A stretch of 64,000 bases of DNA from an uncultured Pseudomonas sp. (GTDB lineage Bacteria > Pseudomonadota > Gammaproteobacteria > Pseudomonadales > Pseudomonadaceae): the NCBI RefSeq assembly GCF_913774235.1, contig NZ_CAJYDW010000017.1, positions 1 through 64,000 of the forward strand, in the 5' to 3' direction. Below, piece by piece: positions 1-64,000 of this stretch (position 1 is its first letter; every line of letters starts with the position of its first letter). The notes under the pieces were generated by a model that saw nothing but the letters and a program-made list of their open reading frames with translations, was not told the origin of the DNA and did no database searches. The position numbers were made by a program, and so were the translations under genes.

Positions 1-2
1 AA

Positions 3-434
3 AGAATCGGGTCGGGTAAAGGCCGCTACCTGACCGGTCTCGACCTACCCTATGTGGTTTCGTTGCGCTGGCAATCGATGGTCGAGCCCCAGACCTATCA
101 TGCGCTCTTCACCATTCCCGATTGGGCCCGGCAGAAGATGGTAGAGCGCATCCCAGGCCAATGCCCGAGTGGCTACCATTTCGATTACCGCGAAGCCCTG
201 ACCATCGGCCTGGCCCCGGGCGGTGTCGTCAAGGTCTGGATCATGGGCCCCTGCCTCGACCCCATCGAAGTCCTGACCCTCCAGGCCGAGATCGAGCCCA
301 AGGGCCCCTATGGTGGCAAGTCCAATGGCAAGTACCGCCCGTTGTCACCGGTGGTCAAGAGCTACGTTGACAAGTACGGCGTGCCCTACGGCAGCTGGTG
401 GGCGCCGATTCCCTACACCACTGTAGGCCCCTGA
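3..434 (+). CDS. DUF2931 family protein, 5' end cut by window edge
   Basis: The frame is open from the window edge (it already reads RIGSGKGRYLTGLDLPYVV) to the TGA at 432-434, so the true start and any signal peptide lie upstream. The C-terminal part carries the phrases I associate with DUF2931, a family of small, often lipoprotein-like proteins of Pseudomonas and relatives with no known function: GRYLTGLDLPYVVSLRWQS, a middle GLAPGGVVKVWIMG segment and a late GVPYGSWW. It converges with queG, with only 16 bases between the two stop codons. The family call rests on remembered motif similarity. Confidence 0.6.
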   Translation, partial: RIGSGKGRYLTGLDLPYVVSLRWQSMVEPQTYHALFTIPDWARQKMVERIPGQCPSGYHFDYREALTIGLAPGGVVKVWIMGPCLDPIEVLTLQAEIEPKGPYGGKSNGKYRPLSPVVKSYVDKYGVPYGSWWAPIPYTTVGP

Positions 435-450
435 ACGCAGCGCATGCCGT

Positions 451-1515
451 TCACGGCTCGCCGTGCCGCGCCAGTGCCCATTCCACATGCTCGCGCACCA
501 GGGGCGAGGGATGGTCGGCGTGGACCTTCAGCGCCTCCAGCACCGGAATGCTGGTCGGGGCATTGCCCAGGCCTACCGCCAGGTTGCGCAGCCAGCGCTC
601 GTAGCCGGCACGGCGGAGTGGCGAGCCTTCGGTGCGGCTGAGGAATTCGCCTTCGGTCCAGCGGAAGAGGTCGGCCAGGGTGGCGTTATCCAGTCCATGG
701 CGTGGCTGGAAGTCGCCTTCGGCGGTGGCTTTGGCGAAGCGATTCCAGGGGCAGACCAGCTGGCAGTCATCGCAGCCGAAGACTCGGTTGCCGATCAGCG
801 GCCGCAGCTCCAGGGGAATGGAGCCCTTGAACTCGATGGTCAGGTAGGAGATGCAGCGGCGCGCATCGAGCTGGTAAGGACCGACGAAGGCCTGGGTCGG
901 ACAGATGTCCAGGCAGGCGCGGCAGGTGCCGCAGTGGTCACGCGGCGTGGGCTCGTCTACCGGCAGGGGCACGTCGACGAAGAGTTCGCCCAGGAAGAAC
1001 CAACTGCCGGCCTTGCGATTGAGCACCAGGGTGTTCTTGCCGATCCAGCCCAGGCCGGCCTGTTCGGCGAGGGCCTTTTCCAGCACCGGGGCACTGTCGA
1101 CGAAGGCGCGATAGCCGAAGGGACCGATCTCGGCCTGGATGCGCTCGGCCAGGTGCTGCAGGCGCTTGCGGATCAGCTTGTGGTAGTCGCGGCCCAGGGC
1201 GTAGCGCGAGAGGTAGGCGGCGGCGCCGTCGGCCAGGCGCTCGCTCATGCGGGTGTCACCGGGCAGGTAGTCCATACGCAGTGAAATCACCCTCAGGGTG
1301 CCCGGGACCAGTTCGGCCGGCCGCGAACGTTTGGTTCCGTGCGCGGCCATATAGTCCATCTCGCCGTGGAAACCGGCGGCCAGCCAGCGCTCCAGATGTT
1401 CCTCGTGACGTGCCAGATCCAGCCCGGCGATGCCGGTCTGCTGAAAGCCCAGTTCCCGACCCCAGGTCTTGATGAGGTCGGCCAGGGCGGCGAGATCTAG
1501 GGCGCAAGCGGACAT
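451..1515 (-). CDS. queG: Epoxyqueuosine reductase QueG
   Basis: Cobalamin-dependent iron-sulfur enzyme that reduces epoxyqueuosine to queuosine in the wobble position of tRNAs for Asp, Asn, His and Tyr; cytoplasmic. With the start at 1515 it has 354 residues, normal for the family. The predicted catalytic Asp is in FVDSAPVLEKALAEQAGLGW (Asp140). Two ferredoxin-like clusters are visible: Cys195, 198, 201 and 205 (CGTCRACLDICP) and Cys221, 248, 251 and 255 (CDDCQLVCPWN). An in-frame start at 1578 would add 21 residues and run into the nnr start codon, so the internal ATG is preferred. It is divergent from nnr; this pairing is typical of Pseudomonas. It needs B12, whose synthesis genes are also in this window. 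Confidence 0.93.
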   Translation of the reverse strand: MSACALDLAALADLIKTWGRELGFQQTGIAGLDLARHEEHLERWLAAGFHGEMDYMAAHGTKRSRPAELVPGTLRVISLRMDYLPGDTRMSERLADGAAAYLSRYALGRDYHKLIRKRLQHLAERIQAEIGPFGYRAFVDSAPVLEKALAEQAGLGWIGKNTLVLNRKAGSWFFLGELFVDVPLPVDEPTPRDHCGTCRACLDICPTQAFVGPYQLDARRCISYLTIEFKGSIPLELRPLIGNRVFGCDDCQLVCPWNRFAKATAEGDFQPRHGLDNATLADLFRWTEGEFLSRTEGSPLRRAGYERWLRNLAVGLGNAPTSIPVLEALKVHADHPSPLVREHVEWALARHGEP

Positions 1516-1576
1516 CGACAGGAACGCACAGGCAGGAGGGCTGCCCATTTTGCCAGACTCCGGAGGCTTTCCCAGC

Positions 1577-3064
1577 ATGCACGACGAACTGCCGTTCCAG
1601 CTCTACAGCGCCCAGCAGGTGCGGGATCTCGATGCCCAACTGATCGCCGGCGGCCTGCCGGGGCTCGAATTGATGCGGCGTGCAGCCGCGGCCACCTGGC
1701 GCTCGCTGCGCCACGGCTGGCCCCATGCCGGGGCGCTGTGCGTGCTGGCCGGCGGCGGCAACAATGCGGGTGACGGCTATCTGGTCGCCAGCCTGGCTCG
1801 CAAGGCCGGTTGGCAGGCGCGGGTCTGGTACCTGGCCGACCCGGCTGGGCTCAAGGGCGACGCCGCTCTGGCCCATGCCGAGGCGCAGGCCGCCGGAGTG
1901 GACATCCAGCCCTGGCGCGCGGATGCCCCGCTCGGTGGTGTGGTGGTCGATGCCCTGCTGGGCACCGGGCTCAAGGGGCCGGCCCGCCAGCCCTATGCCG
2001 CGGCCATCGAGCGGATCAACGCCAGCGAGTTGCCGGTGGTGGCCATCGATCTGCCGTCCGGGCTGGACGCCGATACCGGCGCCGCGGCCGGTCCTCTGGT
2101 GCGCGCCGATCTGACCATCTCCTTCATCGGCCTCAAGCTCGGGCTGTTCACCGGCAAGGGGCCGGATCACGTTGGCAGCCTGGTGTTCGAGCCCTTGATG
2201 GAGGAGCCGCAGAATCCCGCCCATGCCACCGCCCAGCGCCTGGCGCCGGGCAACCTGCCGCGGCTGGCGGCGCGACCGCTCAATGCGCACAAGGGACAGT
2301 TCGGGCATCTGCTGGTGATCGGCGGCGACGAAGGCACCGGTGGTGCGGCCATCATGGCCAGCGAGGCGGCGCTGCGTTGCGGTGCCGGCATGCTCAGCCT
2401 GGCGACCCGGCCGTCCAATGTGGCGCCGGTACTGGCTCGGCGCCCGGAGATCATGGTCGCCGGCGTCCATTCCAGCTTTGCCGTGCTGGAACTGGCGAAG
2501 AAGGCCGATGTGCTCGCGGTCGGGCCGGGCCTGGGGCAGGGCGCCTGGGGCAAGGCCCTGGCCAGTGCGGCTGCGACGCTGGACGCCGCCCAGGTCTGGG
2601 ACGCCGATGCCCTCAACCTGCTCGCCGCTGGCGTGGTGCAGGCGCCCCGTGGTCCCTGGGTGATGACACCACACCCGGGCGAAGCGGCGCGGCTACTGGG
2701 CGTGGCGACCGCCGACATCGAGGCCGATCGGCCCGGCAGCGCCCGCGAGCTGGCGCGACGCTACGGCGCCGTGGCGCTGCTCAAGGGGTTCGGCACCCTG
2801 ATCGCCCATCCGGATGGACGCATGGCGTTGTGTGGCGAAGGGCATCCGGCGATGGCCACCGGTGGCCTGGGCGACGTCCTCACCGGTATCATCGCCGCCC
2901 TGTTGGGGCAGGGGCTGGCGCCCTTCGAGGCCGCCTGCCTGGGGGCCTGGCTGCACGGTCGCGCTGGTGCCGAACTGGGGCGCCAGGGACGCGGTCTCGC
3001 CGCCAGCGATCTGCCCCCGGTTGCCCGCCAGTTGCTCGAGGAACTCCAGCCATGCCTGAACTGA
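1577..3064 (+). CDS. nnr: Bifunctional NAD(P)H-hydrate repair enzyme (epimerase/ADP-dependent dehydratase)
   Basis: Repairs hydrated NAD(P)H. The N-terminal YjeF-like half (about residues 1-215) interconverts the R and S hydrates, and the C-terminal ribokinase-like half (about 225-495) dehydrates the S form using ADP. Visible are [10 protein letters not shown] in the epimerase half, and GGDEGTGGA and [17 protein letters not shown] in the dehydratase half. The length, 495 residues, fits the fused family. The ATG at 1577 has a GGAGG-type ribosome site at about 1562-1566; an upstream in-frame ATG at 1469 lies inside queG and is rejected. The last 13 bases overlap tsaE, so the two genes are translationally linked. 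Confidence 0.93.
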
Positions 3065-3513
3065 CCCTGCACGCCGCCGACGAAGCCGCCATGTACGCCC
3101 TGGGCGCCCGCCTGGCCCAGGCCAGCGGTGGTCGTGGCGTGCTCTATCTGCACGGCGACCTGGGCGCCGGCAAGACCACCCTGTCGCGCGGCATCCTGCG
3201 CGGCCTCGGTCATGCCGGCGCGGTGAAGAGTCCCACCTTCACCCTGGTAGAGCCCTATGAACTGGCCAGCGGCGCGGTCTATCACTTCGATCTCTATCGC
3301 CTGGCCGATCCCGAAGAGCTGGAATTCATGGGGATTCGCGACTACTTCACACCCGAGGCCTTGTGCCTGGTGGAATGGCCCGAGCGGGGCCAGGGCGTTT
3401 TGCCAAAGCCGGACCTGGCCATTACCATTACGCCACGCGCCGACGGCCGTGATCTCCGCCTGGTTAGCCAGGGAGCCCATGGCGAGGCCTGGTGCGCCGC
3501 CCTCGCGTCCTAG
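3052..3513 (+). CDS. tsaE: tRNA t6A synthesis ATPase TsaE
   Basis: Small P-loop ATPase that works with TsaB and TsaD in transferring threonylcarbamoyl to A37 of ANN-decoding tRNAs; cytoplasmic. The 153 residues match the family length. The Walker A motif is [13 protein letters not shown] near residue 35, and the typical [10 protein letters not shown] and HFDLYRL segments follow. The ATG at 3052 overlaps the end of nnr, and the larger open frame running through nnr in this phase is only a shadow. The nnr-tsaE-amiB-mutL order is conserved in gammaproteobacteria. Confidence 0.94.
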
Positions 3514-3603
3514 GCCGGTCTGAAACGACCTGATGTTCGCTCCGCGACTGTCAGGCGATCCCTAGGCGCCGATCCTTCGTTCTCCAGCTATACGGTCGCA
3601 GGC

Positions 3604-5034
3604 ATGCGCAAGCGTTTTTTCAGGTCGGGACTCGGCCTGTTGTTGTTGATCCTGAGCAGCCAGCTCCTCGCCGCTACCCAAATCAAGGGGATGCGCGTCT
3701 GGCGAGCGCCCGACAATACCCGGCTGGTGTTCGACCTGAGCGGCCCGGTCAAGGCCAGCGTCTTCACCCTCAGTGCCCCGGACCGCATCGTCATCGACCT
3801 GTCCGGCGCCCAGCTTTCCGGCGGACTGAGCGAAAAGCCCCTGCGCAACACTCCGGTCACCGGGTTGCGGGCGGCCCAGCGCGCGCCTGGTGAGGTGCGC
3901 CTGGTGCTGGACACCAAGGGTGCCCTCACACCCAAGAGCTTCACCCTGGCGCCCAACAAAGAATACGGCAACCGCCTGGTGGTCGACCTCTACGACCAGG
4001 GCACCGATCCGGCCGCCAGCGACATCCCCGCTACCGTCGCCCCCAACCTCCCGGCCACCCCGGTGACCCCGGCCCAGCCGGCTACCCGCCTGCCTGCCGG
4101 TCCCAGTGGCAAGCGCGACGTGGTGGTGGTGATCGATCCCGGCCATGGTGGCGAAGACCCCGGCGCCATCGGTCGCGGCCGGCTGTACGAGAAGAACGTG
4201 GTGCTGGCCATCGCTCGGCAGTTGCAGGCCAATCTCAACCGACAGAAGGGCTTCCGTGCCGAGCTGACTCGCACCAGCGACTACTTCATCCCGCTGCGCC
4301 AGCGGCAGATCATCGCCCGCAAGAAGGGCGCCGACCTGTTCATCTCCATCCACGCCGACTCCGCGCCCAGCGCCAGTGCCGAGGGCGTTACCGTGTTCGC
4401 CCTGTCCCAGCGCGGCGCCACGTCCGAGGCCGCCCGTTGGCTGGCCGACGCGGAAAACCGCTCCGACCAGGTTGGTGGCGTTTCCGACGCCCTGGACAAC
4501 AAGGATCCCATGCTCGCCGGCGTGCTCATGGATCTGTCCATGACCGCTACCGTGGCCTCCAGCCTGGAAGTCGGCCAGACCATCCTCAGCCAGGTCGGCC
4601 GGGCCACCAAGCTGCTGCATTCGCGGGTCGAGCAGGCTGGTTTCGTGGTGCTCAAGTCGCCGGACATTCCCTCGATCCTGGTGGAAACCGGCTTCATCAC
4701 CAATGCCAACGAATCGGCCAAGCTGGCCAGTCCGGCGCACCAGGGCCTGCTGGCCCGCCAGATCCAGGCGGGCGTGGTGCAATACTTCCAGCACCGGCCG
4801 CCGCCTGGCACCTACCTGGCCTGGCAGCGTGACCAGCGCGGTGGCAAGGTCGGCAGCGTGCGTGGCGTCGACCAGCACCGGGTGCAACCCGGCGAGAGCC
4901 TGAGCCTGATCGCCCGGCGCTATGACGTGGACCTTTCCACCCTGCGCGCTGCCAACCGCCTCAAGGGCGACCGCATCCGCTCCGGCCAGGTCCTGACCAT
5001 CCCCACCCACGAACTGGCGGCCAGCAATGACTGA
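3604..5034 (+). CDS. amiB: N-acetylmuramoyl-L-alanine amidase, AmiB type with LysM
   Basis: Periplasmic zinc amidase that cleaves the amide between MurNAc and L-Ala in septal peptidoglycan, allowing daughter cells to separate. The 476-residue protein has a signal peptide (about 1-24, ending LLAATQ), an AMIN septal-targeting domain (about 28-130), a Pro/Ala-rich linker, the Amidase_3 domain starting at [15 protein letters not shown] (about 172) with ISIHADSAP and [10 protein letters not shown], and a C-terminal LysM repeat (about 425-470, [17 protein letters not shown]). LysM adds peptidoglycan binding. The stop overlaps the mutL start by 8 bases. Confidence 0.94.
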
Positions 5035-6922
5035 ACCCCGGCGCATCCAGCTGCTCAGTCCGCGGCTGTCCAACCAGATCGCCGCCGGTGAGGTGGTCGA
5101 ACGCCCCGCCTCGGTGGCCAAGGAGTTGCTGGAGAACAGCCTGGACGCCGGGGCTACCCGCATCGATATCGAGGTGGAGCAGGGTGGCGTCAAGCTGCTG
5201 CGCATCCGCGACGATGGCCACGGCATCCCGGCGGATGACCTGCCCCTGGCCCTGGCCCGGCATGCCACCAGCAAGATCTACCACCTGGACGAGCTGGAAA
5301 GCGTCACCAGCCTGGGCTTTCGCGGCGAAGCCCTGGCCTCGGTCAGCTCGGTGTCGCGTCTCACCCTGACCTCGCGCTACCGGGGCGAGGACCAGGCCTG
5401 GCAGGTGGAGACCGAAGGCCGCGAGATGCAGCCGCGGGTGCTGCCCGCCGCCCATCCCCAGGGTACCTCCGTGGAGGTGCGCGACCTCTTCTTCAATACC
5501 CCGGCGCGGCGCAAGTTCCTGCGCGCCGAGAAGACCGAATTCGACCATCTGCAGGAAGTGGTGCGGCGCCTGGCGCTGGCGCGCTTCGACGTCGGCTTCC
5601 ATCTGCGACACAACGGCAAGAGCGTGCTCGCCCTGCATCCGGCGGGCGATCCGCAGAGCCAGGGCCGGCGGGTCGGCGCCGTGTGCAGCCCGGCCTTCCT
5701 CGAACAGGCCCTGCCACTGGAGCACGAGCGCAATGGTCTGCGCCTCTGGGGCTGGGTCGGCCTGCCGACCTTCTCGCGTAGCCAGGCCGATCTGCAGTAC
5801 TTCTACGTCAACGGCCGCATGGTGCGCGACAAGCTGGTCGCCCACGCCGTGCGCCAGGCCTATCGCGACGTGCTGTACAACGGTCGCCATCCGGCCTTCG
5901 TACTCTTCCTCGAACTCGATCCGGCGACGGTGGACGTCAACGTCCATCCCACCAAGCATGAGGTGCGCTTCCGCGACAGCCGCCAGGTACACGACTTCCT
6001 TTACGGCACCCTGCACCGCGCCCTGGGCGACATCCGTCCGGACGACCAACTCGCCGTGGTGGCGCCCACCGCACCGGCACCCCTGAGCGGTCCGGCCGCC
6101 GGTGAATTCGGTCCCCAGGGCGAGATGCGCCTGGCCGCCGCCGTGCTCCACGACAGCCCCGCACCGCCCGCGCAACCCTTCGCCAGTGGCGGCGGAGCCG
6201 GTGTCGCACGCTATAGCCCGGCACCGCAACCCTATGCCGGGGCGCCGGTCGCCGAGGTGCAGAGCGCCTACAAGGCCTTCTTCGCGCCGCTGCCGGAGGG
6301 CGAGCAGGCAGCGGCGTTACCGGCGGAGCAGGGCGACATCCCGCCCCTCGGCTACGCCCTGGCCCAGCTCAAGGGCATCTACATCCTGGCCGAGAACGCC
6401 CAGGGCCTGATCCTGGTGGACATGCACGCCGCCCATGAGCGCATCACCTACGAGCGCCTCAAGGTCGCCATGGCCAGCGAAGGCCTGCGCGGTCAGCCGC
6501 TGCTGGTACCCGAGTCCCTGGCGGTCAGCGAGCGCGAGGCCGATTGCGCCGAAGAGCACGGGCAGTGGTTCGAGCGCCTCGGCTTCGAGCTGCAGCGCCT
6601 CGGCCCGGAGACCTTGGCCATCCGCCAGATTCCCGCGCTGCTCAAGCAGGCCCAGGCCGCCCGGCTGGTGCAGGACGTGCTCGCCGATCTGCTCGACTAC
6701 GGCACCAGCGACCGCATCCAGGCGCACCTCAACGAGCTGCTCGGGACCATGGCCTGCCACGGCTCGGTGCGCGCCAACCGGCGGCTGACCCTGCCGGAGA
6801 TGAATGCCCTGCTGCGCGACATGGAAACCACCGAGCGCAGTGGCCAGTGCAACCATGGTCGTCCTACCTGGGCCCAGCTCAGCCTGGACGACCTGGACAA
6901 ACTCTTCCTGCGCGGCCGCTGA
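5027..6922 (+). CDS. mutL: DNA mismatch repair protein MutL
   Basis: Mismatch-repair matchmaker between MutS and downstream nucleases. The GHKL ATPase region is N-terminal ([21 protein letters not shown], then DDGHGI and [10 protein letters not shown]), followed by the transducer domain, a variable Pro/Ala-rich linker (about residues 340-430) and a C-terminal dimerisation domain. The C-terminal domain contains [13 protein letters not shown], which fits the D[QM]HA-x2-E-x4-E metal-binding endonuclease motif found in species lacking MutH, so this MutL probably nicks DNA itself. It is 631 residues long, as usual for Pseudomonas, and lies between amiB and miaA. Confidence 0.95.
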
Positions 6923-6964
6923 CCACCCCGCCGCGGCTTCCGCGGCGCCTGCCGAGAACCCGAC

Positions 6965-7945
6965 ATGACCGCCCCCCTGCCGCCCGCCATCTTCCTCATG
7001 GGGCCGACCGCGTCCGGCAAGACCGACCTGGCCATCGAACTGGCCCGACTGCTGCCCATCGAGCTGATCAGCGTCGACTCTGCGCTCATCTACCGCGGCA
7101 TGGACATCGGCACCGCCAAGCCCAGCGCCGAGCTACTGGTGGCCCATCCGCACCGGCTGGTGGACATCCGCGATCCCGCCGAGAGCTACTCCGCCGCCGA
7201 ATTCCGCAGCGACGCCCTGGCCGCCATGGCCGAGATCACCGCGGCTGGCCGCATCCCGCTGCTGGTGGGCGGCACCATGCTCTACTTCAAGGCCCTGCTC
7301 GAAGGCCTGGCCGACATGCCCAGTGCCGATCCGGCGGTGCGTGCCGAGATCGAGGCCCTGGCGGCGCAGGCCGGGTGGAGCGAAGTCCATCGGCAACTGG
7401 CGGAGGTCGATCCGGTCTCCGCGGCACGCATCCATCCCAACGATCCCCAGCGTCTGCTACGGGCGCTGGAGGTGTTTCGCCTCAGCGGCCGGTCGATGAC
7501 CGAGCATCGGGCGCAGCAAATGAGTGCCAATACCGATTCGAACGGGGCGTCCCAGACACAATTGCCCTATACTGTCGCCCAATTGATCCTGGCGCCTGGC
7601 CGTCGCGACGTACTCCATGCGCGAATCGCCGAGCGCTTCGAGCTGATGCTGGAACAGGGCTTCATCGACGAAGTCTCAGCCTTGCGGGAACGTCCCGATC
7701 TGCATCTGGGTCTGCCCTCCATGCGATCCGTGGGCTATCGTCAGGTCTGGGAGTTCCTCGAGGGGGGCTGCACGCGGGAAGAGATGGTGGCGCGTGGCAT
7801 CGCGGCGACGCGGCAGTTGGCGAAGCGGCAGTTGACCTGGTTGCGTGGCTGGCCCGCCGCGCACACCTTCGACAGCCTGGCTTGCGACAATCTGCCACGG
7901 ATCTTGAAATGCCTCGCTGGCGACTCCATATCGCCCCGCAGCTGA
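6965..7945 (+). CDS. miaA: tRNA dimethylallyltransferase MiaA
   Basis: Transfers the dimethylallyl group from DMAPP to N6 of A37 in tRNAs reading codons that begin with U, the first step toward ms2i6A. The 326 residues begin with the P-loop [17 protein letters not shown], followed by [20 protein letters not shown], the strongly conserved substrate region, and [18 protein letters not shown]. It sits directly before hfq, as in most gammaproteobacteria, where hfq is partly transcribed from promoters inside miaA. Confidence 0.95.
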
Positions 7946-8031
7946 ATCGTTTTTGTCCGCATGTCCATGGTGGGCAGCGGAAACTGGCATGTCGCCAGAT
8001 AGTTATTTTCATTCTTTAGGAGAGCGACACG

Positions 8032-8277
8032 ATGTCAAAAGGGCATTCGCTACAAGACCCTTACCTGAACACCCTGCGTAAAGAGCGCGTTCCGGTTTCC
8101 ATCTATCTCGTCAACGGCATCAAGCTGCAGGGCCAGATCGAGTCCTTCGACCAGTTCGTGATCCTGCTCAAGAACACCGTCAGCCAGATGGTCTACAAGC
8201 ACGCGATTTCCACCGTGGTGCCGAGCCGCCCGGTCCGTCTGCCCAGCTCCGAGACTGGCGAGTCGGATAGCGAATAA
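8032..8277 (+). CDS. hfq: RNA chaperone Hfq
   Basis: Sm-like hexameric RNA-binding protein that pairs small RNAs with mRNAs. The 81 residues begin [20 protein letters not shown], with the Sm1 motif ([21 protein letters not shown]) and Sm2 motif ([11 protein letters not shown]). The C-terminal tail after residue 70 is short and acidic ([10 protein letters not shown]), as in other Pseudomonas Hfq proteins and unlike the long enterobacterial tail. A good AGGAG ribosome site at about 8019-8023 precedes the ATG. hflX follows 20 bases later. Confidence 0.97.
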
Positions 8278-8297
8278 ATAACAAGAGGAGCGCCCTG

Positions 8298-9602
8298 TTG
8301 TTCTTCGAGCGTCACGAAGGTGGTGAGCGGGCCATTCTGGTCCATCTGGAAGGCCTGCATCCCGAGGCGCGCGAAGACCCTCAGGAGTTCCTCGAACTCG
8401 CGCGGTCGGCGGGTGCGCAAACCGTGGCTTTCGTCACGGTGAACCGCAGCCAGCCGACCGCGCGTTTTCTCATCGGTACCGGCAAGGTCGAAGAGCTGCA
8501 CGATCAGGTGCATGCCAACGAGGCCGACCTGGTCATCTTCAATCACGACCTCACGCCCAGTCAGGAGCGCAACCTCGAAAAAGCCTTCGAGTGCCGCGTC
8601 CTCGATCGTACCGGTCTGATTCTCGACATCTTCGCCCAGCGCGCCCGTACCCATGAGGGCAAGCTGCAGGTGGAGCTCGCCCAGCTCGAACACATGAGCA
8701 CCCGGCTGGTCCGCGGTTGGACTCACCTCGAACGCCAGAAGGGTGGTATCGGCCTGCGTGGTCCGGGTGAAACCCAGCTGGAAACCGACCGTCGTCTGCT
8801 ACGGATCCGCATTCGCCAGATCCGCCAGCGCCTGGACAAGGTGCTGAGCCAGCGCGAACAGGCTCGCCGCGGTCGGCGTCGCGCCGAGATTCCCGCCGTC
8901 TCCCTGGTCGGCTATACCAACGCCGGCAAGTCCACCCTGTTCAATAGCCTCACTGAATCCACCGTCTATGCGGCTGATCAGTTGTTCGCGACCCTTGATC
9001 CTACCCTGCGCCGTTTGCAGCTGCCGGATCTGGGGCCGATCGTGCTGGCCGACACGGTGGGCTTCATCCGCCATCTGCCGCACAAGCTGGTGGAAGCTTT
9101 CCGCGCGACGCTGGAGGAATCCAGCAACTCCGACCTGCTGCTGCATGTGATCGATGCCCATGAAGAGGATCGCCAGTTGCAGATCCAGCAGGTGGAGGCG
9201 GTCCTGCACGAAATCGGTGCGGACGAGCTGCCGATGCTGGAGATCTACAACAAGATCGATCTGCTCGACGGCGTCGAACCGCACATCCAGCGCGACGACG
9301 AAACCGGTCGCCCGATTCGGGTTTGGGTCTCGGCACGCAACGCCCAGGGTCTGGAACTGGTCGGCCAGGCTATCGCCGAACTGCTCGGCGAAGACCTCTT
9401 CGTCGGGGTGCTACGCCTCCCGCAACGCTATGCTCGCCTGCGCGCGCAATTGTTCGATTTGGGCGTGGTGCAAAGCGATGACCACGACGACGAAGGCAAC
9501 ATCCTGTTGTCTGTACGAGTACCCCGCGCCGAACTCAATCGACTACTCAGCCGGGCCGGTGAGGAACCGGAAGTCTTTATCCAGCAACATGTTTTGCAAT
9601 AA
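8298..9602 (+). CDS. hflX: GTPase HflX
   Basis: Ribosome-associated GTPase that rescues or splits stalled ribosomes under stress. The 434 residues show the N-terminal HflX domain, a helical linker with GLRGPGETQLETDRR (G-rich signature), then the G domain: P-loop GYTNAGKSTLFNSL, G3 DTVGFI and G4 NKID. The start is TTG at 8298, with GAGGAG eight bases upstream. No upstream in-frame ATG is available, and the N-terminus MFFERHEGGERAILVHLEG agrees with relatives. It is co-transcribed with hfq and hflKC by position. Confidence 0.93.
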   Translation: MFFERHEGGERAILVHLEGLHPEAREDPQEFLELARSAGAQTVAFVTVNRSQPTARFLIGTGKVEELHDQVHANEADLVIFNHDLTPSQERNLEKAFECRVLDRTGLILDIFAQRARTHEGKLQVELAQLEHMSTRLVRGWTHLERQKGGIGLRGPGETQLETDRRLLRIRIRQIRQRLDKVLSQREQARRGRRRAEIPAVSLVGYTNAGKSTLFNSLTESTVYAADQLFATLDPTLRRLQLPDLGPIVLADTVGFIRHLPHKLVEAFRATLEESSNSDLLLHVIDAHEEDRQLQIQQVEAVLHEIGADELPMLEIYNKIDLLDGVEPHIQRDDETGRPIRVWVSARNAQGLELVGQAIAELLGEDLFVGVLRLPQRYARLRAQLFDLGVVQSDDHDDEGNILLSVRVPRAELNRLLSRAGEEPEVFIQQHVLQ

Positions 9603-9700
9603 ACCCCCGCTCGGCGCTTTTGTTCGGGCGGGGACCATCCGGTAGCATTGGTCGACGCGCCATTTCGGCGCGTTTTCGCGTTATCAGTAGGGAGAGCGCT

Positions 9701-10885
9701 ATGGCTTGGAACGAGCCCGGTGGCAACTCGAATAATCAAGACCCCTGGGGCGGCCGCAACGGCGGTGGCAACAATGGTGGACGCAAGGGGCCGCCGGATC
9801 TCGACGAAGCCTTGCGTAAATTCCAGGATCGCATCAACCGTCTGGTCGGCGGCAAGAAGCGCTCTGGCGGCAGCGACGGCAATAGCCTCGGCTCCGGCGG
9901 CGGCAAGGGCCTGCTGCTACTCGGCGTGGTGCTGGTCGGTGCGCTCTGGCTGTACAACGCCGTCTACGTCGTCGACGAGCAGGAGCAGGCTGTGGTCCTG
10001 CGCCTGGGCAAGTACTACGAGACCGTAGGGCCCGGCCTGAACATCTACTTCCCGCCCTTCGAGACCAAGTACCAGGAAAACGTCACCCGCGAGCGGGCCT
10101 ACAGCAAGCAGGGCGCGATGCTGACCCAGGACGAGAACATCGTCGAGGTGCCGCTGACGGTCCAGTACCGCATCACCAACCTCAAGGACTTCGTCCTCAA
10201 TGTCGACCAGCCCGAAGTGAGCCTGCAGCAGGCCACCGACAGCGCGCTGCGCCACGTCGCCGGTTCGTCGACCATGGACCAGTTGCTGACCGACGGCCGC
10301 GAGCAGGTCGCGACCAGCGTCCGCGAACGGTTGCAGCGCTTCCTCGACACCTACGGCACCGGTATCACCGTGACCCAGGTGAACATCCAGAGCGCCTCGG
10401 CGCCGCGTGAGGTTCAGGAAGCCTTCGACGACGTCATCCGCGCTCGCGAAGACGAGCAGCGCGAGAAGAACCAGGCCGAAGCTTACGCCAACGGCGTGAT
10501 CCCCGAGGCTCGCGGTGCTGCCCAGCGCATCATCGAAGAAGCCAACGGCTATCGCGACGAAGTCGTCGCCCGCGCCCAGGGTGATGCGTCCCGCTTCAGC
10601 CAGCTGGCGGTCCAATACGCGCTCAACCCGCAGCTGACCCGCGAGCGTCTGTACATCGAGACGATGCAGGAAGTGCTGGGGCAGTCGAGCAAGGTCATGG
10701 TCACCGGTCAGGCCGGCCAGAACCTGCTCTATCTGCCGCTCGACAAGCTGATGCAGAACCGCGCTCCGGCACCGACCTCGGCCATCAGCAGTGGCGCGGC
10801 TCCGGCGGCGTCCAGCGATACGGCTGCCTCGGTCATTCGTAATTTGCCGCAGTCAACCGAAGCGCGTACCAGGGAGAGCCGCTGA
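9701..10885 (+). CDS. hflK: HflK, subunit of the FtsH-regulating HflKC complex
   Basis: Membrane-anchored SPFH/band-7 protein that, with HflC, forms a large cage around FtsH protease and modulates its access to membrane substrates. The 394 residues comprise a Gly/Asn-rich N-terminus (MAWNEPGGNSNNQDPWGGRNGG), one transmembrane segment at about 66-84 (GLLLLGVVLVGALWLYNAVY), the SPFH domain and a coiled region rich in Arg/Glu. The ATG at 9701 has a GGAGAG site; an earlier in-frame ATG at 9620 extends into the hflX spacer and lacks family similarity. The stop overlaps the hflC start by one base. Confidence 0.94.
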   Translation: MAWNEPGGNSNNQDPWGGRNGGGNNGGRKGPPDLDEALRKFQDRINRLVGGKKRSGGSDGNSLGSGGGKGLLLLGVVLVGALWLYNAVYVVDEQEQAVVLRLGKYYETVGPGLNIYFPPFETKYQENVTRERAYSKQGAMLTQDENIVEVPLTVQYRITNLKDFVLNVDQPEVSLQQATDSALRHVAGSSTMDQLLTDGREQVATSVRERLQRFLDTYGTGITVTQVNIQSASAPREVQEAFDDVIRAREDEQREKNQAEAYANGVIPEARGAAQRIIEEANGYRDEVVARAQGDASRFSQLAVQYALNPQLTRERLYIETMQEVLGQSSKVMVTGQAGQNLLYLPLDKLMQNRAPAPTSAISSGAAPAASSDTAASVIRNLPQSTEARTRESR

Positions 10886-11754
10886 TGAGCAATAAATCGC
10901 TGGCCGCGCTGATCGTCGTGGTCGTCCTGGGCCTTGGCGCCTGGAGCAGTCTGTTCATAGTGAAGGAGACCGAGCGGGCGGTGATGCTGCGTTTCGGTCG
11001 CGTGGTCGAGCCCAATCTGGAGCCCGGTCTGCACTTCAAAATTCCCTACGTCAACCGCGTGCGCAAGTTCGATGCCCGCCTGCAGACCCTCGACACTCCG
11101 ACTCAGCGCTTCCTGACGCTGGAGAAGAAGGCGGTCATGGTGGATGCCTATGCCAAGTGGCGCATCTTCAATGCCGATCGCTACTACACCGCGACTTCGG
11201 GTCTCAAGCAGATCGCCGACGAGCGCCTGCTGCGCCGCCTGGAGGCGGGGCTGCGCGACCAGTTCGGTCGTCGCACCCTGCATGAGGTGGTCTCCGGCGA
11301 GCGCGACGCTATGGTCGGTTCCTTGACCGCCTCGCTGAACAAGATGGCCAACCAGGAGTTGGGTATCGAGGTGCTGGATGTGCGCGTCAAGGCCATCGAC
11401 CTACCCAAGGAAGTCAGCCGCAGCGTCTACGAGCGGATGAGTACCGAGCGTGAGCGGGAAGCCCGCGAGCATCGGGCCAAGGGCCGCGAGCTGGCCGAAG
11501 GCATCCGTGCCGACGCCGATCGTCAGCGCCGCGTGCTGCTGGCCGAAGCCTATCGCCAGGCCGAACAGGCCCGCGGTGAGGGCGACGCCCAGGCGGCTCA
11601 GGTGTATGCCCAGGCCTACTCGAAGAATCCGTCGTTCTTCTCCTTCTATCGCAGCCTGCAGGCCTATCGCTCCAGCTTCTCCAGCAAGAGCGACGTCCTG
11701 GTGCTGGATCCGAAGAGCGATTTCTTCAAGTATTTCCAGAGCCCGGGGCAGTGA
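10885..11754 (+). CDS. hflC: HflC, partner of HflK
   Basis: Second SPFH subunit of the HflKC complex that surrounds FtsH at the inner membrane. The 289 residues have an N-terminal anchor (about residues 5-24, AALIVVVVLGLGAWSSLF), the SPFH domain beginning VKETERAVMLRFGRVVEPNL, and a charged helical C-terminal half (STEREREAREHRAKGREL). The start overlaps the hflK stop in a TGATG arrangement, implying coupled translation and equal stoichiometry. Two hairpins follow the stop, which suggests the hfq-hflC transcript ends here. Confidence 0.94.
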   Translation: MSNKSLAALIVVVVLGLGAWSSLFIVKETERAVMLRFGRVVEPNLEPGLHFKIPYVNRVRKFDARLQTLDTPTQRFLTLEKKAVMVDAYAKWRIFNADRYYTATSGLKQIADERLLRRLEAGLRDQFGRRTLHEVVSGERDAMVGSLTASLNKMANQELGIEVLDVRVKAIDLPKEVSRSVYERMSTEREREAREHRAKGRELAEGIRADADRQRRVLLAEAYRQAEQARGEGDAQAAQVYAQAYSKNPSFFSFYRSLQAYRSSFSSKSDVLVLDPKSDFFKYFQSPGQ

Positions 11755-11759
11755 GGTCC

Positions 11760-11798
11760 GGGATGAACGGCGCCTAGGCTTCGCTCGTCGTTCATCCC
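11760..11798 (+). other. Inverted repeat downstream of hflC
   Basis: GGGATGAACG at 11760-11769 is exactly complementary to CGTTCATCCC at 11789-11798, giving a 10-bp stem with a 19-base loop just after the hflC stop. A T-run follows further on (about 11809-11815), so it could help termination or protect the mRNA 3' end. Its function is not established from the sequence. Confidence 0.5.
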
Positions 11799-11830
11799 CG
11801 ATCGCCGATTTTTTCGTGTTATCATGAATC

Positions 11831-11855
11831 AGCCGGGGCCATCCCCGGCTTTTTT
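11831..11855 (+). terminator. Rho-independent terminator after hflC
   Basis: A perfect 8-bp stem (AGCCGGGG / CCCCGGCT) with a CCAT loop is followed immediately by a run of T. This is a textbook intrinsic terminator closing the miaA-hfq-hflX-hflK-hflC transcript ahead of hisZ. Confidence 0.85.
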
Positions 11856-12008
11856 GCGTCCGTACGAAACCCGTGGCAGGGCAACGTCCTGGCCGATCCG
11901 GGTAGCAATCCACGGCAGAGCGGCTCGATCCGGCCGATGACTCCCTGAGAGTCCATCGCGCTGACCGTGTCGGCCGCGTGCCGATCCATGACATGGAGAA
12001 GAGGCCTA

Positions 12009-13196
12009 ATGGCTACGGTAGACCGCTGGCTGCTGCCTGACGGTATCGAGGAAATCCTGCCGCCCGACGCGGCGCGCATCGAAGGCGCCCGGCGCCGGGT
12101 GCTGGAGCTGTTCCATTGCTGGGGCTACGAATTCGTCATCACCCCGCACCTGGAGTTTCTGGAGTCGCTGCTCACCGGCGCCGCCCAGGAACTGGAGTTG
12201 CGTACCTTCAAGGTGACCGACCCCAACTCCGGGCGCCTCATGGGTTTCCGCTCCGACATCACGCCCCAGGTCGCGCGCATGGACGCCCATAGCCTCAAGC
12301 ACGACGGCGCCAGCCGCCTGTGCTACGCCGGCAGCGTACTGCACACCCGACCGCGGGCCCTGTCCACCTCCCGCAGCCCCATCCAGGTCGGCGCCGAGCT
12401 CTATGGCGTGCCGGGTAGCGAAGGGGATCTCGAAGTCATCAGCCTGATGCTCGACGTGCTCGAGCAGGCCCAGGTGCCTGATGTCCACATGGATCTCGGT
12501 CACGTGGGCATCTACCGCGGCCTTTGCCAGGTCGCCGGAGTCTCCGGCGCCAGCGAGCAGGAGCTGTTCGACGCCCTGCAACGCAAGGCCGTGGATGAGA
12601 TCGATCGACTGACCGCCGACCTGCCCGCCGCACCGCGTGGCTGGCTGCGCGCCCTGGTGGAGCTCAGCGGCGATGCCAGCGTGCTCGGCCAGGCGCGTCA
12701 GCGGCTGGCCGGTGCCCCGGCAGAGGTACTGCAGGCGCTGGATGAATTGGTCGCGTTGGCCGAGTCACTGCAGGGGCGTTTCCCGAACGTACCGCTGTAT
12801 TTCGACCTCGGTGAACTGCGTGGCTACCACTACCACACCGGCGTGGTCTTCGCTGCCTTCGTGCCGGGGACCGGGCAGTCCATCGCCCAGGGTGGCCGTT
12901 ACGACAACATCGGCGCCGATTTCGGCCGTTCGCGGCCGGCGACCGGTTTCTCCACCGACCTCAAGACCCTCGTCGAACTGGGTACCGCCGTGCTCGAAGA
13001 GCCGCGGCGCGGCATCTGGGCGCCAGCCGGGCACGGGGCGCCGCTCTGGCAGGCCGTGCGTGCGCTGCGGGCTGCCGGCGAGCGCATCATCCAGGCCACC
13101 AGCCTGGAAGACGAAGCCCAGCTGCGCGCTGCCGGTTGCGACCGACGGTTGGTCGAGCGGCAGGGTGCCTGGGTGGTGGAGCCCTTGAATTCCTAA
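12009..13196 (+). CDS. hisZ: ATP phosphoribosyltransferase regulatory subunit HisZ
   Basis: HisRS-like protein without aminoacylation activity that combines with the short-form HisG to make the active, histidine-inhibited first enzyme of histidine synthesis. The 395 residues follow the class II synthetase fold: early [19 protein letters not shown], then [15 protein letters not shown], and late GGRYDNIG. It lacks the C-terminal anticodon-binding domain of true HisRS. The ATG at 12009 is chosen over an in-frame ATG at 11967, whose extension does not resemble the family. It precedes purA, as in other pseudomonads. Confidence 0.9.
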
Positions 13197-13227
13197 GCAC
13201 CGGATCGTGCATCCGGGTGAACATTGA

Positions 13228-14571
<1,344 letters not shown>

Positions 14572-14593
14572 GTGCACTAGAAGGATGCAGCTT

Positions 14594-14625
14594 ACAAAGC
14601 CCCGCCCCGCGGGGCTTTGTGCTTT
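14594..14625 (+). terminator. Rho-independent terminator after purA
   Basis: Twelve complementary bases on each side (ACAAAGCCCCGC, 14594-14605, and its complement, 14609-14620) enclose a three-base loop, followed by a T-rich stretch (GCTTTT). This is one of the strongest terminators in the window and isolates purA from the downstream chemoreceptor gene. Confidence 0.9.
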
Positions 14626-14771
14626 TCGGGGGCGAACGTCTCTGCCATCTGCGGGTAACTGCCGCTGGTCTAGAATGGCCGGCAAATTGCTATGACAACT
14701 GACCACTTGGCTCCAGCCTGCGAGGAGTTGGCCGACAGCCTGTAATTGTCCCTTGTCGCCGGAGACCCCCC

Positions 14772-16706
14772 ATGTCGTTTCTCTTGTCGTTGCTACGTAG
14801 TCGGCTGTTGTTGCCGGTGTTCATCAGCCTGTTGCTGGCGGTCGTTATCCAGGTGGCTCTGGCCGTGTGGTTGACCCAGGGTGCGGTGCGGGACCTGCAG
14901 CTCGGCCTGGCCGAGCGCCTGTCTGGGGAGTCCGAGCGTCTGGCTGATACGCTGCGTCAGGCGGGGAGCGAGGTAGGTGGCAGCCTGGCCGAACTGGCTG
15001 GCCAGACCCGTGGGCGACTGGCCGAAGGGCTGTCGCAGCGGCTGACCCGCGAGCGGGAGCAGGTGGGAGAAACCCTTACCGATACCCTCAAGGGGAATGC
15101 GAAGAACCTGGCGGAGCTGCTGGCTGGCGTATCGCCCAAGGCGATGTGGGATGCCGACGTGCCGGCGCTCTCCGATCTGGCACGGCGGGCCCAGAGCAAT
15201 CCCGATGTACTCTTCGTGATCTTCCAGGATGCCCAGGGCCAGAACCTGACGCGCTATCTCAATCGCCAGGACCCACGCATTACCCATTTGCTCGAGGTGG
15301 GGCAGGGCGAGGGCGCCCTGGCCAAGGTACTCGACGCGGCGACCCGCGACCCGTCGGTTTATCGCGTTGACGCCTCCATCAGCCCCAATGGCGTGGAGAT
15401 CGGCAAGGTGCTGGTGGGAATTTCCACGGCGTCCATCGAGCGCGCCGGAGCCAAGCTGGACCAGAGCTTCAAGAGCCTGATCGATGATGCGGGCGGTCTG
15501 GTGTCTGCCAGCGTGGCGGAGGCCGCCAAGGGTAGTACTGCCACCCTGGCCACGCGCCTGGAGGGTACTCGCCAGACGGCCCTGGCGATGAGCCGCAATG
15601 CGGGTGAGACGGTGGCCGCCATGGCCGCGGCGCTGCGCTGGCAGATCGCCCTGGGGCTGGTGCTGGTCGGCGTGGTTATGGTGTTGGCGGTGGCCCTGGT
15701 GCTGGGCCAGCGCGTGCTGCGGCGTATCGGCCTGCTGCAGCGGGCGCTGGACGATCTGGCGGCGGGCGAGGGTGATCTCACCCGGCGGCTGAAGCTGGGC
15801 GATGGCGATGAGATCCAGGCGCTTGGCGGCGCGGTCGACCGCTTTATCGCCAAGCTGCAACCCCTGGTGAGCGAGGCCCATAGCGTTGCCGAACGCACCG
15901 GCGAGGAAATCCGCGGCTTGGCCGGCAGCAGTGCCACGGCCGAGGCCGCGGCCGAACGGCAGCGCGAAGAGGTGGCCCGCAGTCTGGAGGCGCTGTCCGG
16001 TATCGCCGAAGAGGCTCAGGGCGAGAGTGCTGCCATGCAGGGCGCGCTGCAGCAGGTGGAAGCCATTCGCAGCTCCACCCAGACCAATGCGCGGATCGCC
16101 AGCCAGGTGGCCCAGGGCATCGAAGGTCTGGTGACCCAGGTTGAGTCCGGGGCCAAGGTGATCGAGCGCCTGGCCGAGCAGAGCGAGCAGATCGAGGTGG
16201 TGCTGGACGTGATCCGTGGTATCGCCGAGCAGACCAATCTGCTGGCGCTCAACGCTGCTATCGAGGCGGCGCGGGCCGGGGAGAGCGGGCGAGGCTTCGC
16301 GGTGGTCGCCGATGAAGTCCGGGCGCTCGCCAGCAAGACCCAGGAATCCACCGGCAGCATCCGGTCCCATATCGCCGGATTGCAGGACGGCGCCCGCGAG
16401 GCGGTGGCGGCCATCGGCGAGGCTCGCCAGCAGGCGGGTAGCGGCCTGGTCATGCTGCGCGACAGCACGCGCATCCAGCAGGACGTCCACCTCGCGGTGG
16501 ACCAGGTACATGCCAGCATGACCACTGCCGCCCAGGCGGCCCGGCGGCAGGCGGAGGGGGCGGCGGCGGTACGGCTGCGCGTCGAGGTCATCCACGGCGA
16601 AGCCCTGAAGGCGGCCGAGTCGATGGCGGCCACCGCCCGCGGCGGTCGCACCCTGGCGGAACTGGCGGCGCAACTGCGCGGCAGCCTGGGGCAGTTCAAG
16701 GCCTAG
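14772..16706 (+). CDS. Methyl-accepting chemotaxis protein
   Basis: Inner-membrane chemoreceptor of 644 residues. A first membrane segment (about 13-34) and a second (about 290-314) enclose a periplasmic sensor of about 255 residues, which I cannot assign to a ligand class. After the HAMP linker ([21 protein letters not shown]) comes the long cytoplasmic coiled coil with the conserved hairpin tip around [20 protein letters not shown], which contacts CheA and CheW. There is no C-terminal CheR-tethering pentapeptide (it ends [10 protein letters not shown]). A TAGAAT hexamer at 14671-14676 could be its -10 box. It is transcribed alone, between two terminators. Confidence 0.92.
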
Positions 16707-16733
16707 GAGGGGCCGCACCTTTTCGCGGACAAG

Positions 16734-16759
16734 AAAAAACCGGCCGAAGCCGGTTTTTT
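16734..16759. terminator. Bidirectional terminator between the chemoreceptor gene and the tRNA genes
   Basis: AAAAAACCGGC, a CGAA loop and GCCGGTTTTTT form a stem with an A-tract on one side and a T-tract on the other. It can therefore stop transcripts from the chemoreceptor gene (plus strand) and from the tRNA-Leu gene (minus strand). Confidence 0.85.
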
Positions 16760-16793
16760 CTGTACGTCCGATTCAGGATCGTCCGTTTGGTAT

Positions 16794-16880
16794 TGGTGCC
16801 CAGGAGAAGACTCGAACTTCCACGGTGTTGCCACCGCTAGGACCTGAACCTAGTGCGTCTACCAATTCCGCCACCTGGGC
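16794..16880 (-). tRNA. tRNA-Leu (anticodon CAG), copy 2
   Basis: Read on the minus strand, it begins GCCCAGGTGGCGGAATTGG and ends with an encoded CCA (87 nt including CCA). The acceptor arms GCCCAGG/CCTGGGC pair, the anticodon stem CTAGG/CCTAG frames the loop TTCAGGT with anticodon CAG (reads CUG), and a long variable arm marks it as class II. It is identical over 87 bases to the copy at 16993-17079. A terminator-like stem (16932-16956) lies between the two copies. Confidence 0.95.
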
Positions 16881-16931
16881 CTGCAGCGCGACTTCTGGTC
16901 GCTTCCCATCACCCTTACGGGCTACAGGATT

Positions 16932-16956
16932 AAAAAACCGGCTAGCGCCGGCTTTT
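16932..16956 (-). terminator. Terminator between the two tRNA-Leu genes
   Basis: On the minus strand CCGGC and GCCGG form a stem with a 4-base loop, followed by six T, directly downstream of the first-transcribed tRNA-Leu (16993-17079). It suggests that the second copy depends on read-through or on its own weak promoter. Confidence 0.7.
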
Positions 16957-16992
16957 CGTCGACCGATCTGCAAATCGATCGACTATAATGAG

Positions 16993-17079
16993 TGGTGCCC
17001 AGGAGAAGACTCGAACTTCCACGGTGTTGCCACCGCTAGGACCTGAACCTAGTGCGTCTACCAATTCCGCCACCTGGGC
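16993..17079 (-). tRNA. tRNA-Leu (anticodon CAG), copy 1
   Basis: Same 87-base sequence as 16794-16880, with encoded CCA, paired acceptor arms, anticodon CAG and a long class II variable arm. It is the promoter-proximal copy: a well-spaced sigma-70 promoter sits on the minus strand at 17143-17171. CUG is the dominant leucine codon in GC-rich pseudomonads, so extra copies make sense. Confidence 0.95.
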
Positions 17080-17142
17080 ACTCAGTGCGATGATCGCTCA
17101 TCGACTCCAACGTCGCAACTGCTCACGCCGTCGTGGGGCGGC

Positions 17143-17171
17143 ACTTTACTCAGGGGGCGTTTGCTTGTAAA
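17143..17171 (-). promoter_or_regulatory. Sigma-70 promoter for the tRNA-Leu genes
   Basis: On the minus strand TTTACA (17171-17166) and TAAAGT (17148-17143) are separated by 17 bases. Initiation about 7 bases beyond the -10 would give a leader of roughly 55 bases before the mature tRNA 5' end at 17079. The spacing and position are good; the call is from pattern only. Confidence 0.6.
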
Positions 17172-17292
17172 CCCCTGCTGCGAAAAATATTTTTATTGAG
17201 CATGGCAGGCTAACTATTGCGCGGTTTTCACGTTTCAATAGGCGCCATGACAGCTCCTAACGTACACAGACACAGAAGGTAACCCCAGACTG

Positions 17293-20200
17293 ATGGCCGA
17301 TTGGCAATCCCTCGATCCCGAGGCCGCCCGGGAAGCGGAAAAGTACGATAACCCCATTCCGAGTCGCGAACTCATTCTGGCTCACCTGGCCGATCGCGGC
17401 GCCCCGGCCACTCGGCCGCAACTGGCCGAGGAATTCGGCCTCGTCACCGAAGACCAGCTCGAGGCCCTGCGGCGACGGATGCGCGCCATGGAGCGCGATG
17501 GTCAGGTGATCTACACCCGTCGCGGCGCCTATGCCCCCATCGACAAGCTCGATCTGGTGCGCGGCCGCATCGCCGGCCACCGCGACGGCTTCGGCTTCCT
17601 GATCCCCGACGACGGCAGCGACGACCTCTTCCTCAGCCCGGCGCAGATGCGCCTGGTGTTCGATGGCGACATCGCCCTGGCGCGGGTCGCCGGCCATGAC
17701 CGTCGCGGTCGCCGCGAGGGTGGGTTGGTCGAGGTGGTCAGTCGCGCCCACGAGTCCCTGGTCGGTCGGTTCTTCCAGGAGAGTGGCTTGGCCTACGTGG
17801 TGCCCGACAATCCGAAGATCGGTCAGCAGGTGCTGGTGCCCGAAGGCAAGCACGGCGGCGCCGCGCACGGCCAGTTCGTGCAGGTGCGCATCGACGAGTG
17901 GCCCACCACCTTCCGTCAGGCCCAGGGCGAGGTGGTCGAGATCCTTGGCGACTATATGGCGCCGGGCATGGAGATCGAGGTTGCCCTGCGCAGCTACGAC
18001 ATTCCCAACGAATGGCCCAAGGCCGTCGAGAAGGAGGCCGCCAAGCTCAAGCCCGAGGTGGAAGAGAAGGACAAGCAGAAGCGCATCGACCTCCGTCAGC
18101 TGCCCTTCGTCACCATCGACGGCGAAGACGCCCGCGACTTCGATGACGCCGTCTATGCCGAAGCCAAGAAGTCCGGCGGCTGGCGGCTGTACGTGGCCAT
18201 CGCCGACGTCTCCCATTATGTGAAGGTCGGTTCGGCGCTGGACGCCGAGGCGGAGAAGCGCGGCAACTCGGTGTACTTCCCCGAGCGGGTCATTCCCATG
18301 TTGCCGGAGGCCCTGTCCAACGGCCTTTGCTCGCTGAATCCCCAGGTCGATCGCCTGGCCATGGTTTGCGAGATGACCATCGCCGCCTCCGGCCGGATGA
18401 CGGGCTATCAGTTCTACGAAGCGGTCATCCACTCCCACGCGCGCCTGACCTACAACAAGGTCTCCGCGGTGCTGGAGCAACCCAAGTCGGCCGAAGGCAA
18501 GCAGTTGCGCAAGCAGCTCGGCGACTTGGTGCTGCACCTGGAACAGCTCTATGGGCTGTACAAGGTGCTGCTGGCCGCCCGCCACGTGCGCGGCGCCATC
18601 GATTTCGAGACCCAGGAAACGCGCATCGTCTTCGGTGCCGATCGCAAGATCTCCGAGATCCGCCCGACCCAGCGCAACGATGCCCACAAGCTGATCGAGG
18701 AGTGCATGCTGTGCGCCAACGTGGCCACCGCCAAGTTCCTCGAGAAGCACAAGGTGCCGGCCCTGTATCGGGTCCACGACGCACCGCCTCTGGAAAAGCA
18801 GACCAATCTGCGGCAATTCCTCGGTGAGATGGGGCTGTCACTGACCAAGGGCAAGGCCAATCCGGTGCCGTCGGACTATCAGGCGCTGCTCCAGCAGATT
18901 CGTGAGCGGCCGGATTTCCGCCTGATCCAGACGGTGATGCTCAGGTCCCTGAGTCAGGCGGTCTACAGTCCGGACAACAATGGGCACTTCGGTCTCAACT
19001 ATGAGGCCTACACCCACTTTACCTCGCCGATCCGTCGTTATCCGGACCTGCTAATCCATCGCGCGATCCGCAGCGTGATCCGCTCCAAGCTGGAGACCAA
19101 GCACGTCAAGCGCGCAGGCGCGGCGAGCATGGCCAAGGTGCGCATCTATCCCTACGACGAACTGCGTCTGGATCAGCTCGGCGAACACTGCTCCATGACC
19201 GAGCGCCGCGCCGACGAAGCGACGCGGGACGTCTCCAACTGGCTCAAGTGCGAGTTCATGAAGGATCGCGTCGGTGAGACCTATGCCGGCGTCATCACCT
19301 CGGTGACCGGCTTCGGTCTGTTCGTCGAGCTGTCTGAGGTGTTCGTCGAAGGCCTGGTGCACGTCACCGCGCTGCCGGACGACTACTACCACTTCGACAG
19401 TGTTCATCATCGGCTGTCCGGCGAGCGCAGCGGGCGCAGCTATCGCCTGGGCGATCCCCTCGAGGTGGTGGTGGCCCGGGTCGACCTGGACGAACGCAAG
19501 ATCGACTTCGTGCTGCCGGCCAGTGCCGGTGCGCCGCGGGTGCGCGAGGAGCGCGAGCCGCGGCGCAAGCGCGACAATCGCCGCCGCGGTGCACCCGCGG
19601 AAGAGCAGGGTGCCGCTTCGGTTGCCGAAGCAACCGTTGCGGCCGTTTCGCCGGAGCCGGAAAGCAAACCTCGCCGCTCGCGCAACAGCCGTCGTCGCGG
19701 CGCGCCGGTGCAAGAGCCAGCTGCCGCCCCGGTGGCCGAGATCCCGACCGAGGTCGTTTCAGCGGAGCCGCAGTCTGCACCGCGCCGCTCGCGTAACGGC
19801 CGTCGCACCGTGCCAGCCCAGGAGCAGAGCGTAGCTTCCGGCGTCGAAACGCCCGCTACAGGCGTTGCACTCGAGTCGGAGCCTGCACCGCGCCGCTCGC
19901 GTAGCGCCCGCCGGCGCGCCGCTTCAGCAGGGCAGCCGCAGGGAGCCAATGCGACTACGGAGGCGTCGACTGAGGTAGTCGCTCCGAAGTCGTCCAAGCA
20001 AGACGAGCAGGTGCTCGGCAATACCGATGTCAAACGCAGTCGTGCGGTAAAACAGGCGCTCTTGGCTGAAGCCAAGGTCGAGGGTGGCAAGACCAAGGCC
20101 CAAGGCAAGACCAGTGGCAAAGCCAAAGGCAGTGCGGGTAAAGACAAGGCCAAGGCCCGTACAGCGCCAGCGCGGCAAGGTAAGGCATCGGCTGCCGAAG

Positions 20201-20376
20201 GAGCTGCCGCGGTAGAGGTCAAGGTCAAGAAAGCCAAGGCCGCTGGCGCCAAGAAGAAGTCGGCAGGCAAGTCCAAGGACGAAAGCCAGGCCCAGGCCGC
20301 GGCCAAGACTAGGGTCAAGGCCAAGGCGAAAAAGCCCCATCGCAAGGGGCAGTCGCGCCCCAAGGGTGATGCATGA
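17293..20376 (+). CDS. rnr: Ribonuclease R with extended repetitive basic C-terminus
   Basis: Processive 3'-5' exoribonuclease that degrades structured RNA, defective tRNA/rRNA and tmRNA targets. Order: N-terminal winged helix (1-80), cold-shock domains, the RNB catalytic domain with DGEDARDFDDAVYAE (about 273-287) supplying the metal-binding aspartates, and an S1 domain (about 657-745). Beyond this is an unusual tail of about 280 residues. It holds four basic cores (PRRKRDNRRRG, PRRSRNSRRRG, PRRSRNGRR, PRRSRSARRR) with their prolines at 756, 793, 830 and 866, a period of about 37, and then a Lys/Ala-rich stretch. At 1027 residues it exceeds the roughly 900 of P. aeruginosa RNase R (remembered). 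The stop overlaps rlmB by 4 bases. Confidence 0.94.
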   Translation: MADWQSLDPEAAREAEKYDNPIPSRELILAHLADRGAPATRPQLAEEFGLVTEDQLEALRRRMRAMERDGQVIYTRRGAYAPIDKLDLVRGRIAGHRDGFGFLIPDDGSDDLFLSPAQMRLVFDGDIALARVAGHDRRGRREGGLVEVVSRAHESLVGRFFQESGLAYVVPDNPKIGQQVLVPEGKHGGAAHGQFVQVRIDEWPTTFRQAQGEVVEILGDYMAPGMEIEVALRSYDIPNEWPKAVEKEAAKLKPEVEEKDKQKRIDLRQLPFVTIDGEDARDFDDAVYAEAKKSGGWRLYVAIADVSHYVKVGSALDAEAEKRGNSVYFPERVIPMLPEALSNGLCSLNPQVDRLAMVCEMTIAASGRMTGYQFYEAVIHSHARLTYNKVSAVLEQPKSAEGKQLRKQLGDLVLHLEQLYGLYKVLLAARHVRGAIDFETQETRIVFGADRKISEIRPTQRNDAHKLIEECMLCANVATAKFLEKHKVPALYRVHDAPPLEKQTNLRQFLGEMGLSLTKGKANPVPSDYQALLQQIRERPDFRLIQTVMLRSLSQAVYSPDNNGHFGLNYEAYTHFTSPIRRYPDLLIHRAIRSVIRSKLETKHVKRAGAASMAKVRIYPYDELRLDQLGEHCSMTERRADEATRDVSNWLKCEFMKDRVGETYAGVITSVTGFGLFVELSEVFVEGLVHVTALPDDYYHFDSVHHRLSGERSGRSYRLGDPLEVVVARVDLDERKIDFVLPASAGAPRVREEREPRRKRDNRRRGAPAEEQGAASVAEATVAAVSPEPESKPRRSRNSRRRGAPVQEPAAAPVAEIPTEVVSAEPQSAPRRSRNGRRTVPAQEQSVASGVETPATGVALESEPAPRRSRSARRRAASAGQPQGANATTEASTEVVAPKSSKQDEQVLGNTDVKRSRAVKQALLAEAKVEGGKTKAQGKTSGKAKGSAGKDKAKARTAPARQGKASAAEGAAAVEVKVKKAKAAGAKKKSAGKSKDESQAQAAAKTRVKAKAKKPHRKGQSRPKGDA

Positions 20377-21128
20377 GCCAGCTGGAAACCGTCTACGGTA
20401 TCCACGCGGTGGAGGCGCTGCTGCGCTTTCATCCGCGCCGGGTCAAGCAGCTCTGGATCGCCGAGGGGCGGCGCGAGCCGCGGGTCGAGGCTCTGCTGGA
20501 GCTGGCCGCCGGCCAACGCCTGGCGGTGGAGACCAAGCCGCGTGCGCTGCTCGATGAGGTCGCCGAAGGGGTGCACCAGGGCGTCGTCGCCCAGGTCAGC
20601 CCCAGTCAGGTCTGGGGCGAGGCCATGCTCGAGGAGTTGCTCGACCGCGCCGAAGGGCCGCCATTGCTGCTGGTGCTCGATGGGGTGACCGATCCGCACA
20701 ACCTCGGCGCCTGCCTGCGTAGTGCCGATGCCGCCGGCGCGCTGGCGGTGATCGTGCCCAAGGACAAGTCCGCCACTCTCACCGCGGTGGTGCGCAAGGT
20801 GGCCTGCGGCGCGGCCGAAGTGCTGCCCCTGGTGGCCGTGACCAATCTGGCGCGGACCCTGGAAAAGCTGCAGAAGCGCGGCCTGTGGATCGTGGGGACC
20901 GCCGGTGAGGCGACCCAGGAAATCTACGACGTCGACATGAGTGGGCCGACGGTGGTGGTCATGGGCGCCGAGGGCAAGGGCATGCGCCGCCTGACCCGGG
21001 AGCATTGCGATCACCTGGCGCGGCTGCCCATGGCCGGCAGCGTCAGCAGTCTCAATGTGTCGGTGGCGACCGGCGTCTGCCTGTTCGAGGCAGTGCGTCA
21101 AAGACGGGCATCCGCGCCCTCAAGGTGA
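20373..21128 (+). CDS. rlmB: 23S rRNA (guanosine-2251-2'-O)-methyltransferase RlmB
   Basis: SpoU/TrmH-family enzyme methylating the 2'-OH of G2251 in the ribosomal P-loop. The 251 residues start with the substrate-binding domain (YGIHAVEALLRFHPRRVKQLW). The knotted SAM domain follows with LDGVTDPHNLGACLRSADAAG, VVMGAEGKGMRRLTREHCD and the closing PMAGSVSSLNVSVATGVCLFE. Its ATG overlaps the rnr stop (ATGA), a coupling conserved in gammaproteobacteria. Confidence 0.95.
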   Translation: MSQLETVYGIHAVEALLRFHPRRVKQLWIAEGRREPRVEALLELAAGQRLAVETKPRALLDEVAEGVHQGVVAQVSPSQVWGEAMLEELLDRAEGPPLLLVLDGVTDPHNLGACLRSADAAGALAVIVPKDKSATLTAVVRKVACGAAEVLPLVAVTNLARTLEKLQKRGLWIVGTAGEATQEIYDVDMSGPTVVVMGAEGKGMRRLTREHCDHLARLPMAGSVSSLNVSVATGVCLFEAVRQRRASAPSR

Positions 21129-21255
21129 ACATGCTGAAACGCTTGGGCGCCATTCCGGTGCGTATCGCACTATACGAATCGCGCCGCAGTCCGCAGAATA
21201 CTGGGCTCGCCTCGTGCACTTTCGAGGCGAATCCTGCCAACAAGAGGATGCCCGC

Positions 21256-21630
21256 GTGAGTCAGGAGATCCAAGAGCCGGTAGGTTTGCGAGTGTTGCTC
21301 GTCGAGGACGACGCCACGCTGCGTATGCTGACTACGGAAGTCATCGAAGAGTTGGATCATCAGGTCACGGCGGTCGCTTCGGCCGAGGCTGCCCTCGAAC
21401 TGCTGCCCCAGGGCAATCACGATGTGCTGTTCACCGACATCGGGCTGGGTGGCATGTCCGGGATCGAATTGACCCGTCGCGCCCTGGCGATGGATCCGGC
21501 GCTGCGCATCGTCGTCGCCTCCGGCTATGCCTTCGAGCGCGAGCCGGGCATGGAGGCGCGGGTTGGAGTGCTGATCAAGCCCTACGACCTGAATAAGATC
21601 CGCCAGGCCCTCGCCGACGTGCAACGCTGA
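21256..21630 (+). CDS. Stand-alone receiver-domain response regulator
   Basis: CheY-like receiver of 124 residues with no output domain, so it probably acts by protein contacts or as a phosphate relay. Acidic pocket residues E17, D18 and D19 (LLVEDD), phosphoacceptor D61 (VLFTDIGLGGMSG), S89 and K108 (IKPYD) are all present. The GTG at 21256 is chosen because AAGAGGA lies 7-8 bases upstream and the receiver fold starts just after it; the frame upstream has no similarity to anything. No kinase gene is adjacent, so its partner is unknown. Confidence 0.82.
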   Translation: MSQEIQEPVGLRVLLVEDDATLRMLTTEVIEELDHQVTAVASAEAALELLPQGNHDVLFTDIGLGGMSGIELTRRALAMDPALRIVVASGYAFEREPGMEARVGVLIKPYDLNKIRQALADVQR

Positions 21631-21672
21631 GACCCACACACCGGCCGACGGTCGCACCGGTGATCGCCGCAG

Positions 21673-21701
21673 TTGCGCCCCCTGGCGCCCTTCTCTAGAA
21701 T
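21673..21701 (+). promoter_or_regulatory. Sigma-70 promoter for the rpsF operon
   Basis: TTGCGC (21673-21678) and TAGAAT (21696-21701) are separated by 17 bases, about 105 bases upstream of rpsF. The leader between them and rpsF is long enough for the S6:S18 autoregulatory structure known in other bacteria, but I did not resolve such a structure. Confidence 0.6.
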
Positions 21702-21812
21702 GTCGCCCCTTGCCTGGAGTACGTCCGTACTCCGCCGGGCAAGTCATCCGAACTATTCACTCCTTGCCTGACCGCGTTTCCGCGGCAGGCTGCAACCCGT
21801 AAGGAGCATTAA

Positions 21813-22223
21813 ATGCGTCATTACGAAGTCGTGTTCCTGGTTCATCCGGACCAGAGCGAACAGGTGGGCGGCATGGTCGAGCGCTACACCAAGGCTATCG
21901 AAGAAGACGGTGGCAAAGTCCATCGCCTGGAAGACTGGGGCCGTCGTCAGCTGGCTTACGCCATCGACAACGTTCACAAGGCTCACTACGTACTCATGAA
22001 CATCGAGTGCAGCGCCAAGGCCCTGGCCGAGCTGGAAGACAACTTCCGCTACAACGACGCCGTGATCCGTAACATGATCCTGCGCCGTGACGAGGCCGTC
22101 ACCGGTCAGTCCGAGATGCTCAAGGCCGAAGAAAACCGCAACGAGCGTCGCGAGCGTCGCGAGCGTCCCGCCGAGTCCGAGTCCGCCGATGGCAGCTCCG
22201 ACGACGCCGACAGCGCCGAGTAA
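21813..22223 (+). CDS. rpsF: 30S ribosomal protein bS6
   Basis: Binds 16S rRNA with S18 in the 30S platform. The 136 residues begin [18 protein letters not shown], with [21 protein letters not shown] in the middle. The tail is mixed Arg/Glu then acidic ([16 protein letters not shown]), a region that RimK glutamylates in some species. An AAGGAG site precedes the ATG. It is first in the rpsF-rpsR-DUF2232-rplI group. Confidence 0.97.
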
Positions 22224-22249
22224 TCTGGATCTAGCGAGGAATCATTGTC

Positions 22250-22480
22250 ATGGCACGTTTCTTCCGTCGTCGTAAGTTCTGCCGTTTCACCGCCGAAGGC
22301 GTGAAAGAGATCGACTACAAGGATCTCAACACCCTGAAGGCCTACATCTCCGAAACCGGCAAGATCGTCCCGAGCCGTATCACTGGCACCAAGGCCAAGT
22401 ACCAGCGTCAGCTGGGCGCCGCCATCAAGCGTGCCCGTTACCTGGCCCTGCTGCCCTACACCGACAGCCACGGTCGTTGA
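22250..22480 (+). CDS. rpsR: 30S ribosomal protein bS18
   Basis: Primary rRNA-binding partner of S6. The 76 residues ([20 protein letters not shown] ... [20 protein letters not shown] ... [14 protein letters not shown]) match the family throughout. It lies 26 bases after rpsF with its own ribosome site. Confidence 0.97.
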
Positions 22481-22515
22481 TCGACGCCTGAGCACGGATA
22501 ACGGATAAACACGGC

Positions 22516-23406
22516 ATGCGGCCTCTGGCTGAGTTCATCATGCGCGGGCGTACCCAGGCCACCCTGGTGGTGGTGTTGGGAGCGGTCGTGCCGCTGCTGT
22601 ACTGGATGACCGCTGCCGGTGGCAGCCTGGTGCTGTTGCGCCGGGGACCTGCTGCGGCGGCCGGGGTGCTGATCTGGGCCCTGCTGCCGGCGCTGTTCTG
22701 GTTGTACTGGGGCGACGCCAGCATCCTGCTGGTGGTGCTGGGTTCGACGCTGCTGGCGGCCATCTTGCGCCAGAGTCTGTCCTGGACGCGGGTGCTGTTG
22801 GCCAGCGTTCCCCTGGGGTTGGTCTTCGCCCTGGTGCTGGGACAGGTCTACGCCGCGGGGATCAACGAGCTGGCGGATACCATCCGCCAGATGTTGCCCC
22901 AGGTGCTGGGCCCGAGCGCAGCGCAGTTGCCGCCGGAAAAGCAGGCGCAGTTGCAGCAGTTGCTGCTGCCCGTGCTGACCGGCCTGATGGCGGCGTTCTT
23001 CCAGATCACCTGCCTGCTGTGCCTGATGCTGGGGCGCTACTGGCAGGCGGCGCTGTACAACCCGAAGGGGTTTGGCCGCGAGTTCCGGGCCCTGCGTCTG
23101 CGTCCGGCCATCGCCCTCGGTCTGCTGGCCCTACTGGTGCTGGCGCCGAACCTGGGCAGTGGGCTTGGCCTGCTGACCCCGCTGTGCAGTGTGCCGCTGG
23201 CGTTCGCCGGTATTGCCCTGCTGCACGGACTGGTGGCGGCCAAGCGCCTGGCGGGATTCTGGCTGGTGGGGCTGTACGTGACGCTGCTGCTGTTCGGGCA
23301 GTTGATCTATCCGTTGTTGGTGATTCTGGCTGTGATCGATAGCGTGTTCGATTTCCGTGGACGGTCTGTGCAAGAGCCGCAGGGTCCTACGGACGGTGAA
23401 GGTTAA
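22516..23406 (+). CDS. DUF2232 family membrane protein
   Basis: Polytopic inner-membrane protein of 296 residues with about seven or eight hydrophobic spans (for example [49 protein letters not shown]). It occupies the conserved pseudomonad slot between rpsR and rplI. DUF2232 proteins are found in many bacteria and have no assigned function; nothing in the sequence points to a ligand. Its place inside a ribosomal operon may only reflect old gene order. Confidence 0.78.
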
Positions 23407-23426
23407 AAGTTAAGAGGAAAGACTCA

Positions 23427-23873
23427 ATGGATGTCATCCTGCTGGAAAAGATCGCCAACCTGGGCAACCTGGGCGACAAAGTGAACGTCAAGGGCGGCTA
23501 CGCCCGTAACTTCCTGCTGCCGCAGGGCAAGGCCACCGCAGCCACCGCTGCCAACGTCGAGGCTTTCGAAGCTCGTCGTGCCGAGCTCGAGAAGCAGGCT
23601 GCCGAGAAGAAGGCCCAGGCCGACGCCCGTGCCGCCAAGCTGGCTGAACTGACCGTGACCATCGCCGCCAACTCCGGCGACGAAGGCAAGCTGTTCGGTT
23701 CCATCGGCACCCGCGACATCGCCGAAGCCGTCAGCGCCGCTGGCGTCGAGCTGGACAAGAGCGAAGTTCGCCTGCCCAACGGCGCGCTGCGTAACACCGG
23801 CGAATACGACGTCGAAGTGCACCTGCACACCGACGTCGAAGCGACCGTCAAGGTCGTCGTCGTCGCTGAATAA
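23427..23873 (+). CDS. rplI: 50S ribosomal protein bL9
   Basis: Elongated protein at the base of the L1 stalk that binds 23S rRNA. The 148 residues start [20 protein letters not shown] with the N-terminal L9 signature ([19 protein letters not shown]), a long helix and the C-terminal domain. An AGAGGAAAG site precedes the start. A terminator follows at 23929-23970. Confidence 0.97.
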
Positions 23874-23928
23874 GCGCGCCGTCGCCTGACTGGCGGACTT
23901 GCGCCCCGGCGCCGGTCTGCCGACAATC

Positions 23929-23970
23929 GGGCACGTCATTGCCAAGGCAGTGACGTGCCCTTTGTCTTTT
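23929..23970 (+). terminator. Terminator between rplI and dnaB
   Basis: GGGCACGTCA and TGACGTGCCC form a 10-bp stem around a small inner GCC/GGC pairing, followed by TTTGTCTTTT. It separates the ribosomal-protein transcript from dnaB, which must then start within the next 54 bases or rely on read-through. Confidence 0.75.
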
Positions 23971-24023
23971 CTGCCGTTTCGAAAATCACTTCGCCGCCCG
24001 CAATGGGGGCCCAAGACCTGCGC

Positions 24024-26434
<2,411 letters not shown>

Positions 26435-26681
26435 AGCCTCTGCCTAGAGCGGCGGATAGCGATGGACGAGCACGATGACAAGCCGATGACGAACTGGCAG
26501 AGTCTGTCTCGGCGCTGACCGTGAGGGAGCGGGTTCAGGCAGTACGCCCTCTCGCTCCCGCGTGTCTCCGTTGATCGCGCTCCGCAAGAGCTCTGCCGCC
26601 GGCGGCCGTGCGCGGGGCCGATGGTCCTTCACGCCTGCCGCCGACCGTGCAGGCCTCCTGTTCTCCGCTAGGAACGGAATC

Positions 26682-28163
26682 TTGAATCGGACGTTGACCC
26701 CGCTACAGACCCGGCTGTTCTTTCTCCTCGCGATCCTGTTGTTCGTCTTGCCATTCATCCTCGCCGACTTTCCCTATGTCGACGACAACTGGCGCATCCA
26801 GTTGCAGAACGGCCTGGAATGGCGTCAGCAGGGGCGGGTGCTCACCGAGATGTTCTATCGGCTGCTGACCTTCAGCGGCACGACCCTCAATATCTTTCCC
26901 CTACCGCTGTTGCTGGTGAGTGTCGTCGCGGCCTTGGCCTTGAGCGACCTGGCGCGGCACTACTTCGGCGCGCCGCGGCCGACCCAGTGCCTGGCCATCC
27001 TGCCGCTGTGGTTCTCGCCGTTCTGGCTGGGCAATCTGACCTATCAGTATGACGGTCCGGCCATGGCGTTGAGCCTGGTCGCGGTGATCTACGCGGTCTT
27101 GTTCCGCAGCCGGCATACCCTGGTGCTGCTGCTGGCGCCGGCGATACTGCTGGCGGCGGCCGTCGCCTTCTACCAGGTGGCGCTCAACGTCTTCATCGGA
27201 CTCTGTTGCCTGGAGCTGATCCGCGGGGTGCAGCGGCGCGTGGCGCCGGAGCGGCTCTTGCGCCTGGTGGTGCGGCAGGTCGCGCAACTGCTGTTGGGCC
27301 TGCTGTTTTACTATCTGACCGCCTATCAACTGGTGACCACCGATCGCCACGCCGGGCTGGGCGATAGCCTACTGGCCATCCTCTGGCAGCGGCTGGGCGA
27401 GGTCCTGCGCAGCGTCGAGCTGCTGCTGACGCCCGGCAATACCTGGCTGTGGATCATCTTCGGCAGTCTCGCCGTCCTGGGCTTTGCGCTGGGGGCGCTG
27501 GCCTATGCGCGTGCCTATGGTCAGCGGGCGCTGCCGGCGCTGGTGCTGTACGGCGCGACCCTGCCGGTGCTGGCGCTTTGCGTGGCCGGCATCACCCTGC
27601 TGTTCCGCGATTTCATCCTCGAAGCGCGGACGCTGATGGGGCTGGCGGTGGTGCTGATGCTGGGCCTGCTACTCGCCCACGATCTGTTGGAGCGGCTGGT
27701 ACCGCGCCTGGAGTGGCTGGTGATCCTGCCGCTGCTGTGGATGCTGTCGCTGGCCTATGCCTACGGCCAGGTGCTGTCGGCGCAGAAGACCTTCGAGCGG
27801 GAGTTGGTGCAGGAGCTGCGCCACGATCTCAGCAGCAAGCCTCAGTTGCGCCAGTTCAAGCGCATCCTCTGGACCGGCGGCCCGTTGGAGGCGACCTGGC
27901 TACCCCTGGCGCACCGGACGCTCGAACAATTGCCGGCGCTTCCCTTCATCCTCGGCCTGTCGCCGGGCAACTTCATGATCGCCGAGCGTTTGCAGGACCT
28001 GGGGGTGATCGACGATGCCGACAGTGACAGCTGCACCCAGCGCGTGGCGGTACCCGGCGCCGGGGTGCGGCTGGTGGACAACCTGTATTACGACATCTGG
28101 GCGGTGGGGGAGGACGGCTGCATCATCATGAAGCCGCGACCGCCGTGGATACCCTTCGAGTAG
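26682..28163 (+). CDS. GtrII-like polytopic glucosyltransferase
   Basis: Inner-membrane protein of about 493 residues with some ten membrane spans. Soon after the first span there is an acidic loop, DFPYVDDNWRIQLQNGLEW, then NLTYQYDGPAMALSLV, the pattern of the GtrII family, which uses polyprenyl-linked glucose in the periplasm to decorate O-antigen. No gtrA or gtrB partner is adjacent, so donor and acceptor are unknown. The start is uncertain: TTG at 26682 has AGGAACGG just upstream and begins right before span 1; a GTG at 26562 would add 40 residues of unlikely composition. The spacer 26435-26681 holds no gene that I can support. Confidence 0.62.
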   Translation: MNRTLTPLQTRLFFLLAILLFVLPFILADFPYVDDNWRIQLQNGLEWRQQGRVLTEMFYRLLTFSGTTLNIFPLPLLLVSVVAALALSDLARHYFGAPRPTQCLAILPLWFSPFWLGNLTYQYDGPAMALSLVAVIYAVLFRSRHTLVLLLAPAILLAAAVAFYQVALNVFIGLCCLELIRGVQRRVAPERLLRLVVRQVAQLLLGLLFYYLTAYQLVTTDRHAGLGDSLLAILWQRLGEVLRSVELLLTPGNTWLWIIFGSLAVLGFALGALAYARAYGQRALPALVLYGATLPVLALCVAGITLLFRDFILEARTLMGLAVVLMLGLLLAHDLLERLVPRLEWLVILPLLWMLSLAYAYGQVLSAQKTFERELVQELRHDLSSKPQLRQFKRILWTGGPLEATWLPLAHRTLEQLPALPFILGLSPGNFMIAERLQDLGVIDDADSDSCTQRVAVPGAGVRLVDNLYYDIWAVGEDGCIIMKPRPPWIPFE

Positions 28164-28207
28164 GGTCGAAGCCCACCCAGGCCAGGCTCGGCTAGGTGCC
28201 TTAGGCC

Positions 28208-28320
28208 ATCGCGGCCATGGGCCGCTCCTACGGGTACAGACACCCCTGTAGGAGGGGCCCGTGGCCGCGATAGTTTGCCTGACAGGAGCGGCCGCATCGG
28301 TGGACCGCCACCGCCGCGAT
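28208..28320. repeat. REP pair with degenerate third copy
   Basis: ATCGCGGCCATGGGCCGCTCC and an inverted, slightly altered copy ending GGCCGCGAT at 28272 face each other. A decayed REP-like piece follows to about 28320. It is the same family as the pairs at 32380, 32961 and 35302, and sits between the GtrII-like gene and the permease gene, whose 3' ends face each other here. Confidence 0.8.
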
Positions 28321-28364
28321 CAATGGCGTCCCGCCAACATCGGCCTGCGAGAGATCAGGGGTGA

Positions 28365-29741
28365 TCAGCCCCGGCGCAGCTTGAAGCAGAGGAATAGGAA
28401 GGCCAGCCAGACCGGAATGGCATAGACCGAGACGGCGATGCCGGGGATGCGCAGCATCAGCACCAGGATCATGCCGACGAAGGCCAGGCACAGCCAGTTG
28501 GCGAAGGGCGACCAGAACGCCGGGAAGTGCGAGGTGCGGCCAGCCTGGCGCTGGGCGGCGCAGAATTTCAGGTGGGTCAGGCTGATCAGCGCCCAGGCGA
28601 TCACCAGCGAGGCCACTACCAGCGACATCAGCAGCTCCAGGGCATTCTGCGGCAGCAGGTAGTTGACCACCACGCAGAGCAGGGTCACCGCCGAGGACAC
28701 CGCGATGCCCAGCAGCGGTACGCCACGGCGATTGGTACGCAAGAGCGCGCGTGGGGCGTCGCCCTGTTCGGCCAGGCCGTAGAGCATGCGGCTGGTGCAG
28801 TAGACGCCGCTGTTGTAGACCGATAGCGCCGCGGTCAGCACTACGAAGTTGAGCAGGTGGGCGGCGGTGTCGCTGCCGAGCAGGGCGAAGGTCTGCACGA
28901 AGGGGCTGCCGGCATAGTCGTCACCGCCGGCGCCGATGCTGCGCACCAGTTCGTCCCAAGGGTGCAGCGAGAGCAGGATGGTCAGGGCGCCGACATAGAA
29001 GATCAGGATGCGCCAGACCACCTGGTTGATGGCCTTGGGGATGACGCTGCGCGGCTGGTCGGCTTCGGCGGCGGTGATGCCCACCAGCTCCAGGCCGCCG
29101 AAGGAGAACATGATGATCGCCAGCACCGCGAACAGACCGCTCCAGCCATTGGGCAGGAAGCCGCCATGGCTCCAGAGGTTGCTCACCGAGGCCTCGGGTC
29201 CGCCGGCGCCGCTGATCAGCAGCCAGAGGCCGAAGGCCATCATGCCGAGGATGGCCACCACCTTGATCAGGGCGAACCAGAATTCGGTCTCGCCGAAGGC
29301 CTTCACGTTGAACAGGTTGATGGCGTTGACCAGCACGAAGAACACCAGGGCGCTGGCCCAGGTCGGCACCTCGGGCCACCAGTACTGCACGTACTTGCCC
29401 ACCGCGGTGAGTTCCGACATGCCCACCAGCACATAGAGCACCCAGTAGTTCCAGCCGGAGAGAAAGCCCGGGAAGCGGCCCCAGTAGCGACTGGCGAAGT
29501 GGCTGAAGGAACCGGCCACGGGCTCCTCGACGATCATCTCGCCGAGCTGGCGCATGATCAGGAAGGCGATGAAGCCGGCGATGGCGTAGCCGAGGATCAT
29601 CGCCGGACCGGCCGACTTGAGGACCCCGGCCGAGCCGAGGAACAGACCGGTGCCGATGGCCCCGCCGAGGGCGATCAACTGGATATGACGATTCTTCAGG
29701 CCGCGCTGCAACTGGCCGGCGGCGGGTTGGGGCTGGGACAT
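28365..29741 (-). CDS. Amino-acid permease of the AroP/ProY (APC) type
   Basis: Twelve-span inner-membrane proton symporter for amino acids, 458 residues. The N-terminus LQRGLKNRHIQLIALGGAIGTGLFLGSAG is the APC amino-acid transporter signature, followed by MRQLGEMIVEEPVAGSFSHFA. The residues suggest the aromatic/proline/GABA branch, but substrate cannot be fixed. The ATG at 29741 is chosen; the longer open frame upstream is translated repeat DNA (LSPRERG-like phrases). It stands alone. Confidence 0.87.
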   Translation of the reverse strand: MSQPQPAAGQLQRGLKNRHIQLIALGGAIGTGLFLGSAGVLKSAGPAMILGYAIAGFIAFLIMRQLGEMIVEEPVAGSFSHFASRYWGRFPGFLSGWNYWVLYVLVGMSELTAVGKYVQYWWPEVPTWASALVFFVLVNAINLFNVKAFGETEFWFALIKVVAILGMMAFGLWLLISGAGGPEASVSNLWSHGGFLPNGWSGLFAVLAIIMFSFGGLELVGITAAEADQPRSVIPKAINQVVWRILIFYVGALTILLSLHPWDELVRSIGAGGDDYAGSPFVQTFALLGSDTAAHLLNFVVLTAALSVYNSGVYCTSRMLYGLAEQGDAPRALLRTNRRGVPLLGIAVSSAVTLLCVVVNYLLPQNALELLMSLVVASLVIAWALISLTHLKFCAAQRQAGRTSHFPAFWSPFANWLCLAFVGMILVLMLRIPGIAVSVYAIPVWLAFLFLCFKLRRG

Positions 29742-30097
29742 GGACGGGGGTGTCTCGGTGGTGAGGGGGAGCGGGGGGCTATGGTAGCACTCCTGTCGAG
29801 TTGGGCCGCTGAGTGAGCTTTCCCTCACCCCGGCCCTCTCCCAGAGGGAGAGGGGGAAGAACGTAGCGTGGCAGGGGTTGCCAGTGAGTTTCCCTGACGG
29901 CCCTCTCTCCCCTAGGGAGGGGTACAAGTAGGTGCGCGGGGTGCTTTTGCCCCCTCTCCCTCGGGGAGAGGGTTGGGGTGAGGGCGGGTCCAGAGCCACC
30001 GTCGATAGCCAAAGGCAATCGATGTCCGGGGGCTGAACTGGTCATTTTTTGTGCTATTCTGCGCGCCCTCCAAAACACCCCCTTCCCGGAAGCTGCC
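29742..30097. repeat. Spacer with GC-rich palindromic repeats (permease-ygiQ)
   Basis: This 356-base divergent spacer contains three copies of a pyrimidine/purine palindrome of the form CCCTCACCCCGGCCCTCTCC with a facing GGAGAGGG arm (about 29823-29857, 29898-29925 and 29951-29985). The same family recurs at 38910-39367 and 55158-55638. The end nearest ygiQ has a possible -10 box (TATTCT, 30055-30060). No gene is supported here. Confidence 0.75.
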
Positions 30098-32365
<2,268 letters not shown>

Positions 32366-32379
32366 TGATATAGGTTCTA

Positions 32380-32443
32380 ATCGCGGCCATGGGCCGCTCC
32401 TACGGAAATATCGGAACCTGTAGGAGCGGCCCATGGCCGCGAT
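32380..32443. repeat. Perfect REP pair upstream of the RAYT gene
   Basis: Arms of 24 bases at 32380-32403 and 32420-32443 are exact inverted copies (starting ATCGCGGCCATGGGCCGCTC) around a 16-base spacer. It lies 14 bases after the ygiQ stop and 44 bases before the transposase start, and could also act as an mRNA 3'-end stabiliser for ygiQ. Confidence 0.92.
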
Positions 32444-32487
32444 TGGATTGACCGAAAGACTTCATCTTCATCACTCAAGGACGAGCG

Positions 32488-32943
32488 ATGTCATCACGCC
32501 ATGCGGCGCTGCGCAGGGGCCGGGTTTCTTTGCCTGGCCAGCTGTATCTTCTTACCTCCACGACCGTGGATCGCCAGGCGCTGTTTGCCGAGTTCCATTT
32601 GGCGTGCGCGGCGGCTCGTGCCTTTAACGATCCTCGTCTGCTTGATGACGCCAGGTTGCTTGCCTGGGTGTTGATGCCGGATCACGTTCACTGGCTGGTT
32701 TCGCTAGGCGAGTGCTTCAGCCTGGAAGAGCTGGTGCTCCGTCTCAAATCGGCGAGTGCGCGTCGGGTCAATGCTATCCGCAATACCAAAGGGGCTGTGT
32801 GGGCTCGCGCCTATCACGACCATGCCTTGCGGGCGGAGGAGGATGTCCAAGGAGTGGCACGGTACATCGTCGCCAATCCGGTGCGGGCGGGGTTGGTGCG
32901 GCGGGTAGGGGATTATCCGTTTTGGGATGCGGTGTGGGTGTAG
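32488..32943 (+). CDS. REP-associated tyrosine transposase (RAYT)
   Basis: Y1-type HUH single-strand transposase relative of IS200/IS605 TnpA, thought to cut and spread REP elements. The 151 residues are full length for the family: HUH motif VLMPDHVHWLV (His66, His68) and catalytic Tyr126 in ARYIVANPVRAGL. Unlike insertion sequences it has no IS ends; instead it is bracketed by REP pairs at 32380-32443 and 32961-33025. It appears intact, with no frameshift. Confidence 0.93.
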   Translation: MSSRHAALRRGRVSLPGQLYLLTSTTVDRQALFAEFHLACAAARAFNDPRLLDDARLLAWVLMPDHVHWLVSLGECFSLEELVLRLKSASARRVNAIRNTKGAVWARAYHDHALRAEEDVQGVARYIVANPVRAGLVRRVGDYPFWDAVWV

Positions 32944-32960
32944 CTGTTGCCGCAGAACTT

Positions 32961-33078
32961 ATCGCGGCCATGGGCCGCTCCTACAGGCGCCGATATAACC
33001 TGTAGGAGCGGCCCATGGCCGCGATGAGATGATCTGCTCCAAGACCGGCCGCATCGGCGGACCGCCATGGCCGCGATA
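32961..33078. repeat. Perfect REP pair downstream of the RAYT gene, plus degenerate copy
   Basis: Arms at 32961-32984 and 33002-33025 are exact 24-base inverted copies of the same REP as at 32380. A third, decayed copy ends in CCATGGCCGCGAT at about 33067. It lies between the 3' ends of the RAYT gene and aroE. Confidence 0.9.
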
Positions 33079-33085
33079 AACCGCG

Positions 33086-33940
33086 CTACCCGCGCAATTC
33101 GGCGAAGTGGGCCTGCATGCGGTCGGCGTTGGCGGTGCGGCCGCTGAAGAGTTCGAAGGCCTTGACCGCCTGGAATACGGCCATGGTGCCGCCGTCCAGG
33201 GTGCGGCAGCCAAGGGCGCGGGCGTGGCGCAGCAGTTCGGTTTCCAGCGGGAAGTAGATGATCTCGGCGACCCACAGGCCGGGGTGCAGCAGCTCGGCCG
33301 GCAGCGGTAGGCCGGGCAGCTTGGCCATGCCCACCGGCGAGGTGTTGACCAGGCCGTCGGCGGCGGCAACGGCGGCAGCCTGGTCGGTGCCGACCGCGGC
33401 GCGGCCGGGGCCGAAGTGGCGGGTCAGGTTGTCCACCAGCGCCTGGGCACGCTCGGCCTCGACGTCGAAGATGAACAGCTGGTCCACGCCCTCGGCGAGC
33501 AGGGCATGGGCCACGGCGCTGCCAGCGCCGCCGGCACCCAGTTGCACTACCAGACCCTTGGCCACGTCCGGCAGGCCACGGCGGAAGCCCTCGGCGAAGC
33601 CCAGACAGTCGGTGTTGTGACCGACCGCGCGGCCATCGGCCAGCACCACGGTATTCACTGCGCCGATGCCGCGGGCCTCGGGGGAGAGGTCGTCGAGCAG
33701 CGGGATGATCGCCTGCTTGCAGGGAAAGGTGATGTTGAGACCGGTGAAACCGGTGCGCTGGGCAGCCTGCAGCAGCTCGGGCAGGGCGTCGGCCTTGAGG
33801 CCGAGGGCGTCCAGGTCGATCAGCCGATAGAGGTATCTCAGGCCCTGGGCGTCGCCCTCGCGCTCGTGCATGGCGGGGGTTAGCGAGGCCTGGATACCGG
33901 CGCCGATGAGGCCGGCGAGGACGGAGGTGGGTGCGGTCAT
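33086..33940 (-). CDS. Quinate/shikimate dehydrogenase, AroE family
   Basis: NAD(P)-dependent oxidoreductase between dehydroquinate/dehydroshikimate and quinate/shikimate. The 284 residues show catalytic Lys75 in LNITFPCKQ, Asn96 in GAVNTV and Asp111 in GHNTDCLGF; the dinucleotide loop is GAGGAGSAVAHALL. NITFP-x-KQ and GHNTD are closer to catabolic quinate/shikimate dehydrogenases (as in Corynebacterium QsuD) than to biosynthetic AroE (usually NVT-x-PHK), so this is probably a second, catabolic copy. The ATG at 33940 is used. It lies four bases after aroQ in the same unit. Confidence 0.82.
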   Translation of the reverse strand: MTAPTSVLAGLIGAGIQASLTPAMHEREGDAQGLRYLYRLIDLDALGLKADALPELLQAAQRTGFTGLNITFPCKQAIIPLLDDLSPEARGIGAVNTVVLADGRAVGHNTDCLGFAEGFRRGLPDVAKGLVVQLGAGGAGSAVAHALLAEGVDQLFIFDVEAERAQALVDNLTRHFGPGRAAVGTDQAAAVAAADGLVNTSPVGMAKLPGLPLPAELLHPGLWVAEIIYFPLETELLRHARALGCRTLDGGTMAVFQAVKAFELFSGRTANADRMQAHFAELRG

Positions 33941-33944
33941 GGAC

Positions 33945-34385
33945 TCAATTCCCCTGGTGTGCGATGAGCGCGGCGATGGCAGCGCGATAGCCCTGGCTGC
34001 CGAGGCCGCAGATGACGCCGACGGCGATGCCCGACACATAGGAATGATGCCGGAAGGACTCGCGACGATGCACGTTGGACAGGTGCACCTCGTAGACCGG
34101 CAGTTCGCTGGCCACCAGGGCGTCGCGCAGGGCCACCGAGGTGTGGGTCCAGGCGGCGGGGTTGATCACCACCCCGGCATAGGCGCCGCGGGCCGCGTGG
34201 ATCCAGTCGAGCAGTTCGCCTTCGTGGTTGGTCTGGCGGAAGTCGACTTCATAGCCATCCGCGGCGGCGGTGCGTTCGCACAGGCGGGCGACGTCGGCGA
34301 GGGTTTCGTGACCGTAGGTAGCGGGTTCGCGGGTGCCGAGCAGATTCAGGTTGGGGCCGTTGAGGACCAGGATACGGCGAGACAT
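33945..34385 (-). CDS. aroQ: Type II 3-dehydroquinate dehydratase
   Basis: Dodecameric-type enzyme (146 residues) interconverting 3-dehydroquinate and 3-dehydroshikimate. Family motifs are complete: [16 protein letters not shown], the catalytic Tyr in [24 protein letters not shown] and [18 protein letters not shown]. Placed with a quinate/shikimate dehydrogenase, it probably serves quinate use rather than aromatic synthesis. The ATG at 34385 is preferred to an in-frame start 27 codons upstream. The spacer to urtE (34386-34579) carries its promoter region but no clear boxes. Confidence 0.9.
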
Positions 34386-34579
34386 GGAGGGCTTCTCTGT
34401 GTTGTTGTTATGGCCGAAACGGGTCGGCGATGCAGAGAAAATGTACCAGGCGGTTACTTTCGTCAATCGGTGCAGGACGGTCGGCGGCGGAAGCGTTCGA
34501 TTATCGCCCGCGATCGGAGCCCGCTGTATCGGGCGCCGCCGCGGTCAGCCGACGACGACCGCGGTGCCTTCGCGCGGGC

Positions 34580-35278
34580 TCAGATCGCCACCAGCCCGCG
34601 GACGCCTTCGGCCTCCATGTCGCTGCCACGGCCGCGCTGGACGATCTCGCCGCGGGACATCACCAGGTAGTTGTCGGCCAGTTCGCTGGCGAAGTCGTAG
34701 AACTGTTCCACCAGCAGGATGGCCATGTCGCCGCGCTTGGCCAGGTGGGCGATGACGGTGCCGATCTCCTTGATCACCGAGGGCTGGATGCCTTCGGTGG
34801 GCTCGTCGAGGATCAGCAGCCGTGGACGGCTGGCCAGGGCGCGGCCGATGGCCAGTTGTTGCTGCTGGCCGCCGGAGAGGTCACCGCCGCGACGCTGGCG
34901 CATCTGCCGCAGCACCGGGAAGAGTTCGTAGATGGACTCGGGCACCTCGCGGGCTTCCCGGGCAGGAAAGCGCGACAGGCCCATGAGCAGGTTTTCCTCG
35001 ACGGTCAGACGCGGAAAGATCTCCCGGCCCTGGGGCACGTAAGCGATGCCGGACTGGACCCGCTGGTGGGGCTTGCGCGCAGTGATGTCCTGGCCTTCCC
35101 AGGTGACGCTGCCGCGCTTGGCCGGGATCAGACCCATGAGGCAACGCAGCAGGGTGGTCTTGCCGACGCCGTTGCGGCCGAGCAGGCTGGTGACCTCGCC
35201 GATGGGGGCCTCGAAGGACAGGCCGCGCAAGATGTGGCTACCGCCGTAGTATTGATGGAGTTCGTTGACCTGGAGCAT
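34580..35278 (-). CDS. urtE: Urea ABC transporter ATPase UrtE
   Basis: Second ATPase of the high-affinity urea importer, 232 residues. Walker A is GRNGVGKTTLL, the signature LSGGQQQQLAIGRAL, and Walker B LLILDEPTEGIQPS, typical of the LivF-like UrtE group. It is last in the minus-strand urt order A-B-C-D-E, but is separated from urtD by 144 bases holding a REP element. Confidence 0.93.
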   Translation of the reverse strand: MLQVNELHQYYGGSHILRGLSFEAPIGEVTSLLGRNGVGKTTLLRCLMGLIPAKRGSVTWEGQDITARKPHQRVQSGIAYVPQGREIFPRLTVEENLLMGLSRFPAREAREVPESIYELFPVLRQMRQRRGGDLSGGQQQQLAIGRALASRPRLLILDEPTEGIQPSVIKEIGTVIAHLAKRGDMAILLVEQFYDFASELADNYLVMSRGEIVQRGRGSDMEAEGVRGLVAI

Positions 35279-35301
35279 GGGGGCCTCGGTTAGGTCTGTC
35301 T

Positions 35302-35400
35302 ATCGCGGCCATGGGCCGCTCCTACGGATAGGGTGCCGCTCGTGGCCATGGCGGTTCGTCGATGTGACTGCTCCAGGTAGGAGCGGCCCATGGCCGCGAT
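35302..35400. repeat. REP pair between urtD and urtE
   Basis: Left arm 35302-35325 and right arm 35377-35400 match the 24-base REP exactly. The 51-base interior contains another decayed REP-like piece (CGTGGCCATGGCGG). Because it interrupts a cotranscribed pair, it could lower urtE expression or protect the urtD 3' end. Confidence 0.88.
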
Positions 35401-35422
35401 GCGCATTCTCAAGTCTGAAGCG

Positions 35423-36268
35423 TCAGCGCCCCAGGTACACCTCGATCACCTGTTCGTTGGCCTGGACCTGGTCCAGCGAGCCTTCGGCCAGGACGTGGCC
35501 CTGGTGCAGCACGGTGACGTGGTCGGCGATGCTGCCGACGAAGCCCATGTCGTGCTCCACCACCATCAAGGAGTGCTTGGGCACCAGCGACTTGAACAGC
35601 TCGGCGGTGAATTCGGTCTCGGCGTCGGTCATGCCGGCCACGGGTTCGTCGAGCAGCAAGAGTTGCGGCTCCTGCACCAGCAGCATGCCGATCTCGAGGA
35701 ATTGCTTCTGGCCGTGGGAGAGTAGGCCAGCCGTGCGGCCGCGGGAGTCCTGCAGGCGGATGGTGGTGAGCACCTCTTCCAGGCGATCGCGCTGTTCACC
35801 GGCGAGTCGGGCGCGGAGGCTGGCCCAGACCGACTTGTCGGTCTTCTGCGCCAGTTCCAGGTTCTCCCAGACGGTCAGAGCTTCGAACACCGTGGGCTTC
35901 TGGAACTTGCGGCCGATGCCGGCCTGGGCGATCTGCACCGGTTGCAGGCGGGTGAGGTCCAGGGTCTCGCCGAACCAGGCCGTGCCGCGGTCGGGGCGGG
36001 TCTTGCCGGTGATGACGTCCATCATGGTGGTCTTGCCGGCGCCATTGGGGCCGATGATGCAGCGCAATTCGCCGACGCCGATGTAGAGGTTGAGGTCGCG
36101 CAGGGCCTTGAAGCCGTCGAAGCTGACCTCGATGCCTTCCAGGCTGAGGATGGTGCCGTGGCGGGTGTCGAGGCCCTTGCCGGCGCGGTGGCCGAGGCCG
36201 CTGGCTTCGCCACCGATGCCGGGATCGAGCAGCTCGGCGGCCGTGGGGGGAACGGGGGCGGCTTTCAT
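35423..36268 (-). CDS. urtD: Urea ABC transporter ATPase UrtD
   Basis: First ATPase of the urea importer, 281 residues, LivG-like. Walker A is GPNGAGKTTMMDVITGKTRP, the signature LSHGQKQFLEIGMLL and Walker B LLLLDEPVAGMTDAE. An N-terminal extension of about 40 residues (MKAAPVPPTAAELLDPG) precedes the ATPase fold. The ATG at 36268 overlaps the urtC stop by 4 bases. Confidence 0.94.
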   Translation of the reverse strand: MKAAPVPPTAAELLDPGIGGEASGLGHRAGKGLDTRHGTILSLEGIEVSFDGFKALRDLNLYIGVGELRCIIGPNGAGKTTMMDVITGKTRPDRGTAWFGETLDLTRLQPVQIAQAGIGRKFQKPTVFEALTVWENLELAQKTDKSVWASLRARLAGEQRDRLEEVLTTIRLQDSRGRTAGLLSHGQKQFLEIGMLLVQEPQLLLLDEPVAGMTDAETEFTAELFKSLVPKHSLMVVEHDMGFVGSIADHVTVLHQGHVLAEGSLDQVQANEQVIEVYLGR

Positions 36269-37344
36269 GCGTCGCGCTCCTTCTTGATGAGGCCGATCAC
36301 GCCACGCGGCAGGTAGAGGGTGACGACGATGAACAGGGCGCCGAGGAAGAACAGCCAGTACTCGGGAAAGGCCACGGTGAACCAGCTCTTGGCGCCGTTG
36401 ACGATGCCGGCGCCGAGCACCGGGCCGATCAGGCTGCCGCGCCCGCCGAGGGCGACCCAGATGGCGGCCTCGATGGAGTTGGTCGGGGCCATCTCGCTGG
36501 GGTTGATGATGCCCACCTGGGGCACGTAGAGGGCGCCGGCCAGGCCGCAGAGCACCGCCGAGAGCACCCAGACGAACAGCTTGAAGCCACGCGGATCGTA
36601 GCCGCAGAAGGTCACCCGGTTCTCGGCGTCGCGGATCGCCGTGAGGATGCGGCCGAACTTGCTCTGCGCCAGGCGCCAGCCCAGCCAGAGACTGGCCACC
36701 AGCAGCGCCACGGTGAGGGCGAAGAGCACCGCGCGGGTGCCCTGGGCCGCCACCGGAAAGCCCAGCAGAGTGGTGAAGCCGGTGAAGCCGTTGTTGCCGC
36801 CAAAGCCGGTCTCGTTGCGGAAGAACAGCAGCATGCCGGCGAAGGTCAGCGCCTGGGTCATGATGGAGAAATAGACGCCCTTGATCTTCGAGCGGAAGGC
36901 GAAGAAGCCGAATACCAGGGCCAGCAGGCCGGGGGCCAGCACCACCAGACACAGGGCCCAGAGGAAGTGGTCGGTGCCGGCCCAGAACCAGGGATAGCTG
37001 GTCCAGGAGAGGAAGCTCATGAAGGGCGGCAGGCCGTCACCGGCGGCCTGGCGCATCAGGTACATGCCCATGGCGTAGCCGCCCAGGGCGAAGAACAGCC
37101 CGTGGCCGAGGGAGAGCATCCCGGCGTAGCCCCAGACCAGGTCCAGGGCCAGGGCGACGATGGCGTAGCAGAGGATCTTGCCCACCAGGGTCAGGGTGTA
37201 GGCCGAGACCTGCAGGGGGTTGTCGGCCGGCAGCAGGGACAGCAGCGGCAGGGCGATCAGCACGGCGAGGGCCAGGCCGAGCACGGCCAGGCTCAGGCGT
37301 GGACCGACTTTCTGCACGGCGGTGAGGGCGAGTGGCTGGTTCAA
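36265..37344 (-). CDS. urtC: Urea ABC transporter permease UrtC
   Basis: Inner-membrane permease, 359 residues, LivM-like, with about ten spans and the conserved cytoplasmic loop SKFGRILTAIRDAENRVTFCGYDP. It starts with TTG at 37344, which overlaps the TGA of urtB (ATTGA), and the residues after it (MNQPLALTAV) fit the family; no ATG is nearby. Translation is probably coupled to urtB. Confidence 0.92.
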   Translation of the reverse strand: MNQPLALTAVQKVGPRLSLAVLGLALAVLIALPLLSLLPADNPLQVSAYTLTLVGKILCYAIVALALDLVWGYAGMLSLGHGLFFALGGYAMGMYLMRQAAGDGLPPFMSFLSWTSYPWFWAGTDHFLWALCLVVLAPGLLALVFGFFAFRSKIKGVYFSIMTQALTFAGMLLFFRNETGFGGNNGFTGFTTLLGFPVAAQGTRAVLFALTVALLVASLWLGWRLAQSKFGRILTAIRDAENRVTFCGYDPRGFKLFVWVLSAVLCGLAGALYVPQVGIINPSEMAPTNSIEAAIWVALGGRGSLIGPVLGAGIVNGAKSWFTVAFPEYWLFFLGALFIVVTLYLPRGVIGLIKKERDA

Positions 37345-38909
37345 TCGATGACCCTCCCCTTGAGGGCGAACAGGCCCTGGGGCCTTTTCTGGATGAACAG
37401 GATGATCAGGCCGAGGATGAGGATCTTGCCCAGCACGGCGCCGATCTGGGGTTCGAGGATCTTGTTGAGGATGCCCAGGCCGAAGGCCGCCAGCACGCTG
37501 CCGGCCAGTTGGCCGACGCCGCCCAGCACCACCACCAGGAAGGAGTCGATGATGTAGCTCTGGCCGAGGTCGGGGCCGACATTGCCGATCTGCGACAGGG
37601 CCACGCCGCCGAGGCCGGCGATGCCGGAACCGAGGCCGAAGGCGAGCATGTCGATGTGGCCCGTCGGTACGCCGCAGCAGGCGGCCATGTTGCGGTTCTG
37701 GGTCACGGCGCGCACGTTCAGGCCCAGGCGGGTCTTGTTCAGCAGGGTCCAGGTGAGGATCAGCACGAAGACCACGAAGCCCAGGATGATCACCCGGTTC
37801 CAGGGCAGGAGCAGGTTGGGCAGCACCTGGATGCCACCGGACAGCCAGGCCGGGTTGGCCACCTCGACGTTCTGGGCGCCGAACAGCACCCGCACCGCCT
37901 GGATCAGCATCAGGCTGATGCCCCAGGTGGCCAGCAGGGTTTCCAGTGGCCGGCCATAGAGATGGCGGATCACGGTGCGTTCCAGCGCCATGCCGATGGC
38001 GGCGGTGACCAGGAAGGCCACCGGCAGCGCCAGCAACGGATACCAGGCCAGCCACTCGGGGGCCAGACGCTGCAGGGTCAGTTGCACCACGTAGGTGGTG
38101 TAGGCGCCGAGCATCAGCATCTCGCCGTGGGCCATGTTGATGACGCCGAGCAGGCCATAGGTGATGGCCAGGCCCAGGGCGGCCAGCAGCAGGATGGAGC
38201 CCAGCGACAGCCCGGTGAAGGCCTGGCCGAGCAGATCGCCCAGCAGCAGCTTGCGGTCCACCTGGGCAAGGCCGGTGGCGGCGGCCTTGCGGACGTCTTC
38301 GTTGGCTTCCACGGCCGGATCGAGCAGGGCCTGCAGGCGGGTCTTGGCCTGGGGCTCGCCGGATTCGCCGAGCAACCGCACCGCGGCCAGGCGCACGGCG
38401 GGATCGGGATCGGTCAGCTGCAGATTGGCCAGGGCGGCGGCGAGGGCGGCCTTCACGTCCTTGTCGGCCTCGGTCTGCAGACGCTTTTCCAGGAAGGGCC
38501 GTTGCTCGGGCTTGGCCTCCTGGCGCAATGCCTGGGCGGCGGCCAGGCGCTGGGTGGCGTCGCTGGAGAGTAGGCCACCGCTGGCCTGGGCGGCGCCGAT
38601 GAGCACCCGTAGGCGGTTGTTCAGACGGATCTGCTTGGGCGTGCCGGCGGGCGCGGCGGCCTCGCCTTCGGCGGCGGCGAAGGTGTCGCCGGTCTTGTAG
38701 AAGGGGCGCTTGGCGTCATCGACGTAGAGGCGACCGTCCTGCAGTGCCTGAAGCACCGGGAGCTGGGCGGGATCGGGCGCGGCGGCCCAGTCCTGCAGCA
38801 GTTTGGCCTGGTCGCTGGCGCTGACGGCGGCGAGATCGGCGGCGGGGCCGGCCTGGACCGTGCCGGCGAGCAGCAAGAGCAGGGGCAGAAGGAAAAGGCG
38901 TAGGGACAT
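37341..38909 (-). CDS. urtB: Urea ABC transporter permease UrtB with periplasmic N-terminal domain
   Basis: LivH-like permease, 522 residues. A signal peptide (MSLRLFLLPLLLLLAGTVQA) is followed by about 200 residues of HEAT-like helical repeats (LTDPDPAVRLAAVRLLGESG) before the membrane domain begins near residue 230; such extensions are usual for UrtB. The loop TRLGLNVRAVTQNRNMAACC marks the ATPase contact. The ATG at 38909 is used because the frame further upstream is translated repeat DNA. It is 458 bases from urtA. Confidence 0.92.
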   Translation of the reverse strand: MSLRLFLLPLLLLLAGTVQAGPAADLAAVSASDQAKLLQDWAAAPDPAQLPVLQALQDGRLYVDDAKRPFYKTGDTFAAAEGEAAAPAGTPKQIRLNNRLRVLIGAAQASGGLLSSDATQRLAAAQALRQEAKPEQRPFLEKRLQTEADKDVKAALAAALANLQLTDPDPAVRLAAVRLLGESGEPQAKTRLQALLDPAVEANEDVRKAAATGLAQVDRKLLLGDLLGQAFTGLSLGSILLLAALGLAITYGLLGVINMAHGEMLMLGAYTTYVVQLTLQRLAPEWLAWYPLLALPVAFLVTAAIGMALERTVIRHLYGRPLETLLATWGISLMLIQAVRVLFGAQNVEVANPAWLSGGIQVLPNLLLPWNRVIILGFVVFVLILTWTLLNKTRLGLNVRAVTQNRNMAACCGVPTGHIDMLAFGLGSGIAGLGGVALSQIGNVGPDLGQSYIIDSFLVVVLGGVGQLAGSVLAAFGLGILNKILEPQIGAVLGKILILGLIILFIQKRPQGLFALKGRVID

Positions 38910-39367
38910 GCGCGGCCTCGTCGGTGGGTAAAGGCTCCTGCGCGTCGGCTCCCGAGGGAGGGGCGCGCGTGGCCTTGTTTCTGGCGCCGGCGCCCGGCGG
39001 TCTGGCCGGGTGCGCTGGCGGGCCCTCACCCCGGCCCTCTCCCAGAGGGAGAGGGGGAAGAGCGAGGGCTCTGGTATAGCTGGTGCGTCCGCCTTGGCGG
39101 GAAGCATCTTGACCCTTACCCCGGCCCTCTCCCAGGGAGAAGCGGGGGCTCTGGTGTAGCTGGTGCGTCCGGCCTTGGCGGGAAGCGCCTTGGCCCTCAC
39201 CCCAGCCCTTTCCCAGGGGGGAAGGGGGAAGAGCTGTTGGCTTCGGCGCGCCTTTTGCCCTCACCCCAACCCTCTCCCAAGGGGAGAGGGGGTAAGAGCG
39301 GGGTGCCACCTGTCAGGCTTCGCTCCCCTCTCCCTGGGGGAGAGGGGCCGGGGGTGAGGGCTGACCG
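38910..39367. repeat. Spacer with five GC-rich palindromic repeats (urtA-urtB)
   Basis: About five copies of the CCCTCACCCC-x-CCCTCTCCC palindrome (around 39007-39060, 39117-39150, 39196-39232, 39260-39300 and 39327-39361) fill the gap between urtA and urtB. They are joined by a repeated GTGTAGCTGGTGCGTCCG-like linker. Short open frames here are only repeat translations. The hairpins could attenuate urtB-E relative to urtA, which is needed in larger amount. Confidence 0.8.
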
Positions 39368-40642
39368 TTACTTGCCGCTCTTCACCGGTTCGTCGGACTT
39401 CTTGTCGTTGCCGGGGATGTAGGGGCTCCAGGGCTGGGCGCGGACCGGACCCTGGGTTTGCCAGACGACGTTGAACTGACCGTCTTCCTGGACCTCGCCG
39501 ATCATCACCGGCTTGTGCAGGTGATGGTTCTTCTCGTCCATCTTCACGGTGTAGCCGTCCGGCGCGGCGAAGGTCTGGCCGGCCATGGCCACGCGCACCT
39601 TGTCGACGTCGGTGCTGCCGGCCTTTTCCACCGCCTGGGCCCACATGTGGATGCCGATGTAGGTGGCTTCCATGGGGTCGTTGGTCACGGCGGTCTGGTA
39701 GTTGGGCAGGTTCTTGGCCTTGGCGTAGGCCTTCCAGGCCTCGACGAACTTCTTGTTGACCGGGTTATCCAGCGACTCGAAGTAGTTCCAGGCGGCCAAC
39801 TGGCCCACCAGCGGCTTGGTGTCGATGCCGCGCAGTTCTTCCTCGCCCACCGAGAAGGCCACCACGGGTACGTCGGTGGCCTTCAGGCCCTGGTTGCCCA
39901 GCTCCTTGTAGAAGGGCACGTTGGAGTCGCCGTTGATGGTGGAGACCACCGCGGTCTTGCCGCCGGCGGAGAACTTCTTGATGTTGGCGACGATGGTCTG
40001 GTAGTCGCTGTGGCCGAAGGGGGTGTAGACCTCTTCGATATCCTTGTCCTGGATGCCCTTGCTGTGCAGGAAGGATCTCAGGATCTTGTTGGTGGTGCGC
40101 GGGTACACGTAGTCGGTACCCAGCAGGAAGAAGCGCTTGGCGCCGCCGCCTTCTTCGCTCAGCAGGTACTCCACCGCCGGGATGGCCTGCTGGTTCGGCG
40201 CCGCGCCGGTGTAGAAGACGTTGGGCGACATCTCTTCGCCTTCGTACTGCACCGGGTAGAACAGCAGACCGTTGAGTTCCTCGAAGACCGGCAGGACCGA
40301 CTTGCGCGACACCGAGGTCCAGCAGCCGAAGGTGACGGCGACCTTGTCCTGGGTCAGCAGTTGGCGGCCCTTCTCGGCGAACAGCGGCCAGTTGGAGGCC
40401 GGGTCGACCACCACGGGTTCGAGTTTCTTGCCCAGGACCCCGCCCTTGGCGTTGATCTCGTCGATGGTCATCAGCGCCATGTCCTTGAGCGAGGTCTCGG
40501 AGATGGCCATGGTGCCGGAGAGCGAATGCAGGATGCCGACCTTGATGGTGTCCGCGGCGTGAGCGGCGCTCCAGGGAAACAGGCCGCTCATGAGCAGGGC
40601 GCTGGCGGCGAGGGTGGTCTTCAGTAGGGGGCGGCGCTTCAT
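39368..40642 (-). CDS. urtA: Urea ABC transporter substrate-binding protein UrtA
   Basis: Periplasmic urea receptor, 424 residues. The signal peptide (about 1-29) starts MKRRPLLKTTLAASALLMSG with a basic n-region. The type I binding fold then begins DTIKVGILHSLSGTMAISE; later NVFYTGAAPNQQAIPAVEYL and HLHKPVMIGEVQ are characteristic of UrtA. It is the first gene of the minus-strand urt series and diverges from the dehydrogenase gene at 40986. Nitrogen control through NtrC is expected from the family, but no convincing sigma-54 site was found. Confidence 0.94.
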   Translation of the reverse strand: MKRRPLLKTTLAASALLMSGLFPWSAAHAADTIKVGILHSLSGTMAISETSLKDMALMTIDEINAKGGVLGKKLEPVVVDPASNWPLFAEKGRQLLTQDKVAVTFGCWTSVSRKSVLPVFEELNGLLFYPVQYEGEEMSPNVFYTGAAPNQQAIPAVEYLLSEEGGGAKRFFLLGTDYVYPRTTNKILRSFLHSKGIQDKDIEEVYTPFGHSDYQTIVANIKKFSAGGKTAVVSTINGDSNVPFYKELGNQGLKATDVPVVAFSVGEEELRGIDTKPLVGQLAAWNYFESLDNPVNKKFVEAWKAYAKAKNLPNYQTAVTNDPMEATYIGIHMWAQAVEKAGSTDVDKVRVAMAGQTFAAPDGYTVKMDEKNHHLHKPVMIGEVQEDGQFNVVWQTQGPVRAQPWSPYIPGNDKKSDEPVKSGK

Positions 40643-40985
40643 GCGAATGGCTCCTGGCGACGTGCGCTGTTGTTGGGCTGGGCTCGGGGCCCGGCAGACG
40701 CCATTTCAGGATTTGTGCCAGCGGGCGGGCGACCGCGCGGTGGCTAGTGACGGCTGGCCTGACCGGTCGTTCAGGAATGGTCGCATGCACTGATTTGGGG
40801 CTGCGCGATGCACGCTGATCGGGCTTTGCACGGTACTGGTGCCGAGGGCAGATCCGTTGCCTTTCGCGCAACACGAAAGACCGAATGCCGTATTGGTGGT
40901 GATGCCTGGGGCCTCCCATACTCGATCGCAAGGGCTGGCCAGCGGGCCGGTCGACCGTCATCCGCGAAGAGAGGAAGAACAAGGC
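40643..40985. other. Divergent spacer between urtA and the dehydrogenase gene
   Basis: 343 bases with no supported gene. It must hold promoters for both directions. On the minus strand TGGCAC occurs at about 40715-40720, but the matching -12 element is poor, so a sigma-54 promoter is not called. A TTTCGCGCAACACGAAAG partial palindrome (about 40861-40878) could be a protein site. No riboswitch fold was recognised. Confidence 0.4.
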
Positions 40986-41876
40986 ATGGGCAGTCAGGTC
41001 GGGGTAATCGGACTCGGAAACATGGGCGGCAACATGGCGATCACCCTGGCGCGCAAGGGCATACCGGTCATCGGGCTGGACCCGTCCAGTGCGGCCTGCG
41101 AGCGGGTCGCCGCCCAGGGTGTGGCCGTCGCCGGTGATCTGGCCGCCCTGGCCGCCAGCAGCGACGTCATCGTGCTGTCGCTACCCAAGGCCGAGCATGT
41201 CGAGGCCGTGTGCCTGGGCGAGGCGGGGCTGGTCGGTCGCGTGCGGCCGGGTACCGTGGTGGTCGACACCACCACTTCTACCCCCGAAACCAGTCGCCGG
41301 GTGGCGGCGGCCTTCGCCGAGGTGGGCGCCGACTTCCTCGATGCCCCGGTCTCCGGCGGCCCCGCCGGTGCCGCGGCCGGCACCATGACCATGGTCATCG
41401 GCGGTAGCGAGGCGGCCCTGGCCAAGGCGCTGCCGGCGCTGGAAGCCATGAGCGCGACCCGCGTGCACGTCGGTACCGTGGGCGCCGGCAACATCGCCAA
41501 GATCGCCAACAACCTGCTGGCCGCGGCGCACCTGATCACCACCGCCGAGGCGGTGACCATGGCCGCCCGCGCTGGCGTCGCCCCGGAAAAGCTGATCGAA
41601 GGCATCAACGCCGGCTCCGGGCGCAGCGCCGCCAGCCAGGCCATGTTCCCCACCTGGGTGCTGAACAAGGCCTACAACTCCGGCTTCACCATGGGCCTGA
41701 TGCGCAAGGACGTGGGCCTGGCCCGCGACCTCATCGCCGAACTCGGCCTCGACCTGCCGCTGGCCGCGGCCACCGCCCAGGCCTGGGCGGCGAGTGCCGA
41801 GACCCTGGCCGATGGCGAGGATTTCTGCGCCATCGCGCGACGCACCAGCGAAGACCTGTTCGGTAAGGGGGAATGA
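40986..41876 (+). CDS. 3-hydroxyisobutyrate-dehydrogenase-family oxidoreductase
   Basis: NAD(P)-dependent beta-hydroxyacid dehydrogenase, 296 residues. The nucleotide loop VGVIGLGNMGGNMA is N-terminal, the substrate-binding DAPVSGGPAGAAAGTMTMVIGG follows, and the catalytic Lys lies in GAGNIAKIANNLLAAAH. The true substrate (3-hydroxyisobutyrate, tartronate semialdehyde, L-threonate or another) cannot be set by sequence alone. The ATG at 40986 has an AGAGGAA site; the upstream ATG at 40839 lies in spacer. Its stop nearly abuts the aldehyde dehydrogenase start. Confidence 0.85.
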   Translation: MGSQVGVIGLGNMGGNMAITLARKGIPVIGLDPSSAACERVAAQGVAVAGDLAALAASSDVIVLSLPKAEHVEAVCLGEAGLVGRVRPGTVVVDTTTSTPETSRRVAAAFAEVGADFLDAPVSGGPAGAAAGTMTMVIGGSEAALAKALPALEAMSATRVHVGTVGAGNIAKIANNLLAAAHLITTAEAVTMAARAGVAPEKLIEGINAGSGRSAASQAMFPTWVLNKAYNSGFTMGLMRKDVGLARDLIAELGLDLPLAAATAQAWAASAETLADGEDFCAIARRTSEDLFGKGE

Positions 41877-41878
41877 TC

Positions 41879-43396
41879 ATGATGAATGCCAAGGCTCTGG
41901 AATTGCTCAAGCCCTTCTGGGGCGACCGCCAGCAGGTCGCCAGCTACGTGGACGGCGAATTCGTCGAAGGCAGCGGCGAGCAGGTCAACGTCCGCAACGC
42001 CCATGACGACAGCCTCGCCTACAGCTACCCCGATGCCGACCTGGCCGTGGTCGAGCGCGCCGATGCCGCCGCCCGCCGGGCGCGCGAGGAGTGGCGCGCC
42101 CTGACCGCCCAGGCGCGCGGACGCATCATCTACAAGGTAGGCGCCCTGATCCGCGAAGAGGCCGAGGCCCTGGCGCAGCTGGAATCCCTGACCGCCAACA
42201 AGCCGATCCGCGATGCGCGCGTCGAGGTGCTCAAGGTCGCCGAGATGTTCGAGTACTACGCCGGCTGGGCCGACAAGCTGCACGGCGAAGTCATCCCGGT
42301 ACCCACCAGCCACCTCAACTACGTGACCTACGAACCCCTAGGCACGGTGCTGCAGATCACCCCCTGGAACGCGCCGATCTTCACCGGTGGCTGGCAGATC
42401 GCCCCGGCCATCACCGCCGGCAATGCGGTGATCCTCAAGCCCTCCGAACTGACCCCGGTGACCTCGCTGCTGCTCGGCGTGCTGGTGGAACGCGCCGGCG
42501 CGCCCAAGGGCCTGGTCAACGTCCTCGCCGGCCAGGGCCATACCGTGGGCCAGCAGGTGATCGCCCACGCCGACATCCGCAAGGTGGTCTTCGTCGGCTC
42601 GCCGGCCACCGGCCGTCACATCGCCGCCGCCGCGGCCCAGCGCTGCATCCCGGTGGTGCTGGAGCTGGGCGGCAAGTCGGCCAACATCGTCTTCGAGGAT
42701 GCCGACCTGGACCTGGCCGTACGAGGCGCCCAGGCGGCGATCTTCTCCGGCGCCGGCCAGAGTTGCGTCTCCGGTTCGCGCCTGCTGGTGCAGGAGTCCA
42801 TCTACGAGCGCTTCATCCAGGCGGTGGCCCGTGCCGCCAGCCAATTCAAGGTCGGTGACCCGAGCGATCCAGAGACCCAGATCGGCCCGATTCACAATGC
42901 CAAGCAATTCGCCCACGTGCGCCGGATGGTGGAAGGTGCCCTGGGCGAGGGCGCCCGGCACGTGGCCAATGGCGTCGAGCCGCTGCCGGCCGGCACCGGT
43001 TACTACGTCAATCCCACCGTGCTGGCCGGTCACAACGGCCTGGCCTGCGCCCAGGAAGAGATCTTCGGGCCGGTGGTGGTGGCCATTCCCTTCAAGGACG
43101 AGGCCGACGCCATCCGCATCGCCAACGACAGTCGCTTCGGTCTCGCTGGTGCGGTCTGGACCCGTGACGTCGGTCGCGCCCACCGGGTGGCCCGCGGCGT
43201 GCGCGCCGGTACCTTCTGGGTCAACGGCTACAAGACCATCCACGTCAGCTCGCCCTTCGGTGGCTATGGCGAGAGCGGCTATGGCCGTTCCTCCGGCCTC
43301 GACGCCCTGCGCGAATACAGCGAGGTGAAGAGCGTCTGGGTGGAGACCGCTGCGGTGCCCGCCGCGGGCTTCGGCTATGGCGCCAGCTTGGAGTAA
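41879..43396 (+). CDS. NAD(P)-dependent aldehyde dehydrogenase
   Basis: Oxidises an aldehyde to the acid; 505 residues. The catalytic Glu is in LELGGKSANIVFED and the catalytic Cys in GAGQSCVSGSRLL; FVGSPATGRHIA is the cofactor loop. Three ATGs (41873, 41879, 41882) compete. The first leaves no room after AAGGGGGA, so 41879 is chosen; 41882 is equally possible. It probably acts on the product or precursor of the preceding dehydrogenase. The specific substrate is unknown. Confidence 0.87.
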   Translation: MMNAKALELLKPFWGDRQQVASYVDGEFVEGSGEQVNVRNAHDDSLAYSYPDADLAVVERADAAARRAREEWRALTAQARGRIIYKVGALIREEAEALAQLESLTANKPIRDARVEVLKVAEMFEYYAGWADKLHGEVIPVPTSHLNYVTYEPLGTVLQITPWNAPIFTGGWQIAPAITAGNAVILKPSELTPVTSLLLGVLVERAGAPKGLVNVLAGQGHTVGQQVIAHADIRKVVFVGSPATGRHIAAAAAQRCIPVVLELGGKSANIVFEDADLDLAVRGAQAAIFSGAGQSCVSGSRLLVQESIYERFIQAVARAASQFKVGDPSDPETQIGPIHNAKQFAHVRRMVEGALGEGARHVANGVEPLPAGTGYYVNPTVLAGHNGLACAQEEIFGPVVVAIPFKDEADAIRIANDSRFGLAGAVWTRDVGRAHRVARGVRAGTFWVNGYKTIHVSSPFGGYGESGYGRSSGLDALREYSEVKSVWVETAAVPAAGFGYGASLE

Positions 43397-43399
43397 CGG

Positions 43400-44554
43400 A
43401 TGACCATTCACCAATCCCTGCTGGACGATGCCCGCAGCTGGCGGCGCGACTTCCACGCCCATCCTGAACTGGGCTTCGCCGAGCACCGCACCGCGGCGCG
43501 GGTAGCCGAACTGCTGGAAGGTTTCGGCCTGGAGGTCCATCGCGGCCTCGGCGGCACCGGGGTGGTCGGGGTGCTGCGCCACGGCGAGGGTCCGAGCCTG
43601 GGGCTGCGCGCCGACATGGACGCCCTGCCGATGCAGGAGGTGGGGGACGTCCCCCATCGGTCCACCGCGGCCGGACGTATGCACGCCTGTGGCCATGACG
43701 GCCATACCGCCATCCTGCTGGCCACGGCCCGCCATCTGAGCGAAAACCGTGACTTCCGCGGCACCCTCTATTTCGTCTTCCAGCCCGCCGAGGAAAATCT
43801 CGGCGGCGCCCAGCGGATGATCGAGGACGGCCTGTTCGAGCGCTTTCCGATGGACGCCATCTACGGCCTGCACAACTGGCCGGGACTGCCGGCCGGCCAG
43901 GTGGTGGTCAATCCGGGGGCCATGATGGCCTCGCTGGACACCTTCGCCATCACCCTGACCGGCAAGGGCTGCCACGCGGCCATGCCCGAGCGCGGCCGCG
44001 ATCCCATCGTTGCCGCCGCGGACCTGATCCTGCAGCTGCAGACCATCGTCGCCCGGCGGATCTCGCCGCTGGCGTCCGCAGTGGTCAGCGTGACCATGAT
44101 GGAGGCGGGGGAGGCGATCAATGTCATTCCCGAGGTGGCGCGACTCAGGGGGACGGTGCGCTGCCTGGATGGCGCGGTGCGCGCCGAGGTCGAGCGGCTG
44201 ATCGGCGAGATCGTCGCCCAGGCGCCGCTGGCCCAGGGCGTGCGCGGCGAGCTGGAATTCACCCGGGGCTACCCGGTGACCCAGAATCATCCCGCCCAGG
44301 CGGCGCGGGTGCGGAAGGCGGCGGTGAAGGCCTTTGGGGCCGAACGGGTCAGCGACGGGGTACCGCCGTCCATGGCCTCCGAGGACTTCGCCTTCATGCT
44401 GGCAGCACGTCCCGGGGCCTATCTCTGGCTGGGCGTCGACGGCGCCCAGCCCTCGGCGCCGCTGCACAACCCGGCCTATGACTTCAACGACGCCATCATC
44501 GAGCCGGCGGTCAGGCTGTGGGCGGAGCTGGTGCGGCAGGAGTTGCCGGCCTAA
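43400..44554 (+). CDS. M20-family amidohydrolase (hippurate-hydrolase type)
   Basis: Metal-dependent hydrolase that releases an amino acid from an N-acyl or similar amide; 384 residues. Metal-site motifs: HAHPELGFAEHRTA, GLRADMDALPMQE, HACGHDGHTAILLATA, FQPAEENLGGAQRMIEDG and, for the dimer domain, GKGCHAAMPERGRDP. It starts 4 bases after the aldehyde dehydrogenase. The DUF3100 transporter nearby may bring in its substrate. After the stop, a perfect GCTGAGCGCTCAGC palindrome marks convergence with the LysR gene. Confidence 0.87.
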   Translation: MTIHQSLLDDARSWRRDFHAHPELGFAEHRTAARVAELLEGFGLEVHRGLGGTGVVGVLRHGEGPSLGLRADMDALPMQEVGDVPHRSTAAGRMHACGHDGHTAILLATARHLSENRDFRGTLYFVFQPAEENLGGAQRMIEDGLFERFPMDAIYGLHNWPGLPAGQVVVNPGAMMASLDTFAITLTGKGCHAAMPERGRDPIVAAADLILQLQTIVARRISPLASAVVSVTMMEAGEAINVIPEVARLRGTVRCLDGAVRAEVERLIGEIVAQAPLAQGVRGELEFTRGYPVTQNHPAQAARVRKAAVKAFGAERVSDGVPPSMASEDFAFMLAARPGAYLWLGVDGAQPSAPLHNPAYDFNDAIIEPAVRLWAELVRQELPA

Positions 44555-44582
44555 AAACCCTTGCAACGGGTCCGCTGAGCGC

Positions 44583-45485
44583 TCAGCGAAAGGCGGTCAT
44601 CCGCTGCACCAGGCTGGTCCGCAGCTCGTCCGCGGCGCGGCTGAGCTTGCGCCCGAGGCGGGTGACCAGCTCGACGTGGGCGCGGGCGAAGCCCGGATCG
44701 GCCAAGGGCAGGGCGTGCAGGGCGCCGCTGTCCAGCTCCTGGGTGGCGGCGAACAGCGGCAGCAGGGTCACGCCGCCTTCGCGTGCATAGTGCTTGAGCA
44801 GGGCGAAGGTATTGCAGGTGAGGGTCGGTGCCAGGCGCTGGCCGGCGGCCTGCTCCACGGCGTCGAGCATCTGGCGAATGCCGTAGGAAATCTCTGGCAG
44901 CGCCAGGCGGTGCCGCGCCAGTTCGTCCAGGCTCACAGGACCCTGCGTCCTGGCCAGCGGATGCGCCGGGGCCACCAGCGCATAGAGCGGCTGCGGCCGG
45001 CTGCCGTGTACCCGCAGGTGCGGATCGCGCGGCGGATTGAACACCAGTCCCAGATGCGCTTCGTCTTCCACTACCTGGCGGATCACCTCGTTGGTGCCTA
45101 CCACGTTGACCCTGACCTCGATCTCCGGATGCCGCGCGGAGAAGTCCCCCAGGGTATGCGACAGGTCGCCGATAAACCCTTCGCCGATGGCCAGCACCAC
45201 GTTGCCGGTGCGCAGGCCCTGGAGGTCGGCGATGGCGTCTCGCAGGCCGTCGAGCTGGGTCTGGCGCTGGCGGAAGTAGTCCAGGACGAGCTGGCCGGCC
45301 TCGGTCGGGGTGATGCCGCGGCGGTGTCTTTCGATGAGGTCGACGCCCAGTTCGGCCTCGACCTGAGCGATCTGCCGGCTGACCGCGGACGGGGCGATGT
45401 CGAGGGCGTCGGCGGCAGCGCGCACGCTACCCAGGCGCACGGCCTCGACGAAGTAATGCAGGCGCTGTTCGTGAATTCCACGCAT
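44583..45485 (-). CDS. LysR-family transcriptional regulator
   Basis: DNA-binding regulator of 300 residues. The N-terminal winged helix-turn-helix (RLHYFVEAVRLGSVRAAADALDIAPSAVSRQIAQVEAELG) precedes a periplasmic-binding-like effector domain. The ATG at 45485 is chosen; the frame upstream runs through the spacer. It lies between the M20 hydrolase and the divergent DUF3100 gene, so it most likely controls one or both in response to their substrate. Confidence 0.9.
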   Translation of the reverse strand: MRGIHEQRLHYFVEAVRLGSVRAAADALDIAPSAVSRQIAQVEAELGVDLIERHRRGITPTEAGQLVLDYFRQRQTQLDGLRDAIADLQGLRTGNVVLAIGEGFIGDLSHTLGDFSARHPEIEVRVNVVGTNEVIRQVVEDEAHLGLVFNPPRDPHLRVHGSRPQPLYALVAPAHPLARTQGPVSLDELARHRLALPEISYGIRQMLDAVEQAAGQRLAPTLTCNTFALLKHYAREGGVTLLPLFAATQELDSGALHALPLADPGFARAHVELVTRLGRKLSRAADELRTSLVQRMTAFR

Positions 45486-45815
45486 CCTTGTGTTCTCGTA
45501 AAGGCAACGGAAAAGGCTGTTTCCAGTATTGGAGAGAGAACAGGCCGCTGTCCATACTCGGGCCAAGACCACGGCTGCACCGGCCTGGACGAGGGCCGCG
45601 CTGCAGTGCCCCGGAACCCTGGAAAACCCCGAGCGAGACGCTGTTGACGCCGTGGGCTCCCTCTTCCGGTAAGCCACGCCTGCGCCCTCGACCAGGCACC
45701 TAGAACGACCGGGTCACGCTCCCTTGCGGAGCCCTTTTCTGCCCAGCGGGCCTCGCCGCTCGCGTCTGCCAACCATACCTACAACCGAGCCCGCGAGTGG
45801 GCCGCAGGGGGAAGA
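45486..45815. promoter_or_regulatory. LysR/DUF3100 divergent regulatory spacer
   Basis: 330 bases without a gene. A nested inverted repeat lies 40-70 bases upstream of the LysR start: AGTAT (about 45525) pairs with ATACT (about 45557), and within it ACAG-GCCG-CTGT (45540-45551). A wider CTGTT-x17-AACAG pair spans 45517-45543. LysR proteins bind such dyads near their own promoter, so this is a candidate operator. The rest of the spacer shows nothing clear. Confidence 0.35.
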
Positions 45816-47141
45816 ATGAGCGCCAACCCGACTCTGGCCGTCGGCCAGGACCGTGCTGTCAGCGATACCGTGAAACTCTATTTCTGGGCGGCGCTGGTGC
45901 TGCTGATCGCCGAGCTGATCGGCTCGGTCAGCATCCCGTTGGGGCCGGGCAAGGTGGTGCTGCTGCCGATGATCTGGGCGCTGTTGCTGGGCGCCGCCGT
46001 TGGCCTGGCCAGCAAGCGTCTGCCGCAGGGCTTGAGTGTCAGCCGCAGCGCCCAGGTGCGCTCGGCGGCCATCCTGCAGTACGCCCTGCTGATCTTCATC
46101 GCCAAGCTCGGCCTGGTGGTGGGTGGTTCCTTGCCCACGGTGATCGCCGCCGGCTGGGCGCTGGCCTTCCAGGAGCTGGGCCATTTCGTCGGCACCATCC
46201 TGCTCGGGCTCCCTGTGGCGCTGCTGCTGGGCATCAAGCGCGAGGCCATCGGCGCCACCTTCTCGGTGGGGCGCGAACCGAGCCTGGCGATCATCGGTGA
46301 ACGCTACGGCATGGACTCCCCGGAAGGCCGCGGCGTACTCGCCGAATACCTCACCGGCACCCTGATCGGCGCGGTGTTCATGGCCATCGTCGCCGGCTTC
46401 ATCGCCAGCCTGAACATCTTTCACCCCTATTCCCTGGCCATGGGGGCCGGCATCGGCTCGGGTAGCATCATGGCCGCCGCGGCCGGTGCGGTGGCGGCCC
46501 AGCAGACCCCCGAGGTGGCCAAGGAGGTCATGGCCCTGGCCGCTGCGGCCAACCTGATCACCACCACCCTGGGTACCTATTTCACCCTGTTCATCTCCCT
46601 GCCGCTGGCGGTCTGGGGTTATCGAGTGCTGGAGCCGCGCATCGGCCGGACCACCAAGGCCTCCTTCGCCCAGAGCGCAGTGGACCAGACGGTGGTGGAC
46701 GAGCCGGTGGAGCTGGGGTGGTCGGGACGCCTGAGCGCCTGGTTCGCCGCGGCCGGCCTGGCCCTGCTTGGCACCTTCGTGGCGACCAAGGCGCTGCCGG
46801 CTGCCGCCCTTACCGCGGTGGCGCTGATGATCGGCGCGGCCTTCATCGGCGAGTTGCTCTGCCAGCTGTTCCGTCGCAAGGTGCCGGCGGTGTGCTGGGT
46901 GTCGCTGGTGGCCATGTTCCTCACCTCGCCCTGGTGCCCGCTGGCGCCGCAGATCACCGCCGCCTCCAATACCGTCGGCGTGCTGGCGGTGATCACCCCC
47001 ATGCTGGCCTTCGCCGGCCTGTCCATCGCCAAGGACATCCCGGCCTTCCGCCGCCTGGGCTGGCGCATCGTGGTGGTGTCCCTCACCGCCGGCTTCGGCA
47101 CCTTCATCGGTGCGGTGTTCATTGCCGAGCTGTTCCACTAG
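45816..47141 (+). CDS. DUF3100 family membrane transporter
   Basis: Polytopic protein of 441 residues with about eleven or twelve spans. Glycine-rich loops recur, such as LGAAVGLASKRLPQG, GAGIGSGSIMAAAAGAVAAQQ and VGREPSLAIIGERYGMDSPEGRG. It fits DUF3100, an uncharacterised family often found beside M20 hydrolases, as here. I infer uptake of an N-acyl or amide compound that the hydrolase splits. The stop codon's G is also the first base of the 141-bp palindromic element that follows. Confidence 0.75.
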   Translation: MSANPTLAVGQDRAVSDTVKLYFWAALVLLIAELIGSVSIPLGPGKVVLLPMIWALLLGAAVGLASKRLPQGLSVSRSAQVRSAAILQYALLIFIAKLGLVVGGSLPTVIAAGWALAFQELGHFVGTILLGLPVALLLGIKREAIGATFSVGREPSLAIIGERYGMDSPEGRGVLAEYLTGTLIGAVFMAIVAGFIASLNIFHPYSLAMGAGIGSGSIMAAAAGAVAAQQTPEVAKEVMALAAAANLITTTLGTYFTLFISLPLAVWGYRVLEPRIGRTTKASFAQSAVDQTVVDEPVELGWSGRLSAWFAAAGLALLGTFVATKALPAAALTAVALMIGAAFIGELLCQLFRRKVPAVCWVSLVAMFLTSPWCPLAPQITAASNTVGVLAVITPMLAFAGLSIAKDIPAFRRLGWRIVVVSLTAGFGTFIGAVFIAELFH

Positions 47142-47281
47142 GAGCCTGTTCATAATCTGCTGCGCGTCGGCCAAACTGCGTTGAAAAGGCCTTCGGAATG
47201 CTCATTTACCCTTCGTAAACTCCGCTTCCTCAGGCCTTTCGCCTTGTTTGTCTCTAGCTCGCGAGATTATGAAAAGGCTCC
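47141..47281. repeat. 141-bp palindromic MITE-like element
   Basis: GGAGCCTGTTCATAATCT (47141-47158) and its complement with one mismatch (47264-47281) are terminal inverted repeats. Inside, AAAAGGCCTTCGGAATG... and ...CTTCCTCAGGCCTTT also pair, with CATTTAC/CGTAAAC at the centre, so nearly the whole element can fold into one long hairpin. I recall similar units in other pseudomonad genomes. It may terminate the DUF3100 transcript and shield deoC. It has no coding capacity. Confidence 0.75.
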
Positions 47282-47352
47282 AAGATGCCTGGCCCCGGTC
47301 GCCGTGACCGGGGGCGGGGTTCATACTGCAGCCTTCACCCCTGGAGGTTTCC

Positions 47353-48030
47353 ATGCAGCCCGATGCCCCTTCGCTCGCCGCCCATATCGATCATACCCTG
47401 CTCGCCGCCGACGCCAGTCGCGTGCGTATCGCTCAGTTGTGCGCCGAGGCCATGACCCATGGCTTCTATTCGGTGTGCGTGAATTCAGGCCAGGTGCCCT
47501 ATGCGGCCGAGCAACTGGCCGGCAGCCCGGTCAAGGTCTGCGCGGTGGTGGGCTTTCCGCTGGGCGCCGGGCTGAGCGCGGCCAAGGCGTTCGAAGCCGA
47601 GCAGGCCATCGCCGCCGGAGCCGGGGAGATTGACATGGTGCTCAACCTTGGCTGGCTCAAGGATGGCCTGCTGGACGAGGTGTCCGCCGACATCGCCGCG
47701 GTGTTGGCCGCCTGTGGCGCGGTGCCGCTCAAGGTGATCCTGGAGACCGGCCTGCTCGACGACACCCAGAAGCGCCAGGCCTGCCGCATCTGTCGCGACC
47801 TCGGGGTGGCCTTCGTCAAGACCTCGACGGGCTTCGGCCACGGCGGCGCGACCCTGGAAGACGTGCGGCTAATGCGTGAGGAGGTGGGGCCTGAGCTGGG
47901 CGTCAAGGCGTCCGGTGGGGTGCGCGACCGGGCTACGGCCCTGGCCATGCTGGCGGTCGGCGCGACGCGGCTGGGGACCAGTTCGGGGGTGGCCATCGTC
48001 AGTGGGGGCGAGGGTGGGGCGGGGTATTAG
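47353..48030 (+). CDS. deoC: Deoxyribose-phosphate aldolase
   Basis: Class I (Schiff-base) aldolase splitting 2-deoxyribose-5-phosphate to glyceraldehyde-3-phosphate and acetaldehyde. The 225 residues include [43 protein letters not shown] with the Schiff-base Lys, and [24 protein letters not shown] site lies 7 bases before the ATG. A short GC hairpin (about 47291-47311) sits in the leader. It marks the last GC-rich gene before the AT-rich island. Confidence 0.94.
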
Positions 48031-48388
48031 GGCTTCTTTTGCCTGCAAATAGATTGTGTTGAGCGCTCAATAGAGAAAGCTCTCATCTTCAAACTTGCTG
48101 AGGGCAGGAATATTTGCAGTTTGCTCCATACTTCGAGAGTTGCTTGCCTACCCCATACCGCTAGGCCAAGGGTGATCTGTCATGATCTATTAGTCCCGGA
48201 TACTGTTTAAATTTTCCTCGGCAATGGCGGGCGTAACATGCCATGGGATTGATGCGTCCGCTGTTAGTTTTAATGTTGTATCAGCAACCTGCTAATGTCG
48301 TGTAGTGTCTGGGTGACTCACAGCTATTGATAGCTACGTCATAGCTGGTCCATAAATAGGCGCATAGAGTTGACCTTATAAGGTGGTG
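48031..48388. other. AT-rich spacer at the left edge of the arabinose island
   Basis: 358 bases with an abrupt drop in GC just after deoC and no gene that I can support. It contains short palindromes (TTGAGCGCTCAA at about 48058-48069, ACCTTATAAGGT at about 48374-48385) and a T-run near 48411. No integrase, tRNA or direct repeat marking an attachment site was found. Confidence 0.5.
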
Positions 48389-49729
48389 CTATTTAATTAT
48401 AAATAGTTCGCTTTTTTTTAAAAAAGAATTGATTCTTTTGTTTTGTAGTTCTTCAGGTGTGAACGGCTGCCAGCCTATATAAGCTTTGCTGTTCAAAATG
48501 CCGCCTGTACTGTCTCCCTTTAAAAGTATACTCAGAGAAGGGTTCGTCCAAGGCCAGCTGAAGGAATTATACCCATTATAAGGGGCGAGCAGTTTGAATT
48601 CGTCGATGGGGGACCATCCTGAAGCTGCTTGCGCCTCTATCTCAAAACGCTTGATCCAATTGGAAAAGTCGATGGAATGGGTGGTGGATACGAAATAAAG
48701 TGGCGCGAAAGCGATCAGCGATATAGTTGCCGTAAATTTGGTTTTGCTTTGCGGTAATGAGTAATTTCTATATTTTTTATATATGTCAATCGCAAGTGTT
48801 GCAGCGAAAACGTAGCACAAAATTAGACCTGAAGCTGATCTGAATGTGTAGTTCATGCTTGGTGAGTTCCAAGGCTGTTGGCTTGTGATGACTAAAATGA
48901 CGGTTGCTAAAAATAGCAAGATGGTAAGAGGTTTTGCTTGTTGCAGGGGTATTTGGTTTATGAAGTAGGTTGTGGTTAATAAAATTAGAAATATAAATTG
49001 TTTATTTTTTATTGTGCTTAATATGTTCCCTGCTGCTGCTAAATTCGCGGGATCTCTTGGGTATAGCATGGAAGAGGCCGAGACTGTTACAGCGGCTGAG
49101 AAAAGGAAAAGCAAGAAGAATAAAGTGAGTTTGCTTCGTGTGTTAATGCTAGGTGCGGTCTCGTTCAGTTTGATCGCTGCAAGAGCAAAAAGGACTGGTC
49201 CTATGAAGATCATGGCTTCGTAGGATCTTGTAAGGCATATCGCAGACAAAATAAGCAAGATTGAGTCTGTGCGGTTAAGGCTGCCCTTTATTAAAGTTGA
49301 GAAGCAGTAGGCAGATAATGCATATGTTAAATTATACTCACCTATAGCAAAAAAACCAGAGGAAAGATAGGTTGCAGAAAATGCGATAAGTAGGGTCCAG
49401 AAGTGACTCGATTTTAAGTGCTGAGCTAAGGCTAGAAGCCAGACGAGCGCTGGGATTCCTATAACTCCAAAATTATATATGTATATCAGGCTTGTGATGT
49501 CTTTTATATTTAGTTTGATTCCGATTATAATGGGTGTTTGAGTTACTATTTGAGCAAAGGCTCTGGGGTGATCAAAATCCCAGTATGCTTCTCTTGAGAG
49601 GATGTTGTAGAGAAAGAATGATCCGTCGGCATAAAGCCCTTTTACTGCGTAGAGGTCTATTGCAGCGATCAAAAGGATAGCTATGAGGATCGTTTTTTTT
49701 ATCAACACGTCACAATAATGTGGCCTCAT
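48389..49729 (-). CDS. GT-C-like polytopic membrane protein, probable arabinofuranosyltransferase
   Basis: 446 residues with about ten membrane spans and a C-terminal soluble segment (about 350-446). After the first span comes an acidic loop, GLYADGSFFLYNILSREAYW, followed by DFDHPRAF. Such a carboxylate loop is the catalytic hallmark of GT-C enzymes, which use polyprenyl-phosphate sugars on the periplasmic face. Location is the main functional clue: it starts 11 bases after the DprE2-like gene, last in a unit building the lipid-linked D-arabinose donor. The acceptor is unknown. The gene is AT-rich. I do not recognise a closer family, so the function is inferred. Confidence 0.6.
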   Translation of the reverse strand: MRPHYCDVLIKKTILIAILLIAAIDLYAVKGLYADGSFFLYNILSREAYWDFDHPRAFAQIVTQTPIIIGIKLNIKDITSLIYIYNFGVIGIPALVWLLALAQHLKSSHFWTLLIAFSATYLSSGFFAIGEYNLTYALSAYCFSTLIKGSLNRTDSILLILSAICLTRSYEAMIFIGPVLFALAAIKLNETAPSINTRSKLTLFFLLFLFSAAVTVSASSMLYPRDPANLAAAGNILSTIKNKQFIFLILLTTTYFINQIPLQQAKPLTILLFLATVILVITSQQPWNSPSMNYTFRSASGLILCYVFAATLAIDIYKKYRNYSLPQSKTKFTATISLIAFAPLYFVSTTHSIDFSNWIKRFEIEAQAASGWSPIDEFKLLAPYNGYNSFSWPWTNPSLSILLKGDSTGGILNSKAYIGWQPFTPEELQNKRINSFLKKSELFIIK

Positions 49730-49740
49730 TTTAACTTGCT

Positions 49741-50493
49741 CTATATGTTGATTTTATTGAAAATAAAGTTTGGCAGGTGTTGTATGATTAACATAATTAA
49801 TCGCCATTTCTTTGGGGTGTATATGACGGATTTTCCTGACTCCAAGCCTTCGATAATCTGTTTTGCTACATCTTCAGCGGACGCTAGTTTGGCGCCTTTG
49901 TCTTTTAGGTGGGCTGTCATTGGTGTATCTGTTGGGCCAGGGTTGATTAATATCACTTTCACCCCTGTGCTTGCAAAGCGGTGCTGCATTCCTTGAGCAT
50001 AGCGAGTGACCAATCCTTTGGCTGCTCCATATATGTAATTAGATTTGCGTCCCCGCTCGCCTGCCACGGAGCTTATTAAGGCAATAGTACCGTAGGCAGT
50101 TTTTTCCATCTCTTTAGCAAAGGCTTCTGCGTAAAGGACAGGTGATAGCCCATTGATTTCTAGTGCACTACGGCAAACCTTAAGATCATATTGGCATTCG
50201 GTTTGGTCAGGAAGCGACCCATGCGCGATCAATACGATATCTATTCGGCCTGACTGTGCAATATTTTCAGCTGTAGCAGTTATGGCTACTGAATCCAAAA
50301 AATCTGCTTTGACGACTTGGATCTCTGATTCTGGACAGCGTACCCGAAGATCCTTTGCTACTCGTTCGACGCGTTGCACGTCGCGTCCAACCAAAATAAG
50401 GTCAAGGTGCTGTTTTTCCAGCCATAGCCTAGCGCATTGTTCGGCGATGGCTGAGGTGGCACCAATAATTACGATTTTTTTCTTGCTGATCAT
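49741..50493 (-). CDS. DprE2-like short-chain dehydrogenase (decaprenylphosphoryl-ribose epimerase subunit)
   Basis: NAD(H)-dependent SDR of 250 residues. The cofactor loop is IVIIGATSAIAEQCA, the catalytic Ser is in LISSVAGERGR and the Tyr155/Lys159 pair in YGAAKG. In mycobacteria DprE2 reduces the 2-keto intermediate made by DprE1, completing inversion of ribose to arabinose on the lipid carrier. The start codon follows the DprE1-like stop with no gap (TAAATG), and the C-terminus is hydrophobic and basic (KKWRLIMLIIQHLPNF), suggesting membrane contact, as for DprE2. Assignment rests on both sequence and neighbours. Confidence 0.82.
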   Translation of the reverse strand: MISKKKIVIIGATSAIAEQCARLWLEKQHLDLILVGRDVQRVERVAKDLRVRCPESEIQVVKADFLDSVAITATAENIAQSGRIDIVLIAHGSLPDQTECQYDLKVCRSALEINGLSPVLYAEAFAKEMEKTAYGTIALISSVAGERGRKSNYIYGAAKGLVTRYAQGMQHRFASTGVKVILINPGPTDTPMTAHLKDKGAKLASAEDVAKQIIEGLESGKSVIYTPKKWRLIMLIIQHLPNFIFNKINI

Positions 50494-51795
50494 TTAGCTT
50501 CCCATTAGGCGGCGCGATAGGCTGGAGCTTATGCCACTGTCACGATATCTCTTGAATTCATCCAGGCGAGGAAAGCCTGCCTCAAAAAGCTCCCTAGGCA
50601 TTCGAGCATCTTTTGCTGGATAAATACGGCCATTAGCTTCACGCACAATGGCGTCTAAGCGATCAAATAGTTTATGCGTTATCCCTCCAAGATTCGGGAA
50701 GTCCATTGCTAATGTTACCCCCGGCTGTGGGAAACTCAGCATGCCTAGTGGTTGGCGGTCACCAAAGGTCTTTAAAACAGCTAGGAAAGAACCACTCATT
50801 GATCGTGCAATTTCCTTTAACATGGCCTGCGTTGCATCTTTACCTATGTCTCGAGGCACAACGCTTTGATATTGAAAGAATCCCTTTGGGCCATACAGTC
50901 GGTTCCATTGCAGAAGATTGTCTAGCGGGTAGAAAAATTGCTCATAATACGTAATGGATGTCCCTGCTTGTCTTTTTTTGAGATGATAATACATTGTATT
51001 GAAAGGACGTAGTGATAGCCTGTTGATTAAGGATATGGGGGGTACTATAGGTATAGTTATGCTGCGCTTTTTAGGAATTGGGCGTTCGACTATTCCAGTG
51101 TGATTTCCACGCATGAACAGGCCGCGACCATTGCTGCCACTGATACAGTCTATCCACGATACGGTATATTCCCATCCTGCTTCGGATTCATCTGCGAGAT
51201 GGAAAAAATCATCTAGGTTTGAATAGGGGATTGTCTCCGTATGCAGCCAGGGACTGCCTACCTTCCTTAACTGAATTTCAGCTTGAGTGATTATACCGGT
51301 AAGGCCCATGCCGCCGATAGTGGAAGCAAACCAGTCCGGTCGTTCAGTCGGGCTGCATTGGATAACTTCACCGTCGGTTCGGATTAAAGAAAGGCTTTTT
51401 AAATGATCGCCAAAAGAACCTACGGCATGATGATTTTTGCCGTGTACGTCATTGGCAATCGCTCCGCCTACGGTTACCAGCTGAGTACCTGGCGTGACGG
51501 GTAAAATCCAGCCGCGTGGAATAGCAAATAGCTGTATGTCTCGTAATGTGACACCGGCCTCGCATACAATGCGCCCATTTTTTTCATCGAAACCGATGAG
51601 GTGGTTTAGGCCAGTTGTAACCCAAAGCGTACCCTCTGGGTTTAAACAAACATCGCCGTAGCTGCGCCCCATGCCATGAGCTACACCTGGGTGAGTTGTA
51701 TGGCAAACGAGTTCTTTAGTCGTAAATGGGTCGCTTAGTCTTACTATGCGATGAGGGGACGCATTCAGTCGTCCCCAAGAGCTAGCTATATTCAT
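50494..51795 (-). CDS. DprE1-like FAD-dependent decaprenylphosphoryl-ribose 2'-oxidase
   Basis: VAO-fold flavoprotein of 433 residues. FAD motifs GMGRSYGDVCLN, VTPGTQLVTVGGAIANDVHGKNHH and TIGGMGLTGIITQAE match DprE1. The catalytic Lys of the family is present (Lys395, in IYPAKDARMP). Where mycobacterial DprE1 has the cysteine trapped by benzothiazinones (PGWNICVDFP), this protein reads PGVTLAMDFP, with Ala363. It oxidises lipid-linked ribose at C2, before the DprE2-like partner reduces it. The start overlaps the GtrA gene by 4 bases. Confidence 0.86.
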   Translation of the reverse strand: MNIASSWGRLNASPHRIVRLSDPFTTKELVCHTTHPGVAHGMGRSYGDVCLNPEGTLWVTTGLNHLIGFDEKNGRIVCEAGVTLRDIQLFAIPRGWILPVTPGTQLVTVGGAIANDVHGKNHHAVGSFGDHLKSLSLIRTDGEVIQCSPTERPDWFASTIGGMGLTGIITQAEIQLRKVGSPWLHTETIPYSNLDDFFHLADESEAGWEYTVSWIDCISGSNGRGLFMRGNHTGIVERPIPKKRSITIPIVPPISLINRLSLRPFNTMYYHLKKRQAGTSITYYEQFFYPLDNLLQWNRLYGPKGFFQYQSVVPRDIGKDATQAMLKEIARSMSGSFLAVLKTFGDRQPLGMLSFPQPGVTLAMDFPNLGGITHKLFDRLDAIVREANGRIYPAKDARMPRELFEAGFPRLDEFKRYRDSGISSSLSRRLMGS

Positions 51796-52202
51796 ATGGA
51801 GTTCTTGCAGAAGACGAACCGTTTGTCTAGGTGGTACTTGATAAAATAGCCTATTGCAAGCCCAATAATGCCGCCAAAATAGCGCATTTTCTTGGACTCG
51901 AAGATCAAGTGGAAGCCATACTCAAAGCCCCAAAATATCATGGTTGTCACCAGTCCCATGATGGTGTATAGAGCAAAAAGTTGAGTGTCATGAGATGTGT
52001 TGAGTGTCTTGAATTTAAAAATATATCGCTTATCAAGAATGTACTTGACAAGGAGGCCTATTGATGTTCCAAAAAAAATCGACGATGGAAGCTGAAGAGC
52101 GCCGCTGTACATGCGGGTGACTAGCTCTTGAGCGCCGATATTTGCTGCAGTCGAGATTAATGCGAAAATGGCATAGCTGATAGCCAACCTAGTTGTAGAC
52201 AT
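51792..52202 (-). CDS. GtrA-family small membrane protein
   Basis: 136 residues with four predicted spans; typical of GtrA: an early TRLAISYAIFALISTAANIG, a middle GTSIGLLVKYILDKRYIF and a late GLAIGYFIKYHLDKRFVF, with the repeated [KR]Y-x-LDKR-[YF]-[IV]-F loops. In mycobacteria the equivalent gene (Rv3789) lies in the arabinan cluster; it was proposed to flip decaprenyl-phosphoryl-arabinose or to recruit other enzymes. The ATG at 52202 fits the fold; an ATG at 52235 would add 11 residues and overlap the opposite gene's start. First gene of its unit. Confidence 0.82.
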   Translation of the reverse strand: MSTTRLAISYAIFALISTAANIGAQELVTRMYSGALQLPSSIFFGTSIGLLVKYILDKRYIFKFKTLNTSHDTQLFALYTIMGLVTTMIFWGFEYGFHLIFESKKMRYFGGIIGLAIGYFIKYHLDKRFVFCKNSI

Positions 52203-52229
52203 TGATGATATCACTGAGGTCAAAGAAAG

Positions 52230-53114
52230 ATGCATGATACCGTAATGCGGCGCTCGCTTCTAGCGCAGGTGCTAGGGCTAGTCAAGTTGATGCGGCCCAA
52301 GCAGTGGGTAAAGAACGGTTTTGTTCTGGCGCCATTAGTTTTTGCCGGCTTTTTTTTGGATGCTAGAGCCGTTGGTCACGCGTTGTCGGCAATGGTTCTA
52401 TTTTGTGTTGCTTCGTCGGCAACATATGTTGTTAACGATATGCACGATATCGAGCGAGATCGTCGACATCCAAAAAAATCAAAAACCCGGCCTTTGGCGA
52501 GTGGGATTGTTTCTAAATTCGCTGCTACGATTTTGCTCGTGGTGTTATATGGCGTTTTGGTACTGGGCTGGTTTGTTGCTCCGAAAGTTATAGGTGTTAT
52601 TGCTTTCTACTTGATTTTGAATGTCGGTTACACTTTTGTGTTCAAGCATCAGCCAGTGGTCGATATATTTGTCATTGCTATAGGCTTTGTGTTGCGCGTT
52701 TATGCGGGTGCCATGGCATTGGATGTTCCTGTTTCCTCTTGGATGTTTATCACTACCCTTTGTTTGGCTTTGTATCTGGCCGCCGTGAAGCGTCGCCAGG
52801 AACTCAGTAAGAGTGGTAGTGAAGGGCGTCAGGTGCTTGAGAAATACTCCGCATCACTCGTGGATCGCTATGCGGAAATGTCAGCAACTGGAGCATTACT
52901 TTTTTATAGCATGTTCGTAATGTCTGCCAAGCCTGAATTGGTGGTTACGATTCCGCTGGTTTTGTTTGGCTTATTCCGTTATTGGTTCGTAGTAGAGGCT
53001 CTTGATGGTGGTGAGTCGCCTACAGATGCGCTGTTCGCTGACTGGCAGCTATTACTTACAGTTGTGCTTTGGGTGGTTGCATGTGGTTGGATGCTTTGGC
53101 CGGTGCAGGGGTAA
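52230..53114 (+). CDS. UbiA-type polyprenyl-phosphate phosphoribosyltransferase
   Basis: Membrane prenyltransferase-fold enzyme of 294 residues with about eight spans. LMRPKQWVKNGFVLAPLVF near the start and the metal-binding NDMHDIERDRRHPKKSKTRP (Asn69, Asp70, Asp73, Asp77) are the marks of the Rv3806c group, which moves 5-phosphoribose from PRPP to a polyprenyl phosphate, rather than of UbiA proper. This is the committed step toward lipid-linked D-arabinose. Start 52230 has GAGG upstream; an inner ATG at 52245 is possible. Two bases separate it from the next gene. Confidence 0.85.
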   Translation: MHDTVMRRSLLAQVLGLVKLMRPKQWVKNGFVLAPLVFAGFFLDARAVGHALSAMVLFCVASSATYVVNDMHDIERDRRHPKKSKTRPLASGIVSKFAATILLVVLYGVLVLGWFVAPKVIGVIAFYLILNVGYTFVFKHQPVVDIFVIAIGFVLRVYAGAMALDVPVSSWMFITTLCLALYLAAVKRRQELSKSGSEGRQVLEKYSASLVDRYAEMSATGALLFYSMFVMSAKPELVVTIPLVLFGLFRYWFVVEALDGGESPTDALFADWQLLLTVVLWVVACGWMLWPVQG

Positions 53115-53116
53115 TC

Positions 53117-53533
53117 ATGGTCATCTCTTATGCTCTTACACCATTTTTGGCATGGCTTGTTGCTGGAACGTCAAAATTTATTATCAATAGTTTCAAGGCC
53201 AAGCAACTTGCTTTTGGGCTAGTCGGCTATGGCGGGTTGCCGAGTAATCACAGTGCGATAGTAAGTAGCATGGCCGCGCTTATCGCTTTCAAGGAGGGCA
53301 TTGGGAGTCCTTCCTTTGGTGTCGCTATTGCGCTGGCTTTTATTGTTATTCTTGATGCTGCCAGTCTTCGTCGGCAAATAGGAAGGCAGGCTGTTATTCT
53401 TAACAGGCTGGCGGCTGGATCCTCTGGTTACCGGCCGGTGCGTGAACGTATGGGTCACACTCGAGTAGAAATTGCTGCTGGGGTCATGGTCGGTGTCTTA
53501 GTTGCTATGGCTGTCAGTAAATATTTGAGTTGA
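53117..53533 (+). CDS. Divergent PAP2 (DUF212) family protein, putative phosphatase
   Basis: Small membrane protein of 138 residues. YGGLPSNHSA (Ser43, Asn44, His45), the ILDAASLRRQIGRQAVILN stretch and RERMGHTRVE are the DUF212 signature; the two His-containing motifs resemble PAP2 phosphatase sites. Directly after the phosphoribosyltransferase, it is placed to remove the 5-phosphate of lipid-linked phosphoribose, the job assigned to a normal PAP2 protein (Rv3807c) in mycobacteria. The ATG at 53117 follows GCAGGGG; an ATG at 53081 inside the previous gene is less likely. The AT-rich spacer 53534-53706 holds nothing clear. Confidence 0.75.
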   Translation: MVISYALTPFLAWLVAGTSKFIINSFKAKQLAFGLVGYGGLPSNHSAIVSSMAALIAFKEGIGSPSFGVAIALAFIVILDAASLRRQIGRQAVILNRLAAGSSGYRPVRERMGHTRVEIAAGVMVGVLVAMAVSKYLS

Positions 53534-53706
53534 TAGTTGCGTTGCACGATGGTTCTCCGGTATTGGTGGTTGGTCGATGAGTACCTATGCCCTGCTGTTC
53601 CCTATTATATAGTTATCAGTCGATATTGATGCGGTTGATCAATAATTATTAAGTCTTGCTCCGAGTTTATTTTCGCTGGACTTTTATATTGCTCATCAAT
53701 AAAGGC

Positions 53707-54438
53707 TTACTCTGATCCTTGGCTGTACAGCTTGGAATCGCTGAAGTCCCCCGGCGCCAGTACCTCGCCGACCAGGATCAGCGCGGTGCGGCGGAAGTCC
53801 TTGTCGCGGGCCCGTTCGACGATGTCGGCCAGGGTGCCCTGGACGCTGTCCTGGTCCGGCCAGCTGGCGCGGTGGACGATGGCCACCGGGCAGACGGGGC
53901 CGTAGTACGGCAGCAGGTCGGCGACGATGCGCTCCAGCTGGCCCACGCCGAGATGGATGGCCAGGGTGGCGCGGTGGCGGGCCAGGTCGGCCAGGGCCTC
54001 GCCCTCCGGCATGGCGGTACGGCTGGCGTAGCGGGTGAGGATCACTGTCTGGCTGACCCCCGGCAGGGTCAGTTCGCAACCCAGCAGCGCGGCGCAGGCG
54101 GCGGTGGCGGTCACCCCGGGGACGATCTCGTAGGGAATGCCCAGCGCCTGCAGGCGGCGGATCTGCTCGCCGATGGCGCCGTACAGCGAGGGATCGCCGG
54201 AGTGCACCCGGGCCACGTCCTGCCCGCGGGCATGGGCGGCGGCCAGGTGGCCGACGATGGTGTCGAGATCCAGGCTGGCGGTGTCGATCACCGTCTCGGC
54301 GCTATGACCTTCCAGCACCGCGGGCGGCACCAGGGAGCCGGCATAGAGGATCACCGGGCACTGGCGGATCAGCCGCTGGCCCTTGACGGTGATGAGGTCG
54401 GGATCGCCGGGACCGGCGCCGATGAAATGGACGGTCAT
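53707..54438 (-). CDS. cobM: Precorrin-4 C(11)-methyltransferase
   Basis: SAM-dependent methylase of the cobalamin pathway, 243 residues. The uroporphyrinogen-methylase fold is clear: VHFIGAGPGDPDLITVKGQRL, VILYAGSLVPPAVL, VARVHSGDPSLYGAIGEQ and IVPGVTATAACAALLG. GC content returns to the genome norm here, so it defines the right edge of the AT-rich island. It overlaps cobK by 4 bases. Confidence 0.92.
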   Translation of the reverse strand: MTVHFIGAGPGDPDLITVKGQRLIRQCPVILYAGSLVPPAVLEGHSAETVIDTASLDLDTIVGHLAAAHARGQDVARVHSGDPSLYGAIGEQIRRLQALGIPYEIVPGVTATAACAALLGCELTLPGVSQTVILTRYASRTAMPEGEALADLARHRATLAIHLGVGQLERIVADLLPYYGPVCPVAIVHRASWPDQDSVQGTLADIVERARDKDFRRTALILVGEVLAPGDFSDSKLYSQGSE

Positions 54439-55157
54439 GGGGTTTCCTTGGTCAGGGCTGCGAGCAGGTCGGCGACGCTGGCGAATTCACGATCGACGGT
54501 GGGCAAGGCGGGGCGGCGCAAGATCAGCACCGGCAAGCCCCGCTCGCGGGCCACCTGCAGCTTGGGCTGGGTGGCGGCGCTGCCACTGTTCTTGCTGATC
54601 AGCACATCGAACTCTCCGTCGCCAAACAGCGCGCGTTCGGCTTCCAGGGCGAAGGGACCACGGTCGGCGATGATCCGTGCCCGCTCGGCAACGGGCTGAG
54701 CGTCGAGCAGGCGCAGGGTCCAGAACTGGTGGGTCGGGATCTCCGCGAGGTGCTCCAGGGGTTCGCGCCCCAGGGTAAAGAAGGGACGCGCGAAGGGCGC
54801 CAGCGCGGTTTGCAATTCGGCCCAGTCGGCCACCTCGCGCCAGTTATCGTCGGCTCCGGCCTGCCAGCCCGGGCGGCGCAGGGCCCAGCAGGGGACACCG
54901 GCCTGGGCCGCGGCAAGGGCGGCGTTTTTGCTGATTCGGGCGGCGTAGGGATGGGTGGCGTCCAGCAGCAGGTCGATGCTTTCACTGTGGAGAAAGGCGG
55001 CCAGGCCCGCGGCACCACCGTAGCCACCGACCCGCACCTGGCAGGGCAGGTCCTGGGGTACGCGACCGAGACCGGCCAGGCTGTAGATAGCCGCGGCCGG
55101 CAGCGTGCGAGCGATGGCCAGGGCTTCGGTGGTGCCGCCGAGCAGAAGGATCTTCAT
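54435..55157 (-). CDS. cobK: Precorrin-6A reductase
   Basis: NADPH-dependent reductase that makes precorrin-6B, 240 residues, within the family's range. It shows the N-terminal ILLLGGTTEALAIARTLP, DATHPYAARISKNAA and the late FDVLISKNSGSAATQPKL motifs. Start ATG 55157. It is translationally coupled to cobM (overlap 54435-54438). The 481-base repeat-filled spacer to cobL suggests either a separate promoter or a long structured leader. Confidence 0.92.
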   Translation of the reverse strand: MKILLLGGTTEALAIARTLPAAAIYSLAGLGRVPQDLPCQVRVGGYGGAAGLAAFLHSESIDLLLDATHPYAARISKNAALAAAQAGVPCWALRRPGWQAGADDNWREVADWAELQTALAPFARPFFTLGREPLEHLAEIPTHQFWTLRLLDAQPVAERARIIADRGPFALEAERALFGDGEFDVLISKNSGSAATQPKLQVARERGLPVLILRRPALPTVDREFASVADLLAALTKETP

Positions 55158-55638
55158 CGGGTTGCTTCCAGCTGGGCGCCGTGGGTTTGGTCAGGCATGG
55201 CGCGCCCTCACCCCGGCCCCTCTCCCCGAGGGAGAGGGGAGGAAAAGCGGTGCCTGGAGTCGAGTCGGGGAGCAGGACGGCTAGTCTCCCTGTAGAGCAG
55301 AATAGGAGGCGTCAGTCCGGACGCCAGACTTCCACCCCACCACCTAGCCGCCCTCTCTCCCCTGTGGGGAGAGGGGGCAAGGAGCAGCTCAGAGTCTTCA
55401 AGGATGAAAGGGGCACACCCAACCACCCCCCTTCCCCCGTGGGGAGGGGGCAGGGGTAAGGAGGCAGTGCGCGGCTCAGAGTCTTCAAGGATGGAAGGGA
55501 CACACCCAACCGCCCCCTCTCCCCCGCGGGGAGAGGGTTGGGGTGAGGGGGCAAGGCGCTGCGTACAGTCTGCACGTATGGAAGGGACACACCCGATCAC
55601 CCTCTCTTCCCTCGGGGAGCGGCGACCAAGATCAGCAC
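55158..55638. repeat. cobK-cobL spacer: GC-rich palindromes and an 87-bp tandem array
   Basis: 481 bases without a gene. Copies of the CCCTCACCCC-type palindrome seen at 29.8 and 39.1 kb occur at about 55205-55240, 55350-55378, 55428-55456, 55519-55550 and 55598-55622. From 55388 to 55625 there are three head-to-tail units: ATG-[AG]-AAGGG-[GA]-CACACCC appears at 55404, 55491 and 55578, exactly 87 bases apart, each followed by one palindrome. The third unit is more diverged at its start. Confidence 0.8.
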
Positions 55639-56841
55639 TCACGACTTCACCACCTCCAACAAGGTGATAGGCAGCGCCGCACGCCAGGTGTCGAAGGCGC
55701 CCAGCGGCTGGGCCTGGGCCACCTGCAGGCGGGTCAGGTCGCCACCGTGGCGTGCGCGGAAAGCCACCAGGGCGGCCTCGGTCTGCAGGGTCACGGCGTT
55801 GGCGACCAGGCGACCGCCGGGACGCAAGGCCGCCCAGCAGGTGTCCAGCACCCCTGGCGCGGTGAGGCCGCCGCCGATGAAGATGGCGTCCGGGGTGGCC
55901 AGACCGGTCAGGGCCTCCGGTGCCTGGCCGGCCACCAGGTGCAGGGCCGGGGCGCCGAGGTGATCGCGGTTATGGAGGATATGCGCCTGGCGTCCGGCGT
56001 CGGCCTCGATGGCCAGTACCCGGCAACTGGGATGGCTGCGCGCCCATTCGATGCCGATGGAGCCGCAGCCGGCGCCCACGTCCCATAGCAGCTCGCCAGG
56101 GCGCGGCGCCAGGCGCGCCAGGGTCACGGCGCGCACGTCTCTCTTGGTCAGTTGGCCGTCGTGGCGATAGGCGCTGTCCGGCAGGCCGGGGGTGAGCGGC
56201 AGGCCCGTCTCACCGGTCTCGCTGAGGACCTCGATGGCCACCAGATTCAACGCTGCCGCTTCGGCCAGTGACCAAGCCTGGGCGCTGCCGGTGATGCGGC
56301 GTTCCAGGGGGCCGCCCAGGTGTTCCAACACCTGCAACTGGCTGGCGCCAAAGCCCTGCTCCACCAGCAGCTCGGCCAAGGCAGCGGGACTGCGGCCGTC
56401 GTTGCTCAGCACCAGCAGCCGGGCACCCGGATGCAGGTGGTGCACCACCCCGGCCAGGGGCCGGGCCACCACCGACAGCAACGCCACCTCCTGCAGGGGC
56501 CAGCCCAGGCGGGCCGCGGCCAGGGAATAGGAGGAGGGCGCCGGTAGCACCTGCAGTTCGTCGGCCGACAGCTGGCGCGAGAGGCTCGCGCCGACGCCGA
56601 ACAGCATGGGATCACCGCTGGCCAGCACGCAAACCGGCGTACCGCGCCGGTCCAGGACCGGGGCCAGGGCGAAGGGCTGCGGCCAGGGCTCGCGGGTGGC
56701 GCGGATGCAGGGTGGCAGCAGCGCCAGCTGGCGCGGACCGCCGATGACGACCTGCGCCTCCAGCAGGGCGCGACGCGCCTGCTTGCCGAGGCCGGGGTAG
56801 CCGTCTTCGCCGATACCCACCACGGTCAGCCAGGGGATCAT
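55639..56841 (-). CDS. cobL: Precorrin-6Y C5,15-methyltransferase (decarboxylating), CbiE-CbiT fusion
   Basis: Bifunctional enzyme that methylates C5 and C15 and decarboxylates the C12 acetate. Of its 400 residues, the first half is CbiE-like ([32 protein letters not shown]) and the second half CbiT-like ([46 protein letters not shown]). The ATG at 56841 has GAGG upstream; a TTG two codons earlier is rejected. It diverges from cobG across 98 bases. Confidence 0.93.
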
Positions 56842-56877
56842 GAACAAACCTCATCGAACGTCAGCCGACCGGGCGTT

Positions 56878-56906
56878 TTCAAGGGGTCGGGCAAAGCGGG
56901 CATAAT
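56878..56906 (+). promoter_or_regulatory. Possible promoter for cobG-cobJ
   Basis: TTCAAG (56878-56883) and CATAAT (56901-56906) are 17 bases apart, which would give a leader of about 27 bases before the GTG start of cobG. The -10 is good and the -35 weak; this is a pattern call only. Confidence 0.4.
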
Positions 56907-56939
56907 AGCGGCTTTCTCCGTCCAGCCCGACCTTCCGCC

Positions 56940-58226
56940 GTGAATCCTCTGTCTTCCTCCGCCACCGTCCCGCGGCCCTCGGCCTGTCCGGGATTGCTGC
57001 GCATCGTGCCCGCGCGCGATGGCGGCCTGTGCCGGGTGAAGTTGCCGGGTGGACGACTAACGGCAGACCAGGCACGGGCCATCGCTGCCGCCAGCGAGCG
57101 CTGGGCGACTGGGGTTTTGGAACTGACCAACAGAGCCAACCTGCAACTGCGTGGCGTGCGCCCGGAAGGGGCCGATGCCCTGGTCGCTGACTTGCAAGCC
57201 GCCGGTCTGGGCCCCAGCGATCCGGCTGCCGACGACGTGCGCAATCTGTTGCTGAGCCCTGCGGCGGGCCGCGATCCGCAACAGCAGCAGGACGTCCGCC
57301 CCCTGGCCGCCGAACTGCTGGCCCTGTTGGAAGGCGACCGCCGCCTGCATGGGCTATCGGCCAAGTTCGCCCTGCAATTGGACGGCGGCGAAGCCCTGGC
57401 GCGGCTCGATCATCCCCACGATGTCTGGCTGTCGGCGCGCGCCGAGGGCTTCGTGCTCGGCCTGGCCGGTACGCTGCTGGATGCACCCCTGGGTCTGATC
57501 CCCGTGGGGCACGAGGTAGCCACGGTGGCGACCCTGCTGCATCGCTTTCTCGACCTGGCCGGTCCCGAGCAGAGCCGCATGCGACAGTTGCTGGCGCAAT
57601 ATCCGGTCGAGGAGCTGCTGGTCGGTCTGGATCTGCTGCCGACTCCAAGCCAGCCACGCGCGCCAGCGGAAACCGCCAGGCGCCTGGGTAGCCATCCCCA
57701 GCGCCAAGCCGGCTTCCACTGGGTCGGCACCCAACCCGCCCTGGGTCGACTGCCAGCCGCGACCCTGGCCGCGGTCGCCGACCTGGCCGAGCGCCTGGGC
57801 AATGGCGACCTGCACCTCACCCCCTGGCAGGGCCTGCTGCTGCCGGATGTACCAGTAGATAAGGCAGCCGAGCTGCTCGCCTTGCTGGCTGCCCTGGAGC
57901 TGACCACCGATGCCGCGGCGCCCCTGGCCCGATTGGTCGCCTGTACCGGCAGCCAGGGCTGCGCCAAGGGCCAGGCCGACACCAAGGGCGATGCGCTGCG
58001 CCTGGCCGGGCAGCTGCCCGCGGACGTCGAGGTGCACCTCTCCGGTTGCCCACGCAGTTGCGCCCTGGCCGGCCAGGCCCCCCACACCCTGCTGGCGGTG
58101 GCCCCCGGCCGCTATGACCTCTTCGCGCGCGACGCTACCCAGCCCGGTCCGGGCCGGCGGCGCGCCACCCAACTATCCCTCGACGAGGCCGCCGCCTGGC
58201 TGGCCCGGAGTCCTAGTGATGCTTGA
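56940..58226 (+). CDS. cobG: Precorrin-3B synthase CobG
   Basis: Oxygen-using iron-sulfur monooxygenase of the aerobic cobalamin route, 428 residues, related to sulfite/nitrite reductases. Two ferredoxin-like half domains are followed by the cluster ligands Cys335, Cys341, Cys370 and Cys374 (ACTGSQGCAKG and SGCPRSCA). Its presence shows that ring contraction depends on oxygen. The start is GTG at 56940 with no ATG nearby; the exact start is moderately sure. It overlaps cobH by 8 bases. Confidence 0.91.
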   Translation: MNPLSSSATVPRPSACPGLLRIVPARDGGLCRVKLPGGRLTADQARAIAAASERWATGVLELTNRANLQLRGVRPEGADALVADLQAAGLGPSDPAADDVRNLLLSPAAGRDPQQQQDVRPLAAELLALLEGDRRLHGLSAKFALQLDGGEALARLDHPHDVWLSARAEGFVLGLAGTLLDAPLGLIPVGHEVATVATLLHRFLDLAGPEQSRMRQLLAQYPVEELLVGLDLLPTPSQPRAPAETARRLGSHPQRQAGFHWVGTQPALGRLPAATLAAVADLAERLGNGDLHLTPWQGLLLPDVPVDKAAELLALLAALELTTDAAAPLARLVACTGSQGCAKGQADTKGDALRLAGQLPADVEVHLSGCPRSCALAGQAPHTLLAVAPGRYDLFARDATQPGPGRRRATQLSLDEAAAWLARSPSDA

Positions 58227-58845
58227 ATACGAACGCGACGGCCAGGCGATTTATCGCCAATCCTTCGCCACCATCCGCGCCGAGGCCGATCTCTCGGCCA
58301 TCCCCGCCGATCTGGAAAAGCTCGCCGTGCGGGTGATCCACGCTTGCGGCATGGTCGACGTGGTCCGGGACCTGGCCTTTTCCCCGGGTGCCGGGGCGGC
58401 CGGTCGCGCGGCCCTGGCGGCCGGTGCGCCCATCCTCTGCGACGCGCGCATGGTCGCCGAGGGCGTCACCCGTACCCGGCTGCCGGCGGATAATCAGGTC
58501 ATCTGCACCCTGCACGACGAGGGCATTCGCGAGCTGGCGCTGGAGCGGGGCAACACCCGCTCGGCAGTGGCCCTGGAGCGCTGGCGGCCGCACCTGGCCG
58601 GCAGCGTGGTGGTGATCGGCAATGCCCCCACGGCGCTGTTCTACCTGCTGGAAATGCTCGATGCCGGCGCGCCCAAGCCGGCGCTGATCCTCGGCATGCC
58701 GGTGGGCTTCGTCGGGGCGATGGAGTCCAAGGACGCCCTGGCCGCCGACAGCCGTGGCGTGCCCTACGTCATCGTCCGCGGTCGGCGGGGCGGCAGTGCC
58801 ATGGCCGCCGCGGCGGTCAACGCCCTGGCCACGGAGGTGGAGTGA
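58219..58845 (+). CDS. cobH: Precorrin-8X methylmutase
   Basis: Moves the C11 methyl group to C12, giving hydrogenobyrinate. The 208 residues carry [19 protein letters not shown] with the catalytic His, [31 protein letters not shown] and [16 protein letters not shown], all typical. The ATG at 58219 lies within the end of cobG, and its stop overlaps the cobI start, so translation is coupled along the unit. Confidence 0.94.
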
Positions 58846-59585
58846 TGGCCGGCCGCCTGCTCGGCCTGGGCGTCGGCCCGGGCGATCCGGAACTCATCAC
58901 CCTGAAGGCCCTGCGCCTGCTGCAGGGCGCACCGGTAGTGGCCTATTTCGTCGCCAAGGCCAAGGCTAACGTCGGCCAGGGCGGCAATGCCTTCGGCGTC
59001 ATCGAGGGCTATCTGCAGGACGGCCAGCAGCGCCTGCCGCTGGTCTATCCGGTGACCACCGAAAAGCTGGCGCCGCCGCTGTCCTACGAGACGGTGATCG
59101 CCGACTTCTACGACACCGCCGCCGCCCAGGTGGCCGATCATCTGGACGCCGGCCGCGACGTGGCGGTGATCTGCGAGGGCGATCCCTTCTTCTACGGCTC
59201 CTATATGTACCTGCACGACCGCCTGGCCGAGCGCTACGAGGCCCAGGTGGTGCCGGGGGTCTGCTCCATGCTCGGCGGCGTGGCCATGCTCGGCCTGCCG
59301 CTGGTCTATCGCAACCAGACCCTCACGGTGCTCTCCGGGGTGCTCTCCGCCGAGGAACTCAAGGCGCGCCTGGCGAGCGCCGACGCCGCCGTGGTGATGA
59401 AGCTCGGCCGCAACTTCGAGAAGGTGCGTCAGGTCCTGCGTGACCTGGGCCTGGACCAGCGCGCCCGCTACATCGAGCGCGCCACCATGGACAACCAGCG
59501 CATCGTCGCGCTGGACGAGGTGGAGCCCATGGCCTCGCCGTATTTCTCGCTGGTAGTGGTGCCGGGGGTGAAATGGAAGGGTTGA
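58845..59585 (+). CDS. cobI: Precorrin-2 C(20)-methyltransferase
   Basis: SAM-dependent methylase of 246 residues making precorrin-3A. Motifs: [41 protein letters not shown] and [14 protein letters not shown]. The ATG at 58845 shares a base with the cobH stop (TGATG), with GGAGG at 58833-58837; a GTG one codon earlier is less likely. The end overlaps cobJ by 13 bases. Confidence 0.94.
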
Positions 59586-61243
59586 GCCCGGCCATCGTCA
59601 TCCTCGGTCCCGGCGCCCTGGCCACCGCCCGCCGCTTGCAGAGCGGCTTGCCAGGCAGCCTGGTGCACGGCCTGGCCGGCCGGGTCGAGGGCGATGTCAG
59701 CTACAGCGCCTTCGGCGACCATCTGCGTGACCTCTATCGGCAACAGCGGCCGTTGGTGGTGCTCTGCGCCGCCGGCATCGTCATCCGCAGCCTGGCGTCC
59801 TTGCTGGATGACAAGACCGCCGAGCCGCCGGTGCTGGCGGTGGCCGAGGACGGTAGCGCCGTGGTGCCGCTGCTGGGTGGCCTGGCCGGCGCCAATTGCC
59901 TGGCCCGTCAGCTCGGTACGCTGCTGGAGGTGGCCCCGGCCATCACCACCAGTGGCGAACTGAGATTCGGCACCTGTCTGCTCGATCCGCCGGCCGGCTA
60001 TGCCCTGGCCGATGTCGACGTGGCCAAGCACCGGGTGGCCGATCTGCTGGCCGGTGAGCCGGTGCGCATCGAGGGCGAGGCGCCCTGGCTGGAGGAGGTG
60101 CCCCTGGCCCGCGATCCTGGCGCGCGGCAACGCATCCTGGTCTCGCCCATGATCAGCGCTGACGACCACACCCTGTTGATCCATCCCCGCGCCGTGCTGG
60201 TGGCGGTGCGCGCCGATGCCACGGCTGCCGCGGTCAGCGAGCGACTCGCCCGCGCCGGCTATGCACCGGCTGCCGTGGCGGTGCTGCTGGCGCGCGCCGA
60301 GGACATGCCCGACCTGCGCCTGGCTGAACTGGCCGACGCCCTGAGGCTGCCACTGCGTTTCGTCGATAATACCACCCCTGAATTCGCCGGGCAGGCGGTG
60401 GTGCAGGCGCAGGAGGAGGGTGTCGCCCTGTACCTGCACTCGGCGCCGCTGGAGATCGATCTTCTCGGCCAACGCCGCGGGCGCCTTAGCGTGGTGGGCC
60501 TCGGCCCCGGTGCGGCGGAGCTCATGGCACCGGTGGTGCGCCGCGCCCTGGACCAGGCCCAGGACGTGCTCGGCTACGCCACCTACGTGAAGTTGGCCGG
60601 CCCTTTGCGCCCGGACCAACTGGCCCATGCCAGCGACAACCGCGAGGAATTGCAGCGCGCCCGCCATGCCTTCGAACTGGCCGCCAGCGGGCGCCAGGTG
60701 GTGATGGTGTCGTCCGGCGATCCGGGCGTCTTCGCCATGGCCGCCGCGGTGCTGGAGGTGCTGGAAGGCGCCGACGATCCGCGCTGGGCGGCGGTTGAGC
60801 TGGAAATCCTGCCAGGCATCACCGCGGCCATGGCCAGCGCCGCCCTGGCCGGCGCGCCCCTGGGCCACGACTTCTGCCTGATTTCCCTGTCCGACAACCT
60901 CAAGCCCTGGGCGGTGATCGAGCAGCGCCTGCGCCAGGCCGCCGCGGCGGACCTGGCCATGGCCTTCTACAACCCCATCTCCAAGGCGCGTCCGCACCAG
61001 CTGGAGCGGGCGCTGGACGTCCTGCGCAGTTGCCGCCCGGCGACCACCCCGGTGATCCTCGGCCGCGACGTCGGCCGTCCGGGTGGCGGTCTCGAATACA
61101 CCAGCCTCGGTGCCCTGCGCAGCGAGATGGTGGATTCGCGCACCCTGGTGATCCTCGGCTCCAGCCATACCCGGCGTTTCCCCCGGGCCGATGGCGGTGA
61201 ATGGGTCTATACGCCGCGCTGGTATGATCCGAAATTGTTATAA
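59573..61243 (+). CDS. cobJ: CbiG-CobJ fusion: cobalamin synthesis protein / precorrin-3B C(17)-methyltransferase
   Basis: 556 residues in two parts. Residues 1 to about 300 are CbiG-like ([38 protein letters not shown], the LPLRFVDN-type C-terminal subdomain). From about 303 the methylase CobJ begins ([61 protein letters not shown]). CbiG opens the lactone in the anaerobic route, yet here it is fused to CobJ in a cluster with oxygen-dependent CobG; Pseudomonas is known for this fusion. No cobF-type gene is in the window. Confidence 0.93.
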
Positions 61244-61261
61244 AGTAACATTTAGTGCTTG

Positions 61262-61385
61262 AATCCTGGTCGCCGCTGCCTCACCCTCGGCGACCCCTTA
61301 GATCCCTTGGCGGGAAGCCGGTGAGAATCCGGCGCGGTCGCGCCACTGTGAGCTTCAAGAGAAGCGAGCCAGACCTTGCCAGGGG
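61262..61385 (+). promoter_or_regulatory. Cobalamin riboswitch
   Basis: The core GGGAAGCCGGTGAGAATCC (61312-61330), the B12 box GCGCCACTGTG (61340-61350) and the closing AGCCAGACCTTGCC (61367-61380) follow the adenosylcobalamin aptamer consensus in order and spacing. It sits 44 bases before the ABC-importer binding-protein gene and just after cobJ, so high B12 should shut off the importer operon downstream. Exact ends are approximate. Confidence 0.92.
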
Positions 61386-61428
61386 ACACCCAACATCCAA
61401 AAGGGACGCGTCATCCCAAGGAGAGTCC

Positions 61429-62445
61429 ATGTTTCGCCATCTTCTGCCGCTGCTCGCCGCCGGCCTGTTGTCCGCTGCCTCTCTCACAACCCAGGCGGCC
61501 ACCGCCTATCCGCTAACCGTGCACAACTGCGGTCGTGACCTGGTCTTCGAGCGCGCGCCCCAGCGGCTGGTCAGCCTCGGCCAGGCCAGCACCGAGCTGC
61601 TGCTGCGCCTGGGCGTAGGGTCGCGAATAGTGGGTACCGGTGTCTGGTTCGGCGGCTTGCCCAAGGATCTGCAGGAGGCCGGCAAGGGCATTCCGCGCCT
61701 GGCCGACAATGCGCCCAGCTTCGAAGCCGTGGTCGGCACCCGACCGGACCTGGTGGCGGCCCAGTACACCTATCACGTCGGCCCCGGCGGCGAGGTGGCG
61801 GACTTCCCGCGCTTCGCCAAGCTGGGGATCGCCGCCTACGTGGCGCCCAGCGATTGCGAAGGCAAGGCGGTCACCGCCGACTCCAACAGCGACGGCAGCC
61901 GCAGCTCGCCCTTCGACATGAATCTGGTGACTCGCGAGGCACATGAACTGGCGGCCATCCTCGATGTGCAGCCGGCCGGTGAGCATCTGGTCGCCGAACT
62001 GGACCGCCGCATCGCCGCCGCCGGCGAGCAGGCCAAGGCGGCCGGCGTCCAGGGGCGTTCGGTGCTGTTCTGGTTTTCTAGTCCGCGGTTAGAGGGCGAT
62101 CCCTGGGTCGCCGGCAATCTCGGCGCACCGGCCTGGATCGCCCGGGCCCTGGGGCTGCGCAATGTGGTCGACAGCGCCGAGGAATGGCCGGCGGTGAGCT
62201 GGGAGCGCGTCGCCGCCCTGGACCCGGACTATCTCGTGGTGGCGCGTATGGATCGTCGTCTCTACCCGGCCGATGACGTGGACAAGAAGCTGGCCTTTCT
62301 GCGTAGCGATCCCCTGACCCGCGAATTGCGCGCGGTGCGCGAGAATCATCTGCTGGTGGTGGACGCCGCGACCCTCAACCCCTCGCTGCGGGTCGTGGAC
62401 GGCGTCGAAGCCCTGGCTGCCGACCTGGCCAAGCCGCAACCATGA
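61429..62445 (+). CDS. Periplasmic binding protein of a B12-type ABC importer (BtuF-like)
   Basis: 338 residues. A signal peptide (MFRHLLPLLAAGLLSAASLT...QAA) is followed by a type III metal-chelate binding fold: RLVSLGQASTELLLRLGVGSRIVGT, then RPDLVAAQYTYHV, then a C-terminal lobe. Control by the cobalamin riboswitch points to B12, a precursor such as cobinamide, or possibly cobalt chelates as ligand. The ATG at 61429 follows AAGGAGAG; the frame upstream runs through the riboswitch. It overlaps the permease gene by 4 bases. Confidence 0.87.
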   Translation: MFRHLLPLLAAGLLSAASLTTQAATAYPLTVHNCGRDLVFERAPQRLVSLGQASTELLLRLGVGSRIVGTGVWFGGLPKDLQEAGKGIPRLADNAPSFEAVVGTRPDLVAAQYTYHVGPGGEVADFPRFAKLGIAAYVAPSDCEGKAVTADSNSDGSRSSPFDMNLVTREAHELAAILDVQPAGEHLVAELDRRIAAAGEQAKAAGVQGRSVLFWFSSPRLEGDPWVAGNLGAPAWIARALGLRNVVDSAEEWPAVSWERVAALDPDYLVVARMDRRLYPADDVDKKLAFLRSDPLTRELRAVRENHLLVVDAATLNPSLRVVDGVEALAADLAKPQP

Positions 62446-63476
62446 GTCTGCCCCTGGCCGCCGAGGGCGCCCGGCCCTGGCGCTGGCTGCTGGGCCTGGC
62501 CGCGGTGCTGGCCCTGGCGGCCAGCGTGGTGTTGGCGGCGTCCTTCGGCGAGATGCCCATCGCGCCCCTGACCAGCCTGCAGGCCATCGCCAACGGCCTC
62601 GGCTTGGGGCCCTATCCGGTGGAGCGCATCGTCCAGGGCATCGTCTGGGAATACCGCCTCAGCCGCGCCCTGGTGGCCGCCTGCTGTGGCGCGGGGCTGG
62701 CGGTGTCCGGCGCCATCCTTCAGGCGCTGCTGCGCAATGCCCTGGCCGAACCCTATGTGCTGGGCCTGTCGGCCGGTGCCTCCACCGGCGCAGTGCTGGT
62801 GATGCTGCTGGGCGTCGGTGGTGGGATGCTTGGCGTGTCCCTGGGCGCCTTCCTCGGCGCGGTGCTGGCCTTCGCCGTGGTGCTGCCCTTCCTCGGCAGC
62901 GGCGGCAGCACCCGCATCATCCTCGCCGGAGTGGCCGCCTCTCAGCTGTTCAATGCCCTGACCGCCTATATCGTCGCCACCGCGGCCAATGCCGAGCAGG
63001 CGCGCAGCGTGATGTTCTGGCTGCTCGGCAGCCTGGCCGGGGTGCGCTGGCCGGATGTCTGGCTGGCCGCCGGGGTGGTGCTCGCCGGCCTGCTGGTGTG
63101 CCTGGCCTGCGCCCGGGCGCTGGATGCCTTTGCCTTCGGGGAAGACGCCGCCGCCAGCCTCGGGGTCGCCGTGGGGCCGCTACGGCTGCTGCTGTTGGCG
63201 GTCACTGGCTTGATCACCGCCTGCCTGGTCAGCCTGGTGGGCGCGGTGGGCTTCGTCGGCCTGGTGATCCCCCATGTGGCGCGTTTCCTGGTCGGGCCGG
63301 GACATGGCCGGTTGCTGCCTACCTGCGCCCTGATCGGCGCCCTGTTCATGGTGCTGGCCGATATCGTCGCCCGCACCCTGGTGGCCAAGCAGACCCTGCC
63401 CATCGGCGTCGTCACCGCCCTGGTGGGCGCGCCGGCCTTCGCCTTGATCCTCTATCGCGCCCGGGAGGTCCGATGA
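62442..63476 (+). CDS. FecCD/BtuC-type ABC permease
   Basis: Inner-membrane permease of 344 residues and about ten spans: VEYRLSRALVA-type entry (EYRLSRALVAACCGAGLAVSG), the conserved QALLRNALAEPYVLGLSAGA and the ATPase contact LGVAVGPLRLLLL, then GFVGLVIPHVARFLVGPGH. It partners the binding protein before it and the ATPase after it, both overlapping by 4 bases. Confidence 0.91.
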   Translation: MSLPLAAEGARPWRWLLGLAAVLALAASVVLAASFGEMPIAPLTSLQAIANGLGLGPYPVERIVQGIVWEYRLSRALVAACCGAGLAVSGAILQALLRNALAEPYVLGLSAGASTGAVLVMLLGVGGGMLGVSLGAFLGAVLAFAVVLPFLGSGGSTRIILAGVAASQLFNALTAYIVATAANAEQARSVMFWLLGSLAGVRWPDVWLAAGVVLAGLLVCLACARALDAFAFGEDAAASLGVAVGPLRLLLLAVTGLITACLVSLVGAVGFVGLVIPHVARFLVGPGHGRLLPTCALIGALFMVLADIVARTLVAKQTLPIGVVTALVGAPAFALILYRAREVR

Positions 63477-64000
63477 GTCTCGCCGCGCAGGACGTGGCCT
63501 GGAGCGCCGGCGGCCAGCCGATCCTCCGGGGCGTGACCCTGCAGGTGCCACCCGGCGGGGTGCTCGGCCTGCTCGGCCCCAACGGCTCGGGCAAGTCCAG
63601 CCTGCTGCGGTTGTTGGCCGGACTGCGGCGGCCAGAGGAGGGGGCGGTCAGTCTCGACAAGACGCCGCTGTCTGAGGTGCGCCGCCGCGACCTGGCGCGC
63701 CGCGTCGCCCTGGTGGAGCAGCAGGCCGGCACCGAGGCCGATCTCTCGGTGGCCGAGGTGGTACGCCTGGGGCGCACGCCCCATCGCGGCCTGCTCGACG
63801 CCTGGAGCGCGCGCGACGCCGAGGTCTGCCAGCGTGCCCTGGCCCAGGTCGGTCTGGTCGACAAGGCCGGTCGCCGTTGGCATAGCCTCTCCGGTGGCGA
63901 ACGCCAGCGCGCCCAGATCGCCCGCGCCCTGGCCCAGGAGCCCAGTGAACTCCTGCTGGACGAGCCCACCAACCACCTCGACATCCAGCACCAGTTGGAA
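63473..64000 (+). CDS. ABC importer ATPase (BtuD/FecE-like), 3' end cut by window edge
   Basis: The first 176 residues are visible and the frame is open to the window end. Walker A is GPNGSGKSSLLRLLAG, the Q-loop follows in RRVALVEQQAG, the signature is LSGGERQRAQIARALAQ, and Walker B is ELLLDEPTNHLDIQHQ. It starts within the permease stop (ATGA). It supplies energy to the B12-type importer under the riboswitch. Confidence 0.92.
   Translation, partial: MSLAAQDVAWSAGGQPILRGVTLQVPPGGVLGLLGPNGSGKSSLLRLLAGLRRPEEGAVSLDKTPLSEVRRRDLARRVALVEQQAGTEADLSVAEVVRLGRTPHRGLLDAWSARDAEVCQRALAQVGLVDKAGRRWHSLSGGERQRAQIARALAQEPSELLLDEPTNHLDIQHQLE

Follow-up and report, generated by a model that had tools for sequence, protein, structure and literature searches.

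An acquired cassette predicted to make a D-arabinofuranose donor in a pseudomonad, most likely serving the type IV pilin through a TfpW homologue encoded on another contig

The window analysed here, a 64,000-nucleotide stretch of a Pseudomonas contig (C17), carries a donor cassette for D-arabinofuranose (D-Araf) of the PA7 (TfpW) type. The cassette, which lies between deoC and cobM, is acquired, and the most probable main recipient of the sugar is the type IV pilin, by way of a TfpW homologue encoded on a second contig (C19) of the same genome. In the proposed mechanism, a UbiA-type enzyme would load a polyprenyl phosphate with phosphoribose taken from PRPP, a DUF212 protein would take off the 5-phosphate, and a DprE1/DprE2 pair would epimerise C2, giving polyprenyl-phosphoryl D-arabinofuranose. 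A GtrA protein would aid the membrane crossing of the lipid-linked sugar, and periplasmic GT-C enzymes would consume it; among these, the TfpW homologue encoded directly downstream of pilA would place D-Araf on the pilin.

The island spans 48034..53707 and is bounded by deoC, which ends at 48030, and by cobM (53707-54438, minus strand). Its GC content per kb is 0.41–0.47 (0.54 in the final, mixed kb) as opposed to 0.61–0.73 in the rest of the window, and the GC3 of its six genes is 0.42–0.51, compared with 0.858 for deoC and 0.906 for cobM. The AT-rich island described in an earlier note on this DNA is thus borne out, and all six open reading frames lie at the coordinates and in the orientations given there. 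Surface-glycan genes are often low in GC, so that shared composition is weak evidence of common origin. In congeners, the aligned ends of deoC and cobM are 93–159 bp apart in eight of the nine examined; the gap in the ninth is 2.8 kb and is filled by other DNA.

Step 1 is assigned to the gene at 52230..53114 (plus strand). Its product belongs to PF01040, scores 223 bits with the NCBIfam model PRK12324 (decaprenyl-phosphate phosphoribosyltransferase), just below the cut-off of 234, and matches the Rv3806c-type synthase 8j8j over residues 12–286 in a search of PDB sequences (1.3e-37). With the acidic motif ND..D...D..HP.K..RP retained in the alignment with 8j8j, the protein is predicted to be a polyprenyl-phosphate 5-phosphoribosyltransferase (PPPRS) of the Rv3806c kind, acting on PRPP and polyprenyl phosphate. 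Step 2 would fall to the DUF212 membrane protein encoded at 53069..53533 (plus strand), which scores 110 bits with PF02681, ‘Divergent PAP2 family’ (cut-off 26.5); family and position make it a putative 5-phosphatase. The listed start of this gene, TTG, is doubtful.

The DprE1-like FAD oxidase, which would oxidise C2 in step 3, is encoded at 50494..51795 (minus strand). It belongs to PF01565, scores 359 bits with the NCBIfam DprE1 model (cut-off 500) and matches DprE1 in the PDB at 5e-75 over nearly its full length. It keeps the residues aligned with Tyr60, His132 and Lys418, which we take to be the catalytic residues of DprE1, and has alanine at the position of Cys387; judged by sequence, then, it combines the FAD domain and the catalytic residues of a DprE1. 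The adjoining gene at 49741..50493 (minus strand) encodes a PF00106 protein, the best NCBIfam model for which is PRK07102 (254 bits, cut-off 267), followed by DprE2 (164 bits, cut-off 250); its match to DprE2 in the PDB (21gq_C, 4e-28) points to a DprE2-like short-chain reductase, which would carry out step 4, the reduction of C2 to the arabino form. The DprE1, DprE2 and UbiA proteins thus all score below the curated NCBIfam cut-offs, which counts against our preferred reading. The DprE1 equivalog cut-off was reached in none of the 95 genomes searched, the present one included, and in 1 of 14 control genomes.

The proposed flippase for lipid-linked D-Araf is a GtrA-family membrane protein encoded at 51792..52235 (minus strand; PF04138; NCBIfam gtrA_1, 184.7 bits, cut-off 50). 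The listed frames of this gene and of the UbiA-type gene, on opposite strands, share 6 bases at their starts, and at least one true start therefore probably lies further in.

Five genes of the cassette accordingly have the families expected of a D-Araf donor pathway, as the earlier note had claimed, and the matches on which it would have the claim stand or fall, those of the UbiA-like and flavoprotein genes, are best to the Rv3806c-type synthase and DprE1 among PDB sequences. The cassette would run through the same chemical steps as mycobacterial arabinan donor synthesis (Rv3806c, Rv3807c, DprE1, DprE2, Rv3789, Emb/Aft), and its UbiA, DprE1 and DprE2 proteins are homologous to their mycobacterial counterparts. 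It differs in that its DUF212 protein is of the divergent PAP2 family, that its carrier is presumably undecaprenyl phosphate, and that an AftB-like profile found no AftB-like protein in the genome (best E 0.65). The same carrier, also favoured in the earlier note, is expected for PA7 by PMC11127046.

The closest counterpart, in keeping with the relation to the TfpW system drawn in the earlier note, is the cluster of Pseudomonas paraeruginosa PA7 / Pa5196, which we compared through a genome that we infer to be PA7; it falls in the same family as the present host, in line with the pseudomonad origin read from the sequence earlier. Both have a five-gene divergent cassette in the same order, an additional membrane protein after DprE2, and a TfpW homologue directly after pilA and unlinked from the cassette. 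Identity to the PA7 copies is 71% for UbiA, 69% for DUF212, 61% for GtrA, 43% for DprE1 and 41% for DprE2. Unlike in PA7, the island lies between deoC and cobM and contains no acyltransferase or AftB-like gene.

The pilin locus is on C19, outside the window and out of sight of the earlier note's reader. There, pilA encodes a pilin that shares only about 40% identity with the PA7 pilin, a point against the preferred reading, and is followed directly by the gene for a 634-aa TfpW homologue, 31% identical across 585 aa to its positional counterpart in PA7. A predicted model of the 634-aa protein has a GT-C fold according to VIA-align 2, on which the assignment depends, since Foldseek by itself returned nothing significant and placed TPR proteins at the top; a TfpW-family profile had no match among PDB sequences. 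The next gene differs. PA7 has a 245-aa, TfpX-sized gene after TfpW, whereas on C19 the accessory gene TfpX, which is not a defining one, was not found at that place, and a 500-aa membrane protein without BLAST similarity to the PA7 product is encoded there. For this protein we found no Pfam family, a weak NCBIfam match (E 0.0039), no meaningful PDB match and no profile similarity to the TfpW family; profile comparison gave a weak likeness to the AftB-like family (probability 6%, E 0.006) in a stretch that includes a DDAYIT motif. PMT_2 matches occur at six places in the genome.

Because the cassette and the pilA-TfpW pair are on separate contigs, the link between them is one of homology, composition and co-occurrence. 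Across 398 genomes, DprE1 accompanies all eight strong TfpW homologues, which span six genera (kinship ignored in this count), and in four of the eight the D-Araf genes are within the pilin locus itself. This argues against the proposal that the TfpW homologue draws on another donor and that the cassette has nothing to do with the pilin, a reading favoured by the mere 31% identity to TfpW and by the weak TfpW-family matches, four of five of which are in genomes outside the DprE1 carriers, with a pilin motif at four of the five loci; we consider it improbable. Still less credit is due to the idea that the cassette is unexpressed or degenerating and yields no product. It departs strongly from the host in base composition, and a promoter scan found 6 sites against a mean of 10.4 in shuffled sequence, but the scan was limited to one promoter type, and the six frames are intact with their motifs retained.

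A different or second acceptor deserves more attention. The sixth gene (48389..49729, minus strand) follows DprE2 on the same strand inside the island, and its 446-aa product could attach D-Araf to some other surface molecule, such as O-antigen or capsule, in place of the pilin route or beside it. The earlier note called this product GT-C-like and took its place in the cluster, together with the lack of a nearby pilin or tfpW, as signs that the acceptor may differ. The protein is indeed polytopic and in the cluster; the GT-C label, which comes from topology and position, drew no family or PDB match (Pfam gave nothing at E 0.01, NCBIfam nothing below E 0.07 and the PDB sequences nothing up to E 5). 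That argument finds no support, for both features recur in PA7: its published cluster (PSPA7_6245-6251, island RGP80) is, according to PMC12369383, far from pilA-tfpW (PSPA7_5161-5160), and its own membrane protein after DprE2, of 559 aa and without BLAST similarity to the 446-aa protein, is of the GT-C family PMT_2, yet D-Araf in PA7 is reported on the pilin. Profile comparison found the 446-aa protein unrelated to the TfpW family, AftB-like proteins and the 500-aa protein, so that a second acceptor is conceivable. Of 80 named loci, 20 have a polytopic same-strand frame of 374–712 aa no more than 150 bp after DprE2; no frame in those loci matched the 446-aa protein. Moreover, 46 of the family's 54 DprE1 carriers lack a strong TfpW homologue, so that the cassette alone is no predictor of pilin modification, and PMC11127046 reports homologues of DprE1/E2 among candidate systems for making polysaccharides that bear Araf. 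On the other side, the sole distant relative among 369 genomes of the class (29% identity, E 2e-16) is not beside a D-Araf cassette, though a DprE1 homologue is encoded elsewhere in that genome. On balance we regard another acceptor as a minority possibility, and the pilin as the most likely main acceptor.

Two further matches to the 446-aa protein were dropped, G295 (E 5e-4), at only 15% identity on alignment, and G652, which is short with internal stops; an AlphaFold2 model built with one usable homologue was discarded at pLDDT 35. Plasmids and viral contigs searched held no relative.

Three-component pentofuranose systems of Citrobacter youngae O1/O2, as set out in PMC11127046, likewise consist of a polyprenyl phosphoribose synthase, a flippase and a GT-C enzyme, with an epimerase in O2, as here. 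Their phosphatase domain is of the HAD type, their flippase is a MATE protein and their product goes to O-antigen, whereas the present cassette has DUF212 and GtrA proteins and probably delivers to pilin. Pilin arabinosylation is reported to protect P. paraeruginosa against pilus phages (PMC12369383 and PMC11841053). Among pseudomonads, P. aeruginosa/paraeruginosa and P. syringae are the only ones for which the literature covered, mostly other than subscription papers and including PMC12369383, PMC11841053, PMC11127046 and PMC9239064, names the pathway.

That this divided arrangement recurs in a further pseudomonad, taken with the co-occurrence of TfpW and DprE1, gives a simple rule by which arabinosylated pili could be predicted from genome sequence, and it shows that the lack of a pilin beside such a cassette should not be read as a sign of another target. 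More speculatively, and with somewhat less confidence than in a second acceptor as such, the 446-aa protein may be the founder of a GT-C family that has an acceptor of its own, with one D-Araf lipid pool in the cell supplying the TfpW homologue for the pilin and the in-cluster enzyme for another surface glycan or protein. Five donor genes that move as a unit and combine with exchangeable transferases would then be a general proteobacterial route to altered surface chemistry. Among 72,556 plasmid records, 60 hold relatives of the DprE1-like protein, each below 60% identity, and 34 of these are from Rhizobium.

The genome to which the window belongs probably carries a further member of the pilin arabinosylation system known from Pseudomonas paraeruginosa PA7, with one orphan protein of 446 aa as its sole puzzling part. 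An ORF check located all six genes that the earlier note had claimed at 48389..53533. UbiA (52230-53114, +) and DUF212 (53069-53533, +) run rightward, and four genes run leftward, encoding GtrA, the DprE1-like oxidase (E1), the DprE2-like reductase (E2) and the 446-aa membrane protein (48389-49729, −). Family searches backed five of the six earlier family calls, the sixth (446-aa) protein being without a family. The claim of a lipid-linked D-Araf pathway gains backing from the homology of UbiA, E1 and E2. In sequence comparisons, UbiA aligns with a mycobacterial phosphoribosyltransferase of solved structure (8j8j, 1.3e-37), whose acidic motif it preserves; E1 and E2 match DprE1 (5e-75) and DprE2 (4e-28), respectively. 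Residues aligned with Tyr60, His132 and Lys418 of DprE1 are preserved in E1, and the Cys387 position is alanine; these are residues with a role in DprE1. E1, E2 and UbiA score below the NCBIfam equivalog cut-offs. Since the DprE1 cut-off was reached in none of 95 genomes, the window's own among them (and in one of 14 controls), it seems suited to DprE1 proteins of a different group. At their listed starts the GtrA and UbiA frames, which diverge, share six bases (52230-52235), and an internal Met (GtrA residue 12, UbiA residue 6) is the likelier start for at least one of them.

Judged by homology, these proteins would carry out phosphoribose transfer, 5-dephosphorylation, C2 epimerisation and flipping, presumably on undecaprenyl phosphate; according to PMC11127046, the PA7 carrier lipid is likewise not established. 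We infer that compared genome G161 is PA7 and that the protein after its pilA is TfpW itself, the positions of pilA-TfpW and DprE1 agreeing with the PA7 locus numbers in PMC12369383. There DUF212, UbiA, GtrA, E1 and E2 lie in the window order (69, 71, 61, 43 and 41% identity), followed by a membrane protein of the PMT_2 family and then an acyltransferase, which makes seven genes, as published for PSPA7_6245-6251. Just beyond them, on the opposite strand, lies an AftB-like protein (L151:13618-15246, 1e-29).

A different decorated target, as proposed earlier, is therefore not favoured, because a split layout and an in-cluster membrane protein are also traits of the known pilin system. The window's genome has a pilin locus on another contig (L105:5814-9746; G000:C19:377813-381745), comprising pilA, a 634-aa TfpW homologue and a 500-aa membrane protein, the latter two genes with a GC of 0.42. 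The 634-aa protein is 31% identical over 585 aa (6e-71) to the G161 protein after pilA. The site after pilA is a variable cassette site, since all 11 congeners examined carry other genes or none there; the twelfth, G001, has a TfpW homologue. A threshold of E 0.001 gives matches to the 634-aa protein in 13 of 398 family genomes, strong in eight (6.2e-67 or better) and weak in five (1.5e-7 to 4.8e-5); DprE1-like proteins (E 1e-60) are present in 54 of the 398. These 54 include all eight strong genomes and one of the five weak ones (hypergeometric 7e-8 for the eight, 5e-7 excluding the window's genome, relatedness uncorrected). The strong genomes cover six genera, and in each the homologue follows pilA. 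Four of them (G001, G031, G104, G371) also have UbiA, E1 and E2 in the pilin locus; another membrane protein follows in the last three, the G031 copy matching arabinosyltransferase AftB at 3.7e-12. Because E1 of the other seven strong genomes is only 43-67% identical to the window E1, the co-occurrence speaks for a functional tie rather than one inherited block. From synteny, TfpW homology and co-occurrence, the 634-aa protein would transfer the sugar to pilin. Other targets probably exist within the family, as 46 of the 54 DprE1 genomes lack a strong 634-aa match.

In profile comparisons the 446-aa protein showed no relationship to either the TfpW or the AftB-like family, nor to the 500-aa protein, and no match to it occurs among the ORFs of the best 80 E1 loci. 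The only other match in the 398 family genomes was marginal and was dropped. In 369 class genomes there is one homologue (G464, 29%, 2e-16), which does not adjoin D-Araf genes within the locus stretch compared; a DprE1-like gene lies elsewhere in G464. The 446-aa and 500-aa proteins could serve in chain extension on the pilin, in capping or on a second acceptor.

At least 584 E1 relatives were confirmed, scattered in beta-, gamma- and alphaproteobacteria, actinobacteria and others. In the best 80 (50-75% identity), UbiA is divergent from E1 in 38 loci, on the same strand in 36 and absent in six (short-contig misses included); 16 have the complete five-gene layout. This scatter and recurrence make the five-gene core look like a widespread mobile unit. 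A same-strand membrane protein begins no more than 150 bp past E2 in 20 of the 80. Related 323-337-aa membrane proteins (34-60% mutual identity) occur in D-Araf clusters of other genomes (L164:6186-7199, L165:7436-8407, L158:9882-10889, L159:10701-11687); three of these four clusters have no GtrA match, and the protein may be an alternative flippase. In Lampropedia hyalina, an AftB-like protein (L074:8013-9965; 8e-135 against the pilin-locus AftB-like profile) sits inside the cassette between GtrA and E1.

The low-GC island (~5.7 kb) lies between the convergent deoC and cobM ends, its genes having a GC3 of 0.42-0.51 versus 0.86-0.91 for deoC/cobM. In nine of 12 congeners compared (leaving aside three whose cobM is the most distant), the aligned gene ends are 93-159 bp apart in eight, and the ninth, G005, holds 2.8 kb of other DNA (L200:8066-10862), in which an ORF resembles a piece of an IS110-type transposase. 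The deoC-cobM interval may be a hot spot for insertions. Short stretches of 55203-55563 also match elsewhere in the loci of two congeners (L193, L194), like a small dispersed repeat, and a tandem pair of tRNA-Leu (cag) genes lies at 16794-17079 (−).
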